Shown here: positions 1 to 62,178 of the stretch, in pieces
How the letters are laid out: each line of letters starts with the position of its first letter
Position numbering within the stretch: position 1 is the stretch's first letter
DNA from: Actinomycetes bacterium
GTDB taxonomy: Bacteria > Actinomycetota > Acidimicrobiia > Acidimicrobiales > RAAP-2
Assembly (NCBI GenBank): GCA_021810205.1
Contig: JAJZJC010000003.1
Span: forward strand, 1 to 62,178
Length of the DNA: 62,178 nucleotides
Reading direction: 5' to 3'
Notes under the pieces: generated by a model
The model's input: only the letters and a program-made list of their open reading frames with translations
The model's database searches: none
What the model was told of the DNA's origin: nothing
Position numbers and translations under genes: made by a program

Positions 1-148
1 TCAGATGCCAGACGAGCCAGCCGATGGGGTTGGCCTCCTCGTCGATGCGGTAGCGGAGCTGCTCACGGGAAAGGCCCTCGAGCACTGCGAGCACCTCCTG
101 GCGCACGCGCCCGAAGCCGTCGGCAAGTAGCTCAGATGGAGACGCCAT
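1..148 (-). CDS. DinB/DUF664-like protein, N-terminal fragment cut by the window edge
   Basis: An open frame on the minus strand begins at ATG 148 and runs off the left end after 49 codons, so only the N-terminus is visible. It contains DGFGRVRQEVL and then EANPIGWLVWHL. The pattern of an early amphipathic helix followed by N..WL.WH is typical of the DinB/DUF664 four-helix metal-binding family, where the histidine of WH is the first metal ligand. A strong AGGAGG lies 7 nt before ATG 148; ATG 154 in the same frame sits too close to it. In this family the role is usually unknown or a thiol-dependent transferase. It diverges from the acetyltransferase operon. It is too short for the ORF track. 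Confidence 0.6.
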   Translation of the reverse strand, partial: MASPSELLADGFGRVRQEVLAVLEGLSREQLRYRIDEEANPIGWLVWHL

Positions 149-367
149 GGTCATCCCTCCTCGTCATCGCATGACGGGTGCGAACCGGTGACACCTGTCA
201 GGCAGTTCGCCACGTCGATCGATCGGCCGGTGGTGGGGTTCGGTACCCCGCGGCGCTCTTCTTGCAACGATCGACGCTACTGGACGTGGCTCGACGTGGC
301 GTCTCGTACCCGCTCTGGGAGATCAGGAGGCGGGGCGGACCGTCATCTGAGGCGCGATCCTTGTGGG

Positions 368-1057
368 GTGACGGTGGCGGGTGCAGGGACAGCGGCACAG
401 GAGGTCACCGCCGGGCGCTACCCGGTGGAGCTCGAGCGCGATGTCCGGATCCCGAACGGCGCGGAGATCCACCTTCGCCCGATCCGACCCGACGATGCGC
501 CCAAGCTCGTCGCGTTCCACTCGTCGCTTTCCGCGCAGTCGGTGTACCTGCGGTTCTTCACCTTCCATCCCGTTCTCACGGCGCGCGAAGTGGAGCGTTT
601 CACCCAAGTCGACTACGCCGACCGCCTGGCGTTCGTCGTCATGGACGGCGCTCGGATGGTCGCCGTGGGCCGCTTCGATCGGGTCGCGCGGTCCCGACGG
701 GCCGAGGTGGCGTTCGTCGTCGACGACGACTACCAGCACCAGGGGATCGGGACGTTGCTGGCCGACGAGCTTGCCTCCGCGGCGCGCGCACGTGGTATCG
801 ATGAGTTCGTGGCCGACACGCTGCCGGAGAACACGTCGATGCTCGAGATGTTCCGGCGCACGGGCTTTCCCGTGCGCAGCTCCTACGAAGACGGGCTCGT
901 ACGGGTCCGGTTCGCCATCGAGCCGGTGCCGGCGTACGTCGAGGCCCTCGAGCGGCGCGAGGCGCGACGGCGGCCACCGAGGCGCGCGTCTGGGTCTGCG
1001 TCACCACCTTCCGCCGGCTCGAACGCGCGAGACGGCCGCGGGGGAGCGGGTCGATGA
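368..1057 (+). CDS. GNAT protein acetyltransferase (Pat/PatZ acetyltransferase-domain type)
   Basis: A GNAT-fold acetyltransferase of about 229 aa. The core LRPIRPDDAPKL, SVYLRFF, AFVVDDDYQHQGIGTLLADEL (acetyl-CoA binding loop Q-H-Q-G-I-G) and PENTSMLEMFRRTGF closely follows the catalytic domain of bacterial protein lysine acetylases of the Pat/PatZ group. It lacks the cyclic-nucleotide domain of mycobacterial Pat and the acyl-CoA-synthetase-like domain of PatZ. The ORF track opens at 188, but the first 60 residues are Arg-rich and unconserved, so GTG 368 is preferred; no well-spaced ribosome site decides it. Its stop overlaps the start of the deacetylase gene (ATGA), which suggests a writer/eraser pair for protein acetylation. 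The substrate is inferred, not seen. Confidence 0.82.
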   Translation: MTVAGAGTAAQEVTAGRYPVELERDVRIPNGAEIHLRPIRPDDAPKLVAFHSSLSAQSVYLRFFTFHPVLTAREVERFTQVDYADRLAFVVMDGARMVAVGRFDRVARSRRAEVAFVVDDDYQHQGIGTLLADELASAARARGIDEFVADTLPENTSMLEMFRRTGFPVRSSYEDGLVRVRFAIEPVPAYVEALERREARRRPPRRASGSASPPSAGSNARDGRGGAGR

Positions 1058-2160
1058 CGACCGTGGTCCTCGCCGGTCCCGCAGGGGAGTCGGCGCACGA
1101 CGGCGGCCCGCATCCCGAATCGCCGGCGCGGGTGGTTGCCGCCATGAAGGGCGTCCACGATCTCCATCTCGGCTCCGACCTCGTGACTGTCGACGTCGGA
1201 CCCGCCTCGAGAGAGGACCTCGCGCGCGTTCACTCCCTCCGGTACCTCGACGAGCTCGAAGCATTCTCGGGGCGGGGCGGGGGCGCCTTGGACCCCGACA
1301 CCTTCGTCACCTCCGACTCCTGGGACGCCGCGTGCCGTGCGGCGGGCGCGGGACTTGCGGCCGTCGCCGAGCTCGAGCGGCGACGCGACGGCGTCGGCTT
1401 CGTCGCGGCCCGTCCACCCGGGCACCATGCCGTGCGGTCGCGCGGCATGGGATTCTGCCTCTTGAACAACGTCGCAGTGACCGCCGCGTCACTCGTAGCC
1501 GGCGGCGCACGTGTGGCCATCGTGGACTGGGACGTCCACCACGGCAACGGGACCCAGGAGATCTTCTGGGATGAGCCGGCCGTCCTCTACATCTCGACCC
1601 ACCAGTCACCTCTCTACCCCGGGACCGGTCGCCCTGATGAGATCGGGGGCGCCAGGGCGCGCGGCAAGACGGTGAACATCCCCCTGCCCCCCGGCGCCAC
1701 CGGCGACGTGGTGTCGCTCGCGTTCAGCGAGGTGGTTGCTCCGGCGGTCGATTCCTTCGTCCCGGACTGGATCCTCGTCTCGTGCGGCTTCGACGCTCAT
1801 CGCGCCGACCCGCTCGCCGAGCTCGCGCTCTCGAGCGCGGACTTCGCGGCGCTCGCTGCGACCGTCCAGCAGCTCGCGCCCTGCGGGGGTCGCACCGTGC
1901 TCTTCCTCGAGGGAGGCTACGACTTGCAGGCGGTGCGGCGCTCCACGGCGTCCACGATCGGTGCGCTCGTGGGGGACCGGACGTTTCCCGAGGACCCGAC
2001 GTTCGGGGGACCGGGGGCCGACGCGGTGCGCGCGGCGACGATGCTGCGCGAGCGGGCCCTGTCGGAGGTGGACAAGGAGTGCAGCGGGGGCGGGAGCCTC
2101 GACGCACCGCACACAGGAAGCCGCGGGGCCCCGACGACAAGGCTGAGGAGCGACTGGTGA
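1054..2160 (+). CDS. Histone-deacetylase-family (AcuC-like) zinc deacetylase
   Basis: 368 aa, the usual size for the family. The zinc/active-site signature is complete: RPPGHH (about residues 120-125), DVHHGNGT (160-167), SCGFDAH and LEGGYD. These supply the general-base histidine pair, the Asp/His/Asp zinc ligands and the GGY loop. Relatives include AcuC, acetylpolyamine amidohydrolase and class II HDACs; AcuC deacetylates acetyl-CoA synthetase. The gene overlaps the acetyltransferase upstream by 4 nt and the universal stress gene downstream by 4 nt (GTGA), so the three are almost certainly one transcript. The last 45 residues are hydrophilic and variable. I infer protein lysine deacetylation from the neighbouring acetyltransferase; a small-molecule amide substrate remains possible. 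Confidence 0.9.
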   Translation: MTTVVLAGPAGESAHDGGPHPESPARVVAAMKGVHDLHLGSDLVTVDVGPASREDLARVHSLRYLDELEAFSGRGGGALDPDTFVTSDSWDAACRAAGAGLAAVAELERRRDGVGFVAARPPGHHAVRSRGMGFCLLNNVAVTAASLVAGGARVAIVDWDVHHGNGTQEIFWDEPAVLYISTHQSPLYPGTGRPDEIGGARARGKTVNIPLPPGATGDVVSLAFSEVVAPAVDSFVPDWILVSCGFDAHRADPLAELALSSADFAALAATVQQLAPCGGRTVLFLEGGYDLQAVRRSTASTIGALVGDRTFPEDPTFGGPGADAVRAATMLRERALSEVDKECSGGGSLDAPHTGSRGAPTTRLRSDW

Positions 2161-2564
2161 GTGTGCCACGACTGATCGCTGTCGGCTATGACGGCTCTGC
2201 GGACTCCGTTGCTGCGCTGCGCTGGGGTGCGGAGATCGCATCCACCATCGGGGCAAGGCTCCGGATCGTCCACGCCGTGGGGCTCCTCGAGCACGCTGGC
2301 CTGAGCGGTCGGTGCAGCCCGCACGAGCAGGCCGCGACCGACGTCGCGTGCCGGGTGGGGCTCGACATCGCCCAGGTGGAGTGGCGCGTCCGTGACGGAG
2401 AGCCTGCTGCGGTCCTCCGGCGAGAGACGCTGGGTGACGACGCTGCGGACCTCTTGGTAGTGGGAACGCGTGGCGCCGGGGCGCACGGTGGCGGCACGCT
2501 CGGGAGTACCTCGCTCGACCTCGCCCAGACCGCCACTGTCCCGGTCGTCGTGGTGGCAGGCTGA
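2157..2564 (+). CDS. Universal stress protein, single UspA domain
   Basis: 135 aa starting at GTG 2157, which overlaps the deacetylase stop (GTGA) and has GAGGAG a few bases upstream. It has the Usp fold start (LIAVGYDGSADSVAALRWGAEIA) and the ATP-binding loop GTRGAGAHGGGTLGSTS near the C-terminus, matching G-2X-G-9X-G(S/T). It is therefore probably an ATP-binding member. A universal stress protein is a known target of the cAMP-regulated lysine acetylase in mycobacteria, which makes its position behind an acetyltransferase and a deacetylase notable. It is convergent with the second Usp gene across a 47-bp gap in which I see no clear terminator. Confidence 0.9.
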   Translation: MSVPRLIAVGYDGSADSVAALRWGAEIASTIGARLRIVHAVGLLEHAGLSGRCSPHEQAATDVACRVGLDIAQVEWRVRDGEPAAVLRRETLGDDAADLLVVGTRGAGAHGGGTLGSTSLDLAQTATVPVVVVAG

Positions 2565-2611
2565 ACCTGCCGGCGGTTCGGCGAACGCGGCGGGGAGCCC
2601 CGGATCAACGA

Positions 2612-3070
2612 TCAAGCGGAACGATCGTGCTGGCCTGTGCGGTCGTGGTAGACGACGACGGGGCAGTGCGCGTGGCCAACGCAGTGTTTGCTGACCGAGC
2701 CGAGCAGCATGCCTGCCAGCTGGCGGTGGCCGCGCGAGCCGATCACGAGTAGGGCGGCGCCGCGTGACACGTCGACGAGCCGGGCGGCCGCGCTCCCTTC
2801 CAAAGCGGTGCCTTCGACGTCGATCGAGGGATTGAGCGCCCGCGCCCGGGCTACCCCCTCGTCGACGAGGCGCTGTGCGTCGTCCTGTGGCTGGTAACCC
2901 TCGGGTAACGGCATCGCCCAGCCGTAGCTGGTCGGCCATTCCCAGGCGACGACGACGCGGAGCTTTGCGTCGCTGCGGACGCACTCCGCCACCGCCCAGG
3001 CCAGGGCCCCGAACGAGGACGTCGAGCCATCCACCCCGACGACCACGACATCGTGCTCGTGCTCGCTCAT
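2612..3070 (-). CDS. Universal stress protein, single UspA domain (DosR-regulon type)
   Basis: 152 aa from ATG 3070, preceded by AGGAGGT at good spacing. The ORF track extends to 3211, but that extension lacks Usp similarity and would cover the operator-like site. N-terminal VVVVGVDGSTSSFGALAWAVAECVR and C-terminal VIGSRGHRQLAGMLLGSVSKHC are diagnostic, and the second carries the ATP loop. A DosR-like inverted repeat lies about 75-90 bp upstream, and the sensor kinase gene ends just beyond it. In mycobacteria single- and double-domain Usp proteins are among the most strongly DosR-induced genes, so hypoxia or nitric-oxide control is the likely reading. Confidence 0.9.
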   Translation of the reverse strand: MSEHEHDVVVVGVDGSTSSFGALAWAVAECVRSDAKLRVVVAWEWPTSYGWAMPLPEGYQPQDDAQRLVDEGVARARALNPSIDVEGTALEGSAAARLVDVSRGAALLVIGSRGHRQLAGMLLGSVSKHCVGHAHCPVVVYHDRTGQHDRSA

Positions 3071-3143
3071 GTCGGACCTCCTGCACCGTGCGCCCTGGCA
3101 CTCGGTGCGGGCTGACCGTACGAGGTCGCTGGGGCAAGGAGTA

Positions 3144-3158
3144 GGGACCTTCGGCTCC
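3144..3158. promoter_or_regulatory. DosR/DevR-like operator upstream of the universal stress gene
   Basis: GGGACCTTCGGCTCC. It resembles the DosR box (consensus core GGGACTWWAGTCCC, with natural variants of the type GGGACCTTCGGCCCT). It lies in the 121-bp gap between the kinase stop (3192) and the stress-protein start (3070). The match was made by eye; no matrix score was computed. Confidence 0.55.
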
Positions 3159-3191
3159 TTGCCACCGACGGCTGGCCCCCCGGCACACGGG

Positions 3192-4334
3192 TCAGGGGGG
3201 GAGCGGGACACGCCAGGTCAACGTGGTTCCCTTCCCGCCGGGAGACGAGACGACGAGGTCGCCCCCGAGCCTCTCCGCTCGACGCCGGATGTTCTGCATC
3301 CCGAGCCCGCCGCCGCTCGTGCGGCGGCTCGAACCAGTGATGCCTCGGCCGTCGTCGGTCACCACGAGCGTGCAGGTGTCCTCGGCCACCGACAGCTTCA
3401 CCGACGCACGGGTGGCCCGCGCATGCCGACCGATGTTCGTGAGGGACTCACGGACGGTGAAGAGGACATGGGCTGCCATGTCGCTCGGGATCTCGGTGTC
3501 CACGGGGCCCTCGAAAGTGACCGACGGGTCGAATCCGACGACGGCTCGGAGCTCTCGCACGAGCGCGAGGACGCTCGCCCGGAGGCTGCGGCGCCCCGAC
3601 TCCGCCGCCAGCTCGAAGATCGAGGACCGGATCTGGCGGATGGTCTCGTCGATGTCGGCGATGGCCTGTCCGAGCCGCTCCACCGTCTCGGAGGCCAAGG
3701 GCGGGCGCGCGAGGCTCTGCAGCGAGAGGCCGACCGCGAAGAGCCGTTGGATCACTGCATCGTGCAGGTCCCTGGCGATGCGGTCTCGGTCCTCGAGCAG
3801 CGCCACCTCTTGAACCCGCAGGTGGAGGCGCGCGCTGGCGATCACCACGCCGGCGGCATGGGCGAACGCCAGGACGAGGTTCTCGTCGTCCTTCGTGAAC
3901 TCCGAGCACCCGACTTTCTCGGTGAGGTAGAGGTTGCCGTAGACCTCGTCACGCGCCACCACGGGTACTCCCAGGAACGAGGACATGTGCGGATGTCCTT
4001 CAGGGAATCCAGCGCTGTGTGGATGCGTGGAGATGTCCGCGATCCGCAGTGGTTTCGGGTCCGTGATGAGGAGCCCAAGGACGCCCAATCCGGTGGGCCG
4101 GTGCGCGATCGCCCGCTCTTGTTCTTCGGTGATCCCGACGGTGATGAATTCGGAGAGCGCCGTTCGGTTGTCGTTCAGCACCCCGAGTGCGCCGTAGCGG
4201 GCGTTCGTCATCGAGCACGCCTCCTCGACGAAGTGACGTAGGAGCACTGGGAGACTGAGGTCGGCTTCGAGCAGGAGGACCGCATCGAGCAGGCGTCGCA
4301 GCGTCGCGGGATCGTCGATGTGCCGATACGGCAT
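3192..4334 (-). CDS. DosS/DevS-like GAF sensor histidine kinase
   Basis: 380 aa from ATG 4334 (MPYRHIDD). A single GAF domain spans about 30-170, with ARYGALGVL and SSFLGVPVVARDEVYGNLYLTEK as in mycobacterial DosS. The HisKA_3 dimerisation helix follows with phospho-acceptor His191 (RDLHDAVIQRLFAVG). A C-terminal HATPase domain has the N box (Asn300) and DDGRGI. Mycobacterial DosS and DosT have two GAF domains; here there is one. In the stretch GFPEGHPHM, His114 aligns by eye with the heme-ligand histidine of the DosS GAF-A domain, so heme-based O2/redox sensing is plausible but inferred. The probable partner is the response regulator at 5031-5705, on the same strand but separated by an opposite-strand gene. 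The ORF-track extension to 4661 is unconserved. Confidence 0.9.
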   Translation of the reverse strand: MPYRHIDDPATLRRLLDAVLLLEADLSLPVLLRHFVEEACSMTNARYGALGVLNDNRTALSEFITVGITEEQERAIAHRPTGLGVLGLLITDPKPLRIADISTHPHSAGFPEGHPHMSSFLGVPVVARDEVYGNLYLTEKVGCSEFTKDDENLVLAFAHAAGVVIASARLHLRVQEVALLEDRDRIARDLHDAVIQRLFAVGLSLQSLARPPLASETVERLGQAIADIDETIRQIRSSIFELAAESGRRSLRASVLALVRELRAVVGFDPSVTFEGPVDTEIPSDMAAHVLFTVRESLTNIGRHARATRASVKLSVAEDTCTLVVTDDGRGITGSSRRTSGGGLGMQNIRRRAERLGGDLVVSSPGGKGTTLTWRVPLPP

Positions 4335-4428
4335 GCGGGAAAAGGTAGCGCCCTCGCTACGGGTGCTGCGCATGCACGGGTGGCAACCGAGACGCCGTCG
4401 AGCGCACCGAAGGGTCGCTAGCCGGTGC

Positions 4429-4445
4429 CGCAGATGACATCTGCG
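4429..4445. promoter_or_regulatory. Perfect 17-bp inverted repeat between the kinase gene and the hypothetical gene
   Basis: CGCAGATGACATCTGCG: two 8-bp arms around one central base, an operator-like geometry. It lies in the roughly 320-bp gene-free gap between the divergent kinase start (4334) and the 4654 gene. The rest of that gap holds a 6-bp hairpin (GTAGCG/CGCTAC, 4345-4360) in the kinase leader and no convincing DosR box. The binding protein is unknown. Confidence 0.4.
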
Positions 4446-4653
4446 CGACCGCGCCATGTGACGGAGGACTCTGTTTCCCGGCTCTCGAAAGGACTGACAG
4501 TGGGCGCAGCGGACTCCTCGAGCACCGAGCTCGTCGAGCATGGCACGGGGCGATAGCGAGCGCGTCGAGCAGCCGGACCGTCGGAAGCCGGCGGTCGGCT
4601 CGGGGGAAAGTAGGCGCAGTGGCGGAATCCAGCTCCACGCGAGGCTGAAGACG

Positions 4654-5055
4654 GTGTCCATCTACAGCGATCTCCTCGAGGCTTCCTGGCGGACGCAGGA
4701 GGGCGCCGACGATGGGGGAGCGAGGCGGCGCGCCGACGCGCACGAGCTGCATCGCCTCCTCGACGAGGCGATCGAGCGGCGGCGAGACTGCGAAGGGCAC
4801 ACTCGCGCCTTCGACGGACGGTTCGGCGTCACGGTGGACGCGCCGTCAGACCTCGCCAGGCAGCTCGCCTACGACCTCGCGTTGATGCGGCTGTGCGCGG
4901 CGCACGGGATCGTCTGCGACGTCCGCCGCTTCACACGGCCGATTCCCGAGCGCACGCGTCTGGAAGAAGCGCTCGAGCGCAAGGGCGTCGTGCTGCGCGA
5001 CCGGCGACGCGAGCGCTCGGGATCGACTGACTACGCGCTCCCTGAAGGGTCGTAG
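4654..5055 (+). CDS. Conserved-looking hypothetical protein between sensor and regulator genes
   Basis: I do not recognise a named family. From GTG 4654 the product is about 133 aa, helical and charged: SIYSDLLEASWRTQ, then AHELHRLLDEAIERRRDC, then DLARQLAYDLALMRLCAAHGI. It ends in a basic tail. The frame is open from 4540, but the earlier residues look non-coding. The gene lies antisense to its neighbours, between the DosS-like kinase and the DosR-like regulator, and its end overlaps the regulator's end by 25 bp (convergent). The all-helical character and position suggest a small accessory or partner protein of the two-component system; this is inference only. Confidence 0.55.
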   Translation: MSIYSDLLEASWRTQEGADDGGARRRADAHELHRLLDEAIERRRDCEGHTRAFDGRFGVTVDAPSDLARQLAYDLALMRLCAAHGIVCDVRRFTRPIPERTRLEEALERKGVVLRDRRRERSGSTDYALPEGS

Positions 5056-5705
5056 CGGCCCTCGACGGACTTGCGCTCCGCGAGCCTCGTGGCGAACACA
5101 GCGGCTTCGGTCCGGCGCTGCATCCCCAGCTTCGCCAGGAGATTGGAGACGTAGTTCTTCACCGTCTTCTCGGCCAAGTAGAGCTCCTCGCCGATCTGGC
5201 GATTGGTCTTCCCCTCTGCAATACCGTCGAGGATCTTTCGCTCTTGCGCGGTGAGGGCCGCGAGACGCTCGTCTTCGTGTGGTCCGCGCCGAAGGCGTTC
5301 CAGCACTCGCTCGGTAAGCCTGTGGTCCAAGAGCGATCCGCCGCTCCCGACCTTCTTGACGTCGGCAACGAGGTCGCTGCCGCTCACCTGCTTGAGGACA
5401 TAGCCGGCGGCACCGGCCATCACTGCGGCGAGCAGCGCCTCGTCGTCCGCGTACGACGTCAACATGAGGCATGCGATGTCGGGGTGCTCGGACCGGATGT
5501 CCCGGCACACCTCGATACCGGTGCCGTCCGGCAGCCGCACGTCGAGGATCGCCACGTCGGGCTTGGCGAGCGGGATGCGGACGAGGGCATCGTGGACGGT
5601 ACCGGCCTCGCCGACGACTTCGAGGTCTTCATCGGTCTCGAGGAGGGACCGCAGGCCCGTGCGAACGACTTCGTGGTCGTCGAGCAGGAAGACCCTGAGC
5701 GTCAT
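5031..5705 (-). CDS. DosR/DevR-like NarL-family response regulator
   Basis: 224 aa from ATG 5705. The receiver domain has the acidic pair DDHEVVRTGL, phospho-acceptor Asp55 in ILDVRLPDG, a conserved Thr/Ser in LTSYADDEA and Lys in GYVLKQ. The LuxR-type helix-turn-helix at the C-terminus reads LTAQERKILDGIAEGKTNRQIGEELYLAEKTVKNYVSNLLAKLGMQRRTEAAVFA, nearly the same wording as mycobacterial DosR, including the TVKNYV recognition helix. That supports both orthology of function and the use of DosR-type operators, several of which are present nearby. The ORF-track extension upstream to 5828 is not needed. The DosR-like box at 5854-5870 lies about 150 bp upstream of its start and could mediate autoregulation. 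Confidence 0.93.
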   Translation of the reverse strand: MTLRVFLLDDHEVVRTGLRSLLETDEDLEVVGEAGTVHDALVRIPLAKPDVAILDVRLPDGTGIEVCRDIRSEHPDIACLMLTSYADDEALLAAVMAGAAGYVLKQVSGSDLVADVKKVGSGGSLLDHRLTERVLERLRRGPHEDERLAALTAQERKILDGIAEGKTNRQIGEELYLAEKTVKNYVSNLLAKLGMQRRTEAAVFATRLAERKSVEGRYDPSGSA

Positions 5706-5853
5706 GGTGCAAGTCTGCCACGGTGCCACCCGCGATGAGCGCGTCTTGTGTGGGCGCCGTCGATACCCTCGCGGCCGCGCTCCCGGTCGGGGTCGCCAGC
5801 CGTGCTCGCAGGGCTCGCGTCGGTGCATCGTGGGGTCACAGCAGTCGCAGGCG

Positions 5854-5870
5854 GGGGACCTTTGCCCCTA
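5854..5870. promoter_or_regulatory. DosR/DevR-like operator between the regulator and sigma-factor genes
   Basis: GGGGACCTTTGCCCCTA. It has the GGGAC...CCC spacing and TTT centre of known DosR boxes. It is 90-106 bp upstream of the sigma-factor ATG (5960) and about 150 bp upstream of the divergent regulator ATG (5705), so it could serve either gene. Confidence 0.55.
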
Positions 5871-5959
5871 TCGATCGCAGGGGTCGTGCGCTGTACTTGC
5901 TCTGGGGCGGCCGACGCGGGTGCCGCCTATGCGGTGGAGGGGGGCCCTGGAGGTAGGAC

Positions 5960-6916
5960 ATGGCGCGGCCCATGGGTATGGCGGAAGACGAGGAAGCCGG
6001 CAAGGCGCATGGGGAGGCAGTCCCCGAGCTCGATCTCGTCCGTCTCTACCTCGACGAATTGGGCTCGCACGCGCTGCTCGATCGAGACGATGAGGTGCGA
6101 CTCGCACAGCTGATCGACGCGGGCCACGTGGCCGAGCGGGCGCTGTCGGCGGGGACCGGCCTCACGCGCGCCGAGCGCCGAGCCCTTGAAGCGGCGGTCC
6201 ATGCGGGCCGGGCGGCGCGCGCGGAGTTCATCCGGGCGAACCTCCGTCTCGTCGTCTCGATCGCCAAGCACTACCAGTTCCACGGTGTCGAGCTCGCCGA
6301 CCTCCTCCAAGAGGGAAACCTTGGCCTCATGCGCGCGATCGAACGGTTCGACTGGCGCCGAGGCTTCAAGTTCTCGACCTACGCGACCTGGTGGATACGA
6401 AAGGCAGTGGTGCAGGCGATCAGCGACATGTCGTCGACGGTGCGCATGCCGCGGAACCGGCGTGACCAGGCTCGCCAGATCACCGAGGCGACCGAGCGGC
6501 TGGAGCGGAGCACCGGCCACCTTCCAGGAACAGGTGAGATCGCCAGGGAGACGGGCATGCATCCTTCGGAGGTCGCGTCCATCCGTCGAGCGTCGGCACG
6601 GGTGGTCTCCCTCTCGGCGCCGGTCGACGAAGACGGCAACGAGCTGGTCGACCTCGTGGCGGATCCCCATGGTGACGTCGCTGAAGTGGCTGAGCGCTCG
6701 GTCGTCGCGACGGAGGTCGAACGGCTCTTGGGGCACCTCTCCCCATCGTCAGCGAACGTCCTTCGTCTTCGCTACGGCCTGGATCCGGGTGGCCGACAGC
6801 GGACCGCGGCGGAGGTCGGTGCGATGCTTTCGATCTCTGCCGAGCGGGTACGCCAGATCGAGGGCAGGGCGCTCACGCGCCTGCGTCAGCGGCTCCCGCG
6901 CGATCTGGCATCCTGA
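5960..6916 (+). CDS. RNA polymerase sigma-70 factor, primary-like (group 2)
   Basis: 318 aa from ATG 5960 with GGAGGT just upstream. Region 1.2 is DLVRLYLDELGSHALL. Region 2 is complete: [54 protein letters not shown]. Region 3 follows (ARQITEATERL... P.. EIARETGM), then region 4.2 (EVGAMLSISAERVRQIEGRALTRLR). The short N-terminus without a long region 1.1 argues for an alternative group 2 factor rather than the housekeeping RpoD. It is adjacent to the DosR-like regulator with a DosR-like box in its promoter region, which suggests that the two-component system may switch on a sigma factor. Confidence 0.92.
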   Translation: MARPMGMAEDEEAGKAHGEAVPELDLVRLYLDELGSHALLDRDDEVRLAQLIDAGHVAERALSAGTGLTRAERRALEAAVHAGRAARAEFIRANLRLVVSIAKHYQFHGVELADLLQEGNLGLMRAIERFDWRRGFKFSTYATWWIRKAVVQAISDMSSTVRMPRNRRDQARQITEATERLERSTGHLPGTGEIARETGMHPSEVASIRRASARVVSLSAPVDEDGNELVDLVADPHGDVAEVAERSVVATEVERLLGHLSPSSANVLRLRYGLDPGGRQRTAAEVGAMLSISAERVRQIEGRALTRLRQRLPRDLAS

Positions 6917-7047
6917 GCGCGCCGTCGTCGCGTCGAGCGGTCTCGTCGTTTCGGGTTCCCTCACGCACGCGCTCGAAGCGCGCGCACACCACATGCGCGG
7001 AGGCGCCGTGCGCTCGCGCTCATCGACACTGGTAGCGACGTCAGATC

Positions 7048-7061
7048 GGGACCTTCGGTCC
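7048..7061. promoter_or_regulatory. DosR/DevR-like operator, distal copy, upstream of the 7168 gene
   Basis: GGGACCTTCGGTCC, an inverted repeat (GGACC-TTC-GGTCC). Of the four boxes in the window it has the cleanest symmetry. It is about 107-120 bp upstream of the membrane-protein ATG. Confidence 0.6.
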
Positions 7062-7069
7062 AGCCTGGG

Positions 7070-7085
7070 GTGACCTCCGGCCCTG
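7070..7085. promoter_or_regulatory. DosR/DevR-like operator, proximal copy, upstream of the 7168 gene
   Basis: GTGACCTCCGGCCCTG, a weaker variant of the same motif. It begins 22 bp (two helical turns) after the distal copy, a spacing suited to cooperative binding of two dimers on one DNA face. Tandem boxes are typical of the most strongly induced DosR targets. Confidence 0.45.
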
Positions 7086-7167
7086 CGCTCGTGCTCGTGA
7101 AGGTGCGCACCCTATAGAAGGAAAGTCCCACGCGGCGGCGTAGGAACGATTGACAAGGGAGCACATC

Positions 7168-7758
7168 ATGAAGCGCAAGACGTTCGACCTGATCTTCACG
7201 GTAGGCGGTGCCGCATTGGTGGTGATACTCGTCGTCGCGGGCGCGCTGTTGTTGGTGGGGGCGAACTACACCAACACCAACGTTCACGACCAGCTCGCCC
7301 GTCAAGAGATCTTCTTCCCGACGACCAAGCAGATCAACACACCGAAGGGCGAGGACTACATCTCGAGGAACGTCCAGCTTCCCTATGCCGGTCAGCAGGT
7401 GCTCACCGGTACACAGGCCAAGGCGTATGCCTACAAGGTGCAGATGGACATGTACCCGATGCCCTTCCACGGCGTCTACTCGAAGGTCTCCGCCTTCTCG
7501 AGGGCGCACCCGACAACAAAGAAGATGGCGGCTCTCGTGACAGTGTCCTTCCGAGGGACGACCCTCCAGGGGCTCCTGCTCGAGGCGTACGCCTTCTCGC
7601 AGTTCGGCACGATCGCTACTGACGGCGCAATCGCCGCCTTCTCTTTGGCGTTCCTCATGCTGGTGCTGACCGGGCTCGGTCTGTGGCACACCCGCCGGGT
7701 CGACGTGTCCGAGGAGTTCCCGAAGTCGCTCGTCGAGGTCACGTCGAAGGCCGCCTGA
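7168..7758 (+). CDS. Two-TM membrane protein of unknown function, probable DosR-type target
   Basis: 196 aa from ATG 7168 (AAGGGAG 6 nt upstream; the ORF-track start at 7150 has none). One membrane helix near the N-terminus (residues 12-33, TVGGAALVVILVVAGALLLVG) and one near the C-terminus (about 152-174, GAIAAFSLAFLMLVLTGLGLW) flank an outward-facing domain of about 115 aa with VHDQLARQEIFFPT and YAGQQVLTGTQAKAYAYKVQ. No cysteines or cofactor motifs are visible. I do not recognise a characterised family. Codon use and GC match its neighbours but the protein is richer in Lys, Thr and Tyr. Two DosR-like boxes upstream and a strong hairpin terminator downstream make it a single-gene transcription unit. 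Confidence 0.75.
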   Translation: MKRKTFDLIFTVGGAALVVILVVAGALLLVGANYTNTNVHDQLARQEIFFPTTKQINTPKGEDYISRNVQLPYAGQQVLTGTQAKAYAYKVQMDMYPMPFHGVYSKVSAFSRAHPTTKKMAALVTVSFRGTTLQGLLLEAYAFSQFGTIATDGAIAAFSLAFLMLVLTGLGLWHTRRVDVSEEFPKSLVEVTSKAA

Positions 7759-7780
7759 GCGCGACCGCTGTAGTCGCAGG

Positions 7781-7820
7781 CAACGCCCTCCCGTCCGGGT
7801 TGCCCGGCGGGAGGGCGTTG
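7781..7820 (+). terminator. Strong hairpin, probable terminator of the 7168 gene
   Basis: Perfect 13-bp arms CAACGCCCTCCCG and CGGGAGGGCGTTG with a 14-nt loop, 22 bp after the stop codon. No U-tract is obvious, which is common in high-GC actinobacteria. It could also stop transcription coming from the right. Confidence 0.75.
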
Positions 7821-7873
7821 GCGCGTCCGGAGCAGCGCCAATCGGCAGCCGTTCACCGAAGCGGGGTGAGGAG

Positions 7874-8363
7874 TCAACGCATCCGCTCCTCGTAGTCGAC
7901 CCCGCGCTGGAGGTGACGGAGGTCCCTGTCGGGGAGCCGGCCCGCGCCTTGCCATCGAAGGAGCTCTTCGCGCTCGGCGTCGATCATCGCCGCACGCAGC
8001 CGTCGGCGCACGTGGCTGCGCGTCTCGGCAGGCTCCGCTTGCTCGGTTCGCTCGAGGGTGGCGAGACGGTCTTCGCTGTGCTGACGACGGAGCGATGCCA
8101 CGGCCTCTGAGGGGATCGACGACGTCCGGCGAGGACGAACGTCGTCGCGAGGACGAGGAGCACCGTCAGCGAGAGCACTGCGCCGCGGTTGCGCAAGAGG
8201 CCGTGGAGGAGAGGATCGTCGGGTCGATGCGCAACGACGGCAGCGGCTGTGCCGTGGACGCGGAGCCGGCCATGACGAGCACTACCGGCGCCTTGGTGGC
8301 GACGCGCTGGGCGACGATGATGACCACCCCCGCGGAGAAGGCGAACCCGATGTCCGCCAGCAC
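7874..8363 (-). pseudogene. Decayed CPA1-type Na+/H+ antiporter
   Basis: Fragments in three minus-strand reading segments together resemble a CPA1 (NhaP-type) sodium/proton antiporter. At 8363-8200 there is an N-terminal membrane stretch (FAFSAGVVIIVAQRVATKAPVVLVMAG, then PSLRIDP). In another frame just downstream is PLLHGLLRNRGAVLSLTVLLVLATTFVLAG, matching the next conserved membrane segment. At 8101-7874 is the typical soluble C-terminal tail (RRRLRAAMIDAEREELLRWQGAGRLPDRDLRHLQRGVDYEERM). The central several hundred residues with the ion-binding site are deleted and the pieces are out of frame, so no transporter can be made. This and short flanks fill the 715-bp stretch between 7758 and 8474. 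Confidence 0.6.
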
Positions 8364-8473
8364 GCCTCGTCCGTTCCTGGAGACTCGGATCTTCTCTACC
8401 CGGGTTCTCGGGACGCGCTCCGGGCGCCGGCATGGATGGCGCGCGATGCGCCGACACCGGTAGACAGGGGCGG

Positions 8474-8995
8474 ATGCCGCGGAGACGAACCGTCGAGCAA
8501 CTGGTGTTCCGTCCTGATGCCTCGGAGCCGGTCCTCGAGTGGATGGACTGCCTGACCCGGGCGCGCGACGGCTGGATCAACCTCCTGCCGGGCGTGCCTG
8601 AAACGGAGGTCGAGGAGACGGGCGGCGGAGTCTTCTCGGCGCTCTTCGGCACTGCGCAGCCGCCGGTCAGCATGTGCACCTGGATGCCGGCACGCACCCA
8701 GGAGTCGGGCACCGGCGAGGAGACGGTGGGGATCATGCACCCAAAGAGCGGTCGGGCCGCGCCCCAGCTGGCCGCCGCTGGCGTGGCTGTGCCGTCGTCG
8801 TGGCGGGTGCGCCAGGACCACGTGCGACGTGGCCTGATCGCGCACCCGCTCCCCGGCGCACCGCACCGCGAGACCCTTTCGTGGATGCTGCGGGCGGGCG
8901 CGGCACTGGCGATGGTGCCGCTGACCGGCTCTTGGCAGGCGGCGATCTACATTCCACGGGCCATGGGCGCCAGTGACGCGGACGCCCGCAGCTAG
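8474..8995 (+). CDS. Hypothetical protein
   Basis: About 173 aa from ATG 8474 (MPRRRTVEQLVFRP), with a weak AGGGGCGG in front. I recognise no named domain. The C-terminal half (PQLAAAGVAVPSSWRVRQDHVRRGLIAHPLPGAPHRETLSWMLRAGAALAMVPLTGSWQAAIY) has the even, family-like composition of a real protein, and it contains three dispersed Trp-containing blocks. No signal peptide or clear transmembrane helix. It is convergent with the heme-oxygenase-like gene; the 14-bp triple repeat lies between them. Function unknown. Confidence 0.55.
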   Translation: MPRRRTVEQLVFRPDASEPVLEWMDCLTRARDGWINLLPGVPETEVEETGGGVFSALFGTAQPPVSMCTWMPARTQESGTGEETVGIMHPKSGRAAPQLAAAGVAVPSSWRVRQDHVRRGLIAHPLPGAPHRETLSWMLRAGAALAMVPLTGSWQAAIYIPRAMGASDADARS

Positions 8996-9020
8996 CGAGG
9001 GCGTCGCTCGACAGAACGAC

Positions 9021-9062
9021 GGGGCCCATTGCAGAGGGCCCATTGCAGGGGACCTAGTGCAG
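9021..9062. repeat. Three tandem copies of a 14-bp unit
   Basis: GGGGCCCATTGCAG, AGGGCCCATTGCAG, GGGACCTAGTGCAG in direct succession between two convergent genes. The third copy contains the stop codon of the heme-oxygenase-like gene (TAG, 9056-9054). Two copies are almost identical, so the duplication is recent. Confidence 0.8.
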
Positions 9063-9389
9063 GCTCCCCAGGTCGACGACGTCGAAGGACCACAGCTCGG
9101 ACGCAGCGGCGACCGGCCTGCCGTGTCCCTCGCCGCCACCGTCATCGCCCGAGGCACCCCGGTGACCGTGCGCGAACGCTGGCGACGTGGTCCAGGCCCG
9201 GAAGGACTCCTCGTCACGCCAGCGGGTGACGACGAGCCAGGTGGCGCGTCCGTCCGTCGGTCGGAGCAGCTCGAACCCTTCGAAGCCGTCCGCATGATCC
9301 ACCGCGCCCGCGCGTTTGGCGAAGCGCGCCGCAAGCTCGTCCCCTGTGTCAGGGTCGACGGAGATGGCGTTGATGCGAACGACGGTCAT
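9054..9389 (-). CDS. MhuD/IsdG-like heme-degrading monooxygenase (ABM domain)
   Basis: 111 aa from ATG 9389; the five earlier residues in the ORF track are not conserved. The sequence follows mycobacterial MhuD almost residue for residue: INAI at the start with Asn7, DELAARFAKRAGAVDHADGFEGFELLRP, then WLVVTRW and FRAW with Trp66. Asn7 and Trp66 are the MhuD residues that ruffle and pack against heme. The axial heme histidine would be His74 or His76 in FAHGHRG, where the sequence is shorter by two residues. An acidic, Gly/His-rich insert (GDDGGGEGHGR) follows. The likely role is iron release from heme in the cytosol. A generic antibiotic-biosynthesis monooxygenase is the alternative. Confidence 0.75.
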   Translation of the reverse strand: MTVVRINAISVDPDTGDELAARFAKRAGAVDHADGFEGFELLRPTDGRATWLVVTRWRDEESFRAWTTSPAFAHGHRGASGDDGGGEGHGRPVAAASELWSFDVVDLGSLH

Positions 9390-9433
9390 GCGTCCATGAT
9401 GCACATGGGGGCATGCGGCGCGCCAAGCGCGCG

Positions 9434-9465
9434 CGATCTCAGAGCCCGGCGATCTCAGAGTCCGG
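9434..9465. repeat. 16-bp tandem duplication across the SDR stop codon
   Basis: CGATCTCAGAGCCCGG followed directly by CGATCTCAGAGTCCGG. The second copy contains the minus-strand stop codon of the SDR gene (9457-9455), so the extra copy extends only the 3' untranslated side. Confidence 0.75.
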
Positions 9466-10258
9466 CGATGCTCGTCCGCGCCGCCCGGTCGACGAGGCGC
9501 GACGGGACGAGACCGTGGAGCACCCAGCCGACGCGCGCCTCGATGCCTACCGGCACGACCGGCCGGTCACGCTCGACGGCGTCGACGACGGCCTCGGCGA
9601 CCAGCATGGGAGGGTGCCCGCGCGCAAAGCCCCGGCGAACGCGTGCCATCGCCTCGGCGGAGGCCCGTTCGCCCCGGAAGCGTCCGCGCTCGACGATGGA
9701 AGTCGCGATGACGCCCGGGCAGATGGCACTGACGCCGACCCCCTTGGGTCCCCAGTCGGCGCGCAGGCATCGGGTCAGCGCGAGGACCGCGGCTTTCGAC
9801 GTCACGTACGCGGGCTCCGTCGCGCGCGGGGTGTAGGCAAGACCGGAGGACACGTTCACGACGTGCCCGCTGCCGCGGTCGAGCATCGCGGGGCCGAACG
9901 CCCGGCACCCGTGAACGACGCCCATGAGGTTGGTGCCGAGGATCCAGTGCCAGTCGTCGAGCGTGGTGGCGAGGAAACGGCCAGTGTGCCCGACGCCGGC
10001 GTTGTTGACGAGCAAGTCGGGCACGCCCACCTCGCGTTCGAGCTCGCGTGCCACGCGCGTCGTGGCCTCGGGGTCCGAGACATCGAGCGAGCGGGCGACG
10101 CCGTCGATGGACGTGGCGACTTCGGTTGCCGCATCGCCGTCCATGTCGATCACCACCACCTGCGCACCGCGTCGCGCGAGAGCCAGTGCGGTCGCACGCC
10201 CGATACCGCTGCCACCGCCCGTGACGACGGCCAGTGCCCCCTCGAGCTGCACGCTCAT
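9455..10258 (-). CDS. Short-chain dehydrogenase/reductase
   Basis: 267 aa. Classical SDR: cofactor loop TGGGSGIG at residue 14, VIDMDG after strand 2 (an Asp favours NAD over NADP), NNAG, catalytic Ser in VVNVSSG and YVTSK (Tyr/Lys), then the CPGVIATSI loop. The start codon overlaps the stop of the Baeyer-Villiger monooxygenase (ATGA), placing it third in the AurF/BVMO/SDR operon. It probably oxidises or reduces the alcohol/ketone partner of the BVMO substrate. C-terminal GLVPSRLVDRAARTSIAGL resembles SDRs linked to fatty-acid or terpenoid oxidation clusters. The exact substrate is unknown. Confidence 0.88.
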   Translation of the reverse strand: MSVQLEGALAVVTGGGSGIGRATALALARRGAQVVVIDMDGDAATEVATSIDGVARSLDVSDPEATTRVARELEREVGVPDLLVNNAGVGHTGRFLATTLDDWHWILGTNLMGVVHGCRAFGPAMLDRGSGHVVNVSSGLAYTPRATEPAYVTSKAAVLALTRCLRADWGPKGVGVSAICPGVIATSIVERGRFRGERASAEAMARVRRGFARGHPPMLVAEAVVDAVERDRPVVPVGIEARVGWVLHGLVPSRLVDRAARTSIAGL

Positions 10259-11847
10259 CGCGCGACGAGGGGGTCGTCATCGACGGCTGCCGCGCCGACA
10301 CGGCCATCGGCTGGCGCAGTCCGCCTGCCGAGCGTCGCCGGTACCGCCGGCCGCTCCCGGGTCACCGGTCGCCGCGCGTCGTAGGCCTCGATGTCGAAAC
10401 GCCGCGTGAGGCGGCGATAGCTCCAGCTCGAACGCGGCCAGATCGCCACGTTCCTTCCTGCCTCGTCGAGGTAGTAGGACCGGCAGCCTCCCGCGGTCCA
10501 CACGGTCTGAGCGCTCTGTGCGTCGATCCGTGCCGTCCATCGGTGCTGGGCCGTTGCGCGCACCTCCACGCTCGAGTACCCCTTCGACGCCATCGTGTCG
10601 AGTGCGTGGAGGATGTAGGCGATCTGGGACTCGATGATGAAGACGATGGAGGTGTGCCCGAGCCCGCTGTTCGGCCCGACCATCAAGAACATGTTGGGGA
10701 ACCCCGAGACCGTCATGCCCTTGTAGGCAGCGAGCCTCGGTGCCCATGCCTCGGCGAGGGTGAGCCCACGCCGTCCGATGGTGTGCGTCGCGGCCATCGG
10801 CGAGCGGATGTCGAACCCGGTGCCGAGCACGATCGTGTCGACGGGCCGCTGCATGCCGTCTTCGGTCACGATGCCGTGCGCGCGTACCTCGGTGATGGAA
10901 TCCGTGACGACCTCGACGTTGGGGCGGGTGACGGCGCGGTAGTAGTCGTTCGACAGCAGGATCCGCTTGCAGCCCATCTCGTCACGCGGCGTGAGCTTGG
11001 CCCGGAGGTCGGGGTCGGCCACCTGCGCCTCGAGCAGCCGCCGTCCTGCGGCCTCGGCGATGCGTGCGCGCCGGCGCCGGCGGTCGGGCGGTCCCACGAA
11101 GCCGAGCACGTACGCCTCACGCGCCCAGTAGAGGGCGGCACGAGCGGCGAGCTGCGTGGGAGGGAACGAGCGGAACAGCGCGTGCTCGAGGCGCGTGAAC
11201 CGGCGCTCGTGCCGGGGGATGACCCACGGCGGCGTGCGCTGGAAGACGTGGAGGCGGCCCGCGATCGGCTGGATCTCCGGGACGAACTGGATGGCGGACG
11301 CGCCGGTCCCGATCACCGCGACGCGTTCGCCGGAGAGGTCGTGGTCGTGGTCCCAACGCGCCGAGTGGAAGACTGCGCCTTCGAATTGCTCGAGCCCCGG
11401 CAGCGGCGGCACCTGCGGCTCGCTCAAAGGACCGCGCGCCGACACCACGACGTCCGCGCGGACCCTGCCGCCCGTCGTCTCGAGCTCCCAGCACGCGTGA
11501 TCCTCGACCCACGTCGCCAGCGCCACCTCGTGGCCCAAGCGCACGAAGTCGAGTACCCCGAAGCGCTCGGCGCACGACCGCAGGTAGGCCTGGATCTCGG
11601 GCTGTGGCGAGAAGGAACGGGACCATGTCGGGTTCGGGGCGAAGGAGAAGGAGTAGAGGTTGGAGGGGACGTCGCACGCTGCTCCTGGATACGTGTTGTC
11701 GCGCCACGTGCCGCCGACGTCGTTCCCGCGCTCGAAGATCACGAAGTCTCGTGTGCCGCGCCGGAGCAGCGCGATGGCAAGACCCAATCCGGCGAAACCG
11801 GCGCCGATGATCGCCACCTTGTATCGCGCGACGTCCTGCGCGCTCAC
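10255..11847 (-). CDS. Flavin-binding Baeyer-Villiger-type monooxygenase
   Basis: 530 aa from GTG 11847, which overlaps the stop of the AurF-like gene (GTGA). The FAD-binding GAGFAGLG (residues 15-22) and the BVMO fingerprint FEGAVFHSARWDHD (F-x-G-x3-H-x3-W) are present. An NADPH Rossmann loop (VIGTGASAIQF), YPGAACDVPSNLYSFSF and the C-terminal GPNSGLGHTSIVFIIESQ complete the type I class B flavin monooxygenase layout. It inserts oxygen next to a ketone, or hydroxylates, using NADPH and O2. The operon with an AurF-type di-iron oxygenase and an SDR resembles mycobacterial lipid/sterol-linked clusters. The ORF-track start at 11946 extends into the upstream gene and is rejected. Confidence 0.9.
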   Translation of the reverse strand: MSAQDVARYKVAIIGAGFAGLGLAIALLRRGTRDFVIFERGNDVGGTWRDNTYPGAACDVPSNLYSFSFAPNPTWSRSFSPQPEIQAYLRSCAERFGVLDFVRLGHEVALATWVEDHACWELETTGGRVRADVVVSARGPLSEPQVPPLPGLEQFEGAVFHSARWDHDHDLSGERVAVIGTGASAIQFVPEIQPIAGRLHVFQRTPPWVIPRHERRFTRLEHALFRSFPPTQLAARAALYWAREAYVLGFVGPPDRRRRRARIAEAAGRRLLEAQVADPDLRAKLTPRDEMGCKRILLSNDYYRAVTRPNVEVVTDSITEVRAHGIVTEDGMQRPVDTIVLGTGFDIRSPMAATHTIGRRGLTLAEAWAPRLAAYKGMTVSGFPNMFLMVGPNSGLGHTSIVFIIESQIAYILHALDTMASKGYSSVEVRATAQHRWTARIDAQSAQTVWTAGGCRSYYLDEAGRNVAIWPRSSWSYRRLTRRFDIEAYDARRPVTRERPAVPATLGRRTAPADGRVGAAAVDDDPLVAR

Positions 11848-12812
11848 GCGAGTGCCTCGCCACCGCCGTCGGTGCCGTGTCCTGACAGACCAGCGAGACG
11901 CCATGCGAGCCGGGCGGCGGGGTTCATGAGACCGGTCTCCTCGCACAGGCGACGGATCTTGGCCACCGAGTCGCAGAGGAGCGCGCGATGCTCGGGGGAC
12001 CGCTTCGCTTCCCGAACCACGGCAGCGGGGATCCCGTTGCGCCGAGCGAACCCGGGCGGTGGCGCAAGCATGAGACGGACCATGATGCCGAGCAGTGCTG
12101 GGACCGCGACCGAGAGCGTGGCGCGCCGGGCCCGAGGCAGGTGCGAGAGCTCCGCTCTCAGATAGTGGCGTGCGAACGAGAGGTGCCTCGCCTCTTCGGT
12201 GACGTGGATGCGGATGATGCGCTCGAGGAGCGGGTGGGCGATACCGGCGCGCAACCGTCTGCGCTGCACGTGGTCGATCGGGTCCTCACCGCCGAGGACG
12301 AAGAAGAAGAACAGTGGCCGATCGATACGGGCGAGCGGGACGACGAAGAGCTCGGCCGCGAGCTTCATGCGGCGCGGGAGCCCGTGAACCGCCAGACCCG
12401 TGCGGTTCACGAACTCCTGGAACATCATCGTGTGCTGTGACTCCTCGATCACCTCGTGGTGCACGTAGCGGAACTCCGGGCTCCCGTTTCGGAGCCAGAA
12501 GGCGTGTGAGAGCAGTCCGCGCTGCAGGACGTTCTCGAACTCCCATCCCGTGCGCATGGTGACGGCGATCCGCTGCAGGCCGAGCCGGGAGCGGACCTCG
12601 GTGGGCTGGTGCTGGTACCACGTGGTGTGGGCGATGGGATCGAAGTCCCAAAGCTCCCACCTGGGGTCGCTGGGGTCGATGGCGTGGTCGGGCGCGTCCC
12701 AATCGACGTCCGCGTAGGCGTCGAAGTGCTTGTCCACGGACTGCCGGCTGAGGCGCCGGACGAGTGTGCCGCGGTCCGAAGGGGCGTCGGTGGACGGACT
12801 GGCGACGGTCAT
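11844..12812 (-). CDS. AurF-like di-iron oxygenase
   Basis: 322 aa from ATG 12812 with AGGAGG upstream. The carboxylate/histidine pattern of the AurF (p-aminobenzoate N-oxygenase) family is visible: WEFENVLQ, then EVIEESQHTMMFQEF (E...E..H) and, about 75 residues later, HVTEEARHLSFARHYL (E...E..H). These give a ferritin-like four-helix bundle with two irons. Family members oxidise aromatic amines or hydroxylate alkyl chains using O2. It is first in the operon with the BVMO and SDR; its promoter faces the MerR regulator. The substrate cannot be read from the sequence. Confidence 0.85.
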   Translation of the reverse strand: MTVASPSTDAPSDRGTLVRRLSRQSVDKHFDAYADVDWDAPDHAIDPSDPRWELWDFDPIAHTTWYQHQPTEVRSRLGLQRIAVTMRTGWEFENVLQRGLLSHAFWLRNGSPEFRYVHHEVIEESQHTMMFQEFVNRTGLAVHGLPRRMKLAAELFVVPLARIDRPLFFFFVLGGEDPIDHVQRRRLRAGIAHPLLERIIRIHVTEEARHLSFARHYLRAELSHLPRARRATLSVAVPALLGIMVRLMLAPPPGFARRNGIPAAVVREAKRSPEHRALLCDSVAKIRRLCEETGLMNPAARLAWRLAGLSGHGTDGGGEALA

Positions 12813-12849
12813 GGAGCCTCCTGCTTGTCACCCTCCGATCCCATCGAGT

Positions 12850-12878
12850 AATGTAACAGTGTACAATGGTATTGTCAA
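12850..12878 (-). promoter_or_regulatory. Sigma-70-type promoter of the AurF/BVMO/SDR operon
   Basis: On the minus strand: -35 TTGACA (12878-12873), 17-bp spacer, -10 TACATT (12855-12850), with the ATG about 38 bp downstream. The AT-rich spacer TACCATTGTACACTGT contrasts with the GC-rich surroundings and is the natural place for the divergent MerR-type regulator to bind. The spacing is 17, not the 19-20 of classical MerR promoters. Confidence 0.6.
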
Positions 12879-12939
12879 AGAGGTCAGGGAGAGGACCGAC
12901 GGGCAGGACGCCAGGCTCGCAGAGAACCGGACCGCATGG

Positions 12940-12975
12940 CCCCAGGACATCCGATGCCCCCAGGACGTCCGATAC
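12940..12975. repeat. 18-bp tandem duplication upstream of the MerR gene
   Basis: CCCCAGGACATCCGATGC followed directly by CCCCAGGACGTCCGATAC (two mismatches), in the leader of the MerR gene, 35 bp before its start. Confidence 0.7.
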
Positions 12976-13009
12976 GTTCGGCGCGGCGCCACATGACAGC
13001 CGAGGGGCG

Positions 13010-13753
13010 ATGCGCGAGTACCGGGTCGACGAGGTCGCGCGCCTGGCGGGGACGACCGTACGCAACGTGCGCGCCTACCAGGACCGGGGCCTCCTGCCTG
13101 CGCCGCGTCGTTCGGGTCGCGTGGTCTTGTACTCGGACGCGCACCTCGCCCGGTTGCGTCTCGTCGGGTCGTTGCTCGAGCGTGGGTACACCCTCGCCAA
13201 CATCGGCGAGCTCCTCGCTGCGTGGGAGCGGGGTGCTGGTGTCGGCGACCTGATCGGGCTCGAGCGCGCGCTCGCCGGCCCTTGGACCGTGCGCTCGGCC
13301 GAGAGCGTGGGGCGCGCTGAGCTCGAGGAGCTGACCGGTGAGAGCGACGCCACACTGCAAGAGGCAGTGCGTCTCGGTCTCCTCGAGCCGGAGCCGGGCG
13401 GCCGGTTCAGCGTCCCGAACCCCGCGGCGCTCGAGATCGGGCGGCTGCTCACCTCCTCGGGGGTGCCGTTGGATGCGGTGCTGGACGCGGCGAGGCTGTT
13501 GCGCAGGGACATCGGCGAGATCGCGCGGCGCTTCGTCGAGCTGGTGGACGTCCACGTCGTCGAGCCCGTGGAAGAGCAGCTATCAGGAGACGCGTTGCGT
13601 GCGCTCGCCAGCCTCGTCGAGCAGCTGCGACCGCTGGTCGTCGACGTCGTCGAGGTGGAGCTCGCTCGCGCGATGGAAGCCGAGATCCGGGCAAGGCTGG
13701 GCACGCACCTCGAGCGCCTTGCCCAGTCCCCCCGGCTCGGCCAGGGCAGCTGA
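13010..13753 (+). CDS. MerR-family transcriptional regulator
   Basis: 247 aa from ATG 13010. N-terminal winged helix-turn-helix YRVDEVARLAGTTVRNVRAYQDRGLLPAPRRSGRVVLYSDAHLARLRLVGSLLERGYTLANI is clear MerR. The long C-terminal half (about residues 80-247) is helical and Leu-rich with no cysteine metal site, so an organic ligand or protein signal is more likely than a metal. The ORF-track start at 12866 would read through the promoter and the 18-bp duplication and is rejected; GAGGGG stands close to ATG 13010. Divergent from the AurF/BVMO/SDR operon, it probably controls that operon. It is 140 bp upstream of lon on the same strand. Confidence 0.85.
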   Translation: MREYRVDEVARLAGTTVRNVRAYQDRGLLPAPRRSGRVVLYSDAHLARLRLVGSLLERGYTLANIGELLAAWERGAGVGDLIGLERALAGPWTVRSAESVGRAELEELTGESDATLQEAVRLGLLEPEPGGRFSVPNPAALEIGRLLTSSGVPLDAVLDAARLLRRDIGEIARRFVELVDVHVVEPVEEQLSGDALRALASLVEQLRPLVVDVVEVELARAMEAEIRARLGTHLERLAQSPRLGQGS

Positions 13754-13893
13754 GCGGGCGCGAGCGGCGACTGAACGGGGTCGCTGCCTGCTAGCCGGCT
13801 GACCACGGAATACCACAGCCCGTCCGAACTGTTGAACCTCGCGGCTGGCCGGGACCGTTTCGGCTCGCGCCGGCGTCGACGATTGGAGACTTC

Positions 13894-16242
13894 GTGGAAC
13901 GTCTGATTCTTCCCCTCCTTCCCTTGAAGTCCGGGGTGATGCTTCCCGGCATGGTGTTCACCATCGCGCTCGAGAGTCCCGAGGCGATCGCCGCCGCCGA
14001 CGCCGCCGCGTCCGCGGACGGCCGGTTCCTTCTCGTTCCTCACATCGAGGGGCGGTACGCGACCGTCGGCGTGATCTCCGAGATCACCGAGCGCGGCGAG
14101 CTGCCGGGTGGCCTCGACGCCATTGCCGTGCGCGGCGACCGCCGAGCGCTCATCGGCACCGGGGTTCCGGGGACCGGGGACGCGTTGTGGGTAGAAGCCG
14201 AGCCCATCGACGAGGCGCCAGCGAGCGACGCAGCGAACGAGCTCGCGCGCGAGTACCGCGCCGTGCTGGAGAACATTCTCATCGAACGCGGCGCAGGAAG
14301 GGTTGCCGCCCAGCTGCGCGAGGTGACCGAGGTCGGCCGGTTGGCCGACGTGTCGGGGTACTCGCCCGACCTCTCGCTGGCCCAAAAGGTGGAAGTGCTC
14401 GAGACCATCGACGTCGAGGCGCGCCTTCGCCTCGTGCTTGGATGGGCGCGCGACACCCTCGCCGATCTCGCCCTGCGCGAGCGGATCAAAAGTGATGTCG
14501 AACAGGGCATGGAGCGCACCCAACGCGAGTTCCTCCTGCGCCGGCAGCTCGAGGCGATCCGAAAGGAGCTCGGCGAGCTCCAAGGAGGTGAGGCCGGCAC
14601 GGACCCCGACGACTACCGGGCCAAGGTGGCGGCACGCGACCTTCCCGAGAACGTGCGCAGCGCGCTCGACCGCGAGCTCGATCGGCTCGAACGGACGAGC
14701 GACCAGAACCCCGAGAGCGGCTGGATCCGGACGTGGATCGATACCGTCCTCGAGCTTCCGTGGGGTGTGGAGTCGGAGGACCGACTGGAAGTCGCAGAGG
14801 CGGGGCGGATCCTCGACGAGGACCACGACGGGCTCGTCGACGTGAAGGAGCGCATCCTCGAGCACCTCGCGGTGCGCAAGCTGCAGTCGGAGCGGGGTCT
14901 GACGCCCGTCGATGGCAGAGGGGCAGGAGCCATCCTCGCGCTCGTGGGTCCGCCGGGCGTGGGCAAGACGTCGCTCGGCGAGTCGGTCGCGCGGGCGCTC
15001 GGGCGAAAGTTCGTGCGTGTCTCTCTCGGTGGTGTGCGCGACGAGGCCGAGATCCGGGGGCACCGTCGCACCTATGTGGGCGCACAGCCCGGCCGCTTCG
15101 TGCGCGCGATGCGCGAGGCCGGGACGATGAACCCGGTGCTTCTTCTCGACGAGGTCGACAAGCTCGGTGCAGATTTCCGTGGGGATCCCGCCTCCGCACT
15201 GCTCGAGGTTCTCGACCCTGCGCAGAACCACACGTTCCGTGACCATTACCTCGAGGTTGACCTCGACCTGTCGCGGGTGATGTTCATTGCGACGGCGAAT
15301 GTGCTCGACACCGTTCCGGGCCCGCTGCTCGACCGCATGGAGGTGATCCGGCTCGACGGATACACCGAGGACGAGAAGGTGGCCATCGCCCGCCATCACC
15401 TTCTCGCTCGCCAGCGATCGCGTGCTGCACTCTCGGAGCCCGAGCTCTCGATCACCGACGCCGCGCTGCATGCCATCGTGAGCGACTACACCCGGGAAGC
15501 CGGAGTCCGATCACTCGAACGCGAGCTCGGGCGCCTGGCAAGGAAGGTCGCGACGCGCATCGCCGCCGGCGATGTCGAGGCGCCGGTCAGCATCGACGAG
15601 GCGGACGTGCGGGCATGGCTCGGCCGCCCGAGATTCTTCTTCGAGGTGGCCGATCGTGTGAGCGCGCCGGGCGTGGCGACGGGGCTCGCGGTGACGGGAG
15701 CTGGCGGCGACGTCCTGTTCGTCGAGGCCGCAGCAGCGGACGGCCCCGAAGGATTGACCCTCACCGGACAGCTCGGCGACGTGATGAAGGAGTCGGCGGA
15801 GATCGCGCTCTCCTATGTCCGCTCGCACGCCGGGGCCCTCGGCATCGACTCCACGGCCTTCACCGGCAAGCGATTCCACGTTCACGTGCCCGCTGGTGCC
15901 GTGCCCAAGGACGGGCCATCGGCAGGGGTGACGATCGCGACGGCACTGGTGAGCCTGCTTACTGGCGTGCCGGTGCGACCGATCGTGGGTATGACGGGTG
16001 AGGTGACGCTTCAAGGCAGGGTGCTGCCGATCGGCGGTGTCAAGCAGAAGGTGCTGGCCGCGCACCGCGCCGGCCTCACCCATGTCGTCCTCCCCGCGCG
16101 AAACGGACCGGACCTCGAGGACGTCCCCGAGGAGGTTCGTGCGGAGATGACGTTCCACGAGGCGACGACGGTCGCGGAGGTGCTTGGCGCTGCGCTCGAT
16201 ACCGCGTCAGGCGATCGCGGCACGCTTGCGACTGCGGCCTGA
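13894..16242 (+). CDS. lon: ATP-dependent Lon protease
   Basis: 782 aa from GTG 13894 (TTGGAGA upstream). The N-terminal LAN domain begins LPLLPLKSGVMLPGMVFTIALE. The AAA+ module has Walker A GPPGVGKTS, Walker B VLLLDEVDK and the sensor region DNPAQN-type LDPAQNHTF. The protease domain carries the catalytic Ser in PKDGPSAGVTIATAL and the catalytic Lys in GGVKQKVLAAHRAG (Ser-Lys dyad). The size and order are typical of LonA. It degrades misfolded and regulatory proteins in the cytosol. No HspR (HAIR) box is visible upstream. Actinobacteria vary in having Lon, so its presence next to Bpa/proteasome components elsewhere in the window is of interest. Confidence 0.95.
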   Translation: MERLILPLLPLKSGVMLPGMVFTIALESPEAIAAADAAASADGRFLLVPHIEGRYATVGVISEITERGELPGGLDAIAVRGDRRALIGTGVPGTGDALWVEAEPIDEAPASDAANELAREYRAVLENILIERGAGRVAAQLREVTEVGRLADVSGYSPDLSLAQKVEVLETIDVEARLRLVLGWARDTLADLALRERIKSDVEQGMERTQREFLLRRQLEAIRKELGELQGGEAGTDPDDYRAKVAARDLPENVRSALDRELDRLERTSDQNPESGWIRTWIDTVLELPWGVESEDRLEVAEAGRILDEDHDGLVDVKERILEHLAVRKLQSERGLTPVDGRGAGAILALVGPPGVGKTSLGESVARALGRKFVRVSLGGVRDEAEIRGHRRTYVGAQPGRFVRAMREAGTMNPVLLLDEVDKLGADFRGDPASALLEVLDPAQNHTFRDHYLEVDLDLSRVMFIATANVLDTVPGPLLDRMEVIRLDGYTEDEKVAIARHHLLARQRSRAALSEPELSITDAALHAIVSDYTREAGVRSLERELGRLARKVATRIAAGDVEAPVSIDEADVRAWLGRPRFFFEVADRVSAPGVATGLAVTGAGGDVLFVEAAAADGPEGLTLTGQLGDVMKESAEIALSYVRSHAGALGIDSTAFTGKRFHVHVPAGAVPKDGPSAGVTIATALVSLLTGVPVRPIVGMTGEVTLQGRVLPIGGVKQKVLAAHRAGLTHVVLPARNGPDLEDVPEEVRAEMTFHEATTVAEVLGAALDTASGDRGTLATAA

Positions 16243-16288
16243 GATCACGCGAAAGAACGTCCTGAGCCCACGCGAAAGGACCGGAACC

Positions 16289-16537
16289 ATGGACGACGAC
16301 GACATACTCCGGCGCATCGGCGAGCTCGCCGACGAGGAGCGCAGGTTGGAGGAGTCCCACGCGCAGACAGCGGCGGGGCTTTCTGCCGAGGAGAAGGCAC
16401 GCTTGGACCGGCTCGAGGTGACGCTCGACCAGCTGTGGGACGTCCTCCGCCAGCGCCGCGCGCTCCGGCGAGCCGGTCGGGACCCGGACGAGGCGGCGGA
16501 GCGTCCGCCGAGCACGGTCGAGCGCTATCAGCAGTGA
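16289..16537 (+). CDS. DUF2630 family small protein
   Basis: 82 aa from ATG 16289 (GAAAGGA 8 nt upstream). The sequence DDDILRRIGELADEERRLEE... LDRLEVTLDQLWDVLRQRRALRRAGRDPDEAAERPPSTVERYQ matches the DUF2630 pattern, a short coiled-coil protein common in actinobacteria with no known function. It is 46 bp downstream of lon and may be co-transcribed. The upstream extension in the ORF track starts inside lon. Confidence 0.8.
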   Translation: MDDDDILRRIGELADEERRLEESHAQTAAGLSAEEKARLDRLEVTLDQLWDVLRQRRALRRAGRDPDEAAERPPSTVERYQQ

Positions 16538-16615
16538 GCGCGACGAGGCATCCGTCGAGCCGGGCGTCTCGAATCGCTACGCCGAACGGCGCGCGAGTCG
16601 GCGGCGATGCGGCCC

Positions 16616-16661
16616 GATGGGGCCGGAACGGGAAAGGCGATGGGGCCGGAACGGGAAAAGT
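16616..16661. repeat. 23-bp tandem duplication upstream of the EncFtn gene
   Basis: GATGGGGCCGGAACGGGAAA is repeated with a period of 23 bp (16616 and 16639), identical over the first 20 bases. It lies in the 213-bp gap between DUF2630 and the encapsulated ferritin and may affect promoter spacing there. Confidence 0.8.
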
Positions 16662-16750
16662 ATGTCCCTGATACCGTGAGTTGGGCATAGAACACACGAG
16701 TCGCGCGGGCGCGCCGGCGCGAGATGACCGACCAGGCTGAGGAGGATCGG

Positions 16751-17143
16751 ATGGCCAACAGCGAGGGACTCCACGAGCCCGAGGCGCTGCTCTCGCCCGA
16801 GACGATCGACCGTCATCGCGCGCTCACCTCCTTGCAAGAGGAGCTCGAGGCTGCCGACTGGTACGACCAGCGGGTGGAGGCGACCTCGGATCCCGAGCTC
16901 GGCGCGATCTTGGCGCACAACCGGGACGAGGAGAAGGAGCATGCGATGATGCTGCTCGAGTGGCTCCGGCGCCACGATCCTGCGCTCGACCAGCACATGC
17001 AGACGTACCTGTTCACCGATGCGCCGCCGACCGAGATCGAAGCCGACGGCGGCCCCGGCGCACCCGGCAAAGGCGGCCCCGGCGCACCCGGCAAAGGCCG
17101 CGGCGGATCGCTCGGCCTCGGCGGCATGCGAGTGCAGTCGTGA
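16751..17143 (+). CDS. Encapsulated ferritin-like protein (EncFtn), encapsulin cargo
   Basis: 130 aa from ATG 16751 with GGAGG 5 nt upstream. The helical core LQEELEAADWYDQRVEATSDPELGAILAHNRDEEKEHAMMLLEWLRRHDPALDQHM (about 28-83) contains the EncFtn ferroxidase pattern of a Glu on helix 1 and E..H (EKEH, residues 61-64) on helix 2. It forms the metal site only after dimer/decamer assembly. A Gly/Pro linker with two copies of GGPGAPGK leads to the C-terminal targeting peptide GSLGLGGMR, which docks cargo inside encapsulin shells. It overlaps the shell gene (GTGA). Role: iron oxidation and storage inside the nanocompartment. Confidence 0.9.
   Translation: MANSEGLHEPEALLSPETIDRHRALTSLQEELEAADWYDQRVEATSDPELGAILAHNRDEEKEHAMMLLEWLRRHDPALDQHMQTYLFTDAPPTEIEADGGPGAPGKGGPGAPGKGRGGSLGLGGMRVQS
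17048..17095 (+). repeat. 24-bp tandem duplication coding the EncFtn linker
   Basis: Two identical in-frame 24-mers beginning GGCGGCCCCGGCGCACCC, each coding Gly-Gly-Pro-Gly-Ala-Pro-Gly-Lys, between the ferritin fold and the targeting peptide. The duplication lengthens the tether by eight residues. Confidence 0.9.
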
Positions 17144-17940
17144 ACCATCTTCTCCGTTCCCATGCGCCCGTCACCGAGGAGGCCTGGCGGCAGCTGGACG
17201 ACGAGGCGCGCCAGCGGCTCGCGCCGGCGCTCGCGGCGCGCAAGCTCGTGGACTTCTCCGGTCCGCACGGCTGGCGCTACTCGGCAGCCGAGCTCGGGCG
17301 GGCTGCGCAGATCGCTGCTCCCGAGGGTGCGCTGCAGGCCCGCCAGCGAGAGGTGCTGCCGCTCGTGGAGCTTCGCGCGCCGTTCACGGTTGCCCTCGAC
17401 GAGCTACGTGATGCAGGACGCGGCGCGCTCGACATCGATCTCGGCTCGCTCGACGAGGCCGTGCGCCTCGTGGCGCGTGCCGAGAACGTCGCCGTCTTTC
17501 ACGGCTGGGCCGACGCGGGCATCGAGGGGATCTGTGATACGTCGCCGCTGGACACCGTCCCGCTCGGGTCGTCGTTCGCCGACTACCCGTCGCGCGTAGC
17601 GACGGCGATCGAGGGTCTGCTCGAGCGGGGTGTGAGCGGCCCCTACGGCCTCGCCCTCGGTCCCGAGGGCTACACCGGCGTGGTCGAGACCACCGAGCAC
17701 GGTGGGTTGGTCGTCTTCGACCACCTCCGGCAGATCCTCGGCGGACCGATCGTCTGGGCGCCCGGCGTCCGCGGCGCGGTGTTGGTCAGCCTGCGAGGCG
17801 GCGACTTCGTGTTCGTTTGCGGGCAGGACATCTCGATCGGCTACGAGCACCACGATGCGGAGTCGGTCCACCTCTACCTGGAGGAGTCGTTCACGTTCCG
17901 CGCGCTCACGCCCGACGCCGGAGTGGGGCTCGCGCTCTAG
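17140..17940 (+). CDS. Encapsulin shell protein, family 1
   Basis: 266 aa from GTG 17140, overlapping the cargo stop codon. Starts MNHLLRSHAPVTEEAWRQLDDEARQRLAPALAARKLVDFSGPHGW, typical of linocin/encapsulin N-termini. It continues with QREVLPLVELRAPFTVALDELRD and ends GQDISIGYEHHDAESVHLYLEESFTFRAL (HK97-fold A domain). Sixty or more copies assemble into an icosahedral cage that houses the EncFtn cargo. The ORF-track start at 16960 lies inside the cargo gene and is rejected. The gene is convergent with the amidohydrolase, with only 9 bp between stops. Confidence 0.93.
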   Translation: MNHLLRSHAPVTEEAWRQLDDEARQRLAPALAARKLVDFSGPHGWRYSAAELGRAAQIAAPEGALQARQREVLPLVELRAPFTVALDELRDAGRGALDIDLGSLDEAVRLVARAENVAVFHGWADAGIEGICDTSPLDTVPLGSSFADYPSRVATAIEGLLERGVSGPYGLALGPEGYTGVVETTEHGGLVVFDHLRQILGGPIVWAPGVRGAVLVSLRGGDFVFVCGQDISIGYEHHDAESVHLYLEESFTFRALTPDAGVGLAL

Positions 17941-17949
17941 CATGGCGAG

Positions 17950-19347
17950 TCACTTGTTCGTGTAGACGGCCGGTTGCCAGAGCCCTGGGTTGTCGATCCC
18001 GGCACGCTGCATGAGGCGGTCACGCGCCGCGTCTGCGAGCCGGCGGACGTCGGGCAGCCGATGGTGGACGAGTTGCCCGCCGCGTTTGACGATCTCACCG
18101 TCGACGAACACCGTGTCGACGAGGCCGGGGTGACCCGACTCGACGATCGCGCCTGCGGGGTAATTGAGGGGCTGCATACCCCACGTGTCCGTGCGGACGA
18201 GGATCATGTCCGCACGCTTTCCTGGCGTGAGCGATCCGACCGTGTCACCGAGCCATGCTGCGGTCGCGCCGCCCTGCGTGGCGAAAAAGACCACGTCGCG
18301 AGAGGTGAGCGGGAGTGGGTCCACCGCCCGGTCCTCGTCTAGCGCCTGGATGTTGACCAGGTAGCGGGAACCGGCGAGCAGTGCCCGCATGGCCGAGAAC
18401 ATGTCGCCGCCGACGGACGTGCATACATCGATCGAGATCGAGACCGGGATGCCACGCTCGTGCGCACGAAGTGCCGCAAGGCGTCCGTGCCCCATGTGCA
18501 TCTCCAGCTCCGGCGCGCTGGAGATCGCGCCGCCCGTCGACTTGATGATGTCGAACTCGTCATCGGCCAGCATGTTGCAGTGGACGTACGTCGTCCTCGG
18601 CGTCGTGAGACCGTTGTCGTGCATCCATCGGACGGGGAGTCCCTTGCCCCATGCACCGTCTCCAACGTGGACGGTCACTGGGATGTCCAGCTCCGAAGCC
18701 AGGTTGAAGTCCTCGAGCGTGACGGGCTGAGTGGCGAACTGCGGACCCCGTGGCGCGAGCGCCAGGGTCACTCTCGAGCTCCCGGAGGAGAACCAGCGCT
18801 CCGCGATGCGCATGACGTCGCGCGACTGGGGCACGTCGCTTATCGGAAGCCACTCGTCGTTGCTGTTCCCGTAGCCCCAGACCGACCGGATCCCGGAGTC
18901 GAGCACGCCCTGGATCGCCGCGTCGGCGTGTTCGGGCGAGTTGTTGTTGTGGGACCAGTCCACGAGCGTCGTGATGCCGGCGTCGAGGGCATCGAGCATC
19001 GCGATGAGGTTCGCAGCATACATGTCCTCGGGCTCGTAGAGCTTGCCGATGACGCCACGCACGCCCGAGAAGTATTGGGGAAGCGTCCAGTCGGTCGACA
19101 CGTGGCGTATCAGTGACTGCCAACTGTGCCTGTGGGTGTCGACGAACCCGGGCAGCACGATTCGGTCGGTGCCGTCGATTTCTTCCGCATCGACTGGTCC
19201 GAGATCTGCTCCGACGGCGGCGATCACCGATCCCTCGATGAGCACGTCGCCCTTCTCCAAGTCGCCGATGGCGGGATCCTGGCTGAGAATCCGGGCACTG
19301 CGCACGACCCAACGAGAGGGGCGGGAAGCCTCTGCCGCTGCGCTCAT
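17950..19347 (-). CDS. Amidohydrolase-superfamily deaminase-like protein (AtzA/TrzA-SsnA type)
   Basis: 465 aa. N-terminal beta sandwich (VLIEGSVIAAVGADL, GFVDTHRHSWQSLIR) with the metal HxH motif of the superfamily, then TLVDWSHNN, VHVGDGAWG (metal His), THVHCN-type VHCNMLADDE and a late Asp region SIDVCTSVGGDMFSAM. The C-terminal GSLTPGKRADMILVRTDTW is typical of cytosine/chlorohydrolase-type enzymes. It probably deaminates or hydrolyses an N-heterocycle. Gene start ATG 19347 overlaps the stop of the PPOX gene (ATGA), so the two form one operon. The nearby sugar/nucleoside-type ABC importer could supply the substrate, which is inference. Confidence 0.85.
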   Translation of the reverse strand: MSAAAEASRPSRWVVRSARILSQDPAIGDLEKGDVLIEGSVIAAVGADLGPVDAEEIDGTDRIVLPGFVDTHRHSWQSLIRHVSTDWTLPQYFSGVRGVIGKLYEPEDMYAANLIAMLDALDAGITTLVDWSHNNNSPEHADAAIQGVLDSGIRSVWGYGNSNDEWLPISDVPQSRDVMRIAERWFSSGSSRVTLALAPRGPQFATQPVTLEDFNLASELDIPVTVHVGDGAWGKGLPVRWMHDNGLTTPRTTYVHCNMLADDEFDIIKSTGGAISSAPELEMHMGHGRLAALRAHERGIPVSISIDVCTSVGGDMFSAMRALLAGSRYLVNIQALDEDRAVDPLPLTSRDVVFFATQGGATAAWLGDTVGSLTPGKRADMILVRTDTWGMQPLNYPAGAIVESGHPGLVDTVFVDGEIVKRGGQLVHHRLPDVRRLADAARDRLMQRAGIDNPGLWQPAVYTNK

Positions 19348-19748
19348 TGGATGGTCGTGTGCTCGGGGCGGACGCGGACGATCACGCGGTGGTCACCGGG
19401 CTGGTGCCACGGATAGTGGTCCTCGCCGAGGTACTTCTTCGCCATCGAGTCGATGAAGGCATTGTCGGGGTCCTCGTCGATACGGTCGACCACGCCGCGG
19501 ATCTCGATGTAGCGGTAGGGGTTGTCGGGGTCAGTGATCGAAAGAGAGATGCGGGGGTTCTTCTTCAGGTTCTGGTACTTCTGCCGACTGGTCGTCTGGC
19601 TGAACGACAGCTCGCGGCCATCCCATGCGAACCAGACCGGGGAGCTGTGCGGCTCGTGGCTCGGGCCGATGGTCGCCGCGTGCGCGAAACCCTTCTTCTC
19701 CAAGATGTCGGCGTGGCTCTCCGGGATCACGGAGTTGGTGTCGGGCAT
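19344..19748 (-). CDS. PPOX-class, probably F420-dependent, flavin/deazaflavin oxidoreductase
   Basis: 134 aa from ATG 19748 with AAGGAGG upstream. Split-barrel fold signatures: HAATIGPSHEPHSSPVWFAWDGRELSFSQTTSRQKYQNLKKNPRISLSITDPDNPYRYIEIRGVV. The blocks S.PVWF, K..NL..NPR and YRYIEIRG are characteristic of the F420-binding FDOR-B group (TIGR03618-like) rather than FMN pyridoxamine-phosphate oxidase. It would use F420H2 to reduce an unknown small molecule. The ORF-track extension to 19889 covers the divergent intergenic region and is rejected. Confidence 0.82.
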   Translation of the reverse strand: MPDTNSVIPESHADILEKKGFAHAATIGPSHEPHSSPVWFAWDGRELSFSQTTSRQKYQNLKKNPRISLSITDPDNPYRYIEIRGVVDRIDEDPDNAFIDSMAKKYLGEDHYPWHQPGDHRVIVRVRPEHTTIQ

Positions 19749-19781
19749 CGAAGGCCTCCTTCGTTGTGGTGTTGTGTCAAC

Positions 19782-19799
19782 GCCTGGCGTGCGCCAGGC
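19782..19799. promoter_or_regulatory. Perfect 18-bp inverted repeat in the divergent PPOX/SDR intergenic region
   Basis: GCCTGGCGTGCGCCAGGC: 8-bp arms around TG. It is 34 bp upstream of the PPOX start and 160 bp from the SDR start, within a 212-bp divergent gap. An operator is likelier than a terminator because both flanking genes point away. Confidence 0.45.
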
Positions 19800-19960
19800 T
19801 TCTCCTAGGCAGCTGCAGCGGATGTACTGTATGACTGAACGCAGCGTAGGCGGAAGATGCCGCTGATTCCAATGGGAAGGTGCCAGCACCGCCGGTGCTG
19901 TTCGTCAATACGCAACACGCGTCGGGCGCCAGCTCGGCGGAGGTCGGAAACGGAGGACCG

Positions 19961-20725
19961 ATGCAGCTCGATTTCACCGGGAAGACCGCCGTCGTCACGG
20001 GCGCGAGCTCCGGGATCGGCGCCGCGTCCGCGCGCCTGCTCGCCGCGGCCGGTGCGTCGGTCGTGCTCGCGGGAAGGGACAGGGTCCGACTCGAGCGTGT
20101 GCAGTCAGAGATTCAAGCGGCAGGTGGGTCGGCTCGTGCCGCGATAGGGGACTTGACCGACGACAGGACGCTGGTGAAGGTCGTCGAGACCGCAGTCGGC
20201 ACGCCGGGGGCGGCCGGCGCCATCGACGTGGTGGTGCACTGTGCCGGCCTGCTCGAGAAGGGCACGGTTCGTGAGGCCGATCTCGACAGCATCGATCGCA
20301 TGTGGCGTGTCAACGCTCGTGCGCCGATGCTGCTGACCAAGGCGGCGATCCCGCATCTCGCGGACGGCTCCTCGATCGTGTTCGTCTCTTCGACTGTCGC
20401 GCACGTCGGCTTCCCGGCGTACGCGCCGTACTCGGCGGCCAAGGGGGCCATCGAGGCCTTCGCTCGAGCGCTCGCCGTGGAGCTTGCGCCCGCGACCCGA
20501 GTGAACGTGGTCGCCCCCGGCTTCGCGGAGACGCCGATGCTCACCGACCAGTATCCGGAGAACCCGGCGATGGAGGAGTGGATCGTCTCGCGCACCCCCG
20601 TCGGCTTTGTTGGATCCGCCGAGGACATCGCCAGGACGATCCTCGCCGTCGCGTGCAGTGCGACCGGCCGGTACATCACCGGCTCCACGCTCATATGCGA
20701 CGGCGGCTGGGTCGCCGCAGGCTAG
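19961..20725 (+). CDS. Short-chain dehydrogenase/reductase
   Basis: 254 aa from ATG 19961 (GGAGGA 4 nt upstream). TGASSGIG cofactor loop, LAGRDRVRLERV (an Arg after strand 2 favours NADPH), HCAG, catalytic FVSSTVAHVGFPAYAPYSAAKGAI (Ser, Tyr, Lys), VAPGFAETPML and the C-terminal TGSTLICDGGW of FabG-like SDRs. It is divergent from the amidohydrolase/PPOX operon and about 350 bp upstream of the ABC importer on the same strand. The substrate is unknown. Confidence 0.88.
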   Translation: MQLDFTGKTAVVTGASSGIGAASARLLAAAGASVVLAGRDRVRLERVQSEIQAAGGSARAAIGDLTDDRTLVKVVETAVGTPGAAGAIDVVVHCAGLLEKGTVREADLDSIDRMWRVNARAPMLLTKAAIPHLADGSSIVFVSSTVAHVGFPAYAPYSAAKGAIEAFARALAVELAPATRVNVVAPGFAETPMLTDQYPENPAMEEWIVSRTPVGFVGSAEDIARTILAVACSATGRYITGSTLICDGGWVAAG

Positions 20726-20915
20726 TCCTGGGCTGGTCCACGGCTCTCGGGAAGGACGGGGCAGCAGGCTGGGCGCGGCGCGGTGGCGCGGCGGGGTGAC
20801 GCGGCGCCGAGACACCGCGTCGCACGAGGGGCGGTGTTGGCTTGCTGTCCGCATGCCGGCGGTGCGCGCACCGCAGTTCCTGTATAGCAGCGCTGTCCTA
20901 GGCGGTAAGTGGCAG

Positions 20916-20945
20916 TTGACACCACCTGCTCAGTATCACTACACT
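20916..20945 (+). promoter_or_regulatory. Sigma-70-type promoter of the ABC importer operon
   Basis: TTGACA (20916-20921), 18-bp spacer, TACACT (20940-20945). It lies in the 354-bp gap between the SDR stop and the permease start. The rest of the gap shows only GC-rich sequence with no gene. With this promoter the leader would be about 130 nt. Confidence 0.55.
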
Positions 20946-21079
20946 TTCGCCGTGGACGCCTGTGGGGGGACGACTCACGTCGTCGTCGTATCCGCATCGG
21001 GGTGACTCCCTCTCGACGCGACGAGGCTGGGGTGGACGAGGCCGCGTCGCCAGCACGCAGACATCATCAGGCGCTCGTG

Positions 21080-22240
21080 ATGGGTGGACCCGTCCGGCAG
21101 ACCCGCTGGGACACGGTTTCACGCATCTCGGCGATGCTGCGCAGCCCGTTTTTCCCGATATGGCCTGCCACTGCTGCGCTGTTCGCGCTGAGCCCTGCCA
21201 TCGCGACTGGCAGCCTTGGAGGGTCGGTGGTGACGTCGACCTTGCCCTTCGCCGCGGTGCTCGCGATCGCCGCAATGGGCCAGACGCTCGTCATCCAACA
21301 GCGTGGACTCGATCTGTCGGTCGCAGGGATGATCTCGCTCACGGCGATCATCGTGACGAAGTACCCGAATGGCGCGAACTCCGGGCTGCTGCCCGCCATC
21401 GGTGTCGCCCTGCTCGCCTGCGTGATCACTGGGGCGGCCAATGGTTTCGCCATCACCCGGTTGCGCATCACGCCGCTCATCGCGACGCTGGGCACGAACG
21501 CGCTCTTGCTCGGTGTGATCCTCATCATCACGAGCGGGAGCTCGACGGCGACGCCGGCTCCTGCCCTGACGAGCCTCGGCTTCGGCAAGCTCTGGGGCAT
21601 TCCCCACACGGTGCTGATCGCGCTCGCCCTCGTGGTGATCGTCGCCCTGGCGATGCGCTTCACCGCGCTGGGCCGCCGGTTCGTCTCGGTCGGCACCAAC
21701 GCGCCGGGAGCGTACGTCGCGGGAATCGGCGTGCGCCGGTACGTGTGGAGCACGTACATCGCGGCGAGCGTCTTGTACGGGATCGCTGCGATCCTCCTCG
21801 CCGGCTACGTGGGCACCCCGGGCCTCAGCGCTGGGACAGCGTACCTACTGCCCTCGATCACGGTCGTGGTACTTGGCGGCGCATCGCTCGCCGGTGGGAG
21901 TGGGAGCGTCATCGGCTCGGCTGTTGGGGCGATCTTCTTGATCCAGCTCCAACAGGACGTGTTCGGCGCTGGCGCCGCGACGTCCGTCCAGTACCTCATC
22001 CAGGCCGGAGTGATCGCAGCTGCGATGGCTGTCCGCAACGTCCGCTGGACTTCTGTCGTCCAACGGCTGCGTGCCCGGCGCGCGTCGATCACTCAGGGTG
22101 GCCAGGGGATGACCGGGACCGCAACCGACGCCCGCGACCGGCCCGTGCCGGGCCAGTTCGTCCCGGCGCTCGGGCACAGCGCGGGCCCTCAAATCAGCCG
22201 CATCACCCCAAGTCAGCCAAGTCATCGACGTGACCCATGA
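21080..22240 (+). CDS. ABC sugar-type importer permease (RbsC/BPD_transp_2 family)
   Basis: About 386 aa from ATG 21080. Roughly ten membrane segments, and the family blocks GQTLVIQQRGLDLSVAGMISL, GAANGFAITRLRITPLIATLGTNALLLG, VGTNAPGAYVAGIGVRRYVW and LGGASLAGGSGSVIGSAVGAIFL are those of ribose/galactose-type permeases. The start is uncertain: the frame is open from 20909 and GTG 21002, 21032 and 21077 are alternatives; none has a strong ribosome site. The C-terminal 60 residues are hydrophilic and probably cytosolic. It pairs with the binding protein downstream and with the ATPase-permease fusion. Confidence 0.88.
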   Translation: MGGPVRQTRWDTVSRISAMLRSPFFPIWPATAALFALSPAIATGSLGGSVVTSTLPFAAVLAIAAMGQTLVIQQRGLDLSVAGMISLTAIIVTKYPNGANSGLLPAIGVALLACVITGAANGFAITRLRITPLIATLGTNALLLGVILIITSGSSTATPAPALTSLGFGKLWGIPHTVLIALALVVIVALAMRFTALGRRFVSVGTNAPGAYVAGIGVRRYVWSTYIAASVLYGIAAILLAGYVGTPGLSAGTAYLLPSITVVVLGGASLAGGSGSVIGSAVGAIFLIQLQQDVFGAGAATSVQYLIQAGVIAAAMAVRNVRWTSVVQRLRARRASITQGGQGMTGTATDARDRPVPGQFVPALGHSAGPQISRITPSQPSHRRDP

Positions 22241-22254
22241 GCGTGACCCATGAG
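22229..22254 (+). repeat. 13-bp tandem duplication spanning the permease stop codon
   Basis: CGTGACCCATGAG occurs twice in succession. The first copy contains the TGA stop of the permease; the second extends the gap to the binding-protein gene. Confidence 0.85.
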
Positions 22255-22271
22255 AAGGGAGACAGGTAGTG

Positions 22272-23456
22272 ATGGAACGACAGGCTGGTTCGAAGAGGCC
22301 GTCACGGCTTCGACGAGCGGTGTATGGCTTCAGCGCAGGAGTCCTCGGCGTCACCTTGAGCGTGGCCGTCGGTGGGGGAGTAGCCGGCGCCAGCGGTAGC
22401 CACAAGACCTCCAAGAAGAAGAGCACCGTCGTGTCGGCGACGATGAAGTACGAGATCGCCCACGCTGGGCAGCTCACGACGACGGCCTTTTGCGGCCACA
22501 AGAAGATCACCCTTGGCATCCTCGACGGCTTTGGAGTGAACGCCTGGTCGCAGGCGTCGATGGCGGCTGTCCGATCGGAAGCGGCCAAGTGCAAGAACGT
22601 GAAGCAGGTCGTCAACATCGCCGAGGGCACACTCGACAAGGCCATCTCCCAGATCGACAGCATGACCGCCCAAGGTGTGAACGCGCTCACCGTGATCCCG
22701 GACTTCGGCAAGTCGGAGCTGCCGGCGATCAAGGCCGCCACGCGTGCGGGTGTCAAGGTCGTCCCCTGGGCGGCAAACCCCGGGGGTCGGGACGGCAAGA
22801 CATACGTGAGCTACGTCGACTGGGTGCCGGCGTACTCGGGAACCCTGTTCGCCGAGTGGATGGTGAAGGCGCTGCACGGTCACGGCGATGTCGTAGAGCT
22901 TGGTGGTCCTGCGGGCAACCCGGTGTCGGCGTCGATCCTTGCCGCGGTCGTAAAGGTGTTCGCGAAGCATCCGGGAATGCACTTGCTCACTGGCACCACC
23001 AAGTGGCCGGCGACCACATGGACACCCGCCAAGGCTCAGCAGGTCGGTGCGTCGCTCGTGAGCGAGTTCCCAACCATCAACGGGGTCATCTCGACATACG
23101 GCACCGATGCCCTTTCCGTGATGCACGCGTTCCAAGCAGCGGGTCGACCGCTTCCCGCGGTGGCTGCAGCGACAGCAAACGGGCTCGGGTGCTTGTGGAA
23201 GTCGACACACGCCAAGCAGCCCCACTTCCAGCTTGCAACCGTCTCGACGCGCAACTGGCTCGGCCGGGTGGCCGCTCGGAAGGCCATCGCCGCAGCCGAG
23301 GGCGTCAAGGACACCGAACCGAACCTCTACAACCTCACCTTCTACGAGAACACGCTGACGGGGCTCACTCCGCACTGCACAGTGCACCAGCCGACCGACA
23401 GGTACCTCTCGGACGAACTTTCGCCGAAGGTGATCGCGAAGTACGGGAAGCCCTGA
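22272..23456 (+). CDS. Periplasmic-type sugar-binding protein of the ABC importer
   Basis: 394 aa from ATG 22272 (GTG 22269 adjoins; GGGAG 9 nt upstream). A Sec signal with basic start (RPSRLRRAVYGF), hydrophobic core (SAGVLGVTLSVAVGGGVAGA) and probable cleavage near AGA-SG. There is no lipobox cysteine, although most Gram-positive binding proteins are lipoproteins. The mature part resembles Peripla_BP_4 proteins: ITLGILDGFGVNAWSQASMAAVRSEAAK, AISQIDSMTAQGVNALTVIPDF, GGPAGNPVSASILAAV and NGVISTYGTDALSVMHAF. It delivers a sugar-like or nucleoside-like ligand to the permeases on either side. The ligand is unknown. Confidence 0.87.
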   Translation: MERQAGSKRPSRLRRAVYGFSAGVLGVTLSVAVGGGVAGASGSHKTSKKKSTVVSATMKYEIAHAGQLTTTAFCGHKKITLGILDGFGVNAWSQASMAAVRSEAAKCKNVKQVVNIAEGTLDKAISQIDSMTAQGVNALTVIPDFGKSELPAIKAATRAGVKVVPWAANPGGRDGKTYVSYVDWVPAYSGTLFAEWMVKALHGHGDVVELGGPAGNPVSASILAAVVKVFAKHPGMHLLTGTTKWPATTWTPAKAQQVGASLVSEFPTINGVISTYGTDALSVMHAFQAAGRPLPAVAAATANGLGCLWKSTHAKQPHFQLATVSTRNWLGRVAARKAIAAAEGVKDTEPNLYNLTFYENTLTGLTPHCTVHQPTDRYLSDELSPKVIAKYGKP

Positions 23457-23462
23457 AAGACG

Positions 23463-26042
23463 ATGCCTGCACCCGACGCTCTGCCGCAGCAGGCGACCAC
23501 TGCAGTCTCGCCGCAGGATCTGCAGACGCAGGCGAGCCCGCTGGTGACCCTCCGGCTCCTCGGGATCTGCAAGACCTTCGGTCGGCTCGTGGCCCTCGAC
23601 GACGTGTCGTTCGAGGTGCGACGCGGCGAGGTGCACGCCCTGCTCGGCGAGAACGGTGCAGGCAAGTCGACGTTGATGGCGGTGGCCGCGGGCGCGATCG
23701 CGCCCGATGCAGGGACGGTCGAGATCTGCGGCCACCGCCTCGAGCGCGGAGATCCCCGCGCTGCCCAGGCGATGGGATTGAGCGTGGTGTACCAGCATCC
23801 GTCGGTGGTGGACGACCTGACCGTCGCGGAGAACCTCGCACTCTCCGTGCCCAAGTTGGCGCGTCCTTCGTACCGCGGGCTCCACACGTGGGCATCTGAA
23901 CGCCTCGAGCTGGTCGACGCGCACATCGATCCACGGCGGCGCGCGGGGGAGCTCAGTGTCGCCGAACGTCAGCTCCTCGAGATCGCGAAGGCACTTGCCG
24001 CCGATGCGCGCGTGGTCGTGCTCGACGAGCCGACGGAGTCGCTGAGCGCGAGCGAGAGCCGAGAGCTGTTCGCGCAGATCGAACGAGTGCGCCGCAACGG
24101 AACGAGTGTCGTGTACATCTCACACCGTCTGCCGGAAGTGCGAAGAGTGGCTGAACGGATCACCGTCTTGCGCGACGGTCAGGTCCGTGCGACGGCCTAC
24201 GCGCAGGAGCTGTCCGACGACGAAGTCCTTGGCCTCATCGTGGGTCGCCCAGTGCAGCAGACGTTCCCAGCGAAGGCGACCTTCGCACAGCCAGGGGAGG
24301 AGCGCCCGACGGTCCTCGAGGTTGCCCATCTGAGCGGCCAAAAGCTTGCCGACGTCACCTTCTCTGTCAAAGAAGGAGAGATCATCGGTCTGGCTGGCGT
24401 CGAAGGAAACGGCCAGCGCGACGCAGTACGGGCGCTCGCGGGCCTTGTGGGCCACCATGGTGTCGTTCGGGTGCGATCGCGAGATGTCGACACGAAGAAC
24501 CCTTCTCGTGCACGCCGCGCAGGGATCGTGTACGTGCCCCACGATCGACACCGCGAGGGGCTCTTCGGCGCGATGTCGGTGAAGGAGAACCTCTCGCTCC
24601 TCGTGCTACGTGAAGTCGAGTCCGCAGGCGTGCTCCGGCGCGACCGTGAGCAGGCTTTCGCGGAGTCGCAGATCAAGGCGTTCGACATCAGGCCTTCGCG
24701 CACGGACATCGCGGCAGGCAACCTATCGGGGGGGAACCAGCAAAAGGTCGTCATGGCTAGGGCCATCGCCGCGGAGCCGACAGTCCTCTTGGCAGACGAG
24801 CCGTCGCGTGGAGTGGACGTCGGTGCGCGCATCGAGATCTACAACATCCTGCGACGCGTCGCGGACAAAGGGACGGCCGTCGTCATCGTCTCGGCTGATG
24901 CGATGGAGCTCGCTGGTCTGTGTGACCGTGTGCTCGTGTTCTCCCGCGGGCAGGTGGTCGAGACCTTGTCCGGTGACGACCTGACGGAGGAGCGCATCAC
25001 GGGTGCTGCCATCACGGCGAAGGTGGAACGCGCCGAGTCGAGCGTGCGCAGGCAACAGCAAGGCGTGCTCCGCCGCGCCGCACGAAGCGACGCCTCTCCT
25101 AGCGCGATCCTTGCCGTTCTCGTGATCGGACTCGCGTTGGGAACCGGTGTTGGGCACTCTCTGTTCTTCGGGGCGAGGAACGTGAACGACCTCCTGTTCC
25201 TCGCGACCATCTTGTGCCTCGGCGGGGTCGGGCAGTTGACCGTGCTGTTGCGTGGAAGTTTCGATCTGTCGGTCGGACCGATGATGGGGCTCACCGTCGT
25301 GATCATGTCGTTCTTCGCGACGTCGGGCTCTGGACTCACCGGACTCCTCGTCGGCGGGCTCGTGGCGGCAGCGGCTGGAGTGCTCGTCGGCGTGATCAAC
25401 GCGTTCTTCATCCGGAATCTCGGAATCGGGCCGGTCATTTCCACGATTGTCACCTACATCGGCCTGCAAGGAGTGTCCTTGCTGTTACGGCCACAGTCGG
25501 CGGGCCCGATCGGCACATCGGTCATCAACGCGGTACAGGTGAGTGCAGCGGCAATCCCGATCGTCTTCCTCGTGGCCGCGGCGATTGCGGTCGCGTGCGA
25601 GATGTACATACGGCGAACGCATCGCGGCAGGGAGCTGCGGGCCGTCGGTTCGGACGAACAGCGCGCCTTCCGCATGGGAGCGCACGTGGGACCCTCGTTG
25701 TTCCTGTCCCATGTCGTGTGCTCACTGTTCGCGGTGGGTGCGGGGATCCTCCTGACGACCCAAGTGGGTATCGGCGACCCGACCATCGGGGCGAGCTACA
25801 CGCTGACGACCCTTGCGGCTGCGGTGCTCGGAGGCGCGAGCATCTTTGGAGGGCGCGGCTCCTACGTCGGCGCGTTCCTTGGTGCCCTCTTGATCCAGGA
25901 GGCGATCACCTCGACGTCGTTCTTGGGATTGCCTCAGGCGTGGTCGGAATGGCTGCCCGGCGTGCTGATCCTCGGCGGTGCCGCCCTCTACTCTCGCTTG
26001 CGCACGCAGGCGTCGGGCGACGCGGTGGCGGAGCTCGTATAG
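23463..26042 (+). CDS. ABC importer fusion: double ATPase (RbsA-type) joined to a permease
   Basis: 859 aa from ATG 23463, 7 bp after the binding-protein gene. Residues about 28-265 form ATPase 1 with Walker A GENGAGKST, signature LSVAERQ and Walker B VVVLDEPT. About 285-520 form ATPase 2 with a degenerate Walker A (GVEGNGQRD), signature LSGGNQQK and VLLADEPSRGVDVGAR, as in RbsA/MglA. From about 555 to 850 there is a complete RbsC-like permease (GQLTVLLRGSFDLSVGPMMGL, GVINAFFIRNLGIGPVISTI, GSDEQRAFRMGAHVG, LGGASIFGGRGSYVGAFLGA). The family norm is separate ATPase and permease genes, so this is a true domain fusion. With the separate permease at 21080 it implies a heterodimeric channel. Confidence 0.92.
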   Translation: MPAPDALPQQATTAVSPQDLQTQASPLVTLRLLGICKTFGRLVALDDVSFEVRRGEVHALLGENGAGKSTLMAVAAGAIAPDAGTVEICGHRLERGDPRAAQAMGLSVVYQHPSVVDDLTVAENLALSVPKLARPSYRGLHTWASERLELVDAHIDPRRRAGELSVAERQLLEIAKALAADARVVVLDEPTESLSASESRELFAQIERVRRNGTSVVYISHRLPEVRRVAERITVLRDGQVRATAYAQELSDDEVLGLIVGRPVQQTFPAKATFAQPGEERPTVLEVAHLSGQKLADVTFSVKEGEIIGLAGVEGNGQRDAVRALAGLVGHHGVVRVRSRDVDTKNPSRARRAGIVYVPHDRHREGLFGAMSVKENLSLLVLREVESAGVLRRDREQAFAESQIKAFDIRPSRTDIAAGNLSGGNQQKVVMARAIAAEPTVLLADEPSRGVDVGARIEIYNILRRVADKGTAVVIVSADAMELAGLCDRVLVFSRGQVVETLSGDDLTEERITGAAITAKVERAESSVRRQQQGVLRRAARSDASPSAILAVLVIGLALGTGVGHSLFFGARNVNDLLFLATILCLGGVGQLTVLLRGSFDLSVGPMMGLTVVIMSFFATSGSGLTGLLVGGLVAAAAGVLVGVINAFFIRNLGIGPVISTIVTYIGLQGVSLLLRPQSAGPIGTSVINAVQVSAAAIPIVFLVAAAIAVACEMYIRRTHRGRELRAVGSDEQRAFRMGAHVGPSLFLSHVVCSLFAVGAGILLTTQVGIGDPTIGASYTLTTLAAAVLGGASIFGGRGSYVGAFLGALLIQEAITSTSFLGLPQAWSEWLPGVLILGGAALYSRLRTQASGDAVAELV

Positions 26043-26174
26043 CGGCGCCGGTGGATCAGCGCGCTGCGGTGCGAGGCGCATGAGCGAGAAGAGCCTTGCC
26101 CGCGCCGGCGCGCGTCGTTCCCTGGCCGCGGTCGCCTCCATGCTCGAGACCGCCTACGGCGAGCTCTTCGCCTC

Positions 26175-27155
26175 TCAGCGACGACTTGCGAGGGTGAGCA
26201 GGAACTCGCCGTCCTCGGCGCCCCACTGGTTCTCGACGGAGAACCGTGCGTCATCGAGCTCCGCGGCAAGACCCTCGGGCGTGAACTTCGCGCTGATCTC
26301 GGTGAGGAGCTCCTCTCCAGCGTCGAACTCCACCGTCATGTCCAGTGCCTCGACGTGGACGCGCTGCGAGCCGATTGCCCGGAGCCGCATCTCGATCCAC
26401 TGCGCGTGCTCGTTCCACTGGGCCACGTGGGCGAAGTGCTCGGGCACGAAGTTCGCGTCGAGCGAGCGGTTCATCACTCGCAGCACGTTCCGGTTGAATT
26501 CCGCGGTGACCCCGGCACTGTCGTCGTAGGCGGCGACGATGCGTCGAGGGTCCTTCACCAGGTCGGCCCCCACGAGGGCGTGGTCGCCCGGTGCCAACGT
26601 CGCGCGCAACGCCTGGAAGAACCGCGCGCGCTGCGTAGGCACGAGATTGCCGATCGTCCCTCCCAAGAACGCGACCAGACGCGTGCCAGTGGTCGGGATC
26701 CGGTCGAGATGGCGGAGGAAGTCACCGATGACCGCGTGGATGTGCAGACCGTCGTACTCACTTGCGAGTGACGCTGCTGCGTCCTCCAAGAATTCCGCGC
26801 TGACGTCGAAGGGAACGTACCGGCGGAGGGTGCCCAGCTCTTTCATGGCGTCGAGCAGGATCCGCGTCTTCTCGCACGATCCGGCACCGAGCTCGACGAG
26901 GGTGTCGGCACCGGCCAGTGATGCGATCTCGACCGCGTGGGCCTCGAGGAGCGCGCGTTCGGTCCGGGTGGGGTAGTACTCGGGCAGCTTGGTGATCTCC
27001 TCGAAGAGCCTGCTGCCCTCCTCGTCGTAGAACCACGTCGGGGGGATCGCTTTGGGTCGGCGGCACAGCCCGTCGCGCACGTCGTGCTCGAGCGCGGCGC
27101 GCATGTCGTCGTCGCGGAGGTGGACGTCGACGGTGATCGCAGAGAGCGCGGGCAC
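26175..27155 (-). CDS. egtD: L-histidine N-alpha-methyltransferase (ergothioneine biosynthesis)
   Basis: 326 aa from GTG 27155. The sequence is a full-length EgtD: AIPPTWFYDEEGSRLFEEITKLPEYYPTRTE, SAM site VELGAGSCEKTRILLDA, YVPFDVSAEFL, FLGGTIGNL, LVGADLVKD and the histidine-binding Tyr/Asn region AYDDSAGVTAEFNRNVLRVMN. It trimethylates histidine to hercynine with three SAM. It lies 3 bp after egtB on the same strand. No egtA, egtC or egtE is nearby. The 132 bp between its end and the importer fusion contain only a poor plus-strand ORF, which I do not count as a gene. Confidence 0.94.
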   Translation of the reverse strand: MPALSAITVDVHLRDDDMRAALEHDVRDGLCRRPKAIPPTWFYDEEGSRLFEEITKLPEYYPTRTERALLEAHAVEIASLAGADTLVELGAGSCEKTRILLDAMKELGTLRRYVPFDVSAEFLEDAAASLASEYDGLHIHAVIGDFLRHLDRIPTTGTRLVAFLGGTIGNLVPTQRARFFQALRATLAPGDHALVGADLVKDPRRIVAAYDDSAGVTAEFNRNVLRVMNRSLDANFVPEHFAHVAQWNEHAQWIEMRLRAIGSQRVHVEALDMTVEFDAGEELLTEISAKFTPEGLAAELDDARFSVENQWGAEDGEFLLTLASRR

Positions 27156-27158
27156 CGC

Positions 27159-28424
27159 CTAGAGGTCCCGGGCGAGCCGCAGGCCCGCGAACACCCAGCG
27201 AGCGGAGGCGGGGAAGAAGTTCCGGTAAGTGAGGCGGGAGTGGGCCGGCGGCGTGATGCACGCGCTCCCGCGTAGAACTTGCTGGTTCACCATGAACTTG
27301 CCGTTGTACTCGCCGACCGCGCCGGGGGCGGTGCGGAACCCCGGGTACGGGCTGTAGCTGCTCGACGTCCATTGCCACACCGCGCCGAAGAGCTGGGCCC
27401 CGGCGGTGGCATCTGGGTGGAGCGCGTGCTGCTCGGGCGCGAGATCCTCACGACTGCGATGTATGCCCGCGGCGAACGTCTCCCATTCGGCCTCAGTGGG
27501 GAGCCGTGCTCCGCTCCAGCGGGCGAAGGCGTCGGCCTCGAAGTAGCTGACGTGGACGACGGGAGCCGCCGGATCGACCGGGCGGCGCCCGAAGAGGGTG
27601 AAGACGCCGGTGTCGTCCCAGTACAGCGGAGCGTGCCAGCCCTGTGCCTGCGCGCTCGCCCAACCTTCGGAGAGCCAGAGCTCGGGACGTTGGTACCCGC
27701 CGTCCTCGATGAATTCCTGCCAGTCTCCGCAGGTGACGAGTCGGTCGCCGATCGCGTGCGGGACCAGCTGGACGACGTGACGCGGCGACTCGTTGTCGAA
27801 CGAGAAGCCACCTCCTCGGTGGCCGATCTCGACGGGACCCCCGGGATGCTCGACCCACTGGGGCTTCTCGGGGTCCGGGGATGCCACGCACGCCGCCGTG
27901 CTGGCGTACGCAGGCTCCAGGGGACTGCGCGACAGCACGTGCTTGATGTCCATGAGCAACAGCTCTTGATGCTGCTGCTCATGGTTGAGCCCGAGCTCGA
28001 CGAGGTCGAGGGACTCGGGGCTGAGCGCCTGGTCGAGAAGCTGGGCCATCGCCGCGTCGACGTGGCGGCGGTACTCGGCGACCTCGATCGTCCCGGGCCG
28101 GGAGACGAGGCCCCGTTCCGCTCGCGGGTACCGGTCCCCGGCGGCCTCATAGTACGAGTTGAAGATGTACGCGTATGCGGGGTGCGCCACGCGGTAGCCC
28201 GCCAGCTCGGGGCGAAGCAAGAAGGTCTCGAAGAACCAAGACGTGTGGCCGCGGTGCCACTTCGTCGGGCTCACGTCAGGCATCGACTGGACGGTCTGGT
28301 CCTCGGGGGAGAGGGGCGCGGCGAGCTGCTCGGTGAAGGAGCGCACCGACTCGTAGGCGGCGCGCAACGCGCGCTGACGCCGATCGGCCGATGTCGGGTG
28401 CGACTCTGTGACGGATCGGACCAC
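27159..28424 (-). CDS. egtB: Hercynine oxygenase / sulfoxide synthase (ergothioneine biosynthesis)
   Basis: 421 aa from GTG 28424 (GAAGGG upstream). N-terminal DinB-like iron domain: WHRGHTSWFFETF and later LNHEQQHQELLLMDIKH, giving the three-histidine iron facial site. C-terminal formylglycine-synthase-like domain: RLPTEAEWETFA, GAVWQWTSSSYSPYPGF, QQVLRGSACITPPAHSRLTYRNFFPASARWVFAGLRLARD. It couples hercynine to a thiol using O2. The NFF after TYR replaces the NWD found in mycobacterial EgtB, whose Asp helps hold gamma-glutamylcysteine. This suggests a cysteine-using type, in keeping with the lack of egtA and egtC nearby (inference). Confidence 0.93.
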   Translation of the reverse strand: MVRSVTESHPTSADRRQRALRAAYESVRSFTEQLAAPLSPEDQTVQSMPDVSPTKWHRGHTSWFFETFLLRPELAGYRVAHPAYAYIFNSYYEAAGDRYPRAERGLVSRPGTIEVAEYRRHVDAAMAQLLDQALSPESLDLVELGLNHEQQHQELLLMDIKHVLSRSPLEPAYASTAACVASPDPEKPQWVEHPGGPVEIGHRGGGFSFDNESPRHVVQLVPHAIGDRLVTCGDWQEFIEDGGYQRPELWLSEGWASAQAQGWHAPLYWDDTGVFTLFGRRPVDPAAPVVHVSYFEADAFARWSGARLPTEAEWETFAAGIHRSREDLAPEQHALHPDATAGAQLFGAVWQWTSSSYSPYPGFRTAPGAVGEYNGKFMVNQQVLRGSACITPPAHSRLTYRNFFPASARWVFAGLRLARDL

Positions 28425-28573
28425 TCCGCACCATCCCTTCGATCACACGCACGCACGTGCAGGCGTGAGCGTCGTTGGTCCCCCTTCTGCTTGTCCACAA
28501 GGTAGTCGGCACTCCCGGTTCCCGCGCGCTCGCGTCCCGAGCTGAGCGGCGGGGCCCCGGTTACGCTCAGCGC

Positions 28574-29869
28574 GTGGACGGCGCAGGGAGCCCGGGCCCG
28601 GCACGCGACGACCTCGCGCGCGGCCACGCGGACAGTGTGGTCGGGGCCGGTGGAGCGGCCGTTGTCGCCGGACTTCCTGCCACGTCCATCCCTGCCACTT
28701 CCATCCCTGCCACGTCCAGCTCCCACGAAGGCGCCGGTCGGACGACGTGGGGGTGGTGGGGCAGTACGACGATCGTTGCGCTCGGCGCCTACGCCATGGG
28801 GCTCGTCGCGTTGTGGCAGGCGGCCTACATCACGCATGCAACCGTCGCCGCGACGGCCGACAAGTGGGACGGGGCGTGGTACTACGAGATCTCTCGGCTG
28901 GGCTACGTCTCGGCGCTCCCGCGCCCAGGGGGCGCCTACGCGGCGCTACGGCCCGCGTTCTTCCCTGGGCTCCCCCTCGTCGAGCACGTCACCCACGCGG
29001 TGGTCGGCGGCCCGCCAGCCAGGAGCATCCTGTTGCTGGGGGCGATCGCGCTCGTCGCGTCCTGCCTGCTGTTCCGGGCGCTCGTCGCCCGGATGTTCGA
29101 CGAGGCGGCAGCGTGGCGGGCGACGATCCTCTTCGCCTTCTTCCCGGGCGGCTACGTCTTCATCTACGGCTACAGCGAGCTACTCGAGATCCCGCTCGCG
29201 CTGCTCGTCCTCTACGCCATCCGTCGCCGGTGGTACGTGCTCGCCGGGGTGGCGACGCTCGCGGCGACGGGCACCCGGCTCCTCGGGGTAGCGCTCGTCG
29301 TCGCATTGATGATCGCAGCGGTGCGCGAGGTGCTCGCCGGACCCGCGGGCAGCGCTCAGGAACGGCGCCACGTCGCCGCCGCGCTCGCGAGCCCGTTGGT
29401 GGGTGCCGCGGGGTTGGTCGGCTACATGGTCTTCTTGAAGGAGCGGACCGGTCGATTCCTCACGTTCGTGACAGCCGAGCGGGTGGGCTGGCGCAACACG
29501 GTCGATGTCGCAGCGCCGTACCACGCGCTGCTCGCCTTCTTCGCCCACCCGCTCGGCCCTCCGTGGACGACGGTGGACGGGATCGGGGTGATCGTCGTAG
29601 GGGTGAGCATCGTGTACCTCGCCGTCGGCGGGCGCCGGTGGTTGCGCCTCGAGGAGCTCGCCTACGCCGTTCTCGTCCTCCTCGCCTGGCTCTGCACCTC
29701 GAACACCGGGGCCTGGTTCCGTTTCGTGCTCGCGGCGTTCCCCCTGATCGCCCTCGTCGGCGCACGCCTCGATGGGCGCTACGTACCCGCGCTGGCGTGC
29801 CTGGGCGCGGCGCTCCTCGGGATCCTCGTGGTGCTCTTCGGCACCCCTGCGTTCACGTTCGCGCCGTAG
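28574..29869 (+). CDS. PIG-V-like mannosyltransferase, multi-pass membrane protein
   Basis: 431 aa from GTG 28574. A soluble N-terminus with three PATS(I/S) repeats is followed by about ten membrane helices. ADKWDGAWYYEISRLGYV (W-D-x-x-W-Y) is the catalytic loop motif of PIG-V/GPI mannosyltransferase II relatives, and LRPAFFPGLPL and FFPGGYVFIYGYSE fit the GT-C fold. In actinobacteria such proteins add mannose from polyprenyl-phosphate to lipids or proteins on the outer face. The start is chosen because a TACGCT hexamer ends 6 nt before GTG 28574, as for a leaderless mRNA; no ribosome site exists. The track's ATG 28475 would lie in GC-rich intergenic sequence. Confidence 0.75.
   Translation: MDGAGSPGPARDDLARGHADSVVGAGGAAVVAGLPATSIPATSIPATSSSHEGAGRTTWGWWGSTTIVALGAYAMGLVALWQAAYITHATVAATADKWDGAWYYEISRLGYVSALPRPGGAYAALRPAFFPGLPLVEHVTHAVVGGPPARSILLLGAIALVASCLLFRALVARMFDEAAAWRATILFAFFPGGYVFIYGYSELLEIPLALLVLYAIRRRWYVLAGVATLAATGTRLLGVALVVALMIAAVREVLAGPAGSAQERRHVAAALASPLVGAAGLVGYMVFLKERTGRFLTFVTAERVGWRNTVDVAAPYHALLAFFAHPLGPPWTTVDGIGVIVVGVSIVYLAVGGRRWLRLEELAYAVLVLLAWLCTSNTGAWFRFVLAAFPLIALVGARLDGRYVPALACLGAALLGILVVLFGTPAFTFAP
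28676..28720 (+). repeat. Three tandem 15-bp units coding PATS(I/S)
   Basis: CCTGCCACGTCCATC, CCTGCCACTTCCATC, CCTGCCACGTCCAGC in frame in the N-terminal soluble part of the mannosyltransferase-like protein. Confidence 0.85.
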
Positions 29870-29989
29870 TCGGGACGCGCACCGTTTAGGGTGGTCGAAC
29901 GGATGCCGCACGGTGCGGATCAGCCACATTGCAGGTGGGTGTTGCACGCCGGTGGGCGACGGCACCTGAAGAGATGCGAGGAGTGCGTG

Positions 29990-30643
29990 ATGGGTCTGTT
30001 CACCGATCGCAAGACGCAGATGGTCGGACCTGATGAGTCGCTCCCGGGACGAGCGCGCCCATTGGCCGTCCCCGAGCGCCACGAAGTGCTCGGGACGCCG
30101 CTCGTGCCGCCGTTCCCATCGGGGACCGAGAAGGCGGTGTTCGCGATGGGCTGTTTCTGGGGCGCAGAGCGCAAGCTCTGGCAGCTCCACGGCGTCTATA
30201 CGACCGCGGTTGGTTACAGCGGGGGCTTCACGCCGAACCCGACGTACGAAGAGGTGTGCTCGGGGCTCACGGGGCATGCCGAATGCGTGCTGTGCGTGTT
30301 CCATCCCACCCAGGTGAGCTACGAAGAGCTCCTCGCCCAATTCTTCGAAGGCCATGATCCGACGCAGGGTATGCGCCAGGGCAACGACGTCGGGACCCAG
30401 TACCGCTCGGCGGTCTATGGATGCTCCGACGCTCAGCTCGAGGCCGCGCGCGCTGCCGTCAGTCGCTATCAAGCGCTGCTCTCGAGCGCGGGCTACGGCG
30501 TGATCACTACCGAGCTCGCGCCGGCAGGACCCTTCTATTACGCTGAGGACTACCACCAGCAGTACCTGGCGAAGAACCCCAACGGCTACTGCGGGCTCGG
30601 GGGGACCGGGGTGGCCTGTCCCGTGGGCGTGGTCGGGCGGTAG
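29990..30643 (+). CDS. msrA: Peptide methionine sulfoxide reductase A
   Basis: 217 aa from ATG 29990, with GCGAGGAG 6 nt upstream. Catalytic GCFWG (Cys at about residue 55), [48 protein letters not shown] and the C-terminal resolving-cysteine region [14 protein letters not shown]. The first 40 residues ([14 protein letters not shown]...) are the extra N-terminal strand seen in the longer actinobacterial/E. coli form. It repairs S-methionine sulfoxide in proteins using thioredoxin. A TTTAGGGT near 29886 is a likely -10, giving a leader of about 100 nt. With ergothioneine genes nearby the region has an oxidative-stress flavour. Confidence 0.95.
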
Positions 30644-30689
30644 GTCCGGAGGGCTGGTGCGCCCGTCGATCGGCAGCGCTGTCCGTCCG

Positions 30690-30715
30690 TCGAGTCCCGG
30701 TGGCCGGGCACTCGA
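30690..30715. terminator. Hairpin between convergent msrA and nitronate monooxygenase genes
   Basis: TCGAGTCCCGG-TGG-CCGGGCACTCGA: near-perfect 11-12 bp arms with one bulged base, between two convergent stops. Probably a bidirectional terminator. Confidence 0.55.
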
Positions 30716-30728
30716 TCGGATTGCCCTC

Positions 30729-31703
30729 TCAGGCGCGCTCGACGCCCCGAGCCGCCGTGCCCAGCGCAGCGTCGGCCTCCGCGACGATGCGGCGGACGAG
30801 TGTGCCGGCGTCCACCAGCTCGGCGATGCCGCCCACCCCCTGGCCGGCGGGATAGCACTCGCGCCGGGGGTCCACCCCACCCGCTCGCTCGTCGACGCCG
30901 AGGTGCATTGCGCCGTCTCCCATGGAGCGCTCCAGCTGCTCGGGGAAGGGACGCAGTGTCTCGGGGTGCTCGTCGAAGAAGTCCGTGTACTCGTTGCGCA
31001 GGACGCGCATGGTCTTCCCCGAGTACGCACGGCTCACGGTGGTGCCGTCCTCTCGCGCCGCGAGGAGCGCCTCCTTGAAGCCGGGCGCGCTACGAGCCTG
31101 CGGGGTCGCGATGAAGCGCGTCCCGATCCATACGCCATCCGCACCGAGGGCGAGCGCCGCGGCGAGCCCCCGTCCGTCGAAGATGCCGCCCGCCGCCACG
31201 ACGGGCACCTGTGTGCCGACGGCGTCGACGACGAGCGGGACGAGGGGGAGCGTGGCCACCTTCCCGGTGTGCCCGCCCGCCTCGGTCCCCTGCGCGACCA
31301 CCAGATCGCACCCGGCGTCGACCGCGCGCTCGGCGTGGACCACTTTCCCGCACATGTTGACGACCAGGAGGGCGTGGCGGTGGCACAGGTCGACGACCTG
31401 GGACGGGACGCCCAGGCCCGCCACGAACACGGACGCGCCGCCCTCGATGGCGAGCTCGACCTGCCCAGCGAGGTCGCCGGGCATCGCCGTGAGGAGATCG
31501 ACGCCGAAGGGTTTGTCCGTCGCCTCCCGGACCGCCGCCATCTCCGCCACCATTCGCTCCGGTCCCATGGTGGAGCCGCCGAGACATCCGAAGCCGCCTG
31601 CTGCCGACACCGCTGCGACGAGGGGTGCATAGGACACGCCGCCCATGCCAGCGAGCATGACGGGGTGCTCGACGCCGAGGAGCTCGGTCAAGCGGGTGCG
31701 CAC
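30729..31703 (-). CDS. Nitronate monooxygenase / 2-nitropropane dioxygenase-like FMN enzyme
   Basis: 324 aa from GTG 31703. TIM-barrel FMN protein: HPVMLAGMGGVSYAPLVAAVSAAGGFGCLGGS, VVAQGTEAGGHTGK (catalytic His), VVAAGGIFDGRGLAAALALGADGVWIGTRFIATPQA. The C-terminal part (AYSGKTMRVLRNEYTDFF) binds the substrate side. It oxidises alkyl nitronates such as propionate-3-nitronate, or acts as an enoyl reductase-like enzyme. It is divergent from the LapA-like gene with 89 bp between. Confidence 0.88.
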   Translation of the reverse strand: MRTRLTELLGVEHPVMLAGMGGVSYAPLVAAVSAAGGFGCLGGSTMGPERMVAEMAAVREATDKPFGVDLLTAMPGDLAGQVELAIEGGASVFVAGLGVPSQVVDLCHRHALLVVNMCGKVVHAERAVDAGCDLVVAQGTEAGGHTGKVATLPLVPLVVDAVGTQVPVVAAGGIFDGRGLAAALALGADGVWIGTRFIATPQARSAPGFKEALLAAREDGTTVSRAYSGKTMRVLRNEYTDFFDEHPETLRPFPEQLERSMGDGAMHLGVDERAGGVDPRRECYPAGQGVGGIAELVDAGTLVRRIVAEADAALGTAARGVERA

Positions 31704-31792
31704 GGCTCTCTTTGTAGCTCCTCCGCGGCCGCAGTGCGCAGCGCAGCGGTGGCGTCACCGATGCGATCGACCGACGCGAGCGAGGAGCGCGC

Positions 31793-32110
31793 ATGAGCCA
31801 GTGGGAGCCGGCGTCGAACGAGGTGCCGAGTCAGCCGCCGCCGGCGCTGCCGGGGGCGGACGACGTCGCGTCGAGGCGGCCGGGCGGCGGGCGAGGCCGC
31901 GACGTACGGCTCGTCGTCACCGGCGTGGCGGTGGCGCTCCTGGCGTGGTTCGCGTTCGTCAATCTGCAGACCGTGCGTATCCGCTTCTGGCTGACCTCGG
32001 CCCACGCGCCCCTGATCTTGGTCATCGTGATCTCGGGCGTCCTCGGCGCGCTCGCACCGGGCGTGTGGTCCCGGGTGATCCGACGACGACGCCCCGGTGG
32101 ACGGTCCTGA
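31793..32110 (+). CDS. LapA-family (DUF1049) small membrane protein
   Basis: 105 aa from ATG 31793 with GAGGAG upstream. A Pro-rich cytosolic start and RGRDVRLVVTGVAVALLAWFAFVNLQTVRIRFWLTSAHAPLILVIVISGVLGALAPGVWSRVIRRRR. The two helices and the N.Q.V.I.F.... P...... G...G pattern are those of LapA-domain proteins. The role in actinobacteria is unknown; E. coli LapA helps control LPS assembly, which does not apply here. Confidence 0.8.
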   Translation: MSQWEPASNEVPSQPPPALPGADDVASRRPGGGRGRDVRLVVTGVAVALLAWFAFVNLQTVRIRFWLTSAHAPLILVIVISGVLGALAPGVWSRVIRRRRPGGRS

Positions 32111-32282
32111 CGCAGGTCGCCAGACCTGTGCGGGGGATCGGGCGGGCGAAGGACTGTTGCACCCGTCGCGCCGTAGACTCTGGTGGCGACCGAAGAACTG
32201 CGCGAATATCGGAGACGGCGACGGGCGAGGAGGTCCATCACCGTGTTGGGTTCAAGGGACCGGTGGGGAGAGGAGGGATCCG

Positions 32283-32666
32283 GTGCCGCTTTCTGAGCAC
32301 GAACAGCGGATCCTTGCCGAGCTCGAGGAGTCCCTGGTGCGCCACGATCCGCAGTTCGCCGATCGTGTCCGCTCGAAGACCGTGTACCGGCACGCTGGAC
32401 GCCAGTGCAAGTGGTCGGCGCTCACGTTCTTGGCCGGGCTCGCGGTGCTCGTGGCCTTCTACTCGCAGTCGATCGTCGTCGGCCTCTTCGGCGTCGCGGT
32501 GATGTTCGGTTCGGCCGTCGTCTTCGAGCGGAACCTCCGGCGGCTGGGCCAGGCGGGATGGCACGACTTCACCCGTCCGCGCCAAGAGGGCGAACAGCCT
32601 CGCGTCGAGCACGCCCTCCACGGCACGCGCGACTGGTTCCGCTCGCACTTCCGGCGCGACCACTGA
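32283..32666 (+). CDS. DUF3040 membrane protein
   Basis: 127 aa from GTG 32283, with GAGGAGGGA upstream. MPLSEHEQRILAELEESLVRHDPQFADRVRS is the DUF3040 start, and two membrane helices follow (ALTFLAGLAVLVAFYSQS, IVVGLFGVAVMFGSAVV). Actinobacteria commonly carry this gene next to mraZ; here it is about 2.7 kb upstream of it with five genes between, so the neighbourhood is conserved but loosened. A TAGACT at 32173-32178 may be its -10. Function unknown. Confidence 0.85.
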   Translation: MPLSEHEQRILAELEESLVRHDPQFADRVRSKTVYRHAGRQCKWSALTFLAGLAVLVAFYSQSIVVGLFGVAVMFGSAVVFERNLRRLGQAGWHDFTRPRQEGEQPRVEHALHGTRDWFRSHFRRDH

Positions 32667-33553
32667 GCGCTGATCTCGTCCTGGCCGTCGACGTCGGCGG
32701 CACGAAGCTGGCTGCCGGCTTCGTTGGTGCGGATGGCACGCTGACCGGCGCCGCGACCGCGCCGACGCCCGCGCACGGCGGTGCCGAGGCGCTGTGGAGC
32801 ACGCTGGCAGATCTGGTGCGTGCGGTCCTCTCTGCGCTCGACGCGAGGGCCCCGCGTGCGTGCGGCGTGGGCAGTGGCGGGCCGATGACGTTGGGGGGGG
32901 AGGAGGTGTCGCCGCTCAACATCCCGGGGTGGCGTGGTTTCCCGCTGCGTGCCCGGCTGGCCGAGCTCACGGATCTCGACACCTACGTCGAGAACGACGC
33001 CAAGGCACTCGCGCTCGCCGAAGGTTGGCGTGGGACGGCCGCGGGTCGTCGCCAGTACGTCGCCATGGTCGTGTCGACGGGCGTCGGAGGCGGCGTCGTC
33101 GTCGACGGCCGCCTGCTCCACGGTCGGACCGGCAACGCTGGGCACATCGGCCACGTGATCGTGGAGCCCACCGGAAGGGAGTGCGCGTGCGGCGGGCACG
33201 GCTGCCTCGAGGCCGAGGCGTCGGGGACCGCCATCGCTGCGATGACCGGGCGCCCCGCCGCCGAGGCACCGCCCGAGGTCGTGGCGAGGACCGGCACGTT
33301 GGTCGGCCGTGGCGTCGCCTCGGTCTGCGCGCTGGTCGATCTCGACTTCGCCGTCGTGGCCGGCTCCGTCGCGCTCGGCTTCGGCGCCCCGTTCTTCGCT
33401 GCCGCCCAACGCGAGCTGTCTGCCCGAGCGCGCCTCGACTACGCCGCGGGGGCACGGATCGTCCCGAGCACGCTGGGGGCCGACGGTCCGCTCATCGGCG
33501 CCGGCGCGGTCGCGTGGCGCGCCCTCGGCGCCCCGGTCGGCGGTGTCGGATGA
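32663..33553 (+). CDS. ROK-family sugar kinase (glucokinase-like)
   Basis: About 296 aa. DVGGTKLAAGFV (ATP phosphate-1), ENDAKALALAEGW, STGVGGGVVVDG, GHIGHVIVEPTGRECACGGHGCLEAEASG (zinc motif C-x-C-G-x2-G-C and the catalytic region). It phosphorylates glucose or a related hexose. The start is odd: downstream of the DUF3040 stop there is no in-frame ATG, GTG or TTG before DLVLAVDVGGTK. The best candidate is CTG 32663, overlapping the upstream stop as CTGA. The nearest ATG is 105 nt further upstream, inside DUF3040. The stop overlaps the next gene (ATGA). Confidence 0.85.
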   Translation: MSADLVLAVDVGGTKLAAGFVGADGTLTGAATAPTPAHGGAEALWSTLADLVRAVLSALDARAPRACGVGSGGPMTLGGEEVSPLNIPGWRGFPLRARLAELTDLDTYVENDAKALALAEGWRGTAAGRRQYVAMVVSTGVGGGVVVDGRLLHGRTGNAGHIGHVIVEPTGRECACGGHGCLEAEASGTAIAAMTGRPAAEAPPEVVARTGTLVGRGVASVCALVDLDFAVVAGSVALGFGAPFFAAAQRELSARARLDYAAGARIVPSTLGADGPLIGAGAVAWRALGAPVGGVG

Positions 33554-33831
33554 GCGCCCCGCCGGTGCGGGATCTGTGGCGTGCGGCCCGTGCGGTTGGC
33601 GGGCGGCCCGACCTGTGGCCCGCAGCCGTCGTCATGGCATGGCGCCTGGCCCCCCAGGGCTGGTGGCGGCGCTGGCCTCCGCTGCCCTTGCCCGATGCCG
33701 CCTACTGGCGCTTTCGCATGACGACGGCATACGGCGGTGCCGGGAACGCAGCTGCAGCCCCGGCGGACGTCGTCGAGTACCTCGAGTGGTGCTCGACGAG
33801 GAGGCGCCGGGTACGGCCGCCGCTCCGGTAG
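33550..33831 (+). CDS. Small conserved-type hypothetical protein
   Basis: 93 aa from ATG 33550, overlapping the kinase stop. Contains DLWPAAVVMAWRLAPQGWWRRWPPLPLPDAAYWRFRMTTAYGG and ADVVEYLEWC. I remember similar Trp-rich proteins from actinobacteria near division genes but know of no function. No membrane helix; highly basic end. Confidence 0.65.
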   Translation: MSAPPVRDLWRAARAVGGRPDLWPAAVVMAWRLAPQGWWRRWPPLPLPDAAYWRFRMTTAYGGAGNAAAAPADVVEYLEWCSTRRRRVRPPLR

Positions 33832-33842
33832 CCTCTTCGGGC

Positions 33843-34349
33843 ATGGAGCGGGTCCTCCTGCTCAACGCGACGTACGAGCCGCTGGCCCTGGTCTCCGAGC
33901 GTCGCGCGGTGGTGCTGCTGCTCGACGGCCGGGCCGAGGCGGTGGCCTTCCGACCCGCAGCGTCCGTGTTCCGTTCCGCGCAGTTGCGAGTCGAGGTTCC
34001 CGCCATCGTTCGGCTCAGCCGCATGGTGCGCATCCCGCGCTGGGCGCGGACCCCCCCACTCACCCGTCGCGCAGTCTTGCGCCGCGACGGGGGGGTGTGC
34101 GCCTACTGCGCGGACGCCGCCGACACCATCGACCACGTCGTGCCGAAGAGCCGGGGGGGGAGGCACGAGTGGACGAACGTGGTGGCGTCGTGCAAGCGGC
34201 ACAACTTGATGAAGGGGGACCAGCTGCTCTCCGAGCTGGGCTGGACGCTGTCGTTCACCCCGTGGGCGCCGGATGGCCATCTGTGGCGCCTGCGGCATCT
34301 CCAGGAGGTCGACCCACTATGGGAGCCCTACCTGGCGGCGGCATCCTGA
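33843..34349 (+). CDS. HNH endonuclease family protein
   Basis: 168 aa from ATG 33843. The N-terminal domain (VLLLNATYEPLALVSERRAVVLLLDGRAEAV) is followed by the HNH module CAYCADAADTIDHVVPKSRGGRHEWTNVVASCKRHNLMKGD, with the zinc CxxC and CxxH pairs and the catalytic His in DHVVP. Such McrA-like proteins are widespread in actinobacteria; the cellular role is not settled. A TAGCCT ends 8 nt before the ATG and no ribosome site is present, which suggests a leaderless message. It overlaps the next gene by 31 bp. Confidence 0.85.
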   Translation: MERVLLLNATYEPLALVSERRAVVLLLDGRAEAVAFRPAASVFRSAQLRVEVPAIVRLSRMVRIPRWARTPPLTRRAVLRRDGGVCAYCADAADTIDHVVPKSRGGRHEWTNVVASCKRHNLMKGDQLLSELGWTLSFTPWAPDGHLWRLRHLQEVDPLWEPYLAAAS

Positions 34350-35050
34350 TTCCGTCCGCTGCGCCTTCGAGCGGCGAGGCGGTCGTCGTGGGTCGCTGGT
34401 TCGACGTCGAGCGGTTCCGCCATGCGGGACGGCGGGTGGTGGTCCGTGCCGTCGGCGAGCCCCTCCTCGTCCTCGGGAGCGCGCAACGCGCCGAGGTGGT
34501 CGACTACGCCCGAGCGGCGCGGGCTGGGGTCGAGGTCGTGCGCCGGCGAGGCGGCGGTGGCGCGGTCCTCGTGGCCCCGGGGGCTCAGGTGTGGGCGGAC
34601 ATGTGGATCCCAGCCACAGACCCGCTCTGGGCGCCTGAGCCGCGCCGCACGGCGGTGCACGTGGGCCGATGGTGGGCGGCCGCCCTGGAGCGTGCGGGCG
34701 TCGACGCGGCGGTCCACGATGCCCCTACTGCGCGCACGCCGTGGAGCGATCTGGTGTGCTTCGCCGGCGTCGGCCCTGGGGAGGTGCTGACGGATGGGCG
34801 CAAGGTCGTCGGCCTCGCCCAGTGGCGGAGCCGCGAAGGTGCGCTCGTCTTCGGCTGCGCGTACGCCCGGTTCGATCCCGCGCTGCTCGCCGAGTGCCTC
34901 GATCTCGGTCCCGCAGCCCGCGTGGAGCTCGAAGGGGCCCTCGGCGACACGGTCACCGACCTCTGCGACTTGGGCATCTCTGCGTGGAACGCCGAGGACC
35001 TCCTCGCGGAGCTTCCCCCGGGCGGGCATTGGGACGTGGTCCGCGGCTGA
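34319..35050 (+). CDS. Lipoate/octanoate-protein ligase-like protein (BPL/LplA fold)
   Basis: 243 aa from ATG 34319, whose AGGAGGT lies inside the HNH gene. The block VEVVRRRGGGGAVLVAPGAQVWADMWIP corresponds to the RR..GGGAV.H motif of the lipoyl/biotin ligase fold, and LTDGRKVVGLAQWRSREGALVFGC holds the Lys that binds the adenylate in LplA. The sequence is short and divergent, and no catalytic Cys of LipM is visible. It may transfer lipoyl or octanoyl groups, or have another ligase role. The 287 bp that follow carry the mraZ promoter region. Confidence 0.6.
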   Translation: MGALPGGGILIPSAAPSSGEAVVVGRWFDVERFRHAGRRVVVRAVGEPLLVLGSAQRAEVVDYARAARAGVEVVRRRGGGGAVLVAPGAQVWADMWIPATDPLWAPEPRRTAVHVGRWWAAALERAGVDAAVHDAPTARTPWSDLVCFAGVGPGEVLTDGRKVVGLAQWRSREGALVFGCAYARFDPALLAECLDLGPAARVELEGALGDTVTDLCDLGISAWNAEDLLAELPPGGHWDVVRG

Positions 35051-35204
35051 GGCCGCCCGGTCCCCTCTGACAACCGCCGCACGCCGTTCCTCCTGACCTA
35101 CCGGCGCGCTCGCGCGCTGTGGCTCGCACCGCGCCGTGCGGCCCGTTGCCACTCTCCTCGCGCCGGGCGCCCGCGGGTCTTCTCGCACCGCGGAGGGGCG
35201 GAGG

Positions 35205-35270
35205 AGTGGCGGGTATCTGTTGACCGGTGGCGGTAAGGGGCGTAAAGTGGAGCGAAATGGTTTGAAGTGG
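35205..35270 (+). promoter_or_regulatory. mraZ promoter with a 10-bp-periodic MraZ-box array
   Basis: GGTGG, AGGGG, AGTGG, AATGG and AGTGG begin at 35226, 35236, 35246, 35256 and 35266, exactly 10 bp apart; another AGTGG is at 35205. MraZ binds direct repeats of TGGG-type pentamers on a 10-bp period in front of its own operon. A promoter TTGACC (35220-35225)-17 bp-TAAAGT (35243-35248) lies within the array, so bound MraZ would block it. Start codon is 68 bp downstream. Confidence 0.7.
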
Positions 35271-35337
35271 AGTATGACGCACAGGGCCGCGGCCTTGGAG
35301 GAGTCGGTGAACGGGGACGGGGACAGGAACGAGGCCG

Positions 35338-35751
35338 GTGGCGGGATTCGTTGGCAGGTACGAGCACTCGCTCGACTCCAAGGGGAGGGTGATCCTCCCT
35401 GCCAAGTTCCGCACCGACTTCGAGCGGGGTGGCTACCTCACCGAGAACCGCGAAGGATGCCTCGCGCTCTGGACGCCAGGCGAGTTCGAGCGTCAGATGC
35501 AGGCGATGCAGGAGTTGGCGGCGGCTGGGCGAGCAGAGCGAAACCGAGCCCGGTTATGGGCGGCGAGCTCCTACGAGGTGGAGATCGACCGGCAGGGCCG
35601 GATGGCGATTCCGGCGCACCTGCGCGAGTTCGCGTCCTTGGAGGGCGACGTCCTCGTGCACGGCGCGATCGACCGGATCGAGCTGTGGAACCCGCAGGTC
35701 TGGCAGGAGCGGGTGGCGCCCGAGGAGCGCTGGCTGCTCGAGGAGGAGTGA
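35338..35751 (+). CDS. mraZ: Transcriptional regulator MraZ
   Basis: 137 aa from GTG 35338. Two tandem AbrB-like SpoVT folds: FVGRYEHSLDSKGRVILPAKFRTDF and SSYEVEIDRQGRMAIPAHLREFASLEGDVLVHGAIDRIELW, each with the D..GR...P motif. It is the first gene of the division cluster and autorepresses it in other bacteria. The 218 bp to rsmH hold no separate gene. Confidence 0.93.
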   Translation: MAGFVGRYEHSLDSKGRVILPAKFRTDFERGGYLTENREGCLALWTPGEFERQMQAMQELAAAGRAERNRARLWAASSYEVEIDRQGRMAIPAHLREFASLEGDVLVHGAIDRIELWNPQVWQERVAPEERWLLEEE

Positions 35752-35969
35752 CCGGCTCGCGCGGGGGCCCGGGCAGTCACTCGGACGACGAAAGGATGGA
35801 ACGACTGGACACGACCGACGACCGCCGGCATCGCCACTGCATTCGCGTGGGACGCCGGACCATGCGCAGCCCCTCGACCGGTACGGTGGAAGACTTCTTC
35901 TCCGCCCTCTTCTATCCGGCTGCACGCGGGAAGTGCCGCTGGCACTGCTCGCTCGTCGAGGGGCTGCAG

Positions 35970-36968
35970 ATGGTCCACGCCTTCACTCACGAGCCCGTCA
36001 TGGTGCACGAGGTCGTCGAGCTCTTCGCCCCGGTTCCCCCAGGTGTCGTCGTCGACGGCACTGCTGGCGGTGGCGGGCACTCGGCGGCGATCCTGGCCGC
36101 GCACGGGCACCTCGGCGTCCTCGCCCTCGACCGCGATCCCGACGCGGTCGTCGCCGCGCGCGACCGACTTCGCCCCTTCGGGCGCCGAGCCGCCGTGCGG
36201 CACGCGGAGTTCTCGCGGCTCGACGCAGCGCTCACCGCTGCAGCGGCCGACCCCACGGGTTGGCCCGCGACGAGCGGGGAGCGCGCGGGCAACGGTGGCC
36301 AACCCTCCACGGCGGTCTCGGGGGTGCTCTTGGACCTCGGCGTCAGCTCGCCGCAGCTCGAGCGTGCCGAGCGCGGCTTCTCCTACCGCCACAGCGCGCT
36401 GCTCGACATGCGCATGGACCCGACGCGCGGCCAGAGCGCAGCGGACATCGTGAACGGCGCGGACATCTCGGAGCTCGCCTCCCTCTTCGCCGCCAATGGC
36501 GAGGGCCGCCTGGCCGGACGCCTGGCACGCGCGATCGTGGCTGCACGCCCGGTCACGACTACTGGGGAGCTTGCCGACATCGTGGCGCGGGCGGTCCCCG
36601 CTGCCGTTCGCCGACGGGGTCATCCGGCGCGTCGGGTGTTCCAGGCGTTGCGTATTGCCGTGAACGACGAGCTCGGGCAGCTCGCTGCGGTCCTGCCGGC
36701 AGCCCTCGGGATGCTGGCGCCAGGGGGTCGCATGGTCGTGATCGCGTATCACTCAGGGGAAGATCGCCTGGTCAAGGCGGCCTTTGCCGAGGCGGTCGCC
36801 GGCGGTTGCACGTGCCCGCCGGGCCTGCCCTGCGTGTGCGGCGCGCAGCCGGAGCACCAGCTCGTGTTTCGCGGCGCTCGTAGGCCGTCGGCGGCCGAAG
36901 TCGCTCGTAACCACCGCGCCGAGAGCGCGCGGCTCCGTGCCGTCGAGCGCCTGGGGGCGGCCGCATGA
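35970..36968 (+). CDS. rsmH: 16S rRNA (cytosine-1402-N4) methyltransferase
   Basis: 332 aa from ATG 35970 (GAGGGG upstream); ATG 35796 in the same open frame is a longer alternative but the extra sequence is not conserved. FTHEPVMVHEVVELFAPVPPGVVVDGTAGGGGHSAAIL (SAM site), LLDLGVSSPQLERAERGFSYRHSALLDMRMD and HPARRVFQALRIAVNDELGQL are standard RsmH. The C-terminal GCTCPPGLPCVCG cysteine cluster is typical of actinobacterial members. It methylates C1402 of 16S rRNA. It overlaps the FtsL-like gene (ATGA). Confidence 0.95.
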   Translation: MVHAFTHEPVMVHEVVELFAPVPPGVVVDGTAGGGGHSAAILAAHGHLGVLALDRDPDAVVAARDRLRPFGRRAAVRHAEFSRLDAALTAAAADPTGWPATSGERAGNGGQPSTAVSGVLLDLGVSSPQLERAERGFSYRHSALLDMRMDPTRGQSAADIVNGADISELASLFAANGEGRLAGRLARAIVAARPVTTTGELADIVARAVPAAVRRRGHPARRVFQALRIAVNDELGQLAAVLPAALGMLAPGGRMVVIAYHSGEDRLVKAAFAEAVAGGCTCPPGLPCVCGAQPEHQLVFRGARRPSAAEVARNHRAESARLRAVERLGAAA

Positions 36969-37420
36969 GCACCGTCGCTGCCCGTGCCGCGTCCGGGCGC
37001 AGCGCGCCCGGTCCCGATCGCCGATCCGGCGATCGTCGGGCCGCCTTGCAGGTCGTCGCACGGCGTACCTCGCGCGTCGCGCGGCCCAAGCTGCTCCCCA
37101 TCGTCGCCGCGGGCATCGTCGCGGCCAGCCTGTTCGCCGTGGTGATCGGCCACGCCGTGCTGGCCCAGGACCAGCTCCGCCTGGCGACGGTGCAGTCGGC
37201 GATCACAGCCGCCCAGGCAACCCACCGGCGCGAGGTGGTGTCGGTGGCGAACCTCGAGAACCCGTCGCGCATCGTCGAAGTGGCGGAGCAGTCGTTGCAC
37301 ATGGTGACGCCGTCGACCGTCGACCAGCTGCCCTACGTCACACTGCACAAGGCGTTGCCGCCACCGAGCGTCGCGCCCGCAGCGCCCGGTACGACGCCGT
37401 TGGCGGGTACTGGCGGGTGA
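36965..37420 (+). CDS. FtsL-like septum formation protein
   Basis: 151 aa from ATG 36965. A basic cytosolic N-terminus, one membrane helix (LLPIVAAGIVAASLFAVVIGHAVLA), a short coiled coil (QDQLRLATVQSAITAAQATHRREVVSVANLENPSRIVEVAEQSLHMV) and a Pro-rich tail. This matches FtsL/FtsB-like divisome proteins in their standard place between rsmH and ftsI. Sequence identity in this family is low; position carries much of the call. Overlaps ftsI (GTGA). Confidence 0.8.
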   Translation: MSTVAARAASGRSAPGPDRRSGDRRAALQVVARRTSRVARPKLLPIVAAGIVAASLFAVVIGHAVLAQDQLRLATVQSAITAAQATHRREVVSVANLENPSRIVEVAEQSLHMVTPSTVDQLPYVTLHKALPPPSVAPAAPGTTPLAGTGG

Positions 37421-39390
37421 GCCCCCTCGACACGACGGCGCGCCCGGCGCCGCCCGCCACGCGCCGCACCCGGGCCATGCCAGCGCCGTCACGTGCCGAC
37501 CGAGGCGAGCGGCGTGGTGGGGCGCGACCGGTGGCGCGCCCGCTCTCGGCCAGCCCGGCGCGCGCCCGGACGACGCTCCAGCGTCGACTCAAGTTCTTCC
37601 GCTACGGGATCGTGCTCGTCGCTCTGGTGGTGACCATCCGCCTCCTCGACGTCCAGGTCTTCCACTCCTCCCAGTACCAGCACGAGGCGAGCCAGGAGCT
37701 GACCGTGCACGTCACAGTGCCGGCACTGCGGGGGCCGATCACCGACCGCTCCGGCGTCGTCCTCGAGACGTCGGTACCGACGAAGATGGTCATCGCGGAC
37801 GACTTCCAAGTGGCGCACCCACTTCAAGAGGCGCGGGCCCTCGCTCCCATGCTGGGCCTCCACGTCGCGACACTGGCCGTCCAACTGCATGAGAAGTCGG
37901 GCTACGTCCCGCTCGTGCGGAACCTGAGCCTCACAGAGGCGAAGAAAGTGGCCGCCGACGCCTTCCCGGGCATCACCATGGTCGGCAGTTCCATCAACGA
38001 GGCGGCCGCCGGCAACCTCGCCGCACCGGTGATCGGCGGCGTGAACGCGGCTGGCCAGGGTGACGCTGGGCTCGAGGCGCAGTACAACCGGCTGCTCCAG
38101 GGGCACGCGGGCTCCGAGACGCTCCTCGAGTCGCCGATCGGGGTGCAGCTGCCGGGCACGGGTGTCACCAAGAAGACCGCAGCGGTCGCGGGTACCGGCA
38201 TCCAGCTCACGCTCGACGAGCCGTTGCAGTACACCGCGGAGCAGTACCTGGCAAAGGAGATCCTCACGTCGCACGCGCACGGCGGCCAGGCGGTCGTGAT
38301 GAACGTGAAGACCGGCCAGATCCTCGCCATGGCCAATCTGGTCGCATCCACGTCGGCCACGGGAGGTGCCACCTCGCCGACGCCTCAGGCAGGGTCACCC
38401 GCCACCAGCACCTCGGCAACGTCACCGGTCAACATCGGCCGCAACGGCCCGGTGCAGGAGGCGCCGACCAACCAGGCGGTCACCCAGCTCTACGAGCCGG
38501 GCTCGGTGTTCAAGCTGGTGACCTTCTCGGCCGCGCTGACCGACGGAGTCATCACCCCGCAGACGACCTTCACCGTGCCCGACATGCGCATCCTCGACGG
38601 ATGGGTGTTCCACGACGCGACACCGCATCCGACCCAGCCGATGACGGCAACCCAGATCCTGGCGCAGTCATCGAACATCGGGACCTCGTTCATCGCCCAG
38701 AAGCTCGGCGAGACACGCCTGCTGCGCCAGGTGCACCACCTCGGGTTCGGCACAACACCGCTGCACTTCCCGGGCACCTCGCCCGGACTGTTCGTCACGC
38801 CGGCGGACTGGTCGACAACGGACTACGTGTCGCTCGCGATCGGGCAGACCGACGCAGTGAGCGACCTGCAGGTGCTCACGGCGTACAACGCGATCGCCAA
38901 TGGCGGCGAGTACGTCGCGCCCAAGCTCGTCAAGGCGACGATCGGTGCCGACGGCGCGACGCGCCCAACCGCACCGTCGGCCACGCACCGGGTCGTCCCC
39001 GCCGGCGTCGCGAGCGAGCTGACGACGATGCTCGAGCAGGTCGTCGACAACGGCACCGGCGTGGCGGGGTCGGTGCCCGGCTACTTGGTGGCGGGCAAGA
39101 CCGGCACCTCGCAGATCCCTGCCGACAACGGCACCCCCGGGTACATCACAGGCGCCTTCGATGCCACCTTCGTCGGCTTCGCCCCGGCGAACCATCCGGT
39201 CCTCTCGGCGATCGTCGTGCTCGACCAGCCGACGCCGATCTACGGCGGGGCGGTGGCGGCACCGGTGTTCTCCAAGATCATGTCGTACGCCCTGCACCGC
39301 TACGACGTGCCGACGAGCCCGGGCTTGAAGGGCAAGTCACAGGCGACAGTCCCCGCCACACTCACAGCGCTGGTCAAGCAGGCGACGTGA
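37417..39390 (+). CDS. ftsI: Septal peptidoglycan transpeptidase (class B PBP, FtsI)
   Basis: 657 aa from GTG 37417. Single N-terminal membrane anchor (FFRYGIVLVALVVTIRLLDVQVFH), PBP dimerisation domain (ALRGPITDRSGVVLETSVPTK), then a transpeptidase domain with Ser-x-x-Lys in YEPGSVFKLVTFSAAL (Ser about 363), SxN in AQSSNIGTSF and KTG in AGKTGTSQI. A Ser/Thr/Ala-rich insert (ASTSATGGATSPTPQAGSPATSTSATSP) sits just before the SxxK motif. No PASTA domains. It crosslinks septal peptidoglycan with FtsW. The track's start at 36784 lies inside rsmH. Confidence 0.93.
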   Translation: MSPLDTTARPAPPATRRTRAMPAPSRADRGERRGGARPVARPLSASPARARTTLQRRLKFFRYGIVLVALVVTIRLLDVQVFHSSQYQHEASQELTVHVTVPALRGPITDRSGVVLETSVPTKMVIADDFQVAHPLQEARALAPMLGLHVATLAVQLHEKSGYVPLVRNLSLTEAKKVAADAFPGITMVGSSINEAAAGNLAAPVIGGVNAAGQGDAGLEAQYNRLLQGHAGSETLLESPIGVQLPGTGVTKKTAAVAGTGIQLTLDEPLQYTAEQYLAKEILTSHAHGGQAVVMNVKTGQILAMANLVASTSATGGATSPTPQAGSPATSTSATSPVNIGRNGPVQEAPTNQAVTQLYEPGSVFKLVTFSAALTDGVITPQTTFTVPDMRILDGWVFHDATPHPTQPMTATQILAQSSNIGTSFIAQKLGETRLLRQVHHLGFGTTPLHFPGTSPGLFVTPADWSTTDYVSLAIGQTDAVSDLQVLTAYNAIANGGEYVAPKLVKATIGADGATRPTAPSATHRVVPAGVASELTTMLEQVVDNGTGVAGSVPGYLVAGKTGTSQIPADNGTPGYITGAFDATFVGFAPANHPVLSAIVVLDQPTPIYGGAVAAPVFSKIMSYALHRYDVPTSPGLKGKSQATVPATLTALVKQAT

Positions 39391-39424
39391 GGCGGCTACC
39401 ATCCGCACGGGCTTCGGCTCACGG

Positions 39425-40966
39425 ATGGTCCGTGCCCCCGAACCCCACCTGCCTTCCGTGCGCATGACCCGCCTGCTCGACGACATCGAGGTGCTCGAGA
39501 CGTCGGGCGATCCAGCTGCCGTGGAGGTGCGCGGCGTCGAGCACGACAGCCGCCGCATCTCGCGCGGCGACCTGTTCTGCTGCCTCGTCGGCCAGCGTGC
39601 CGACGGGCACGACTACGCCCGTGACGCCGTCGCGCGGGGCGCCGTCGGCCTGCTGTGCGAACGCCTGGTTCTCGGCGTGCCCGACCAGGTGGTCCAGGTG
39701 CGGGTGGCGCCGGGCCGGGCTCGACGCGCGATGGCTCGAGCGGCGGGAGCGTTCTGGGGGCATCCGGCACGGTCGCTCGTGATGGCTGGGGTCACCGGCA
39801 CGAACGGCAAGACCACGGTGACCCAGCTGCTCGGTGCCGTACTCGAGCGTGCCGGGCACCCGACGACCGTTGTCGGCACGCTGACGGGGCCGCGGACGAC
39901 GCCGGAGTCCACCGATCTCCAGCGGCTGCTGGCCGGTGTGCGCGACACGCATCCTCCCTCGCCCCGCCCGGCGGTCGCGATGGAGGTCTCGAGCCATGCC
40001 CTCGTCCAGTCCAGGGTCGACGGCATCTGCTTCGACGTGGCGGTGTTCACGAACCTGAGCCACGACCACCTGGACTTCCACGGGACGATGGAGGCGTACT
40101 TCGAGGCCAAGGCGTTGCTGTTCGACGCCGAGCGGACCAAGGTGGCGGTCGTCTACGCCGACGACCCTTGGGGGCGGCGTCTTGTCGAGCGTGTCGCGGT
40201 CCCGGTCGTCGAGGTGCACGACGACCAAGTGGGCGGCGTGCAGCTCTCGGTCGGGCGCTCGCGGTTCACGTGGCGGGGCATCGACGTCGTTGTCGCCCTG
40301 ACCGGGGCGATGAACGTCCGAAATGCCCATCTCGCGGCCGAGGCCGCCCTGGCGCTGGGCGTGGGGCCCGAGGTCGTCGCCGAGGGGTTGGCGGGGGTGC
40401 GGTCGGTGCCCGGCCGCATGGAGCCCGTCGCCGTGGCAGGAGAGAAGATGGCGGATGTCGACGTGCTGGTGGACTACGCGCACACCCCTGCTGCGTTGGA
40501 GACGGTGCTCGGGGAGGCGAGCCGGCTGGCACGAGCTCGTGGTGGCCGTACCGTCGTGGTGTTCGGCTGCGGTGGCGACCGGGACATGGCGAAGCGTCCC
40601 ATGATGGGAGCGATCGCGAGCCGCCTCGCCGACGTGGTGGTGGTGACCTCGGACAACCCGCGTAGCGAGGATCCTGGGGCGATCATCGACGACGTGGTCG
40701 CCGGCATCGTGCCCGCACATGGTGCGACCGTGGTGCTCGAGCCCGCCCGCGCCGCCGCGATCGACACGGCGATCCGCTCGGCACGCCCGGGCGACGTGGT
40801 CGTCGTCGCTGGCAAGGGCCATGAGACGACCCAGACGGTCGGCGCGCGCGCGATCCCCTTCGACGACCGGCAGGTGGCCGCCGAGGCGCTTGCACGACGG
40901 GCAGCCCGAGACGGGGTTCCCGAGACGGCCCCGGACGACGGCGCCGACGCGACGCAGGGGGGATGA
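39425..40966 (+). CDS. murE: UDP-MurNAc-L-Ala-D-Glu:meso-diaminopimelate ligase
   Basis: 513 aa from ATG 39425; ATG 39464 (MTRLLDD) is an equally good start. Mur ligase signatures: GVTGTNGKTTVTQLLG (ATP), EVSSHAL, FTNLSHDHLDFHG and DYAHTP. The DNPR motif in VTSDNPRSEDP marks meso-diaminopimelate specificity. A TACCAT at 39396-39401 could be a local -10. Only 3 bp separate it from mraY; the murF gene normally found there is absent. Confidence 0.95.
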   Translation: MVRAPEPHLPSVRMTRLLDDIEVLETSGDPAAVEVRGVEHDSRRISRGDLFCCLVGQRADGHDYARDAVARGAVGLLCERLVLGVPDQVVQVRVAPGRARRAMARAAGAFWGHPARSLVMAGVTGTNGKTTVTQLLGAVLERAGHPTTVVGTLTGPRTTPESTDLQRLLAGVRDTHPPSPRPAVAMEVSSHALVQSRVDGICFDVAVFTNLSHDHLDFHGTMEAYFEAKALLFDAERTKVAVVYADDPWGRRLVERVAVPVVEVHDDQVGGVQLSVGRSRFTWRGIDVVVALTGAMNVRNAHLAAEAALALGVGPEVVAEGLAGVRSVPGRMEPVAVAGEKMADVDVLVDYAHTPAALETVLGEASRLARARGGRTVVVFGCGGDRDMAKRPMMGAIASRLADVVVVTSDNPRSEDPGAIIDDVVAGIVPAHGATVVLEPARAAAIDTAIRSARPGDVVVVAGKGHETTQTVGARAIPFDDRQVAAEALARRAARDGVPETAPDDGADATQGG

Positions 40967-40969
40967 GCG

Positions 40970-42007
40970 GTGCTCTCGATCATGTCCGCAGGCGCCGCCG
41001 CGCTCTGGCTGTGCATCCTCGCCACTCCGGTCCTCATGCGCTGGCTCCACAGGAAGCGGATCGGCCAGCACATCCGCGAAGACGGGCCGGCGACGCACAC
41101 GGCGAAGGCGGGAACGCCGACGATGGGTGGGCTCGCGATCGTTGGCGCGGTCGTCGGTGGGTACCTCATCGGGCATCTGGGGACTGCCGTGAACTTCAGC
41201 GCCGAGGGACTGCTCGTGGTCATCACGGTGGTGCTCTTCGGAGGGATCGGCGCGCTGGACGACTGGATCAAGGTGCGCAACCGCCGGAGCCTCGGGCTGA
41301 ACAAGCGCGCGAAGTTCGGCGCGCAGGTCGCGGTGGCGATCCTGTTCGCCGAGCTCGCCGTGCATTGGGCGCACACGTCGACCACCCTGTCGTTCACGCG
41401 CATGACATCGCCGGGCCTGCATCTCGGGGAAGCCGGATGGGTGCTGTTCGCCGTGTTCGTCCTGGTCGGAACGTCGAACGCGGTGAACCTCACCGACGGT
41501 CTCGACGGACTGGCTGCAGGCTCGTCGACCTTCTGCTTCGCGGTGTTGGCGATCCTCGGGTACTGGATCTTCCGCCACCGGGCGATCTTCCACCTGCTCC
41601 CGGCGTACGGGATCGACCTGGCGCTCACCGCGGTCGCGCTCGGCGGCGCCTGTCTCGGCTTCTTGTGGTGGAACGCGGCACCCGCCAAGGTCATCATGGG
41701 CGACACCGGCTCGCTCTCGCTCGGGGCCGGTCTCGGCGCGCTCTGCCTGCTTTTGAACCTCGACTTGCTGCTCCCGATCCTCGGCGGCCTCTTCGTGATC
41801 GAGACGCTTTCGGTGATCGGACAGGTTGTGAGCTTTCGTGCGTTTCACAAGCGCATCCTGCGGATGGCGCCCATACATCATCACTTCGAGCTCGGCGGCT
41901 GGCCCGAGACGACCGTGATCGTGCGACTGTGGATCCTCGCGGGGCTGTTCGCTGCGCTCGCGCTGGGGATCTTCTACGGCGTCTACCTCACGGTCACCAA
42001 GTTCTGA
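40970..42007 (+). CDS. mraY: Phospho-MurNAc-pentapeptide translocase
   Basis: 345 aa, about ten membrane helices. The conserved cytosolic loops are present: GTPTMGGL, the Asp pair in GALDDWIKV, NLTDGLDGLAAG, MGDTGSLSLG and HHHFELGG. It makes lipid I from UDP-MurNAc-pentapeptide and undecaprenyl phosphate. It overlaps ftsW by one base (TGATG); murD, usually between mraY and ftsW, is missing. Confidence 0.96.
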   Translation: MLSIMSAGAAALWLCILATPVLMRWLHRKRIGQHIREDGPATHTAKAGTPTMGGLAIVGAVVGGYLIGHLGTAVNFSAEGLLVVITVVLFGGIGALDDWIKVRNRRSLGLNKRAKFGAQVAVAILFAELAVHWAHTSTTLSFTRMTSPGLHLGEAGWVLFAVFVLVGTSNAVNLTDGLDGLAAGSSTFCFAVLAILGYWIFRHRAIFHLLPAYGIDLALTAVALGGACLGFLWWNAAPAKVIMGDTGSLSLGAGLGALCLLLNLDLLLPILGGLFVIETLSVIGQVVSFRAFHKRILRMAPIHHHFELGGWPETTVIVRLWILAGLFAALALGIFYGVYLTVTKF

Positions 42008-43278
42008 TGTCCCAGATGATCCCCCACACGCGCCCCGTCTTCGGCGACGATGGTGGGGCGGGGAACCGAGTCGGAAGGGATGACCGCGTGGTGGCGACGA
42101 AAACGGAGACACGCCCGGCACGTTGGGTGGTCGCCCTGCGTGCCGCGCCGACGTCGAAGATCCTCGTGGCGCTCGTGGCCATCGCGTGCGTGTTCGGCAC
42201 GACCATGGTCGGAGCAGCGTCGGAGGTGGTCTCGATCCAGACCTACGGCTCCGCGTGGGCCATTCTCATCCGCCAGTGCCTGTGGGTGGTTCTGGGCTCG
42301 GTGGCGATGATGGTGCTGTCGCGGTTCGACTACCGCAAGCTCCGCCGGTTCTCCCGGCTGCTCATCGTCGGCGCGTTCGCAGGCTTGCTCCTCGTGCTCG
42401 TCCCGCACCTCGCGGTCCAGGCGACAGGATCGAGCAGGTGGCTCGGTTTCGGTGCCTTCGACGTCCAGCCCTCGGAGTTCATGAAGCTCGCGCTCGTGAT
42501 CTTCTTGGCGGATCTGGTCGTGCGGCGGGAGGAAGCGGGGACCTCAGAGCGCACCGTCATCGGTCCGCTCCTTCTCGTCACGGGTGGCGCGGCGGTGCTC
42601 GTCATCGCCGAGCCCGACATGGGCACGACGGCCGTGATCGTCTCGATCGGCCTCGCCGTCCTCGTGGCCTCCGGTGTCTCGCTGCGCCCGGTACTGAAGG
42701 TGGCGGCGGCCGTCGTGGTGCTCGGGGTGATCGCCGGCCTCGTCGATCCTTATCGCCGCCAGCGCATCCTGTCGTTCCTCGATCCAGGCGCGCACGCCTC
42801 GAGCTCTGGGTACCAGGTCGTCCAGTCGCTCATCGGCCTCGGCTCAGGTCATATCCTCGGCGTCGGGCTGGGGAGCGGCATTGTCCAATGGGGGTTCCTG
42901 CCGAACCCGCATTCGGACTTCATCTTCTCGGTCATCGGGGAGGAGTTCGGGCTCGTCGGCAGTGTCTTCGTATTGGTGCTGCTGGGGTCGATCTGCTGGT
43001 TCGGGCTGCGCGCGGCCTCCCGCGCACCCGACCGATTCGGCGCGCTGCTGGCCGTCGGGATCTCCGCGTGGATCGCCGTCGAGACCTTCGTCAACATCGG
43101 CGCGGTGATCGGGCTCCTGCCGGTGACGGGTATCCCGCTGCCCTTCGTGTCCTATGGCGGGTCCTCGCTCGTGCTCACGATGGCGGGCGCGGGGATTCTC
43201 GTGAACGTCGCCCGCCAGGAGCGCACTGACGAGCGACGACGCCTTCGCGTCGGGCGACGCCGTGTCACGACGGCATGA
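42007..43278 (+). CDS. ftsW: Peptidoglycan glycosyltransferase FtsW
   Basis: 423 aa if it begins at ATG 42007 (coupled to the mraY stop). GTG 42088, with GGAAGGG 7 nt upstream, is an alternative that removes a 27-residue variable head. SEDS features: RWLGFGAFDVQPSEFMKLALVIFLAD, IAEPDMGTTAVI, SSSGYQVVQSLIGLGSGHILGVGLGSGIVQWGFLPNPHSDFIFSVIGEEFGL and GIPLPFVSYGGSSLVLTM. It polymerises septal glycan with FtsI. Overlaps murG (ATGA). Confidence 0.94.
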   Translation: MSQMIPHTRPVFGDDGGAGNRVGRDDRVVATKTETRPARWVVALRAAPTSKILVALVAIACVFGTTMVGAASEVVSIQTYGSAWAILIRQCLWVVLGSVAMMVLSRFDYRKLRRFSRLLIVGAFAGLLLVLVPHLAVQATGSSRWLGFGAFDVQPSEFMKLALVIFLADLVVRREEAGTSERTVIGPLLLVTGGAAVLVIAEPDMGTTAVIVSIGLAVLVASGVSLRPVLKVAAAVVVLGVIAGLVDPYRRQRILSFLDPGAHASSSGYQVVQSLIGLGSGHILGVGLGSGIVQWGFLPNPHSDFIFSVIGEEFGLVGSVFVLVLLGSICWFGLRAASRAPDRFGALLAVGISAWIAVETFVNIGAVIGLLPVTGIPLPFVSYGGSSLVLTMAGAGILVNVARQERTDERRRLRVGRRRVTTA

Positions 43279-44432
43279 GCGAGCGGTCGTACGCGGTGAT
43301 CTCCGGAGGCGGGACCGGCGGGCACGTCTTCGAGGCGCTCGCGATCGCGCGAGCCCTCGTGGAACGCGGGCACCCGCCGTCTGCAATCGAGGTGTTCGGC
43401 TCCCGTCGCGGCCAGGAGGCGATGCTGCTGGCAGGAGAAGCGTTTCCACTGACGCTGCTCCCCGGACGCGGGCTCGTCCGCCGTTGGGGGCTCGGCGACC
43501 TGCTGGCGAACCTCGGAGCCTTGGGCGGCCTGGCATGGGGCGTGTGCCGCGCGGTCGCACGCGCCGCACGCCGCCGGCCCCGCGTCGTCGTCTCCGTCGG
43601 CGGCTATGCAAGCGTTCCGGCCGACGTGGCGGCGGTCGTCCTCGGCATCCCGCTCGTGCTCGTCACCATCGACGCCGTCCCGGGGCTGGTCCACCGGCTG
43701 CTCGCGCGGCGGGCTGCAGCGAACGCCGTCGCCTTTCCCGGCTCCCCGCTGCCGCGCGCGGTCGTCACCGGCGTCGCGGTACGCCCCGAGATCGTCGCCG
43801 TCGACCGCTCGCCGGCCGCCGCCGCGCGTGCCCGCGCCGCCCTCGGGCTCCCCTCGGACCGCTCGGTCGTCGGCGTGGTCGGAGGGTCGCTCGGCGCGCG
43901 CCGCTTGAACATCGCCGCTATCGAGCTCGGGCGCCGGTGGGCCGGGCGCGCCGACCGGACGCTGTACCACGTCACCGGCAGGCGCGACTGGGAGGAGATG
44001 CGGGCACGGTCCGCTACTCCGAGCGGTGGCGCTGGCATTGGCGGTGCCGGCTCGGGAGGGGAGCTCGCGCACCGGATGGTGCCCTTCGAGTACGACATGG
44101 CTTCGCTCTACGCCGCCGCCGACGTGCTCGTGTGCCGTGCAGGGGCCAGCACCGTCGCGGAGCTCACCGTGGTCGGCGTGCCGTCGGTGCTCGTGCCCCT
44201 GCCCAGGGCCCCGTCGGACCACCAGGGGGCGAACGCCCGGGCCCTCGTCGAGGCGGGCGCGGCGGTGCTCCTGCCTGACGATCGCTGTGACGGAGCGGCG
44301 CTCGACTCGCTGCTCGACGAACTGCTCTCGAACCCCTCTCGCCTGCGCGCGATGGGGACCGCTGCTCGCTCGCTCGGTCATCCCGACGCGGCCGCCCGGG
44401 TGGCAGAGGTGGTGGACGCCAGTGCCCGCTGA
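43275..44432 (+). CDS. murG: Lipid II synthase (UDP-GlcNAc transferase)
   Basis: 385 aa from ATG 43275. GT-B enzyme: SGGGTGGHVFEALAIARAL (lipid I and membrane side), VVVSVGGYASVP, VVGVVGGSLGARRLN and HRMVPFEYDMASLYAAADVLVCRAGASTVAELTVVGVPSVLVPLPRAPSDHQGANARAL (UDP-GlcNAc binding). A Gly/Ser-rich loop (ATPSGGAGIGGAGSGGE) is inserted in the middle. Overlaps murC by 11 bp. Confidence 0.95.
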   Translation: MSERSYAVISGGGTGGHVFEALAIARALVERGHPPSAIEVFGSRRGQEAMLLAGEAFPLTLLPGRGLVRRWGLGDLLANLGALGGLAWGVCRAVARAARRRPRVVVSVGGYASVPADVAAVVLGIPLVLVTIDAVPGLVHRLLARRAAANAVAFPGSPLPRAVVTGVAVRPEIVAVDRSPAAAARARAALGLPSDRSVVGVVGGSLGARRLNIAAIELGRRWAGRADRTLYHVTGRRDWEEMRARSATPSGGAGIGGAGSGGELAHRMVPFEYDMASLYAAADVLVCRAGASTVAELTVVGVPSVLVPLPRAPSDHQGANARALVEAGAAVLLPDDRCDGAALDSLLDELLSNPSRLRAMGTAARSLGHPDAAARVAEVVDASAR

Positions 44433-44448
44433 CGATCCAGTGCCCGCT
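44419..44448 (+). repeat. 18-bp-period duplication of the murC start region
   Basis: CCAGTGCCCGCT occurs at 44419-44430 and 44437-44448, each with an in-frame GTG. The copies lie at the murG/murC overlap. Confidence 0.65.
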
Positions 44449-45828
44449 CGAGACCCGGTGCCGACGCTGCTGTCGACGCCGCGGCGCGTCCATGTCATCG
44501 GCGTCGGCGGCGTCGGGATGAGCGCCATCGCCTCGGTCCTCGTCGGAATGGGCCACGATGTGAGCGGCAGCGACGTGAAGGACTCACCGGTCACCGAGCG
44601 ACTTCGCGCCCAGGGCGTTGCCGTCACGATCGGTCATGATCCCGGCGCTGTTGTCGACGTCTCCCTCGTCACGTACTCGCCGGCGGTGCCCGAGAGCAAC
44701 ATCGAGCTCGCAGAGGCTCGGCGCCGCGGCGTCGAGGTCGTCCACCGTTCGGCGATGCTTGGCGCGATCGCCGCCAGCCGCCGCTGCATCGCAGTCGCCG
44801 GCACGCACGGCAAGACGACGACGGCCTCGATGCTCTCGCTCATCCTCGTCGAAGCCGGGTTGCATCCTTCCTACCTGATCGGTGCCGACGTGAACGAGAC
44901 GGGCACGAACGCGGTGTGGGACGAAGGTGAGTGGCTGGTCATGGAGGCCGACGAGAGCTACGGCTCCTTCGCGGCGCTGCGCGCCGACGTCGCGGTCGTG
45001 ACGAACGTGGAACCGGACCACCTGGACCATTACGGAACGTTCGATTCCCTGGCAGACGCGTTCGAGTCCTTCCTGCGGGCGGCCCGCACGAAGGTGGTCT
45101 GTGCCGACGACACGGTTGCCGCGCGTCTTGGTGACGCGTGCGGTGCCGTATCGGTGGGCACCACCGCTGACGCGACGTACGTGATGGCGGACGTCGGCGC
45201 CGCGCGGAGCTCGGTCCACTTCTCGCTGCGCGGCCCGACGGGGCCGCTCGGCGTGATCGAGCTCGCGGTCCCCGGCGTGCACAACGCGCGCAACGCGGCC
45301 GTCGCGACGGTGGCCGCCCTCGAGGCGGGCGCGTCGTTCGGCCATGCCGCGGCGGCGCTTGCCCGCTTCGCCGGCGTTCCTCGGCGTTTCGAATTCCGGG
45401 GCGAGGCTCGTGGGGTGACCTTCGTCGACGACTACGCCCACCTGCCGAGCGAGGTCCGAGCGACCCTGGCAGCGGCGCGGGCGGGCGGCTGGCGCCGCAT
45501 CGTGGCGGTCTTCCAGCCGCACCGCTACACGAGGACGCGCGCCCTCGCGGGCGCGTTCGCCGGTGCGTTCGACGACGCGGACCTGGTCTTCGTGACCGAC
45601 GTCTACGGCGCGGGAGAACCACCGGTGCCCGGCATCTCCGGTCGGCTCGTGGCCGACGCCGTCGCTGCCGCCGACCCACCAGGGCGTGTCGTGTACGTCT
45701 CGTCGCGCGATGAGCTGCGTGCCGCGGTCGCCTCGTTGCTCGAGCCCGGCGATCTGTGCTGCACCCTCGGTGCGGGCGACCTCACCACGCTGCCCGAGGA
45801 GCTCATCGCGGCGCGGAGCGGCGGATGA
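44422..45828 (+). CDS. murC: UDP-MurNAc:L-alanine ligase
   Basis: 468 aa from GTG 44422. RVHVIGVGGVGMSAIASVL, GSDVKDSPVTERL, VAGTHGKTTTASMLSLIL (ATP), EADESYGSF, TNVEPDHLDHYG and DDYAHLPSEVRATL are complete MurC features. The start is ambiguous because an 18-bp-period duplication (CCAGTGCCCGCT at 44419 and 44437) places a second GTG at 44440 in the same context; the N-terminus reads VPADDPVPARDPVP. Overlaps murB (ATGA). Confidence 0.95.
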   Translation: MPADDPVPARDPVPTLLSTPRRVHVIGVGGVGMSAIASVLVGMGHDVSGSDVKDSPVTERLRAQGVAVTIGHDPGAVVDVSLVTYSPAVPESNIELAEARRRGVEVVHRSAMLGAIAASRRCIAVAGTHGKTTTASMLSLILVEAGLHPSYLIGADVNETGTNAVWDEGEWLVMEADESYGSFAALRADVAVVTNVEPDHLDHYGTFDSLADAFESFLRAARTKVVCADDTVAARLGDACGAVSVGTTADATYVMADVGAARSSVHFSLRGPTGPLGVIELAVPGVHNARNAAVATVAALEAGASFGHAAAALARFAGVPRRFEFRGEARGVTFVDDYAHLPSEVRATLAAARAGGWRRIVAVFQPHRYTRTRALAGAFAGAFDDADLVFVTDVYGAGEPPVPGISGRLVADAVAAADPPGRVVYVSSRDELRAAVASLLEPGDLCCTLGAGDLTTLPEELIAARSGG

Positions 45829-46946
45829 GCGGCACGGCGCAGCGTCGAAGCGGCGCCGCCGCTCGTCGAAGCGACGCGGCGTTCGACCGTCTTGCCGAGC
45901 GCCTGCGCGACGCGGGGCTCGACGACGTCGCGCGTGACGCCCCGCTGGGTACGCTCACGACCTACCGCGTGGGGGGTACCGCGGCCCTGTCCGTCAAGGT
46001 GGCGAGCGAGCGCGAGCTGCGTCAGGTGCGTGACGTGGTCTGCTCCTCGGGCGCTCGAGCCTCCTCGGGCGCTCGAGCCTCCTCGGACGACGGTGCCTGC
46101 GAGGGTGCCCGCGACGGACTTGCAGTGCTCGTCGTGGGGAACGGATCGAACCTCTTGGTAGCAGACGCGGGCTTCCGCGGCCTCGCGCTGCACCTCGGCA
46201 GCGAGCTCGCCGAGATCGAGCTGCCGGGCGGACCGAGCGATGTGCCGCACGACGGCGCCGGCGCGGTCGTACGCGCTGGCGGCGCTGCGGGCATGCCGGT
46301 CCTCGCCAGGCGTACGGTCGATGCAGGCTTGCGCGGTCTCGAGTGGGCCGTGGGCATCCCCGGCTCCGTTGGCGGGGCGCTGAAGATGAACGCTGGCGGG
46401 CATGGAGCGGACACGGCCTCGTGCCTCCGGCGCTACCGCTGGCTCGATGTCCTCTCTCCCCAAGAGGGAGAAGACGGCGCCTCCCGCCTCGGGCTGGGCT
46501 ATCGCACCTCATTGCTGCTCGACTCCGAGGTCGTGGTATGGGCGGAGTTCGACGTACGGCGGGGCGACAGGGCCGACGGGCGGGCCGAGCTGTCGGCGAT
46601 CGTGCGATGGCGCCGCGAGCACCAGCCTGGCGGGAGCAACGCCGGCTCGGTCTTCGTCAATCCCCCCGACGATGCCGCGGGCCGCCTCATCGATGCCGCA
46701 GGGCTGAAGGGCTTCCGGCTCGGCACGGCGAAGGTGTCGGAGAAGCACGCGAACTTCATTCAAGCTGACGACGGAGGATCGGCGGACGACGTCTTGGACT
46801 TGATGCTCCACGTCCGCCGAACGGTCGCGTCGACCCACGGTGTCGAGCTGCGGGCCGAGGTGAAGCTGGTCGGCTTCCCCCCCGCCCGGGTGGCTGCGCT
46901 CCGTGGGCTCGACGATGGCGAGACCGTCACGGGGGTCGACGCGTGA
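45825..46946 (+). CDS. murB: UDP-N-acetylenolpyruvylglucosamine reductase
   Basis: 373 aa from ATG 45825. FAD-binding parts: TTYRVGGTAALSV, VVGNGSNLLVADAGFRGLAL, GIPGSVGGALKMNAGGHG. Catalytic Ser in GSVFVNPP and a late Glu in KVSEKHANFI. The loop RDVVCSSGARASSGARASSDDGA comes from an in-frame 18-bp tandem duplication. Reduces UDP-GlcNAc-enolpyruvate with NADPH. Overlaps ftsQ (GTGA). Confidence 0.94.
   Translation: MSGTAQRRSGAAARRSDAAFDRLAERLRDAGLDDVARDAPLGTLTTYRVGGTAALSVKVASERELRQVRDVVCSSGARASSGARASSDDGACEGARDGLAVLVVGNGSNLLVADAGFRGLALHLGSELAEIELPGGPSDVPHDGAGAVVRAGGAAGMPVLARRTVDAGLRGLEWAVGIPGSVGGALKMNAGGHGADTASCLRRYRWLDVLSPQEGEDGASRLGLGYRTSLLLDSEVVVWAEFDVRRGDRADGRAELSAIVRWRREHQPGGSNAGSVFVNPPDDAAGRLIDAAGLKGFRLGTAKVSEKHANFIQADDGGSADDVLDLMLHVRRTVASTHGVELRAEVKLVGFPPARVAALRGLDDGETVTGVDA
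46043..46086 (+). repeat. 18-bp tandem duplication inside murB
   Basis: CTCCTCGGGCGCTCGAGC twice, then a third partial copy CTCCTCGG, in frame, coding SSGARA repeats in a surface loop between two FAD-binding strands. Confidence 0.9.
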
Positions 46947-47935
46947 GCGCCGCGCAGCGGCCCCAATCCCGCGCTCGCTCGGGTCCTCGGCGATCTCGGA
47001 CGTCCATCCGGACCCGGGAGGCGGGCCGGAAACGGCCTGCTGGCACAACCGGCACCGGGGGACGGGCGCCGGCTCGGCGCGGACGGTCGAGCGCGATCCA
47101 GCGGAAGCTGTCAGAGCGACGGGGCTCCGTCCGCGAGGCCCTCGGGCGTGCACGCCCTCGAGGGGGTGGGGTCCGTCGGGGCGATACGGCGGCACCGATC
47201 GACCCGCGCATCCGCGCTCGACGCGCTGAGGTCCTCCGGGGCCAGGCGCGCCGGCGACTCGGTATGGCGGTCGCCGTGCTGACCGTGCTCATGATCCTGG
47301 TCGGGTGCTGGGCGTTGCTGCACTCGAGAGTGTTCTCCGCCAGGGTGATCAGGGTGACCGGCGCTGTGCACACGCCAGCCTCGGAGATCATCGCCGCGGC
47401 TGGGCTCGCCGACCATCCACCGCTCATCGACGTCACGGGCGCTGCGACTGCACGGCTCGAGCGCCTGCCCTGGGTGGCACACGCGACGGTCACGCGCGAG
47501 TGGCCCGACGGCGTCCGGATCCAAGTGGTCGAGCGCTCACCGGTCGCGGCGGTCTCCGACGGCACGGCGTGGGTGCTCGTCGCGCGCTCGGGAAAGGTCC
47601 TGGCACGCGTGGCCGTTCCGCCAGCGACGGTGGTGCGCGTGTCGAGCCCCTCGGCGCCCGGTCCCCCCGGCACGACACTGACGTCGGCGCGGCCGGCCCT
47701 GAAGGTCGCTGCCTCGCTCCCAACTGCCTTCAAGACCCAGGTCGCGAGCGTGGCGGCTGGTCCCCGCGGCACCGTCACCCTCCACTTGACGTCCGGCCTC
47801 ACTGTCAACCTTGGGTCGACCGCCGCGCTCACGCGCAAGTACGAGGACGTCGCTGCCATCCTCGCCGGAGCCAAGCTCACGGTGGGGGAGGTCATCGACG
47901 TGGCGGCGCCGGCTGCGCCCATCGTGACCCACTGA
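46943..47935 (+). CDS. ftsQ: FtsQ/DivIB-type division protein with POTRA domain
   Basis: 330 aa from GTG 46943. Long Arg-rich cytosolic N-terminus (about 105 aa), one membrane helix (LGMAVAVLTVLMILVGCWALLHS), then the POTRA domain (VFSARVIRVTGAVHTPASEIIAAAGLADHPPLIDVTGAATARLERLPWVAHATVTREWPDGVRIQVVERSPVAAV). Last gene before ftsZ; the 223-bp gap downstream carries the ftsZ promoter. Confidence 0.9.
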   Translation: MSAAQRPQSRARSGPRRSRTSIRTREAGRKRPAGTTGTGGRAPARRGRSSAIQRKLSERRGSVREALGRARPRGGGVRRGDTAAPIDPRIRARRAEVLRGQARRRLGMAVAVLTVLMILVGCWALLHSRVFSARVIRVTGAVHTPASEIIAAAGLADHPPLIDVTGAATARLERLPWVAHATVTREWPDGVRIQVVERSPVAAVSDGTAWVLVARSGKVLARVAVPPATVVRVSSPSAPGPPGTTLTSARPALKVAASLPTAFKTQVASVAAGPRGTVTLHLTSGLTVNLGSTAALTRKYEDVAAILAGAKLTVGEVIDVAAPAAPIVTH

Positions 47936-47984
47936 GCGCTCGCACCGAGTCGGCAGAGAGTCGGCGGAACCGAAAGGGGATCGC

Positions 47985-48013
47985 TTGACCCCGCCCGGCG
48001 CCTCCCATATCGT
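47985..48013 (+). promoter_or_regulatory. Sigma-70-type promoter in front of ftsZ
   Basis: TTGACC (47985-47990), 17-bp spacer, TATCGT (48008-48013), about 145 bp before the ftsZ start. It allows ftsZ to be expressed separately from the mraZ operon. Confidence 0.55.
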
Positions 48014-48158
48014 GTCCGCGGGTCACGTCGAGGAGACGTCGACCTCCGCGTCAGGGTGAGAAGCTCTCGCGGACTTGCGGAGCCCGCTCCCTTGCCGGCT
48101 GTGGCGGAGCCCCGGGCACACATCGTTCGGCCGGCTGGCCACAGCGTCGAGGGAGCAC

Positions 48159-49268
48159 ATGACCGGTCCGTCACACAGCAACTACCTGGCGTTGATCAAG
48201 GTGGTCGGCGTCGGCGGAGGCGGCGTAAACGCCGTGAACCGGATGATCGACGCGGGCTTGAAGCACGTCGAGTTCATCGCCGCCAACACCGATGCGCAGG
48301 CGCTGCTCATGAGCGATGCCGACTTGAAGCTCGATATCGGCCGGCAGCTGACCAAGGGGCTCGGCGCCGGCAGCGATCCCGAGGTGGGGCGTCAGGCCGC
48401 CGACGAGCATCGCGCCGAGATCGAAGAGGCGCTCCAGGGTGCCGACATGGTGTTCATCACCGCCGGGAAGGGCGGAGGCACCGGCACGGGCGCTGCGCCC
48501 GTGGTGGCTGAGATCGCCAAGAACCTCGGCGCGCTGACCATCGGGGTCGTGACTCGTCCGTTCACCTTTGAAGGCCGTCGCCGCGCGATGCAGGCGGAAA
48601 AGGGCATCCAGACCCTGAAGGAGAAGGTCGACACGCTGATCGTGATCCCCAACGACCGGCTGCTCACCGTCTCGAACGAGAAGACCTCCATGGTCAACGC
48701 CTTCAAGATGGCTGACGAGGTGTTATTGCAGGGCGTGCGCGGTATCACCGACCTCATCACCATCCCAGGGCTGATCAACACCGACTTCGCCGACGTGAAG
48801 ATGATCATGCTGAACGCCGGCACCGCCATCATGGGGATCGGTGCCGCGAGCGGCGACGGCCGGGCCGTGAACGCGGCGCGCGCAGCCATCACGAGCCCAC
48901 TGCTCGAAGCGTCGATCGAGGGAGCCCGCGGCATCCTGCTCAACATCGTGGGTGGAAGCGACCTGGGCCTCTTCGAAGTGAACGAGGCTGCGGAGATCAT
49001 CCATGCCGTCGCGCACCCCGACGCCAACATCATCTTCGGTGCCGTCGTCGACGACGACATGGGCGACGAGGTCCGCGTGACGGTGATCGCTGCAGGCTTC
49101 GACCGCTGGGAGGAGCCCGCGCATGCCGCAGAGCCAGAGCGCAGCGGCGCGCCGGCGACCCGAGGGTCGACCCTCGAGCCGCCGCCACTGGACATCTTCG
49201 GCAACACGACCGACCACGGCGTCGACATCGACGACGACGACTTCGACGTGCCGTCGTTCCTGCGCTGA
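48159..49268 (+). CDS. ftsZ: Cell division GTPase FtsZ
   Basis: 369 aa from ATG 48159 (GAGGGAG upstream); the track extension to 48075 is not conserved. [27 protein letters not shown], the GTP loop [20 protein letters not shown], the T7 region [15 protein letters not shown] and the C-terminal binding peptide [10 protein letters not shown] that docks SepF. Linker of only about 35 residues. Forms the Z ring. Confidence 0.97.
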
Positions 49269-49269
49269 C

Positions 49270-49977
49270 ATGCCGAGCGAGGGCACCTCGCGCGCCGACG
49301 TGCCCGCAGCGCTCGCTGTCGCGAGGAGGCGCATCGAGGCGGCGGGAGGCGACCCGGACGCCGTGCGCATCGTCGCCGTCACCAAGGGCTTCGGGCCCGA
49401 CGCCGTCCTTGGCGCGCTCGCCGCAGGGTTGCGCGACGTCGGCGAGAACTACGCGCAGGAGCTGTTGACCAAGGCGGCGGCGCTGGCTGAGACCACGCTG
49501 GGGACGGACGCGCTGGGCGCGCGAGGGCACGGCGGGGTCCGTTGGCACTTCCTTGGGGCCGTCCAGCGCAACAAGGTGCGGGCGCTGGCACCGTTGCTCT
49601 TCTGTTGGCAGGGCGTCGCCCGTGCCGTCGAAGGCGAAGCCATCGCCCGCCACTGTCCGGGTGCCTCCGTGCTCGTCGAGGTCGAGCTCACCGGCGACTC
49701 GTCGCGCAACGGCTGTCCTCCCGACGAGGTGCCAGGGCTCGTGGCGGCGCTGCGGTCCTGCGACCTCGACGTCCGGGGCCTCATGACCGTTGCCCCGGCC
49801 GGTGGCGGCGACGACGCCCGTCAGGCGTTTCGCGCGTGCCGGGACCTCGCCGATCGACTGGACCTGCCGGAACGTTCGATGGGCATGAGCGACGACCTGG
49901 AGCTGGCAGTGGCGGAGGGCACGACCATGGTGCGCCTCGGGCGTGCCCTCTTCGGCGATCGCCCGCCTCGTCGATGA
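49270..49977 (+). CDS. YggS/PLPBP-family pyridoxal-phosphate homeostasis protein
   Basis: 235 aa from ATG 49270, one base after ftsZ. PLP lysine in IVAVTKGFGPDAV, VGENYAQEL, WHFLGAVQRNKVRAL, GLMTVAP and SMGMSDDLELAVAEGTTMVRLGRALFG are the family signatures. It buffers PLP and affects amino-acid pools; its place between ftsZ and sepF is conserved in actinobacteria and firmicutes. Confidence 0.93.
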   Translation: MPSEGTSRADVPAALAVARRRIEAAGGDPDAVRIVAVTKGFGPDAVLGALAAGLRDVGENYAQELLTKAAALAETTLGTDALGARGHGGVRWHFLGAVQRNKVRALAPLLFCWQGVARAVEGEAIARHCPGASVLVEVELTGDSSRNGCPPDEVPGLVAALRSCDLDVRGLMTVAPAGGGDDARQAFRACRDLADRLDLPERSMGMSDDLELAVAEGTTMVRLGRALFGDRPPRR

Positions 49978-50076
49978 CCGGCTGGGCGCAGCTCGAGCCA
50001 GACCCGCGCGCGGCGCCCGGGAGTGTCCGCCCATCTGCCGATGAAGGCAGTACGCTACGCCCCGAGGAGACGTGCG

Positions 50077-50646
50077 ATGCCCACCTTTTTGAAGAAGACG
50101 ATGGTCTATCTCGGCCTGCTCGACGACGAGTACGACGAGTACGACGACTACGACGACCACGGTCACCGGGGATTCGCGACCGCAGCGCGAACCGAGACGC
50201 GGGTCCCGCCCGTCGAAGATCCCGTCGAGGACGAGCCGCCGCCGGTCACGTCGCCCACCGGGCGCATCCGCACGCTGCCCCGTGATGCGGCCGCGGGCGC
50301 GGCCGGTGCTTTCGGTCCAGGTAGCGTCGCCACGCGGGCGCCGGTGATCCGGCCGATGAGCGCAGACCACGCGACGAAGGTACAGGTAGTGGCGCCGACG
50401 CGCTTCGGCGATGCCAAGGAGATTGCCGACTGCCTGAAGGCCAACAGGCCGGTCATCGTCAACCTCCAGGTTGCCGAGCGGGATCTGCAGCGACGGATGA
50501 TCGACTTCTGCAGCGGCGTCACGTACGCGCTGAGTGGTGAGATGGAGAAGGTTGCCGACGAGGTCTTCCTGCTTGCACCGACGAACGTGAAGGTGTCCGA
50601 GGAAGAGCGCCAGCGGCTCCAGGAGCGAGGGTTCGGCCGGGCGTGA
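50077..50646 (+). CDS. sepF: SepF, Z-ring membrane anchor
   Basis: 189 aa from ATG 50077 (GAGGAGA upstream). Amphipathic membrane helix at the start (MPTFLKKTMVYLGLL), an acidic DEYDEYDDYDD stretch, a Pro-rich linker, then the SepF core KVQVVAPTRFGDAKEIADCLKANRPVIVNLQVAERDLQRRMIDFCSGVTYALSGEMEKVADEVFLLAPTNVKV. TACGCT at 50051-50056 may be a promoter -10. Substitutes for FtsA, absent here. Overlaps yggT (GTGA). Confidence 0.95.
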   Translation: MPTFLKKTMVYLGLLDDEYDEYDDYDDHGHRGFATAARTETRVPPVEDPVEDEPPPVTSPTGRIRTLPRDAAAGAAGAFGPGSVATRAPVIRPMSADHATKVQVVAPTRFGDAKEIADCLKANRPVIVNLQVAERDLQRRMIDFCSGVTYALSGEMEKVADEVFLLAPTNVKVSEEERQRLQERGFGRA

Positions 50647-50909
50647 ACGCCCTGAACGTCATCGCCTATGTGGTCGAGGCGTACGTCATCGTCCTGATCG
50701 CACGAGCGCTCCTCAGCTGGTTGCCCGCGCGGCCCGGCACGCCACTGCACCATGTGGTGCGCGCGCTCGACATGGTCACCGAGCCCGTTCTCCGGCCGGT
50801 GCGGCGGGTGCTTCCCACCGTCCGGGCGGGAGGGATGGGCATCGACCTCTCGATCATCGTGGTGATCGTGATCGCCGAGCTCGTGGTGATCCCGCTGCTC
50901 CGAGGCTGA
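50643..50909 (+). CDS. YggT-family membrane protein
   Basis: 88 aa from GTG 50643. Two membrane helices (NVIAYVVEAYVIVLIARALLSWLPA and IDLSIIVVIVIAELVVIPLL) and the motif VTEPVLRPVRRVLPTVRAGGMGIDLS are typical. Function is unclear; it is a constant neighbour of sepF. Confidence 0.9.
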   Translation: MNALNVIAYVVEAYVIVLIARALLSWLPARPGTPLHHVVRALDMVTEPVLRPVRRVLPTVRAGGMGIDLSIIVVIVIAELVVIPLLRG

Positions 50910-51096
50910 CGACGCGAGGCCTACGTCCTTCGATCGCACCCGTGCCGCATCGCACGAGCTCGGCACGGCCGCCCGCTCTTCATGCAGTGCGCGTGCGACG
51001 ATCAGGCATTCCGGGTGTGCACGTATCGCGTTCGGCATCGCTGAAGTGTCGTGCAATCCAAGGTCTGCGATGGCCGCAGGAGTACACTCGAGCCAC

Positions 51097-52038
51097 ATGG
51101 ACAACACCTCCGCCCCCCAGTCGATTCTCGACACCTTGCGGACCGTGGAGTTCCGCCTCGGGCTCAAGGGGTACAACGTCGACGAAGTAGACGAGTACCT
51201 GGAGAAGGCTGCGGTCGAAGCCGAGTCGGTCAAGGACCAGCTGCGCAGCCTGACCGATCGGTTGCGTCAGGCGAACGATCGCATCAGCCAGCTCGAGTCC
51301 GAGCTGGACCAGCTGCCGGCGGAGCGCGCGCAGGATCGGGAGGGTGACCTCGCCGGAGCGGTCGCACCGGCGGGGGACGAGACGCTGCAGCGCACCTTGG
51401 TGCTCGCACAGAAATTCGTCGACCAGATCAAGCGGGAGAGCGAGGCCGAGGCGGCACAAGTGCTGGCCAAGGCCGAAGAGCGCGCTCGTGTGACGGTCGC
51501 GCAGGCAGAGGAGCACGCTCGGCGTGTCACCGCCGAGGCGGACCAGCGCCTGCGCGACGAGGTGGCCCGTCTCGAGTCGGTGCGCACGCGCCTGGTGAGC
51601 GAGGTCGACGCGATGTCCACGCACTTGGAGCAGCAGCGGGCCCGAATCCGAGAGTCCCTCACCGACGCGCTCCGCTGGTTCGACGAGCACGTGGAACCGC
51701 CGTCCGCCCCGCAGCGCCCCGCCGAAAAGGCGCGCGCTGCGGATCGCGCTGCCGACGGCGGGGCGCAGGGTGGCGAGCGGGAGCCGATGGCGCGTGTGGC
51801 GCACGGCGGGACGTCGGGGGCCGGGTCGTCGGAGGTCGGGTCGTCGACCCAGCTCATGCCGGCGGCCGGGGCCGCCGCGACGCAGTCGATGCCGGTGGTC
51901 CCCGTGAGCCCTCCGCCCGACGCGACCCAAGTGCTGCCGGTGACGCCCCCGGCCTCCGATCGTGCGCCGGCCATGGCCCCGTACGCTGACGGTGGCACGA
52001 CGGGCAGCCTCTTCGAGAACGGCCACCGAGGGGACTGA
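51097..52038 (+). CDS. divIVA: DivIVA/Wag31-like polar growth protein
   Basis: 313 aa from ATG 51097. N-terminal DivIVA domain (SILDTLRTVEFRLGLKGYNVDEVDEYLEKAAVEAESVKDQ), a coiled coil from about 30 to 75, an acidic linker, a second long coiled coil (about 105-200) and a disordered Ser/Pro/Gly tail of about 110 aa. TACACT ends 8 nt before the ATG and there is no well-placed ribosome site, so it may be leaderless; ATG 51070 is the alternative start. It organises polar or septal wall growth. A 6-bp hairpin (52037-52053) at its end may be a weak terminator. Confidence 0.92.
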   Translation: MDNTSAPQSILDTLRTVEFRLGLKGYNVDEVDEYLEKAAVEAESVKDQLRSLTDRLRQANDRISQLESELDQLPAERAQDREGDLAGAVAPAGDETLQRTLVLAQKFVDQIKRESEAEAAQVLAKAEERARVTVAQAEEHARRVTAEADQRLRDEVARLESVRTRLVSEVDAMSTHLEQQRARIRESLTDALRWFDEHVEPPSAPQRPAEKARAADRAADGGAQGGEREPMARVAHGGTSGAGSSEVGSSTQLMPAAGAAATQSMPVVPVSPPPDATQVLPVTPPASDRAPAMAPYADGGTTGSLFENGHRGD

Positions 52039-52181
52039 GCCGACGGGCGGCTCGTGTCGCCGGCTGCCACCGTCAGGGGGTGGTTGAAGGGGGTGGGAGC
52101 GTCCGCTATGGTCTCCGGCTCTCGCGCTCGTCACCGTCGCCGGCGCGCCGAGGACCGTGCCAGGCGGAGAGGAGGGACCAC

Positions 52182-53162
52182 ATGACGCCAGCGGCCAGGT
52201 CGGATGCGTCACGCTCGGCGACGAAGCGGCAGCCGCCGGTGAGAACGGCGGGTCGAACGGGTAAGGTCACCGCCACGGCCACCGGTACAGGGTCCGCGAC
52301 CTCCTCTCGACGCTCGAGCGGCGCGACGCGCGGACGAGCGGCATCCCGGGTCCCCGCCAAGCGCATGGAGACGGATGGGGCGAGTCGTCGCGCGAGAGCT
52401 GCCACCGGTCGAGCGACTTCGGCCCGTGCGCCAGCTGGGGGAACGCGTGCAGGATCTGTTGGGAAGTCGACTGCGGTCGCCACGAAGGCGCCCGCGAAGG
52501 AGAAGGTGAACAGCGCAGTGACCTCGACCCCCCGCACGAACGCGAAGAGTGCGCCCGCGGCGAAGTCCGCATCGTCAGTGAAGAGCGCGGCAGCACCCAA
52601 GGCGGCGGCGAACACGTCGAAGTCCGCGACGACCGCTGGCAAGCCGACCAGTCGATCGAAGGTGTCCGAGACGACGAAGGCTGCCGCTGGCGCCAAGGCC
52701 ACCTCCGGCGGCGCGGCTGGCACGCCGGTGTCGGGCAACGGCGCGGCGTCCGGCATGCCAGCGCGTGTCACCACGGCAGGACCGTACGAAGGCGACGAGA
52801 AGTTCCTTGCCGAGCAGCGCCAGTTGCTCGAGAGCGAACGAGCGGTATACGAGGGACAGGCGTCCGACTTACGTGCCGAGGCCGACTCGCTCGCGCAGGA
52901 GCGGGAGCCCGGTGACGTGCAATTCGACGAAGAGTCGGGCGAAGGCGGCACGGTGACCGTCGATCGTGAGCGTGACCTCGCGCTGAGCGCGCAGGCGCTC
53001 GCGGCAGTTGACGAGATCGACGCTGCCCTCGCGCGGATCGCCGACGGCACCTACGGCGCGTGCGAACGTTGCCATCAGGCGATCCCGAAGCCTCGCCTGA
53101 AGGCGTTGCCGTTCGCTCGGCTGTGCGTGGCCTGCAAGAGCGGGGGGCTGTCGCGGCGCTGA
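52182..53162 (+). CDS. DksA/TraR zinc-finger protein with a histone-H1-like N-terminal tail
   Basis: 326 aa from ATG 52182 (GGAGGGA upstream). Residues 1-200 are a low-complexity Ala/Lys/Ser/Thr/Arg-rich basic tail resembling bacterial histone H1-like proteins. About 205-326 form the DksA/TraR domain: acidic coiled coil (EKFLAEQRQLLESERAVYEGQASDLRAEADSLA... LALSAQALAAVDEIDAALARIADGTYGAC) and C4 zinc finger CERC...CVAC. In Streptomyces a DksA-like gene also lies upstream of lspA. It may bind RNA polymerase and DNA or RNA. Ends as CTGA with lspA. Confidence 0.85.
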   Translation: MTPAARSDASRSATKRQPPVRTAGRTGKVTATATGTGSATSSRRSSGATRGRAASRVPAKRMETDGASRRARAATGRATSARAPAGGTRAGSVGKSTAVATKAPAKEKVNSAVTSTPRTNAKSAPAAKSASSVKSAAAPKAAANTSKSATTAGKPTSRSKVSETTKAAAGAKATSGGAAGTPVSGNGAASGMPARVTTAGPYEGDEKFLAEQRQLLESERAVYEGQASDLRAEADSLAQEREPGDVQFDEESGEGGTVTVDRERDLALSAQALAAVDEIDAALARIADGTYGACERCHQAIPKPRLKALPFARLCVACKSGGLSRR

Positions 53163-53185
53163 GCAGGTGCCGGCACCGGCCCTTG

Positions 53186-53743
53186 GTGGCGACCGTTGCC
53201 GTCGCAGCGGTCGTGATCGCGGCCGACCAGGCAACGACCTCGTGGGCCCTCGCGGCCCTTCAGCGTCCCGAGCATCTCGTCGGTCCGCTCGGCTTGGCGC
53301 TGCAGTACAACTCGGGTAGCGCGTTCAGCCTCTTCACCGGTGCAGGGAACTGGATCGTCGCGGCGGTCATGGCGCTGCTCGTCGCCATGTGCTGGCTGGC
53401 CTGGCGTGCCCGGCGCCTCTGGGTCGGGGTGGCGTACGGGCTCGTCCTCGGAGGCGCGCTCGGCAACCTGGCCGACCGCCTGTTCCGCGGCCATCACGGC
53501 GACGTGGTCGACTTCGTGACGCTGAGCCACTGGCCGACCTTCAACCTGGCTGACGCGGCCATCACCGTCGGAGTGGTGACGTTGATCGTGATGATCGTGC
53601 TGCGGCCGGCGAGTGACTTCCATCACCCCTCCCAAGCGAGCCCAGAGCCGCCGGTGCCGGCGCGCTCGTGCCCGGATGCGTCACCCCGAGCACCAGCGCA
53701 CCCCCCCGCGCGGCGCGCGGGGGCGACGGGTCGGCAGCGGTGA
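53186..53743 (+). CDS. lspA: Prolipoprotein signal peptidase
   Basis: About 185 aa from GTG 53186; TTG 53183 and CTG 53159 (overlapping the upstream stop as CTGA) are alternatives and no ribosome site decides. Four membrane helices, LALQYNSGSAFSLFTG and the two catalytic aspartates in GNLADRLFRGHHGDVVDF and FNLADAAITVG. A Pro-rich tail of about 35 residues follows the last helix. Cleaves lipoprotein signal peptides. Overlaps rluD (GTGA). Confidence 0.92.
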   Translation: MATVAVAAVVIAADQATTSWALAALQRPEHLVGPLGLALQYNSGSAFSLFTGAGNWIVAAVMALLVAMCWLAWRARRLWVGVAYGLVLGGALGNLADRLFRGHHGDVVDFVTLSHWPTFNLADAAITVGVVTLIVMIVLRPASDFHHPSQASPEPPVPARSCPDASPRAPAHPPARRAGATGRQR

Positions 53744-54777
53744 CGTCGCGTGCACGAGAATTCGTCGCCGCGGTGCCGCGGGCGCTCGACGGGGTCCGTG
53801 TCGACCGCGCCGTCGCGATGCTGACGGGGGTGTCACGCGCCGAGGCGGCAGCGCTCGTCGCGGCTGGGCAGGTCAGCGTCGACGGGCGCGCAATGCGCTC
53901 TCGAAGCGCGCCGCTCGTGGCGGGTGGGGAGCTCGTCGTCGAGCTCCCCAGCGGGCGCCCCGCGCTCGAGCCGGAGGCGACCGTGCCCTTTCGCGTCGTG
54001 TACGAGGATCCAGGCTTCGTTGTCGTCGACAAGCCTGCCGGTGTGGTGGTGCACCCGGGTGCCGGCCGACGCGACGGGACGCTCGTCGCCGGGCTGCTCG
54101 CGCGCTATCCCGACATCGCCGGGCTCTGCGGGGTGTGTGACCCCACGCGTCCGGGCATCGTGCACCGCATCGATCGCTCGACGTCGGGACTGCTCGTGGT
54201 GGCACGCACTGCGGGTGCCTACCGTTCACTTGCCGCGCAGATGGCCGCGCGTTCGGCAGGGCGGCGGTACCTCGCGTTGGTCCTGGGGCACCTCGAGGAC
54301 GAGCGTGGGGTCATCGACGCGCCGATCGGCCGCTCCGTGCGCACGCCGACCAAGATGAGCGTCTCGTCGGCAGGTCGACCGGCCCGCACTGGCTATGAGG
54401 TCCTCCAGCGCCTCGACGAGGTGACTGGTCCTCACGGCGCGGTGGCGCTGCCAGCCACTCTCGTCTCCTGCCGTCTCGAGACGGGGAGGACGCACCAGAT
54501 CCGTGTGCACTTCGCGGCGATCGGCCACCCGGTGCTGGGCGACGACCGCTACGGGCGTCTGCCGACTGGGGTCCTCGCGCCGGGTCGGCTCTTCCTCCAC
54601 GCCGCAGAGCTGGCGATCGACCATCCCGAGAGCGCGCAGCGCATGTCGTGGAGCTCACCGCTCCCTGACGACCTGGTGTCGGTGCTCGGTGGGCGTGACG
54701 CAGATCCAGCCGCGGCCGGACCCGCGACGGCCGGGTCGCAGCGGCCAATCGATGACGGGGCCGGGAGCGGCGCGTAG
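53740..54777 (+). CDS. RluD-family pseudouridine synthase
   Basis: 345 aa from GTG 53740. N-terminal S4 RNA-binding domain (VRVDRAVAMLTGVSRAEAAALVAAGQVSVDGRAM), then the catalytic block PGIVHRIDRSTSGLLVVARTAGAYRSLAAQM with the catalytic Asp, and LETGRTHQIRVHFAAIGHPVLGDDRYG. Probably modifies 23S rRNA uridines; exact target not determinable. Convergent with the sigma-factor gene, 9 bp apart. Confidence 0.92.
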   Translation: MTSRAREFVAAVPRALDGVRVDRAVAMLTGVSRAEAAALVAAGQVSVDGRAMRSRSAPLVAGGELVVELPSGRPALEPEATVPFRVVYEDPGFVVVDKPAGVVVHPGAGRRDGTLVAGLLARYPDIAGLCGVCDPTRPGIVHRIDRSTSGLLVVARTAGAYRSLAAQMAARSAGRRYLALVLGHLEDERGVIDAPIGRSVRTPTKMSVSSAGRPARTGYEVLQRLDEVTGPHGAVALPATLVSCRLETGRTHQIRVHFAAIGHPVLGDDRYGRLPTGVLAPGRLFLHAAELAIDHPESAQRMSWSSPLPDDLVSVLGGRDADPAAAGPATAGSQRPIDDGAGSGA

Positions 54778-54786
54778 GCCGCGCAG

Positions 54787-55638
54787 TCAGGCTGCGGCGA
54801 CGGCGGCACCGGCGAGGGCGCCGTCCACCGACAAGGTGGCAAGGGCCTCTTCCTCGGCCCGGCGCACCCGGCGGACACCGACACCCAGGCGCTCGGCAGT
54901 CGTCTGAAGGGATGCCGGGGTGTCCCCGCCGAAGCCGAACCGCAGCCGCAGGACGTCGCGTTGGAGCTCAGGGAGCCGGTCCACCGCCTCCCGGATCCGT
55001 TCGAAGACCATCTGCTGGTCGACGCGCTCCGACCAGTTGTCGTCATCGGGGGCAACGAGGTCGCCGAGGGAGGTCGACGAGTCGACGGCGGCCGGCTGGT
55101 CCAGGCTTGCGGTCACGCGCGCGACGTCCTCGAGCGCCCGCCGCTCCTCGAGGGTCATCCCGGTGACCTCGGTGAGCTCCTCGTCGGTCGGCTGACGACC
55201 GAGCTGCCCGGCCAGCTCTGCAGTGATCGCGTCGAGGCGCTGGAGGCGCTCGCCCACCTCGAGGGGGATGCGGATGGTACGGCCGTGCTGCTGGACGGCC
55301 CGCTGGAGGGCCTGGCGGATCCACCACGTGGCGTAGGTGGAGAACCGAAATCCGCGCTCCCAGTCGAACTTCTCGACGGCGCGCAGCAGGCCGAACGTGC
55401 CCTCTTGCACGAGGTCGGCCAGGTCCACGCCTCGGTCCTGGTAGCGCCGTGCCCAATGGACCACGAGGCGCAGGTTCGCGGCCACCATCTCCTTGCGGGC
55501 GTGCTCGTCGCCGGCGGCCACCCGCTTCGCGAGCGCGATCTGCTGCTCGTGGTCGGGCATCGGGTACTGGTCCAGATCACGCAGGAGCAGCCCGAGGCTG
55601 TCGGTCGCGCCTGCCGTCGTCTTGGTGAGGGTGCTCAT
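54787..55638 (-). CDS. RNA polymerase sigma-70 factor, group 2/3-like
   Basis: 283 aa from ATG 55638. Region 1.2/2: [99 protein letters not shown]. Region 4: [48 protein letters not shown]. The 4.2 helix reads [12 protein letters not shown] instead of the usual (E/D)RVRQIE..AL, so its -35 recognition may differ. Expressed away from rluD; divergent from the histidine phosphatase across 289 bp. Confidence 0.92.
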
Positions 55639-55674
55639 GATGCCGCTTCGTTCGCTCTCTGGTCTCTTCCGCTC

Positions 55675-55832
55675 TGTCCTCGGTCGGGTATGTCCTCGGT
55701 CGGGCGCTGCCTGTCCTGTAGCTCCTTACCCGTTCCATCGAATACAACGCCCATGCTGGCGATGGCATTCCGTGCCTTCAGGAGTCCTTAGCCGCTCCTT
55801 AGCTCCGCCTCATGCCAGCTCCGCCTCGTGCC
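55675..55832. repeat. Two 16-bp-period tandem duplications in the divergent sigma/phosphatase gap
   Basis: TGTCCTCGGTCGGG at 55675 and 55691 (period 16), and AGCTCCGCCTC(A/G)TGCC at 55801 and 55817 (period 16). Both lie in the 289-bp gene-free region between the divergent genes and may alter promoter architecture. I see no clear -35/-10 pair. Confidence 0.8.
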
Positions 55833-55927
55833 GCACCCCGCGTCGGGGCGGCGTCGCTTCGCGCCTCGGGCGAGCTCGCCGGCCCGTGAGGTTGCGCCGA
55901 GGCGGCTGGGGGTGCTGACGTGAGCCC

Positions 55928-56521
55928 GTGGGCGTGTGGCTGATTCGGCACGGGGCGACGAAGTGGAGCCAATCAGGACAACACACCGGCCGGACCGATA
56001 TTCCCCTGCTCGACGAGGGGCGGCGGCAGGCAGCCGCGGTCGGCCACTGGCTGGCCGCCAACGTGCCCGCGCCGTCGCTCGTCCTCACCAGCCCGCTGCG
56101 CCGGGCAGCGGAGACCTGCCGCCTGGCCGGGTACGGCGAGCACGCCGAAGAGTGCGAGGACCTGGCGGAGTGGGACTACGGGGACTACGAAGGCCGTACC
56201 ACCGCCGAGATCCGTGCGCATGCCCCTGGGTGGACGCTGTGGGCCGACGGTGTGCCGGCGGGGGAGCGGGCTGCGGAGGTCGGCCGGCGTGCGGACCGGG
56301 TGATCGAGCAGGCCCGAGTGGCGTCGGGCGACGTGCTCGTCTTCTCCCACGGCCACCTCCTGCGGGTGCTGGCGGCGCGCTGGGTGGGACTGCCTCCCGC
56401 CGGTGGCCGCCTCCTTGCGCTCGACGCGGGCGCGGTGAGCGAGCTCGGCTGGGAGCGCGAGACGCCGGTCGTCGTGCGCTGGAACATGCCCGTCGCCCCT
56501 GCCGACGTGGCCGGTGGCTGA
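55928..56521 (+). CDS. Histidine phosphatase (phosphoglycerate mutase-like)
   Basis: 197 aa from GTG 55928. VWLIRHGATKWSQSGQHTGRTDIPLLDEGRRQA (phospho-His in RHG), LTSPLRRAAETC, EWDYGDYEGRTTAEI and VLVFSHGHLLRVLAARWVGLP (second catalytic His). Small-molecule phosphatase; substrate unknown. Convergent with the Rrf2 gene. Confidence 0.88.
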   Translation: MGVWLIRHGATKWSQSGQHTGRTDIPLLDEGRRQAAAVGHWLAANVPAPSLVLTSPLRRAAETCRLAGYGEHAEECEDLAEWDYGDYEGRTTAEIRAHAPGWTLWADGVPAGERAAEVGRRADRVIEQARVASGDVLVFSHGHLLRVLAARWVGLPPAGGRLLALDAGAVSELGWERETPVVVRWNMPVAPADVAGG

Positions 56522-56543
56522 GCTCGCTCGGCGAGCGGGTGCC

Positions 56544-57047
56544 TCAACGCGCGGAAGGGACCAGGCGGACAGGGCCCGGTGGTTTCTGCTTCTTCTTCCC
56601 TTCGGCCCTCTCCTCGCTCGCCGGCGCGGTGCCGCGGGCTCGCTCCACCATGCCCGCGAGCGTGAAGGACTGCAGGTGGTGGCGCATCGTCTCACCGACG
56701 TCCGCCCAGACTGCGAGCAGCACGCACTGCCCTTCGTGGTCGCACGCGCCGTTCTCGTGGGGCACGCCGAAATCTCCGGCGACGATGGGCCCGTCGACGG
56801 CCGACACGATCTCCGCCAAGGTGATGTCGGCGGGCTCGCGGGCCAGCACGTAGCCGCCACCGACCCCGCGCTTGGAGCGCACGAGCCCCGCTCCTTTGAG
56901 CGCGAGGAGGATCTGCTCGAGGTACGGCTGGGGCAGGCCGGTGCGGTCCGCGATGTCGCGCACCGAGGTCGGTGTCGTCGATGTGCCGTGAAGCGCCAGC
57001 GAGAGCAGGGCGCGACACGCATAGTCGCCCCGCGTGGACACCTTCAC
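56544..57047 (-). CDS. Rrf2-family transcriptional regulator
   Basis: 167 aa from GTG 57047. Winged helix: KVSTRGDYACRALLSLALH, SVRDIADRTGLPQPYLEQILLALKGAGLVRSKRGVGGGYVLARE. The iron-sulfur segment reads NGACDHEGQCVLLAVW, with two cysteines six residues apart; the third of the IscR/NsrR set is replaced by Trp. The C-terminus carries a Lys-rich, Pro-rich tail. TAGCAT ends 8 nt before the GTG, suggesting a leaderless message. Divergent from the phosphodiesterase-like gene, which it may control. Confidence 0.88.
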   Translation of the reverse strand: MKVSTRGDYACRALLSLALHGTSTTPTSVRDIADRTGLPQPYLEQILLALKGAGLVRSKRGVGGGYVLAREPADITLAEIVSAVDGPIVAGDFGVPHENGACDHEGQCVLLAVWADVGETMRHHLQSFTLAGMVERARGTAPASEERAEGKKKQKPPGPVRLVPSAR

Positions 57048-57144
57048 GCCACCCGATGCTACCGGCCGAGCGCCGGCGGCAGCGGATCGGGGGGCCGAGC
57101 CTTGGCTGGTGTGCGGGCACGTGGGCTCCTCTACGCTGACCCCC

Positions 57145-58311
57145 GTGACCGGCCACGGCCAGTGCGGCGACGAACCACGGCCGTCGTCTGCGCCCGAGCC
57201 CGTTGTACCCGACTTCGGTGGGCGATGCCTGAGCGAAGTGGTGCCTGCACTGCTGGGGCAGGTGCGTCCCGGCGCCGAGCGTCCGATGCCCGACTGGGTG
57301 CCCGCACCGCTGCGTGCAGCCCGTCAGATCGTGCTCCTCGTGCTCGACGGTCTCGGGGCGGAGCAGCTGCGCGCCCGGTCGCTCATCGCGCCGGTGCTCT
57401 CCTCGGGTGGCGCGACGACGATCACCTCGGTCGTCCCGAGCACGACCGCTTCGGCGCTCACCAGCCTCTGTACGGGGCTGGCGCCGGCGGTCCACGGCAC
57501 GGTGGGGTATCGAGTCGCGCTGGGCGCGGAGGTCCTGAACGTCCTCACCTGGCGGGTCGGGGACCGCGACCAGCGCCGCATCGTGCCCCCGCGCGAGTTC
57601 CAGCCGTACCCTGCGTTCCCTGGCGCCCCGCCGGTGCCGGTCGTCTCCCGGGTCGACTACGGACCGACGGGCTTCACCGCGGCGCATCTCGGTGATGCCG
57701 TCCTTCACGGATGGCACACCCCAGCGGGCATCGCCGTTGGGATCCGCCGACTGCTCAGTCGAGGGGAGCCGTTCGTCTACGCCTACTACGACGGCATCGA
57801 CCGCACGGCGCATGCCTCGGGGCTCGGCGAGCTCTATGACGCGGAGCTGCGTGCCACCGACCGCTTGGTTGCCGACGTCCTCGACGCGTTGCCGCCCGGA
57901 GCGGCGCTGGTGGTCACCGCGGACCACGGCCAGGTGGAGGTGGGCGGTTCGGTACAGGTGCTGGGCCGGGAGGTGATGGCCGGCGTTCGCATGCTGTCGG
58001 GGGAGGGTCGGTTCCGGTGGCTGCACACGCGGCCGGGGGCCACCGACGACGTCGTGGCGGCGACGCGCGCATGCTTCGGGCATCTTGCCTGGGTGCGAAC
58101 GCTCGACGAGATCGTCGGAGATGGGTGGCTCGGCGGCATCCCGTCGGACACGATTCGCCAGCGGCTCGGCGATGTGGTGCTCGTGCCGCACGAAGCGACC
58201 GCCTTCTTGGACCCCGCCGATACGGGGGAGCAGCGCCTCGTCGCGCGCCACGGTTCCCTCACCCGTGCCGAGATGCTGGTGCCGTTGCTCGCATGGCTCC
58301 CGGACGGATGA
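57145..58311 (+). CDS. Type I phosphodiesterase / alkaline-phosphatase-superfamily protein
   Basis: 388 aa from GTG 57145; TACGCT ends 7 nt upstream, and the track start (57034) would overlap the Rrf2 start. Metal ligands in VLLVLDGLGAEQL (Asp), TSVVPSTTASALTSLCTGL (nucleophile Thr), YAYYDGIDRTAHASG (Asp/His) and VVTADHGQVEV (Asp-His), as in nucleotide pyrophosphatases/phosphodiesterases. No signal peptide, so cytosolic. Substrate unknown. Confidence 0.85.
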   Translation: MTGHGQCGDEPRPSSAPEPVVPDFGGRCLSEVVPALLGQVRPGAERPMPDWVPAPLRAARQIVLLVLDGLGAEQLRARSLIAPVLSSGGATTITSVVPSTTASALTSLCTGLAPAVHGTVGYRVALGAEVLNVLTWRVGDRDQRRIVPPREFQPYPAFPGAPPVPVVSRVDYGPTGFTAAHLGDAVLHGWHTPAGIAVGIRRLLSRGEPFVYAYYDGIDRTAHASGLGELYDAELRATDRLVADVLDALPPGAALVVTADHGQVEVGGSVQVLGREVMAGVRMLSGEGRFRWLHTRPGATDDVVAATRACFGHLAWVRTLDEIVGDGWLGGIPSDTIRQRLGDVVLVPHEATAFLDPADTGEQRLVARHGSLTRAEMLVPLLAWLPDG

Positions 58312-58345
58312 GCCCTTTGCCCCGCGCATCTGGCATCATCGGACG

Positions 58346-58915
58346 ATGAGCGCATCCGACGAGGCAAGCGAGGGGACGACCGCGGACCGTCCCGGACCGG
58401 GGCCGGTCTCACCAGATGAAGTGCTCCCGGCGCGCGGGCGCCCCGGCGTGCCAGGGCCCGACGGCGTTGCATCGGACGATGCCGACGGCGATGACGGCGA
58501 GCGCCGGGAGGCAGTCGAGCAGCCCGGCAAGGTCATGCGGATCGGGACCATGGTGAAGCAGCTCCTCGACGAGGTCCGCCAGGCGCCGATGGACGAAGCC
58601 GGCCGCGCGCGCCTGAAGGAGATCTACGAGCAGTCGGTTCGCGAGCTGTCGACCGGCCTCTCGCCCGACCTCTCCGCCGAGCTCGACCGCATGGCGCTGC
58701 CGTTCGAGGGCGAGGTGCCCTCCGAGGCCGAGCTGCGGGTCGCCCAGGCACAGCTGGTCGGATGGCTCGAAGGGCTCTTCCACGGAATCCAGGCGACGCT
58801 CGTCGCTCAGCAGATGGCCGCGAGGGCCCAGCTCGACGAGATGCGTCAGCGAGGGCTGCCCAGGGGCGGCGACACCGAAGGTGCGGGCGCGCCGCGGCCG
58901 GGCACGTACCTCTGA
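58346..58915 (+). CDS. bpa: Bacterial proteasome activator Bpa-like protein
   Basis: 189 aa from ATG 58346. After an acidic, disordered N-terminus (about 60 aa) comes QPGKVMRIGTMVKQLLDEVRQAPMDEAGRARLKEIYEQSVRELSTGLSPDLSAELDRMALPF and AELRVAQAQLVGWLEGLFHGIQATLVAQQMAARAQLDEMR, near-identical in pattern to mycobacterial Bpa/PafE. The C-terminus GTYL corresponds to the GQYL motif that inserts into 20S proteasome alpha pockets. It forms a dodecameric ring that feeds unfolded proteins to the proteasome without ATP. Proteasome genes are not in this window. Confidence 0.92.
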   Translation: MSASDEASEGTTADRPGPGPVSPDEVLPARGRPGVPGPDGVASDDADGDDGERREAVEQPGKVMRIGTMVKQLLDEVRQAPMDEAGRARLKEIYEQSVRELSTGLSPDLSAELDRMALPFEGEVPSEAELRVAQAQLVGWLEGLFHGIQATLVAQQMAARAQLDEMRQRGLPRGGDTEGAGAPRPGTYL

Positions 58916-59015
58916 GCCGACCCCAAGGTGGCCCTCGCGCACATCGGGCCAGGTCGCAGGCGGCGGCGGGGGCGGACGGGGTGAACCGCCGTCGCCGGGT
59001 CGGTAGAATCTGACC

Positions 59016-59684
59016 ATGCCGATGGTGGTCACAACGAAGGATTGCACTGCGCTCAGCGACGCAGAGCTGGAAGAAATGGCCGATCTCGGAGTAGAGCCCT
59101 CGGGCTTCGACATCGGGTTCCTCTCCAAGCAGCGCGAGGAGTGGGTCCTCATCAGCTCCGTGCGCGATGGCCGGAAGCTGCGGGGTTACTCCTTTTGCAC
59201 CCTCGAGCGGATTGGTGGGACTCCCTCCTTGCTCGTCGGCGTCGCCTCGGTCGACCGGACCGCTCGCGCGGAGGCGGCCCTCAAGGCCATGATGGCGGAC
59301 CAGTTCCGCCGCGCCCTGCTCGCCTTCCCCGACGAAGACGTCCTCCTCGGGACTCGCCTACTCGGGCCGGACGGGTTCCGTGCCTTCCTCGGCTTGAGCG
59401 ACGTGGTCCCCTCCGCGGGCCAGCGTGTGACCGGAGAGGAGCGTGCGTGGGCCCGGCGGCTCGCCAAGCGCTTCGGTGCAGAGGAACGTCTGGACGATCG
59501 GACGTTCGTCGTGAAGGGGGACGGGTCGACGGCCGGCGGCCTCGACTTCGTGCATCCCAAGGTGAAGGTGCCCGAGGGTGCCGACGAGCTGTTCTGCTCC
59601 CTGGACGCCGTGAAGGGGGACCGTCTCGTGGCCTTTGGCTGGGCGATGGCCGAGGACCTCGCATCCGGGAAGCTCTCCCGCTGA
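59016..59684 (+). CDS. Hypothetical protein of unknown family
   Basis: 222 aa from ATG 59016. TAGAAT ends 6 nt before the ATG and no ribosome site is present, as for a leaderless mRNA. The middle (GYSFCTLERIGGTPSLLVGVASVDRTARAEAALKAMMADQFRRALLAFPDEDVLLGTRLLGPDGFRAF) has an alternating strand/helix pattern that could be a GNAT-like fold, but the acetyl-CoA loop is missing. I do not recognise a named family. Convergent with the next gene. Confidence 0.7.
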   Translation: MPMVVTTKDCTALSDAELEEMADLGVEPSGFDIGFLSKQREEWVLISSVRDGRKLRGYSFCTLERIGGTPSLLVGVASVDRTARAEAALKAMMADQFRRALLAFPDEDVLLGTRLLGPDGFRAFLGLSDVVPSAGQRVTGEERAWARRLAKRFGAEERLDDRTFVVKGDGSTAGGLDFVHPKVKVPEGADELFCSLDAVKGDRLVAFGWAMAEDLASGKLSR

Positions 59685-59697
59685 GGCGCCGGGGCGC

Positions 59698-60582
59698 TCA
59701 TTCCTTGGGCAAGAGCGCCGTGCACAGTTTGTAGCAGTGGCCCTCGCGGGGGCGGCTGACGGCCGCGACGAGGTACTGCGGGGTGAAGCCCAGGGCAGTG
59801 GCGAGCGCCTTGCCTGACAGGCGGTCCGCCCGCGAGGCGTCGAGGGCCCTGAGGGCCCGCCGGTCCTCCACAGGCAGCCATACGTCGTCGCGCTCCCACC
59901 CGAACCTGACCCACGTCGACCCGTCCGCGGGGCGGCGGAGCAGCTGGGGGTCCCGGGCCGCCTTCACGAGCGCGACCGACGGGCGTAGCCCCCGGAACTC
60001 CCAGTAGGGCGCGGACGGCCCCGGGAATCCCAAGAGCGGGCCGTCGGGGGGTGCGGCGAGGCGCTGGAGCATGTGGCGGACCCGGCGCCCTCGCAGCGTG
60101 CCCACGTGCCGGGGTAAGCCCGCGGGGGTGACGGCCTCGGGCTGCGCCAGGTCATCGCGCTCGGGGTCGTCTGCCAGGACCGCCTCCACGACGTCGAAGG
60201 GTGCGAGGTCGGGCTCGTGGCCTGCAGGCCAGGGCACGCGGAGCCGGACGAGTGCACCAGAGGCGATGTCGATCGCCGTCGTGTCCTCCTTCGTGCAAGC
60301 CAGGACGACCAGGCGGAGCTTGGCGCCGCCGATCATCGCCGTGCGGTCTCGTCGCGTGACGCCGCGCACGAGCGCGCGACCCGACAGCTTGTGTGTCGCG
60401 GCGAGCGGCGCCGCCGTGGGCAAGGGGCGCTCGTCGACGGCGGCGGCGGTCGACGCCCCGGTCGAGGAGGGCGCCACCGCTGTCGGTGCAGGGGGTGGCG
60501 GCGCAAACGGTGCCCCCTGCTCCTCGCCGCCGCGGCGCGCGTGAACAGGTGCGTGCCGTCCCTGGCGTCTCGAACCCCGCAC
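59698..60582 (-). CDS. Hypothetical protein
   Basis: About 294 aa from GTG 60582, which has GGAAAGAGGA at good spacing; GTG 60633 is the alternative. An N-terminal low-complexity Pro/Ala/Thr tract (APPPPAPTAVAPSSTGASTAAAV) precedes a folded part: TAMIGGAKLRLVVLACTKEDTTAIDIASGALVRLRVP and, at the C-terminus, LSGKALATALGFTPQYLVAAVSRPREGHCYKLCTALLPKE. No recognised motif. It begins about 70 bp after the YyaL-type gene on the same strand and may be in its operon. Confidence 0.6.
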   Translation of the reverse strand: MRGSRRQGRHAPVHARRGGEEQGAPFAPPPPAPTAVAPSSTGASTAAAVDERPLPTAAPLAATHKLSGRALVRGVTRRDRTAMIGGAKLRLVVLACTKEDTTAIDIASGALVRLRVPWPAGHEPDLAPFDVVEAVLADDPERDDLAQPEAVTPAGLPRHVGTLRGRRVRHMLQRLAAPPDGPLLGFPGPSAPYWEFRGLRPSVALVKAARDPQLLRRPADGSTWVRFGWERDDVWLPVEDRRALRALDASRADRLSGKALATALGFTPQYLVAAVSRPREGHCYKLCTALLPKE

Positions 60583-60653
60583 GTCGTGTCCTCTTTCCTG
60601 CTCGTCTTCGCGCGCCGGCTCGTCGACTGGCACGCCGGCAATCTCCGAGGAGC

Positions 60654-62178
60654 CTAACCGGGTGCTCCCTTGGACAGAGGGACAAGCTGCGCGCGCAGCG
60701 TGGCAGGGTCGGACGCGGGTGCGGCGCAGGCGAAATGACGACAGACGTACGCCGCGCCCTCCTCCGCGCGCCCCAGCCACAACGGCGAGGCAGTCGGCTC
60801 CCCCCACGCGACGACCGCGTCGGGGAGCCAACGGGCCCGTACCTCGGCGAGGAGGTCCGGACGGTCACCCGAGACGACGATCTCGGCGCCGCCGTCGGCG
60901 ACCAACGACGCGATCACCGTGTCCGCGACCGCGAGTGGCTGGTCACGCAGAAGCGGCGCCGCGCGTGCGACCAGCTTCGCGCCCGCGTCCCGCCAGCGTG
61001 TGCGGCCCGTGAGCATGGCGAGGCGCACGAACGCCTGAGCAGCGATCGCGTTGGCCGACGGCACCGCGGCGTCGACGACGTCCTTGGCCCGTACGACGAG
61101 CCGTTCGGCGTCGTGGCCGCTCGTGAAGAGGCCGCCGGACCCGTCGTCGGCAAAGAGGTCGAGCAGCTGCCCCGCCACCTCCTCCGCGCGCGCCGTCCAT
61201 CGTGCGCGCCCGGTGAGCTCAGCGAGCCGCGTGCAGCACTCCACCACCCAGGCATGGTCGGCCGCGAAGGCAGGGATCGCGCCGCCCGCCGCCCGCAGCC
61301 ATCGGCCGTCTTGTCGGCGGTGGCGTGCGAAGAGGGAGTTGCCGAGGGTGACCGCATGTGCAGCCCACTCGGGATTGCCGCACACGGCGGCTGCTTCGGC
61401 GAGGGCGGCGACGAACATCGCGTTCCACTCGGTGAGCACCTTGTCGTCGCGCGCCGGTCGAGGCCGCTGACGCCGGGCGTTCAGCATGGCGCGCCGGGCT
61501 GCGTCGATCTCCGGAGGGCGTTCGAGGGGCGCGCCGATTGGCCGGCGCGGCACGGACCGCCCCTCTTGCCAATTGCCCTCATCGGTGATGCCGTACCAGT
61601 CGCAGGCGGCGGACGTCACCTCGCCGAGGTCCGTTTGAAAGAGCGCCTCTCGGACCTCGGCGGGCGTCCAGGTGGCGTGGCCACCTTCGACCCCGCCTGC
61701 ATCGGCGTCGAGCGACGCGCACAGCCCCCCTGCCGGGGCTGCCATCGTCTCGAGGACGAAGTCGATCGTCTCGGTAGCGACCTGGAGGTAGCGCGGCTCG
61801 GTAGTCACCTGCCACGCGCGCACGTAGATCCGTACGAGCAGTGCCTGGTCGGTCAGCATCTTTTCGAAGTGCGGGACGAGCCATTGCGCGTCGGTCGAGT
61901 AGCGGGCGAAGCCACCTTCGAGGTGGTCGTAGATGCCGCCGGCGGCCATGGCGTCGAGCGTCCTCGTGGCCATGCGTAGCGACGACTCCTTCCCGGATCG
62001 CAGGTGATGGCGGAGGCAGAGCTCGACGAAGGTCGGACGGGGGAACTTCGGAGCGGGACCGAACCCGCCGAAACGATCGTCGAATCGCGTGGCGAGCTCG
62101 TCGACCACTTCGTCGAGGAGCCTCGTGGCGTCGGGTACCGTGGTCGTTGCGGTCTCGTCGGCGACGAGCCGGTCGACC
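60654..62178 (-). CDS. Thioredoxin-domain/YyaL-family protein, truncated by the window edge
   Basis: The frame is open to the right edge (62178), so the track's GTG 62108 is not the true start and the N-terminal thioredoxin-like (DUF255) domain lies outside. The visible 507 codons contain RFDDRFGGFGPAPKFPRPTFVELCLRH, GGIYDHLEGGFARYSTDAQWLVPHFEKMLTDQALL and DKVLTEWNAMFVAALAEAA. This is the six-hairpin (N-acylglucosamine-epimerase-like) part of YyaL proteins. Function is unproven in bacteria. Confidence 0.88.
   Translation of the reverse strand, partial: VDRLVADETATTTVPDATRLLDEVVDELATRFDDRFGGFGPAPKFPRPTFVELCLRHHLRSGKESSLRMATRTLDAMAAGGIYDHLEGGFARYSTDAQWLVPHFEKMLTDQALLVRIYVRAWQVTTEPRYLQVATETIDFVLETMAAPAGGLCASLDADAGGVEGGHATWTPAEVREALFQTDLGEVTSAACDWYGITDEGNWQEGRSVPRRPIGAPLERPPEIDAARRAMLNARRQRPRPARDDKVLTEWNAMFVAALAEAAAVCGNPEWAAHAVTLGNSLFARHRRQDGRWLRAAGGAIPAFAADHAWVVECCTRLAELTGRARWTARAEEVAGQLLDLFADDGSGGLFTSGHDAERLVVRAKDVVDAAVPSANAIAAQAFVRLAMLTGRTRWRDAGAKLVARAAPLLRDQPLAVADTVIASLVADGGAEIVVSGDRPDLLAEVRARWLPDAVVAWGEPTASPLWLGRAEEGAAYVCRHFACAAPASDPATLRAQLVPLSKGAPG

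Follow-up and report, generated by a model that had tools for sequence, protein, structure and literature searches.

A conserved acetyltransferase, deacetylase and universal stress protein operon beside DosRS-like genes in Acidimicrobiales, a candidate variant of the acu-like acetylation module

The operon and its DosRS-like neighbours

In this work, we are describing three adjoining genes and their neighbourhood in a 62,178-nucleotide stretch of DNA (the window), which is a whole contig (C124) of a 3.0 Mb, 72% complete draft genome of an Acidimicrobiales bacterium. The genes encode a GNAT acetyltransferase, an HDAC-family deacetylase and a universal stress protein (Usp1), all on the forward strand, with a 4-nt overlap at both junctions that can be read directly from the sequence (Table 1). 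The three overlapping genes reported in the first-pass annotation are borne out by the ATGA and GTGA junctions, and their assignment to GNAT, deacetylase and Usp families by the Pfam matches. Because the genes overlap, co-transcription of all three is implied, and the overlap of GNAT with HDAC is supported as a translational unit of a predicted writer and eraser. The GTG start of Usp1 is backed by a matching -4 overlap (GTGA/ATGA) in nine relatives; the GNAT start at 368 is uncertain, conserved sequence beginning only near residue 17. No RNA elements were found in window positions 1-8000, nor any published GNAT-deacetylase-Usp operon in the open-access literature searched.

Table 1. Coordinates of the operon, its neighbouring genes and DosR-box-like sites in the window
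Feature	Positions	Strand	Basis
Pat-like stand-alone GNAT, predicted protein lysine acetyltransferase (writer)	368..1057	+	Pfam, phmmer, motifs
ATGA overlap, GNAT stop / HDAC start	1054..1057	+	sequence
Zn-dependent class II-like HDAC/HdaH deacetylase (predicted eraser)	1054..2160	+	PF00850, motifs
GTGA overlap, HDAC stop / Usp start	2157..2160	+	sequence; same overlap in relatives
Usp1, lysine-free universal stress protein with ATP motif	2157..2564	+	PF00582, AlphaFold model
Usp2, second Usp, convergent with operon	2612..3070	-	PF00582 E 7e-26; DosR-box-like site 74 nt upstream
DosR-box-like site upstream of Usp2	3144..3157	+	1 mismatch
DosS/DevS-like GAF histidine kinase, start uncertain	3192..4661	-	GAF + HisKA_3 + HATPase
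DosR/DevR-like response regulator with LAEKTVKNYV (K182 equivalent)	5031..5705	-	3c3w E 1e-75
DosR-box-like site upstream of DosR-like gene	5855..5868	+	0 mismatches
DosR-box-like site upstream of ORF 7150-7758	7048..7061	+	1 mismatch

The kinase matches the GAF-A domain of DevS (2y8h) with E 1e-42 and has one detected GAF domain with a predicted heme histidine and distal tyrosine, the 22-residue spacing of which is kept in relatives; it is predicted to be a DosS-like gas or redox sensor outside mycobacteria. The response regulator matches DevR/DosR of Mycobacterium tuberculosis, so that a DosR homologue, a DosS-type kinase with a predicted heme-GAF domain and DosR-type boxes are all present in the sequence. 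Homology to 3c3w and 2y8h upholds the earlier claim of a DosR-like system beside the operon, but these genes are convergent with it on the opposite strand and so are not on its message. A sigma-70-family factor gene (5960-6916, +) is divergent from the DosR homologue and shares with it the intergenic region holding the 5855 site; some genus members also have such a gene close to the locus.

Writer, eraser and Usp1

The GNAT belongs to PF00583 (E 2e-11), and its best solved match in phmmer is the GNAT domain of Streptomyces Pat (4nxy, E 2e-35); mycobacterial Pat (4ava) is matched with E 4e-20. It contains the acetyl-CoA motif QHQGIG and the conserved glutamate of AEVAF. With 229 residues and GNAT domains only, it fits the type IV GNATs, which consist of the catalytic domain alone (PMC8556138). 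The N-terminal cNMP-binding domain of mycobacterial Pat, a type III GNAT, is absent from it in Pfam, and its score against the NCBIfam Pat equivalog (104.6) is below the cut-off of 460. The earlier label "Pat-type" is apt for the related GNAT domain; this protein has no regulatory domain, unlike the cAMP-regulated mycobacterial writer.

In a midpoint-rooted tree, in which long and short GNATs were classed by their C-terminal extension, the short GNATs form a clade (support 96/91) that includes none of the 12 long GNAT domains; one short HDAC-adjacent GNAT (L103) is the sole short one just outside it. In one long Pat, CoA-binding, CoA-ligase and ATP-grasp domains were confirmed. Together, the tree and these domains set the short GNAT apart as an enzyme without a regulatory domain in cis, and loss of the C-terminal regulatory domain would be the likely direction of change. 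In four genomes (G023, G024, G031, G064), long Pat genes are also found a few kb or less from HDAC, so the linkage of writer and eraser may be older than the short GNAT.

The deacetylase matches PF00850 (E 2e-86), HDAC6 (E 1e-90) and HdaH (E 4e-55), and the best 60 of its 137 solved matches are of the HDAC6/HdaH/HDAC4/HDAC10 type. The Zn ligands, the His pair and the catalytic Tyr are intact, within motifs PPGHHA, DWDVHH, GFDAH and EGGYD. By sequence, the enzyme is class II-like (HdaH type). A strict AcuC identity was rejected, as the nearest matches are HDAC6 and HdaH and not class I HDACs; "AcuC-type", as it had been called, is right as to the HDAC family but loose, Bacillus AcuC being class I-like (PMC8556138). 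The orthologues of this deacetylase are markedly poor in lysine (mean 0.24% vs about 1.4% in neighbouring genes), and 36 of 80 (L064-L143) have none, whether or not a GNAT adjoins, which possibly reflects avoidance of self-acetylation.

PF00582 (E 5e-18) is the only Pfam domain of Usp1. The protein carries the motif G-2X-G-9X-G-S (GTRG-9X-GS), and in Usps the G-2X-G-9X-G-(S/T) motif correlates with ATP binding (PMC3673472); in some genus members its second glycine is lost. Among the closest folds to the AlphaFold model (26 sequences, pLDDT 84) are ATP-binding Usps, TeaD and cAMP-bound MSMEG_3811. Motif and model suggest that an adenine nucleotide (ATP, AMP, cAMP or Ap4A) is the most likely ligand of Usp1. 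Usp1 contains no lysine at all, and N-epsilon acetyl-lysine on it is therefore chemically impossible. Among 26 orthologues, 16 are lysine-free, nine have a single lysine and one has two; no lysine position is conserved, the most frequent column being common to 3/26. Given 1.5% lysine in the proteome, a lysine-free protein of 135 residues has a calculated chance of ~13%, which is unremarkable, and the argument against Usp1 as a target is thus chemical and not statistical.

The GNAT gene adjoins HDAC in every genus member in which HDAC was found (G007 having a fragment only) and in many family members. After removal of identical sequences, Usp1 follows HDAC in 25 further loci of related Acidimicrobiales, repeatedly with the -4 overlap. 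A genome search for the same three-gene order, suggested with the first annotation, thus found it in relatives, and with such recurrence in genus and family the order is not a matter of chance. Among 100 genomes spread over the phylum, GNAT-HDAC adjacency was not found, and the best GNAT matches there sit within long Pats of ~900-1000 aa. Every Usp1 found lies after HDAC, and a short GNAT is always present in the same locus or contig. Several GNAT-HDAC loci, including loci of the window's genus, are without Usp1 (L066, L069, L070, L072), and no hidden copy was found downstream of HDAC in loci without an annotated one; the module can therefore do without it.

DosR-type boxes and the link to dormancy control

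The full 20-nt DosR consensus of M. tuberculosis gave no site above 14/20 in the whole window. For this reason the searches used a shorter core, GGGACYTTNGNCCC, derived from the consensus TTSGGGACTWWAGTCCCSAA (PMC2275270), with shuffles and a reversed control as checks. Because the core was settled after the 5855 site had been seen, independent evidence comes from the sites in relatives and elsewhere in the genome and not from this one. Three core sites with at most one mismatch occur in the window, all at 3.1-7.1 kb, where 0.67 are expected, and 4 of 100 window shuffles also reach three. Genome-wide, there are 7 exact core sites vs 0 in the reversed control.

Upstream of the window's own operon no box was found within 3 mismatches, and of the nine genus loci a single one shows a site at one mismatch or fewer. 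Such a site lies upstream of GNAT in 12 of 23 loci (0.25 expected from shuffles) vs 3 of 57 HDAC loci without GNAT. Genes similar to dosR/S are nearby in 8/14 GNAT-HDAC loci vs 2/41 HDAC-only loci (Fisher p 9e-5, computed over related loci that are not phylogenetically independent); in one of these two HDAC-only loci, L068, a short GNAT is found at a distance of about 7 kb. From these site counts, DosR-type hypoxia control of the operon appears to operate in relatives; in this species it would be no more than conceivable, as the own operon has no site and the genus mostly none.

Exact DosR-box-like sites were also seen near other genes. In the own genome (L160, L162-L164) they lie near genes for Ni-SOD and a cupredoxin-domain protein and for a LigA-type dioxygenase subunit, with others of this set near a 2-hydroxyglutaryl-CoA dehydratase-like gene (by a TetR regulator) and an Fe-S/pyridine-nucleotide oxidoreductase gene; the genes near the sites in L160, L162, L163 and L164 form a candidate hypoxia regulon. 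A further exact site (L159, 4691-4704, contig C164) precedes an acetyl-CoA synthetase gene by about 580 nt, with an unassigned 141-aa ORF in between.

The proposed acetylation module, its alternatives and known systems

The best reading of the conserved operon is a variant of the acu-like acetylation module. The GNAT would acetylate shared protein substrates encoded elsewhere, and the Zn-dependent deacetylase would remove the acetyl group from the same substrates. The likeliest would be AMP-forming acetyl-CoA synthetases, possibly joined by the DosR homologue beside the operon, at the lysine with which it contacts DNA. Nucleotide-bound Usp1, in the place that AcuB holds in Bacillus, would adjust eraser or writer to the energy state, and in relatives the operon would be under DosR-type hypoxia control. 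For this complete scheme, with Usp1 in AcuB's place, we consider the chances to be even. Three AcsA proteins of the host genome are above the family cut-off, all with PKTRSGKIMRR, which includes the acetylatable PKTRSGK; their genes are on contigs C18, C20 and C164, and so no acs is at the locus. The idea of an acetylation switch for stress or dormancy, raised in the first-pass annotation, keeps its predicted writer and eraser and its conserved gene order, with a plausible DosR link, but loses the Usp as target.

We infer the regulatory role of Usp1 from position and fold only, and the analogy of position with AcuB is its main support: in Bacillus, the AcuB protein from the acuABC operon binds AMP or Ap4A and acts as an inhibitor of AcuC (PMC13121692, PMC13039410). 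Close behind the regulatory reading ranks the possibility that the Usp serves a separate stress function and never touches the acetylation enzymes, so that the operon provides shared expression and nothing more; this we regard as a serious but lesser prospect. In its favour, DosR regulons often include Usp genes (PMC10034137), a DosR-box-like site precedes Usp2, and several relatives lack Usp1 while GNAT-HDAC is present. Against it, Usp1 is a distinct orthologous group with invariant positions, restricted to short-GNAT loci or contigs, after HDAC, with a recurrent 4-nt overlap.

More tentatively, the DosR homologue might be the main target, its acetylated lysine shutting the regulon off and the deacetylase turning it on again, with the boxes closing a feedback loop. 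This overlaps with the acu-like module and is not exclusive of it. In M. tuberculosis, DosR K182 is acetylated by the Pat Rv0998 (PMC5861037) and deacetylated by the sirtuin Rv1151c (PMC5999986), and the acetylation abolishes DNA binding (PMC5861037, PMC5999986). Of 12 regulators neighbouring the operon in relatives, 11 have the equivalent lysine, and the neighbourhood and box statistics point the same way. Yet some operons have no dosRS nearby, no box precedes the window's own operon, and the lysine of TVKNYV would be kept anyway because it contacts DNA. In the DosR homologue of L089 this position is Arg (EKTVRNYV), where acetylation is impossible.

A more elaborate version, in which the Usp is a nucleotide-dependent allosteric partner of the deacetylase or acetyltransferase and replaces the cis regulatory domain within a hypoxia-controlled DosR feedback loop, seems to us rather unlikely as a whole. 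Improbable, too, is that the enzymes act on small amines, as an acetylpolyamine-type amidohydrolase and a small-molecule GNAT. The HDAC superfamily does include polyamine deacetylases (HDAC10, APAH), and small molecules are substrates of many GNATs, but the GNAT is nearest to Pat-type protein acetyltransferases and the deacetylase to HDAC6/HdaH, with a Leu aligning with the HDAC6 CD2 "DPL", where HDAC10 has its gatekeeper Glu.

That the GNAT acetylates a lysine of the Usp and HDAC removes it, as first assumed, is hardly credible, for although M. smegmatis Pat acetylates the Usp MSMEG_4207 at K104 (PMC6640162) and the overlaps imply co-transcription, Usp1 and most of its orthologues have no lysine to offer; N-epsilon-lysine acetylation of Usp1 is already refuted here, which leaves N-terminal or O-acetylation. 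Usp2 was rejected as a substitute target, its two lysines not being conserved in Usp2 orthologues.

Nucleotide-binding control of a bacterial AcuC, by AcuB, has been shown only recently, in two 2026 papers. If the acu-like reading is true, an unrelated nucleotide-binding fold in AcuB's place would point to repeated evolution of such control, a universal stress protein would gain a defined biochemical role, and through the DosRS linkage energy state, acetylation and hypoxia response would be connected in a large group of uncultured actinobacteria.

With Bacillus acuABC the operon has in common a stand-alone GNAT, a Zn-deacetylase and a small protein of adenine-nucleotide-binding fold, as well as acetyl-CoA synthetase as a likely substrate. 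It differs in gene order (GNAT-deacetylase-Usp), in a Pat-like GNAT unlike AcuA, in a class II-like and not class I-like deacetylase, and in a third protein that is a PF00582 Usp only, whereas AcuB is CBS+ACT; acs is not adjacent, and DosRS neighbours are present. The nearest GNAT sequences are those of Streptomyces and other actinobacterial type II Pats, with GNAT and CoA-ligase-like domains (4nxy; long Pats of the phylum), which carry a C-terminal regulatory domain that the operon GNAT does not have. The GNAT domain of the mycobacterial cAMP-dependent Pats (Rv0998 / MSMEG_5458) is also related. For these enzymes Usp and DosR are reported substrates, while the operon Usp has no lysine; they have a cNMP domain and a sirtuin as eraser, in contrast to the Zn-deacetylase here. 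As in the DosRS system of M. tuberculosis, a DosR homologue, a DevS-type GAF kinase, DosR-type boxes and Usp genes are found together, but one GAF domain was detected in our kinase and the locus is linked to an acetylation operon. TeaD and MSMEG_3811/Rv1636 share fold and ATP motif with Usp1; TeaD is tied to a transporter and MSMEG_3811 binds cAMP, whereas the putative partner of Usp1 would be an acetylation enzyme.

Follow-up and report, generated by a model that had tools for sequence, protein, structure and literature searches.

The window, by which we mean the whole 62 kb stretch of DNA that was analysed, is part of an actinobacterial assembly of 3.0 Mb with a completeness of about 72%. 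It encodes an ortholog of the response regulator DevR (DosR) and a histidine kinase, along with a universal stress protein, a sigma factor and a small membrane protein. The features of the locus are as follows.

2612-3067, minus strand: gene for a universal stress protein with its own predicted DevR box, identified by family search and site ranking
3143-3158, minus strand: predicted DevR box before the universal stress protein gene, rank 3 in the window
3192-4661, minus strand: gene for a histidine kinase whose single haem GAF domain is of the DosS/DosT type and matches GAF-A of these proteins
5031-5705, minus strand: gene for the DevR/DosR ortholog, a response regulator (best solved relative M. 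tuberculosis DevR, 3c3w, E 2.6e-75)
5854-5869, no strand assigned: predicted DevR box in the intergenic region from which devR and the sigma-factor gene diverge, rank 5 in the window
5960-6916, plus strand: gene for a sigma-70 factor of the SigB type, immediately upstream of the membrane protein gene
7048-7061 (16-mer 7047-7062), plus strand: distal predicted DevR box GGGACCTTCGGTCC, centre at about -65 relative to the predicted start of transcription
7070-7083 (16-mer 7069-7084), plus strand: proximal predicted DevR box GTGACCTCCGGCCC, centred about -43 and abutting the -35 region
7108-7113, plus strand: predicted -10 element CACCCT, with A 7109 and T 7113 at conserved offsets
7155-7161, plus strand: ribosome-binding site AAGGGAG, identified from the sequence
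7168-7758, plus strand: gene for a two-helix membrane protein of 196 aa, unnamed family
7781-7820, plus strand: 18-bp hairpin 3' of the membrane protein gene, terminator-like, with no T tract

The core of the recognition helix (AEKTVKNYVS) is identical in M. tuberculosis DevR and in the window regulator, the gene for which lies 2.1 kb away from the membrane protein gene. DosS and DosT have two GAF domains. The window kinase has one (residues 134-282), followed by HisKA_3 at residue 292, and a second GAF (GAF-B) was not found in it; thus, it is not a standard DosS. Residues His223, Tyr245 and Gly160 of the kinase ORF align with His149, Tyr171 and Glu87 of DosS. In DosS the haem ligand is His149 and the distal residue is Tyr171, and DosT has Gly85 (PMC4082495). 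The proximal His and distal Tyr of GAF-A are therefore present (His223 and Tyr245), and Gly160 sits where DosT has Gly85, so that the kinase resembles DosT rather than DosS at this position. Haem binding is predicted from these residues. A single DosT-like haem GAF directly before HisKA_3 could represent a minimal oxygen sensor.

Clustering of conserved neighbours returned only a set comprising DevR/DevS, universal stress protein, acetyltransferase, AcuC and sigma-factor genes, together with local synteny. At 188-2160, genes for a Pat-like acetyltransferase and an AcuC-like deacetylase overlap end to start beside two universal stress protein genes, which suggests reversible acetylation tied to a dormancy locus. 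A small ORF without a family (4540-5055) lies opposite the gap between the kinase and regulator genes; 11 loci (the window included), some of them distant (L047, L065, L089, L090), keep it next to the two-component genes. The ORF at 8432-8995 (real start probably about 8474) has no Pfam family; close relatives (L031-L033, L035-L037, L039 and L061) retain it on the same strand, 3' of the membrane protein gene. Judged by eye, genes at 26175-28424 resemble egtD and egtB (ergothioneine synthesis); the box-like strings that they contain at 26646 and 27683 are probably due to chance.

The first-pass annotation described two DosR-like boxes 22 bp apart upstream of the 7168 gene and called them the only tandem pair in the window. 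Both boxes are located as described (7048-7061 and 7070-7083), with a start-to-start spacing of 22 bp, and each is one mismatch from GGGNCNNNNGNCCC. The pair is also the only one in the window in which both sites score at least 6 at a spacing of 20-24, and in that sense it is unique. However, consensus strings with one mismatch occur 96 times in the 62 kb window, with 117 expected. Single boxes are thus no more frequent than chance in GC-rich DNA, and we rejected the single box as evidence. The tandem string pattern (up to two mismatches) occurs five times in the whole assembly, compared with three times for a reversed control pattern, so a plain genome-wide string search is too permissive and useful only for detecting clustering near devR. 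Given how often the strings turn up singly, and that the tandem pattern recurs in the assembly, the boxes have to be assessed by comparison. A matrix from which the close relatives (clade) of the window were left out places five of the eight best sites of the 62 kb window at 3143-7084, and ranks the two boxes of the 7168 gene sixth and seventh.

A search of species genomes recovered 422 relatives of the membrane protein, from which 80 loci were retained. Sites were scored in the 250 bp before 80 genes (the window gene and 79 homologs with enough upstream DNA) using a matrix built from published OsdR sites of Streptomyces coelicolor (PMC5069765), and thus independent of the window. These regions contain 85 sites, compared with 20.7 in dinucleotide shuffles. 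Pairs at exactly 22 bp occur before 15 of the 80 genes, with 0.03 expected from the shuffles; elsewhere in the same loci, such a pair is present in only 4 of 4655 windows. Many of the 15 pair-bearing genes are from related genera, and so do not represent 15 independent events, although the set includes proteins that are only about 50% identical. About half of the homologs, including those of AT-richer genomes and of Acidimicrobium (L012), have no recognisable box. Among the nearest relatives (L031-L033), the block of boxes stands out within a poorly conserved upstream region. The evidence beyond chance is comparative, and lies in the conservation of the boxes rather than in the box strings themselves. 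Assignment of the boxes as DosR/DevR-type operators is thus backed by their conservation, by the adjacent DevR ortholog with its identical recognition-helix core, and by the haem-GAF kinase.

Relatives with names include many Acidimicrobiaceae or Acidimicrobiales and also Dormibacterota bins, although labels of metagenome bins may be wrong; the family may extend beyond a single phylum. A homolog with 34% identity, annotated as hypothetical, is found outside the Actinomycetota on Deinococcus ficus plasmid pDFI1 (L141, 8001-8549), with no DevR genes among the neighbouring features listed. No relative was found in the viral contigs searched.

We surveyed 198 genomes of the order, calling a DevR ortholog at E<=1e-50. 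The membrane protein gene is present in 61, of which 58 also carry a DevR ortholog, compared with 50 of the 137 genomes without it (Fisher p 3e-16, not corrected for phylogeny). The two genes are at most 10 kb apart in 20 genomes. A pattern search across the order returned 40 tandem 22-bp pairs, nine of which lie within 6 kb of devR, where about 0.14 would be expected. In Kribbella (L109), the homolog is near genes for Hsp20 and a PNPOx-type protein, and it is the Hsp20 gene that has a tandem 22-bp pair. Since such pairs are found near devR and at the Hsp20 gene in relatives, the 22-bp pair is best read as a general form of the predicted DevR operator in these genomes, not as a mark of the membrane protein gene. 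The suggestion in the first-pass annotation that such a pair marks the most strongly induced targets, and that the protein may be a main effector of the locus, therefore goes further than the pair supports. A further tandem 22-bp pair in the window's own genome (G000:C16:33962-33997; L199, about 1501-1536) is at the start of a gene for a cupredoxin-like protein, beside a nickel superoxide dismutase.

Alignment of 49 homologous promoters on the proximal box identified a conserved pattern (A at offset 24, T at 28) in 27 promoters, and the same A...T pattern one base earlier occurs 21 times (the 99.9th percentile of shuffles is 8). The canonical TANNNT -10 was not conserved in these promoters; the looser A...T pattern was. 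The predicted -10 of the window is weak and non-canonical. It implies centres near -43 and -65 for the two GGGAC-type palindromic boxes, which puts the proximal one at the -35 region. Since a -10-like element follows the proximal box at a constant distance, the box, -35 region and predicted -10 form a single conserved promoter. Mycobacterial DevR targets have closely packed sites, the proximal of which overlaps the -35, and some require cooperative binding at two sites for full induction (PMC3029386). The layout of the window promoter fits this description by analogy. At the other end of the gene, a strong private terminator had been proposed. The hairpin is real and far more stable than shuffled sequences (z -4.9), but it was not called in a scan for consensus terminators because it has no T tract; it is thus a putative terminator.

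The M. tuberculosis DevRS/DosRST system shares with the window the regulator ortholog and its recognition helix, the haem-GAF residues of the kinase and GGGAC-type palindromic boxes; also alike are the tandem sites, bound cooperatively in mycobacteria, of which the proximal lies at -35 (PMC3029386), and universal stress proteins as targets. OsdKR of S. coelicolor has the same box and universal stress proteins around the regulator, and the window's box differs little from the OsdR box AGGGACCTTCGGCCCC of SCO0167 and narG2 (PMC5069765). The published table of OsdKR targets has no entry recognisable as the unnamed membrane family (PMC5069765).

We consider DevR control of the membrane protein gene highly likely, based on comparative sequence evidence. 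It is unlikely that the gene is instead driven mainly by read-through from the sigma factor gene, or by the SigB-type factor itself, with the DevR boxes acting through it. The two genes are on the same strand, separated by a 251 bp gap in which no T-tract terminator was found on this strand, and this leaves room for read-through. In addition, boxes precede the sigma gene itself in the relatives L032, L035, L036 and L037, and the predicted -10 of the membrane protein gene is non-canonical. However, most pair-bearing homologs have no sigma gene nearby, yet retain the boxes and the -10.

A real operator that serves a different NarL/LuxR-type regulator of similar specificity, responding to a signal other than oxygen, is quite improbable. 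Regulators of the NarL family are numerous in these genomes (a preliminary count reaches 113 candidates in one of them), and three genomes with the membrane protein gene lack a DevR match at the survey threshold. Against this reading are the adjacent ortholog with the recognition-helix core of DevR, the DosT-like haem GAF of its partner kinase, and the joint occurrence of the two genes in 58 of 61 genomes. Still less probable is that the boxes are chance palindromes of GC-rich DNA before a gene that is constitutive or under another regulator: although the counts of single and tandem strings given above would allow it, the exact 22-bp spacing and the -10 offset are conserved in distant homologs, and the pairs are enriched near devR.

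For the product of the gene, the first-pass annotation had proposed two membrane helices, an external part of about 115 aa and no known family. Searches of Pfam, NCBIfam and PHROGs identified no family that applies to it, and hydropathy and a structural model agree with the proposed topology. Two hydrophobic segments are present in 80 of 81 homologs, and basic ends suggest that both termini are inside. The model (pLDDT 91) shows helices at residues 3-46 and 118-177 and a small head, which is all-helical. Arg3, Asp7 and His174 are invariant and lie near the inner membrane face. Sequence and fold searches of the PDB with the whole protein and with the head found no match, and thus no solved relative.

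Proteins of the Rv1733c family are regulated by DosR in M. tuberculosis. That the window protein is a DosR-regulon membrane protein of this type is hardly credible: the topology (two helices and an external domain of about 110 aa) and the regulon are the same and the NCBIfam Rv1733c model (NF050032) touches one of 81 homologs (E 0.0043), but the model cut-off was not reached, profile-profile comparison with 16 real family members gave a probability of 3% over 12 columns, and the head of the window protein is modelled as all-helical. We therefore rejected membership.

The head has some likeness to the F1-ATPase inhibitor zeta subunit (PF07345), which 39 of 74 heads match at E<=0.1. The likeness is confined to a 44-residue helical-hairpin stretch (residues about 70-113, window 7375-7506), over which the profile score against zeta is 28, compared with at most 15.8 in column-shuffled controls. 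However, the Pfam cut-off of 25 bits was not reached (at most 15.8 bits among ten homologs listed), the window protein itself has no PF07345 match, and a fold search of the PDB with the head model (pLDDT 80) found no zeta structure. The head also differs from zeta in that it lacks the inhibitory N-terminus and is on the opposite side of the membrane. Membership in the zeta ATPase-inhibitor family was rejected on these grounds, and the weak local similarity is left as a lead.

Overall, we think it likely that 7048-7083 serves as operator in a promoter activated by DevR (DosR), with a membrane protein as its proposed hypoxic product. We infer gas sensing, phosphotransfer, activation and a hypoxic role as follows. 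Low oxygen (probably also NO or CO) would be sensed by the single-GAF haem kinase, as its conserved haem residues suggest, and the kinase would phosphorylate the DevR ortholog. Two DevR dimers would occupy adjacent sites separated by two helical turns, and the proximal dimer, abutting the -35, would bring RNA polymerase to the predicted -10 at 7108-7113. The product would be a membrane protein encoded in single copy, with its N and C termini inside and two long helices that bear the small external helical head, and this stalk-and-head protein would act under low oxygen. Sequence and fold searches gave no indication of its biochemical role; a non-enzymatic envelope or membrane-partner protein in low-oxygen dormancy is a tentative guess.

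A broader reading is that this single-copy family is a core effector of the DevR regulon outside mycobacteria, with a fixed two-box/-35/-10 promoter in Acidimicrobiales and other lineages and a head that shares descent with the helical hairpin of the zeta inhibitor. Taken as a whole, we regard this combination as rather doubtful. The membrane family is not known from the mycobacterial DevR regulon.

The results carry the oxygen-shortage circuit of DevR, which was characterised in mycobacteria and a single Streptomyces, over to actinobacteria that are largely uncultured, and would supply an exact promoter rule (a 22-bp pair with a -10 at +24). They also single out as a target one conserved membrane protein that mycobacterial studies did not bring up. 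Since the pair and its spacing are retained by relatives in many genomes, this protein is very probably a widespread, unstudied part of the response to oxygen shortage.
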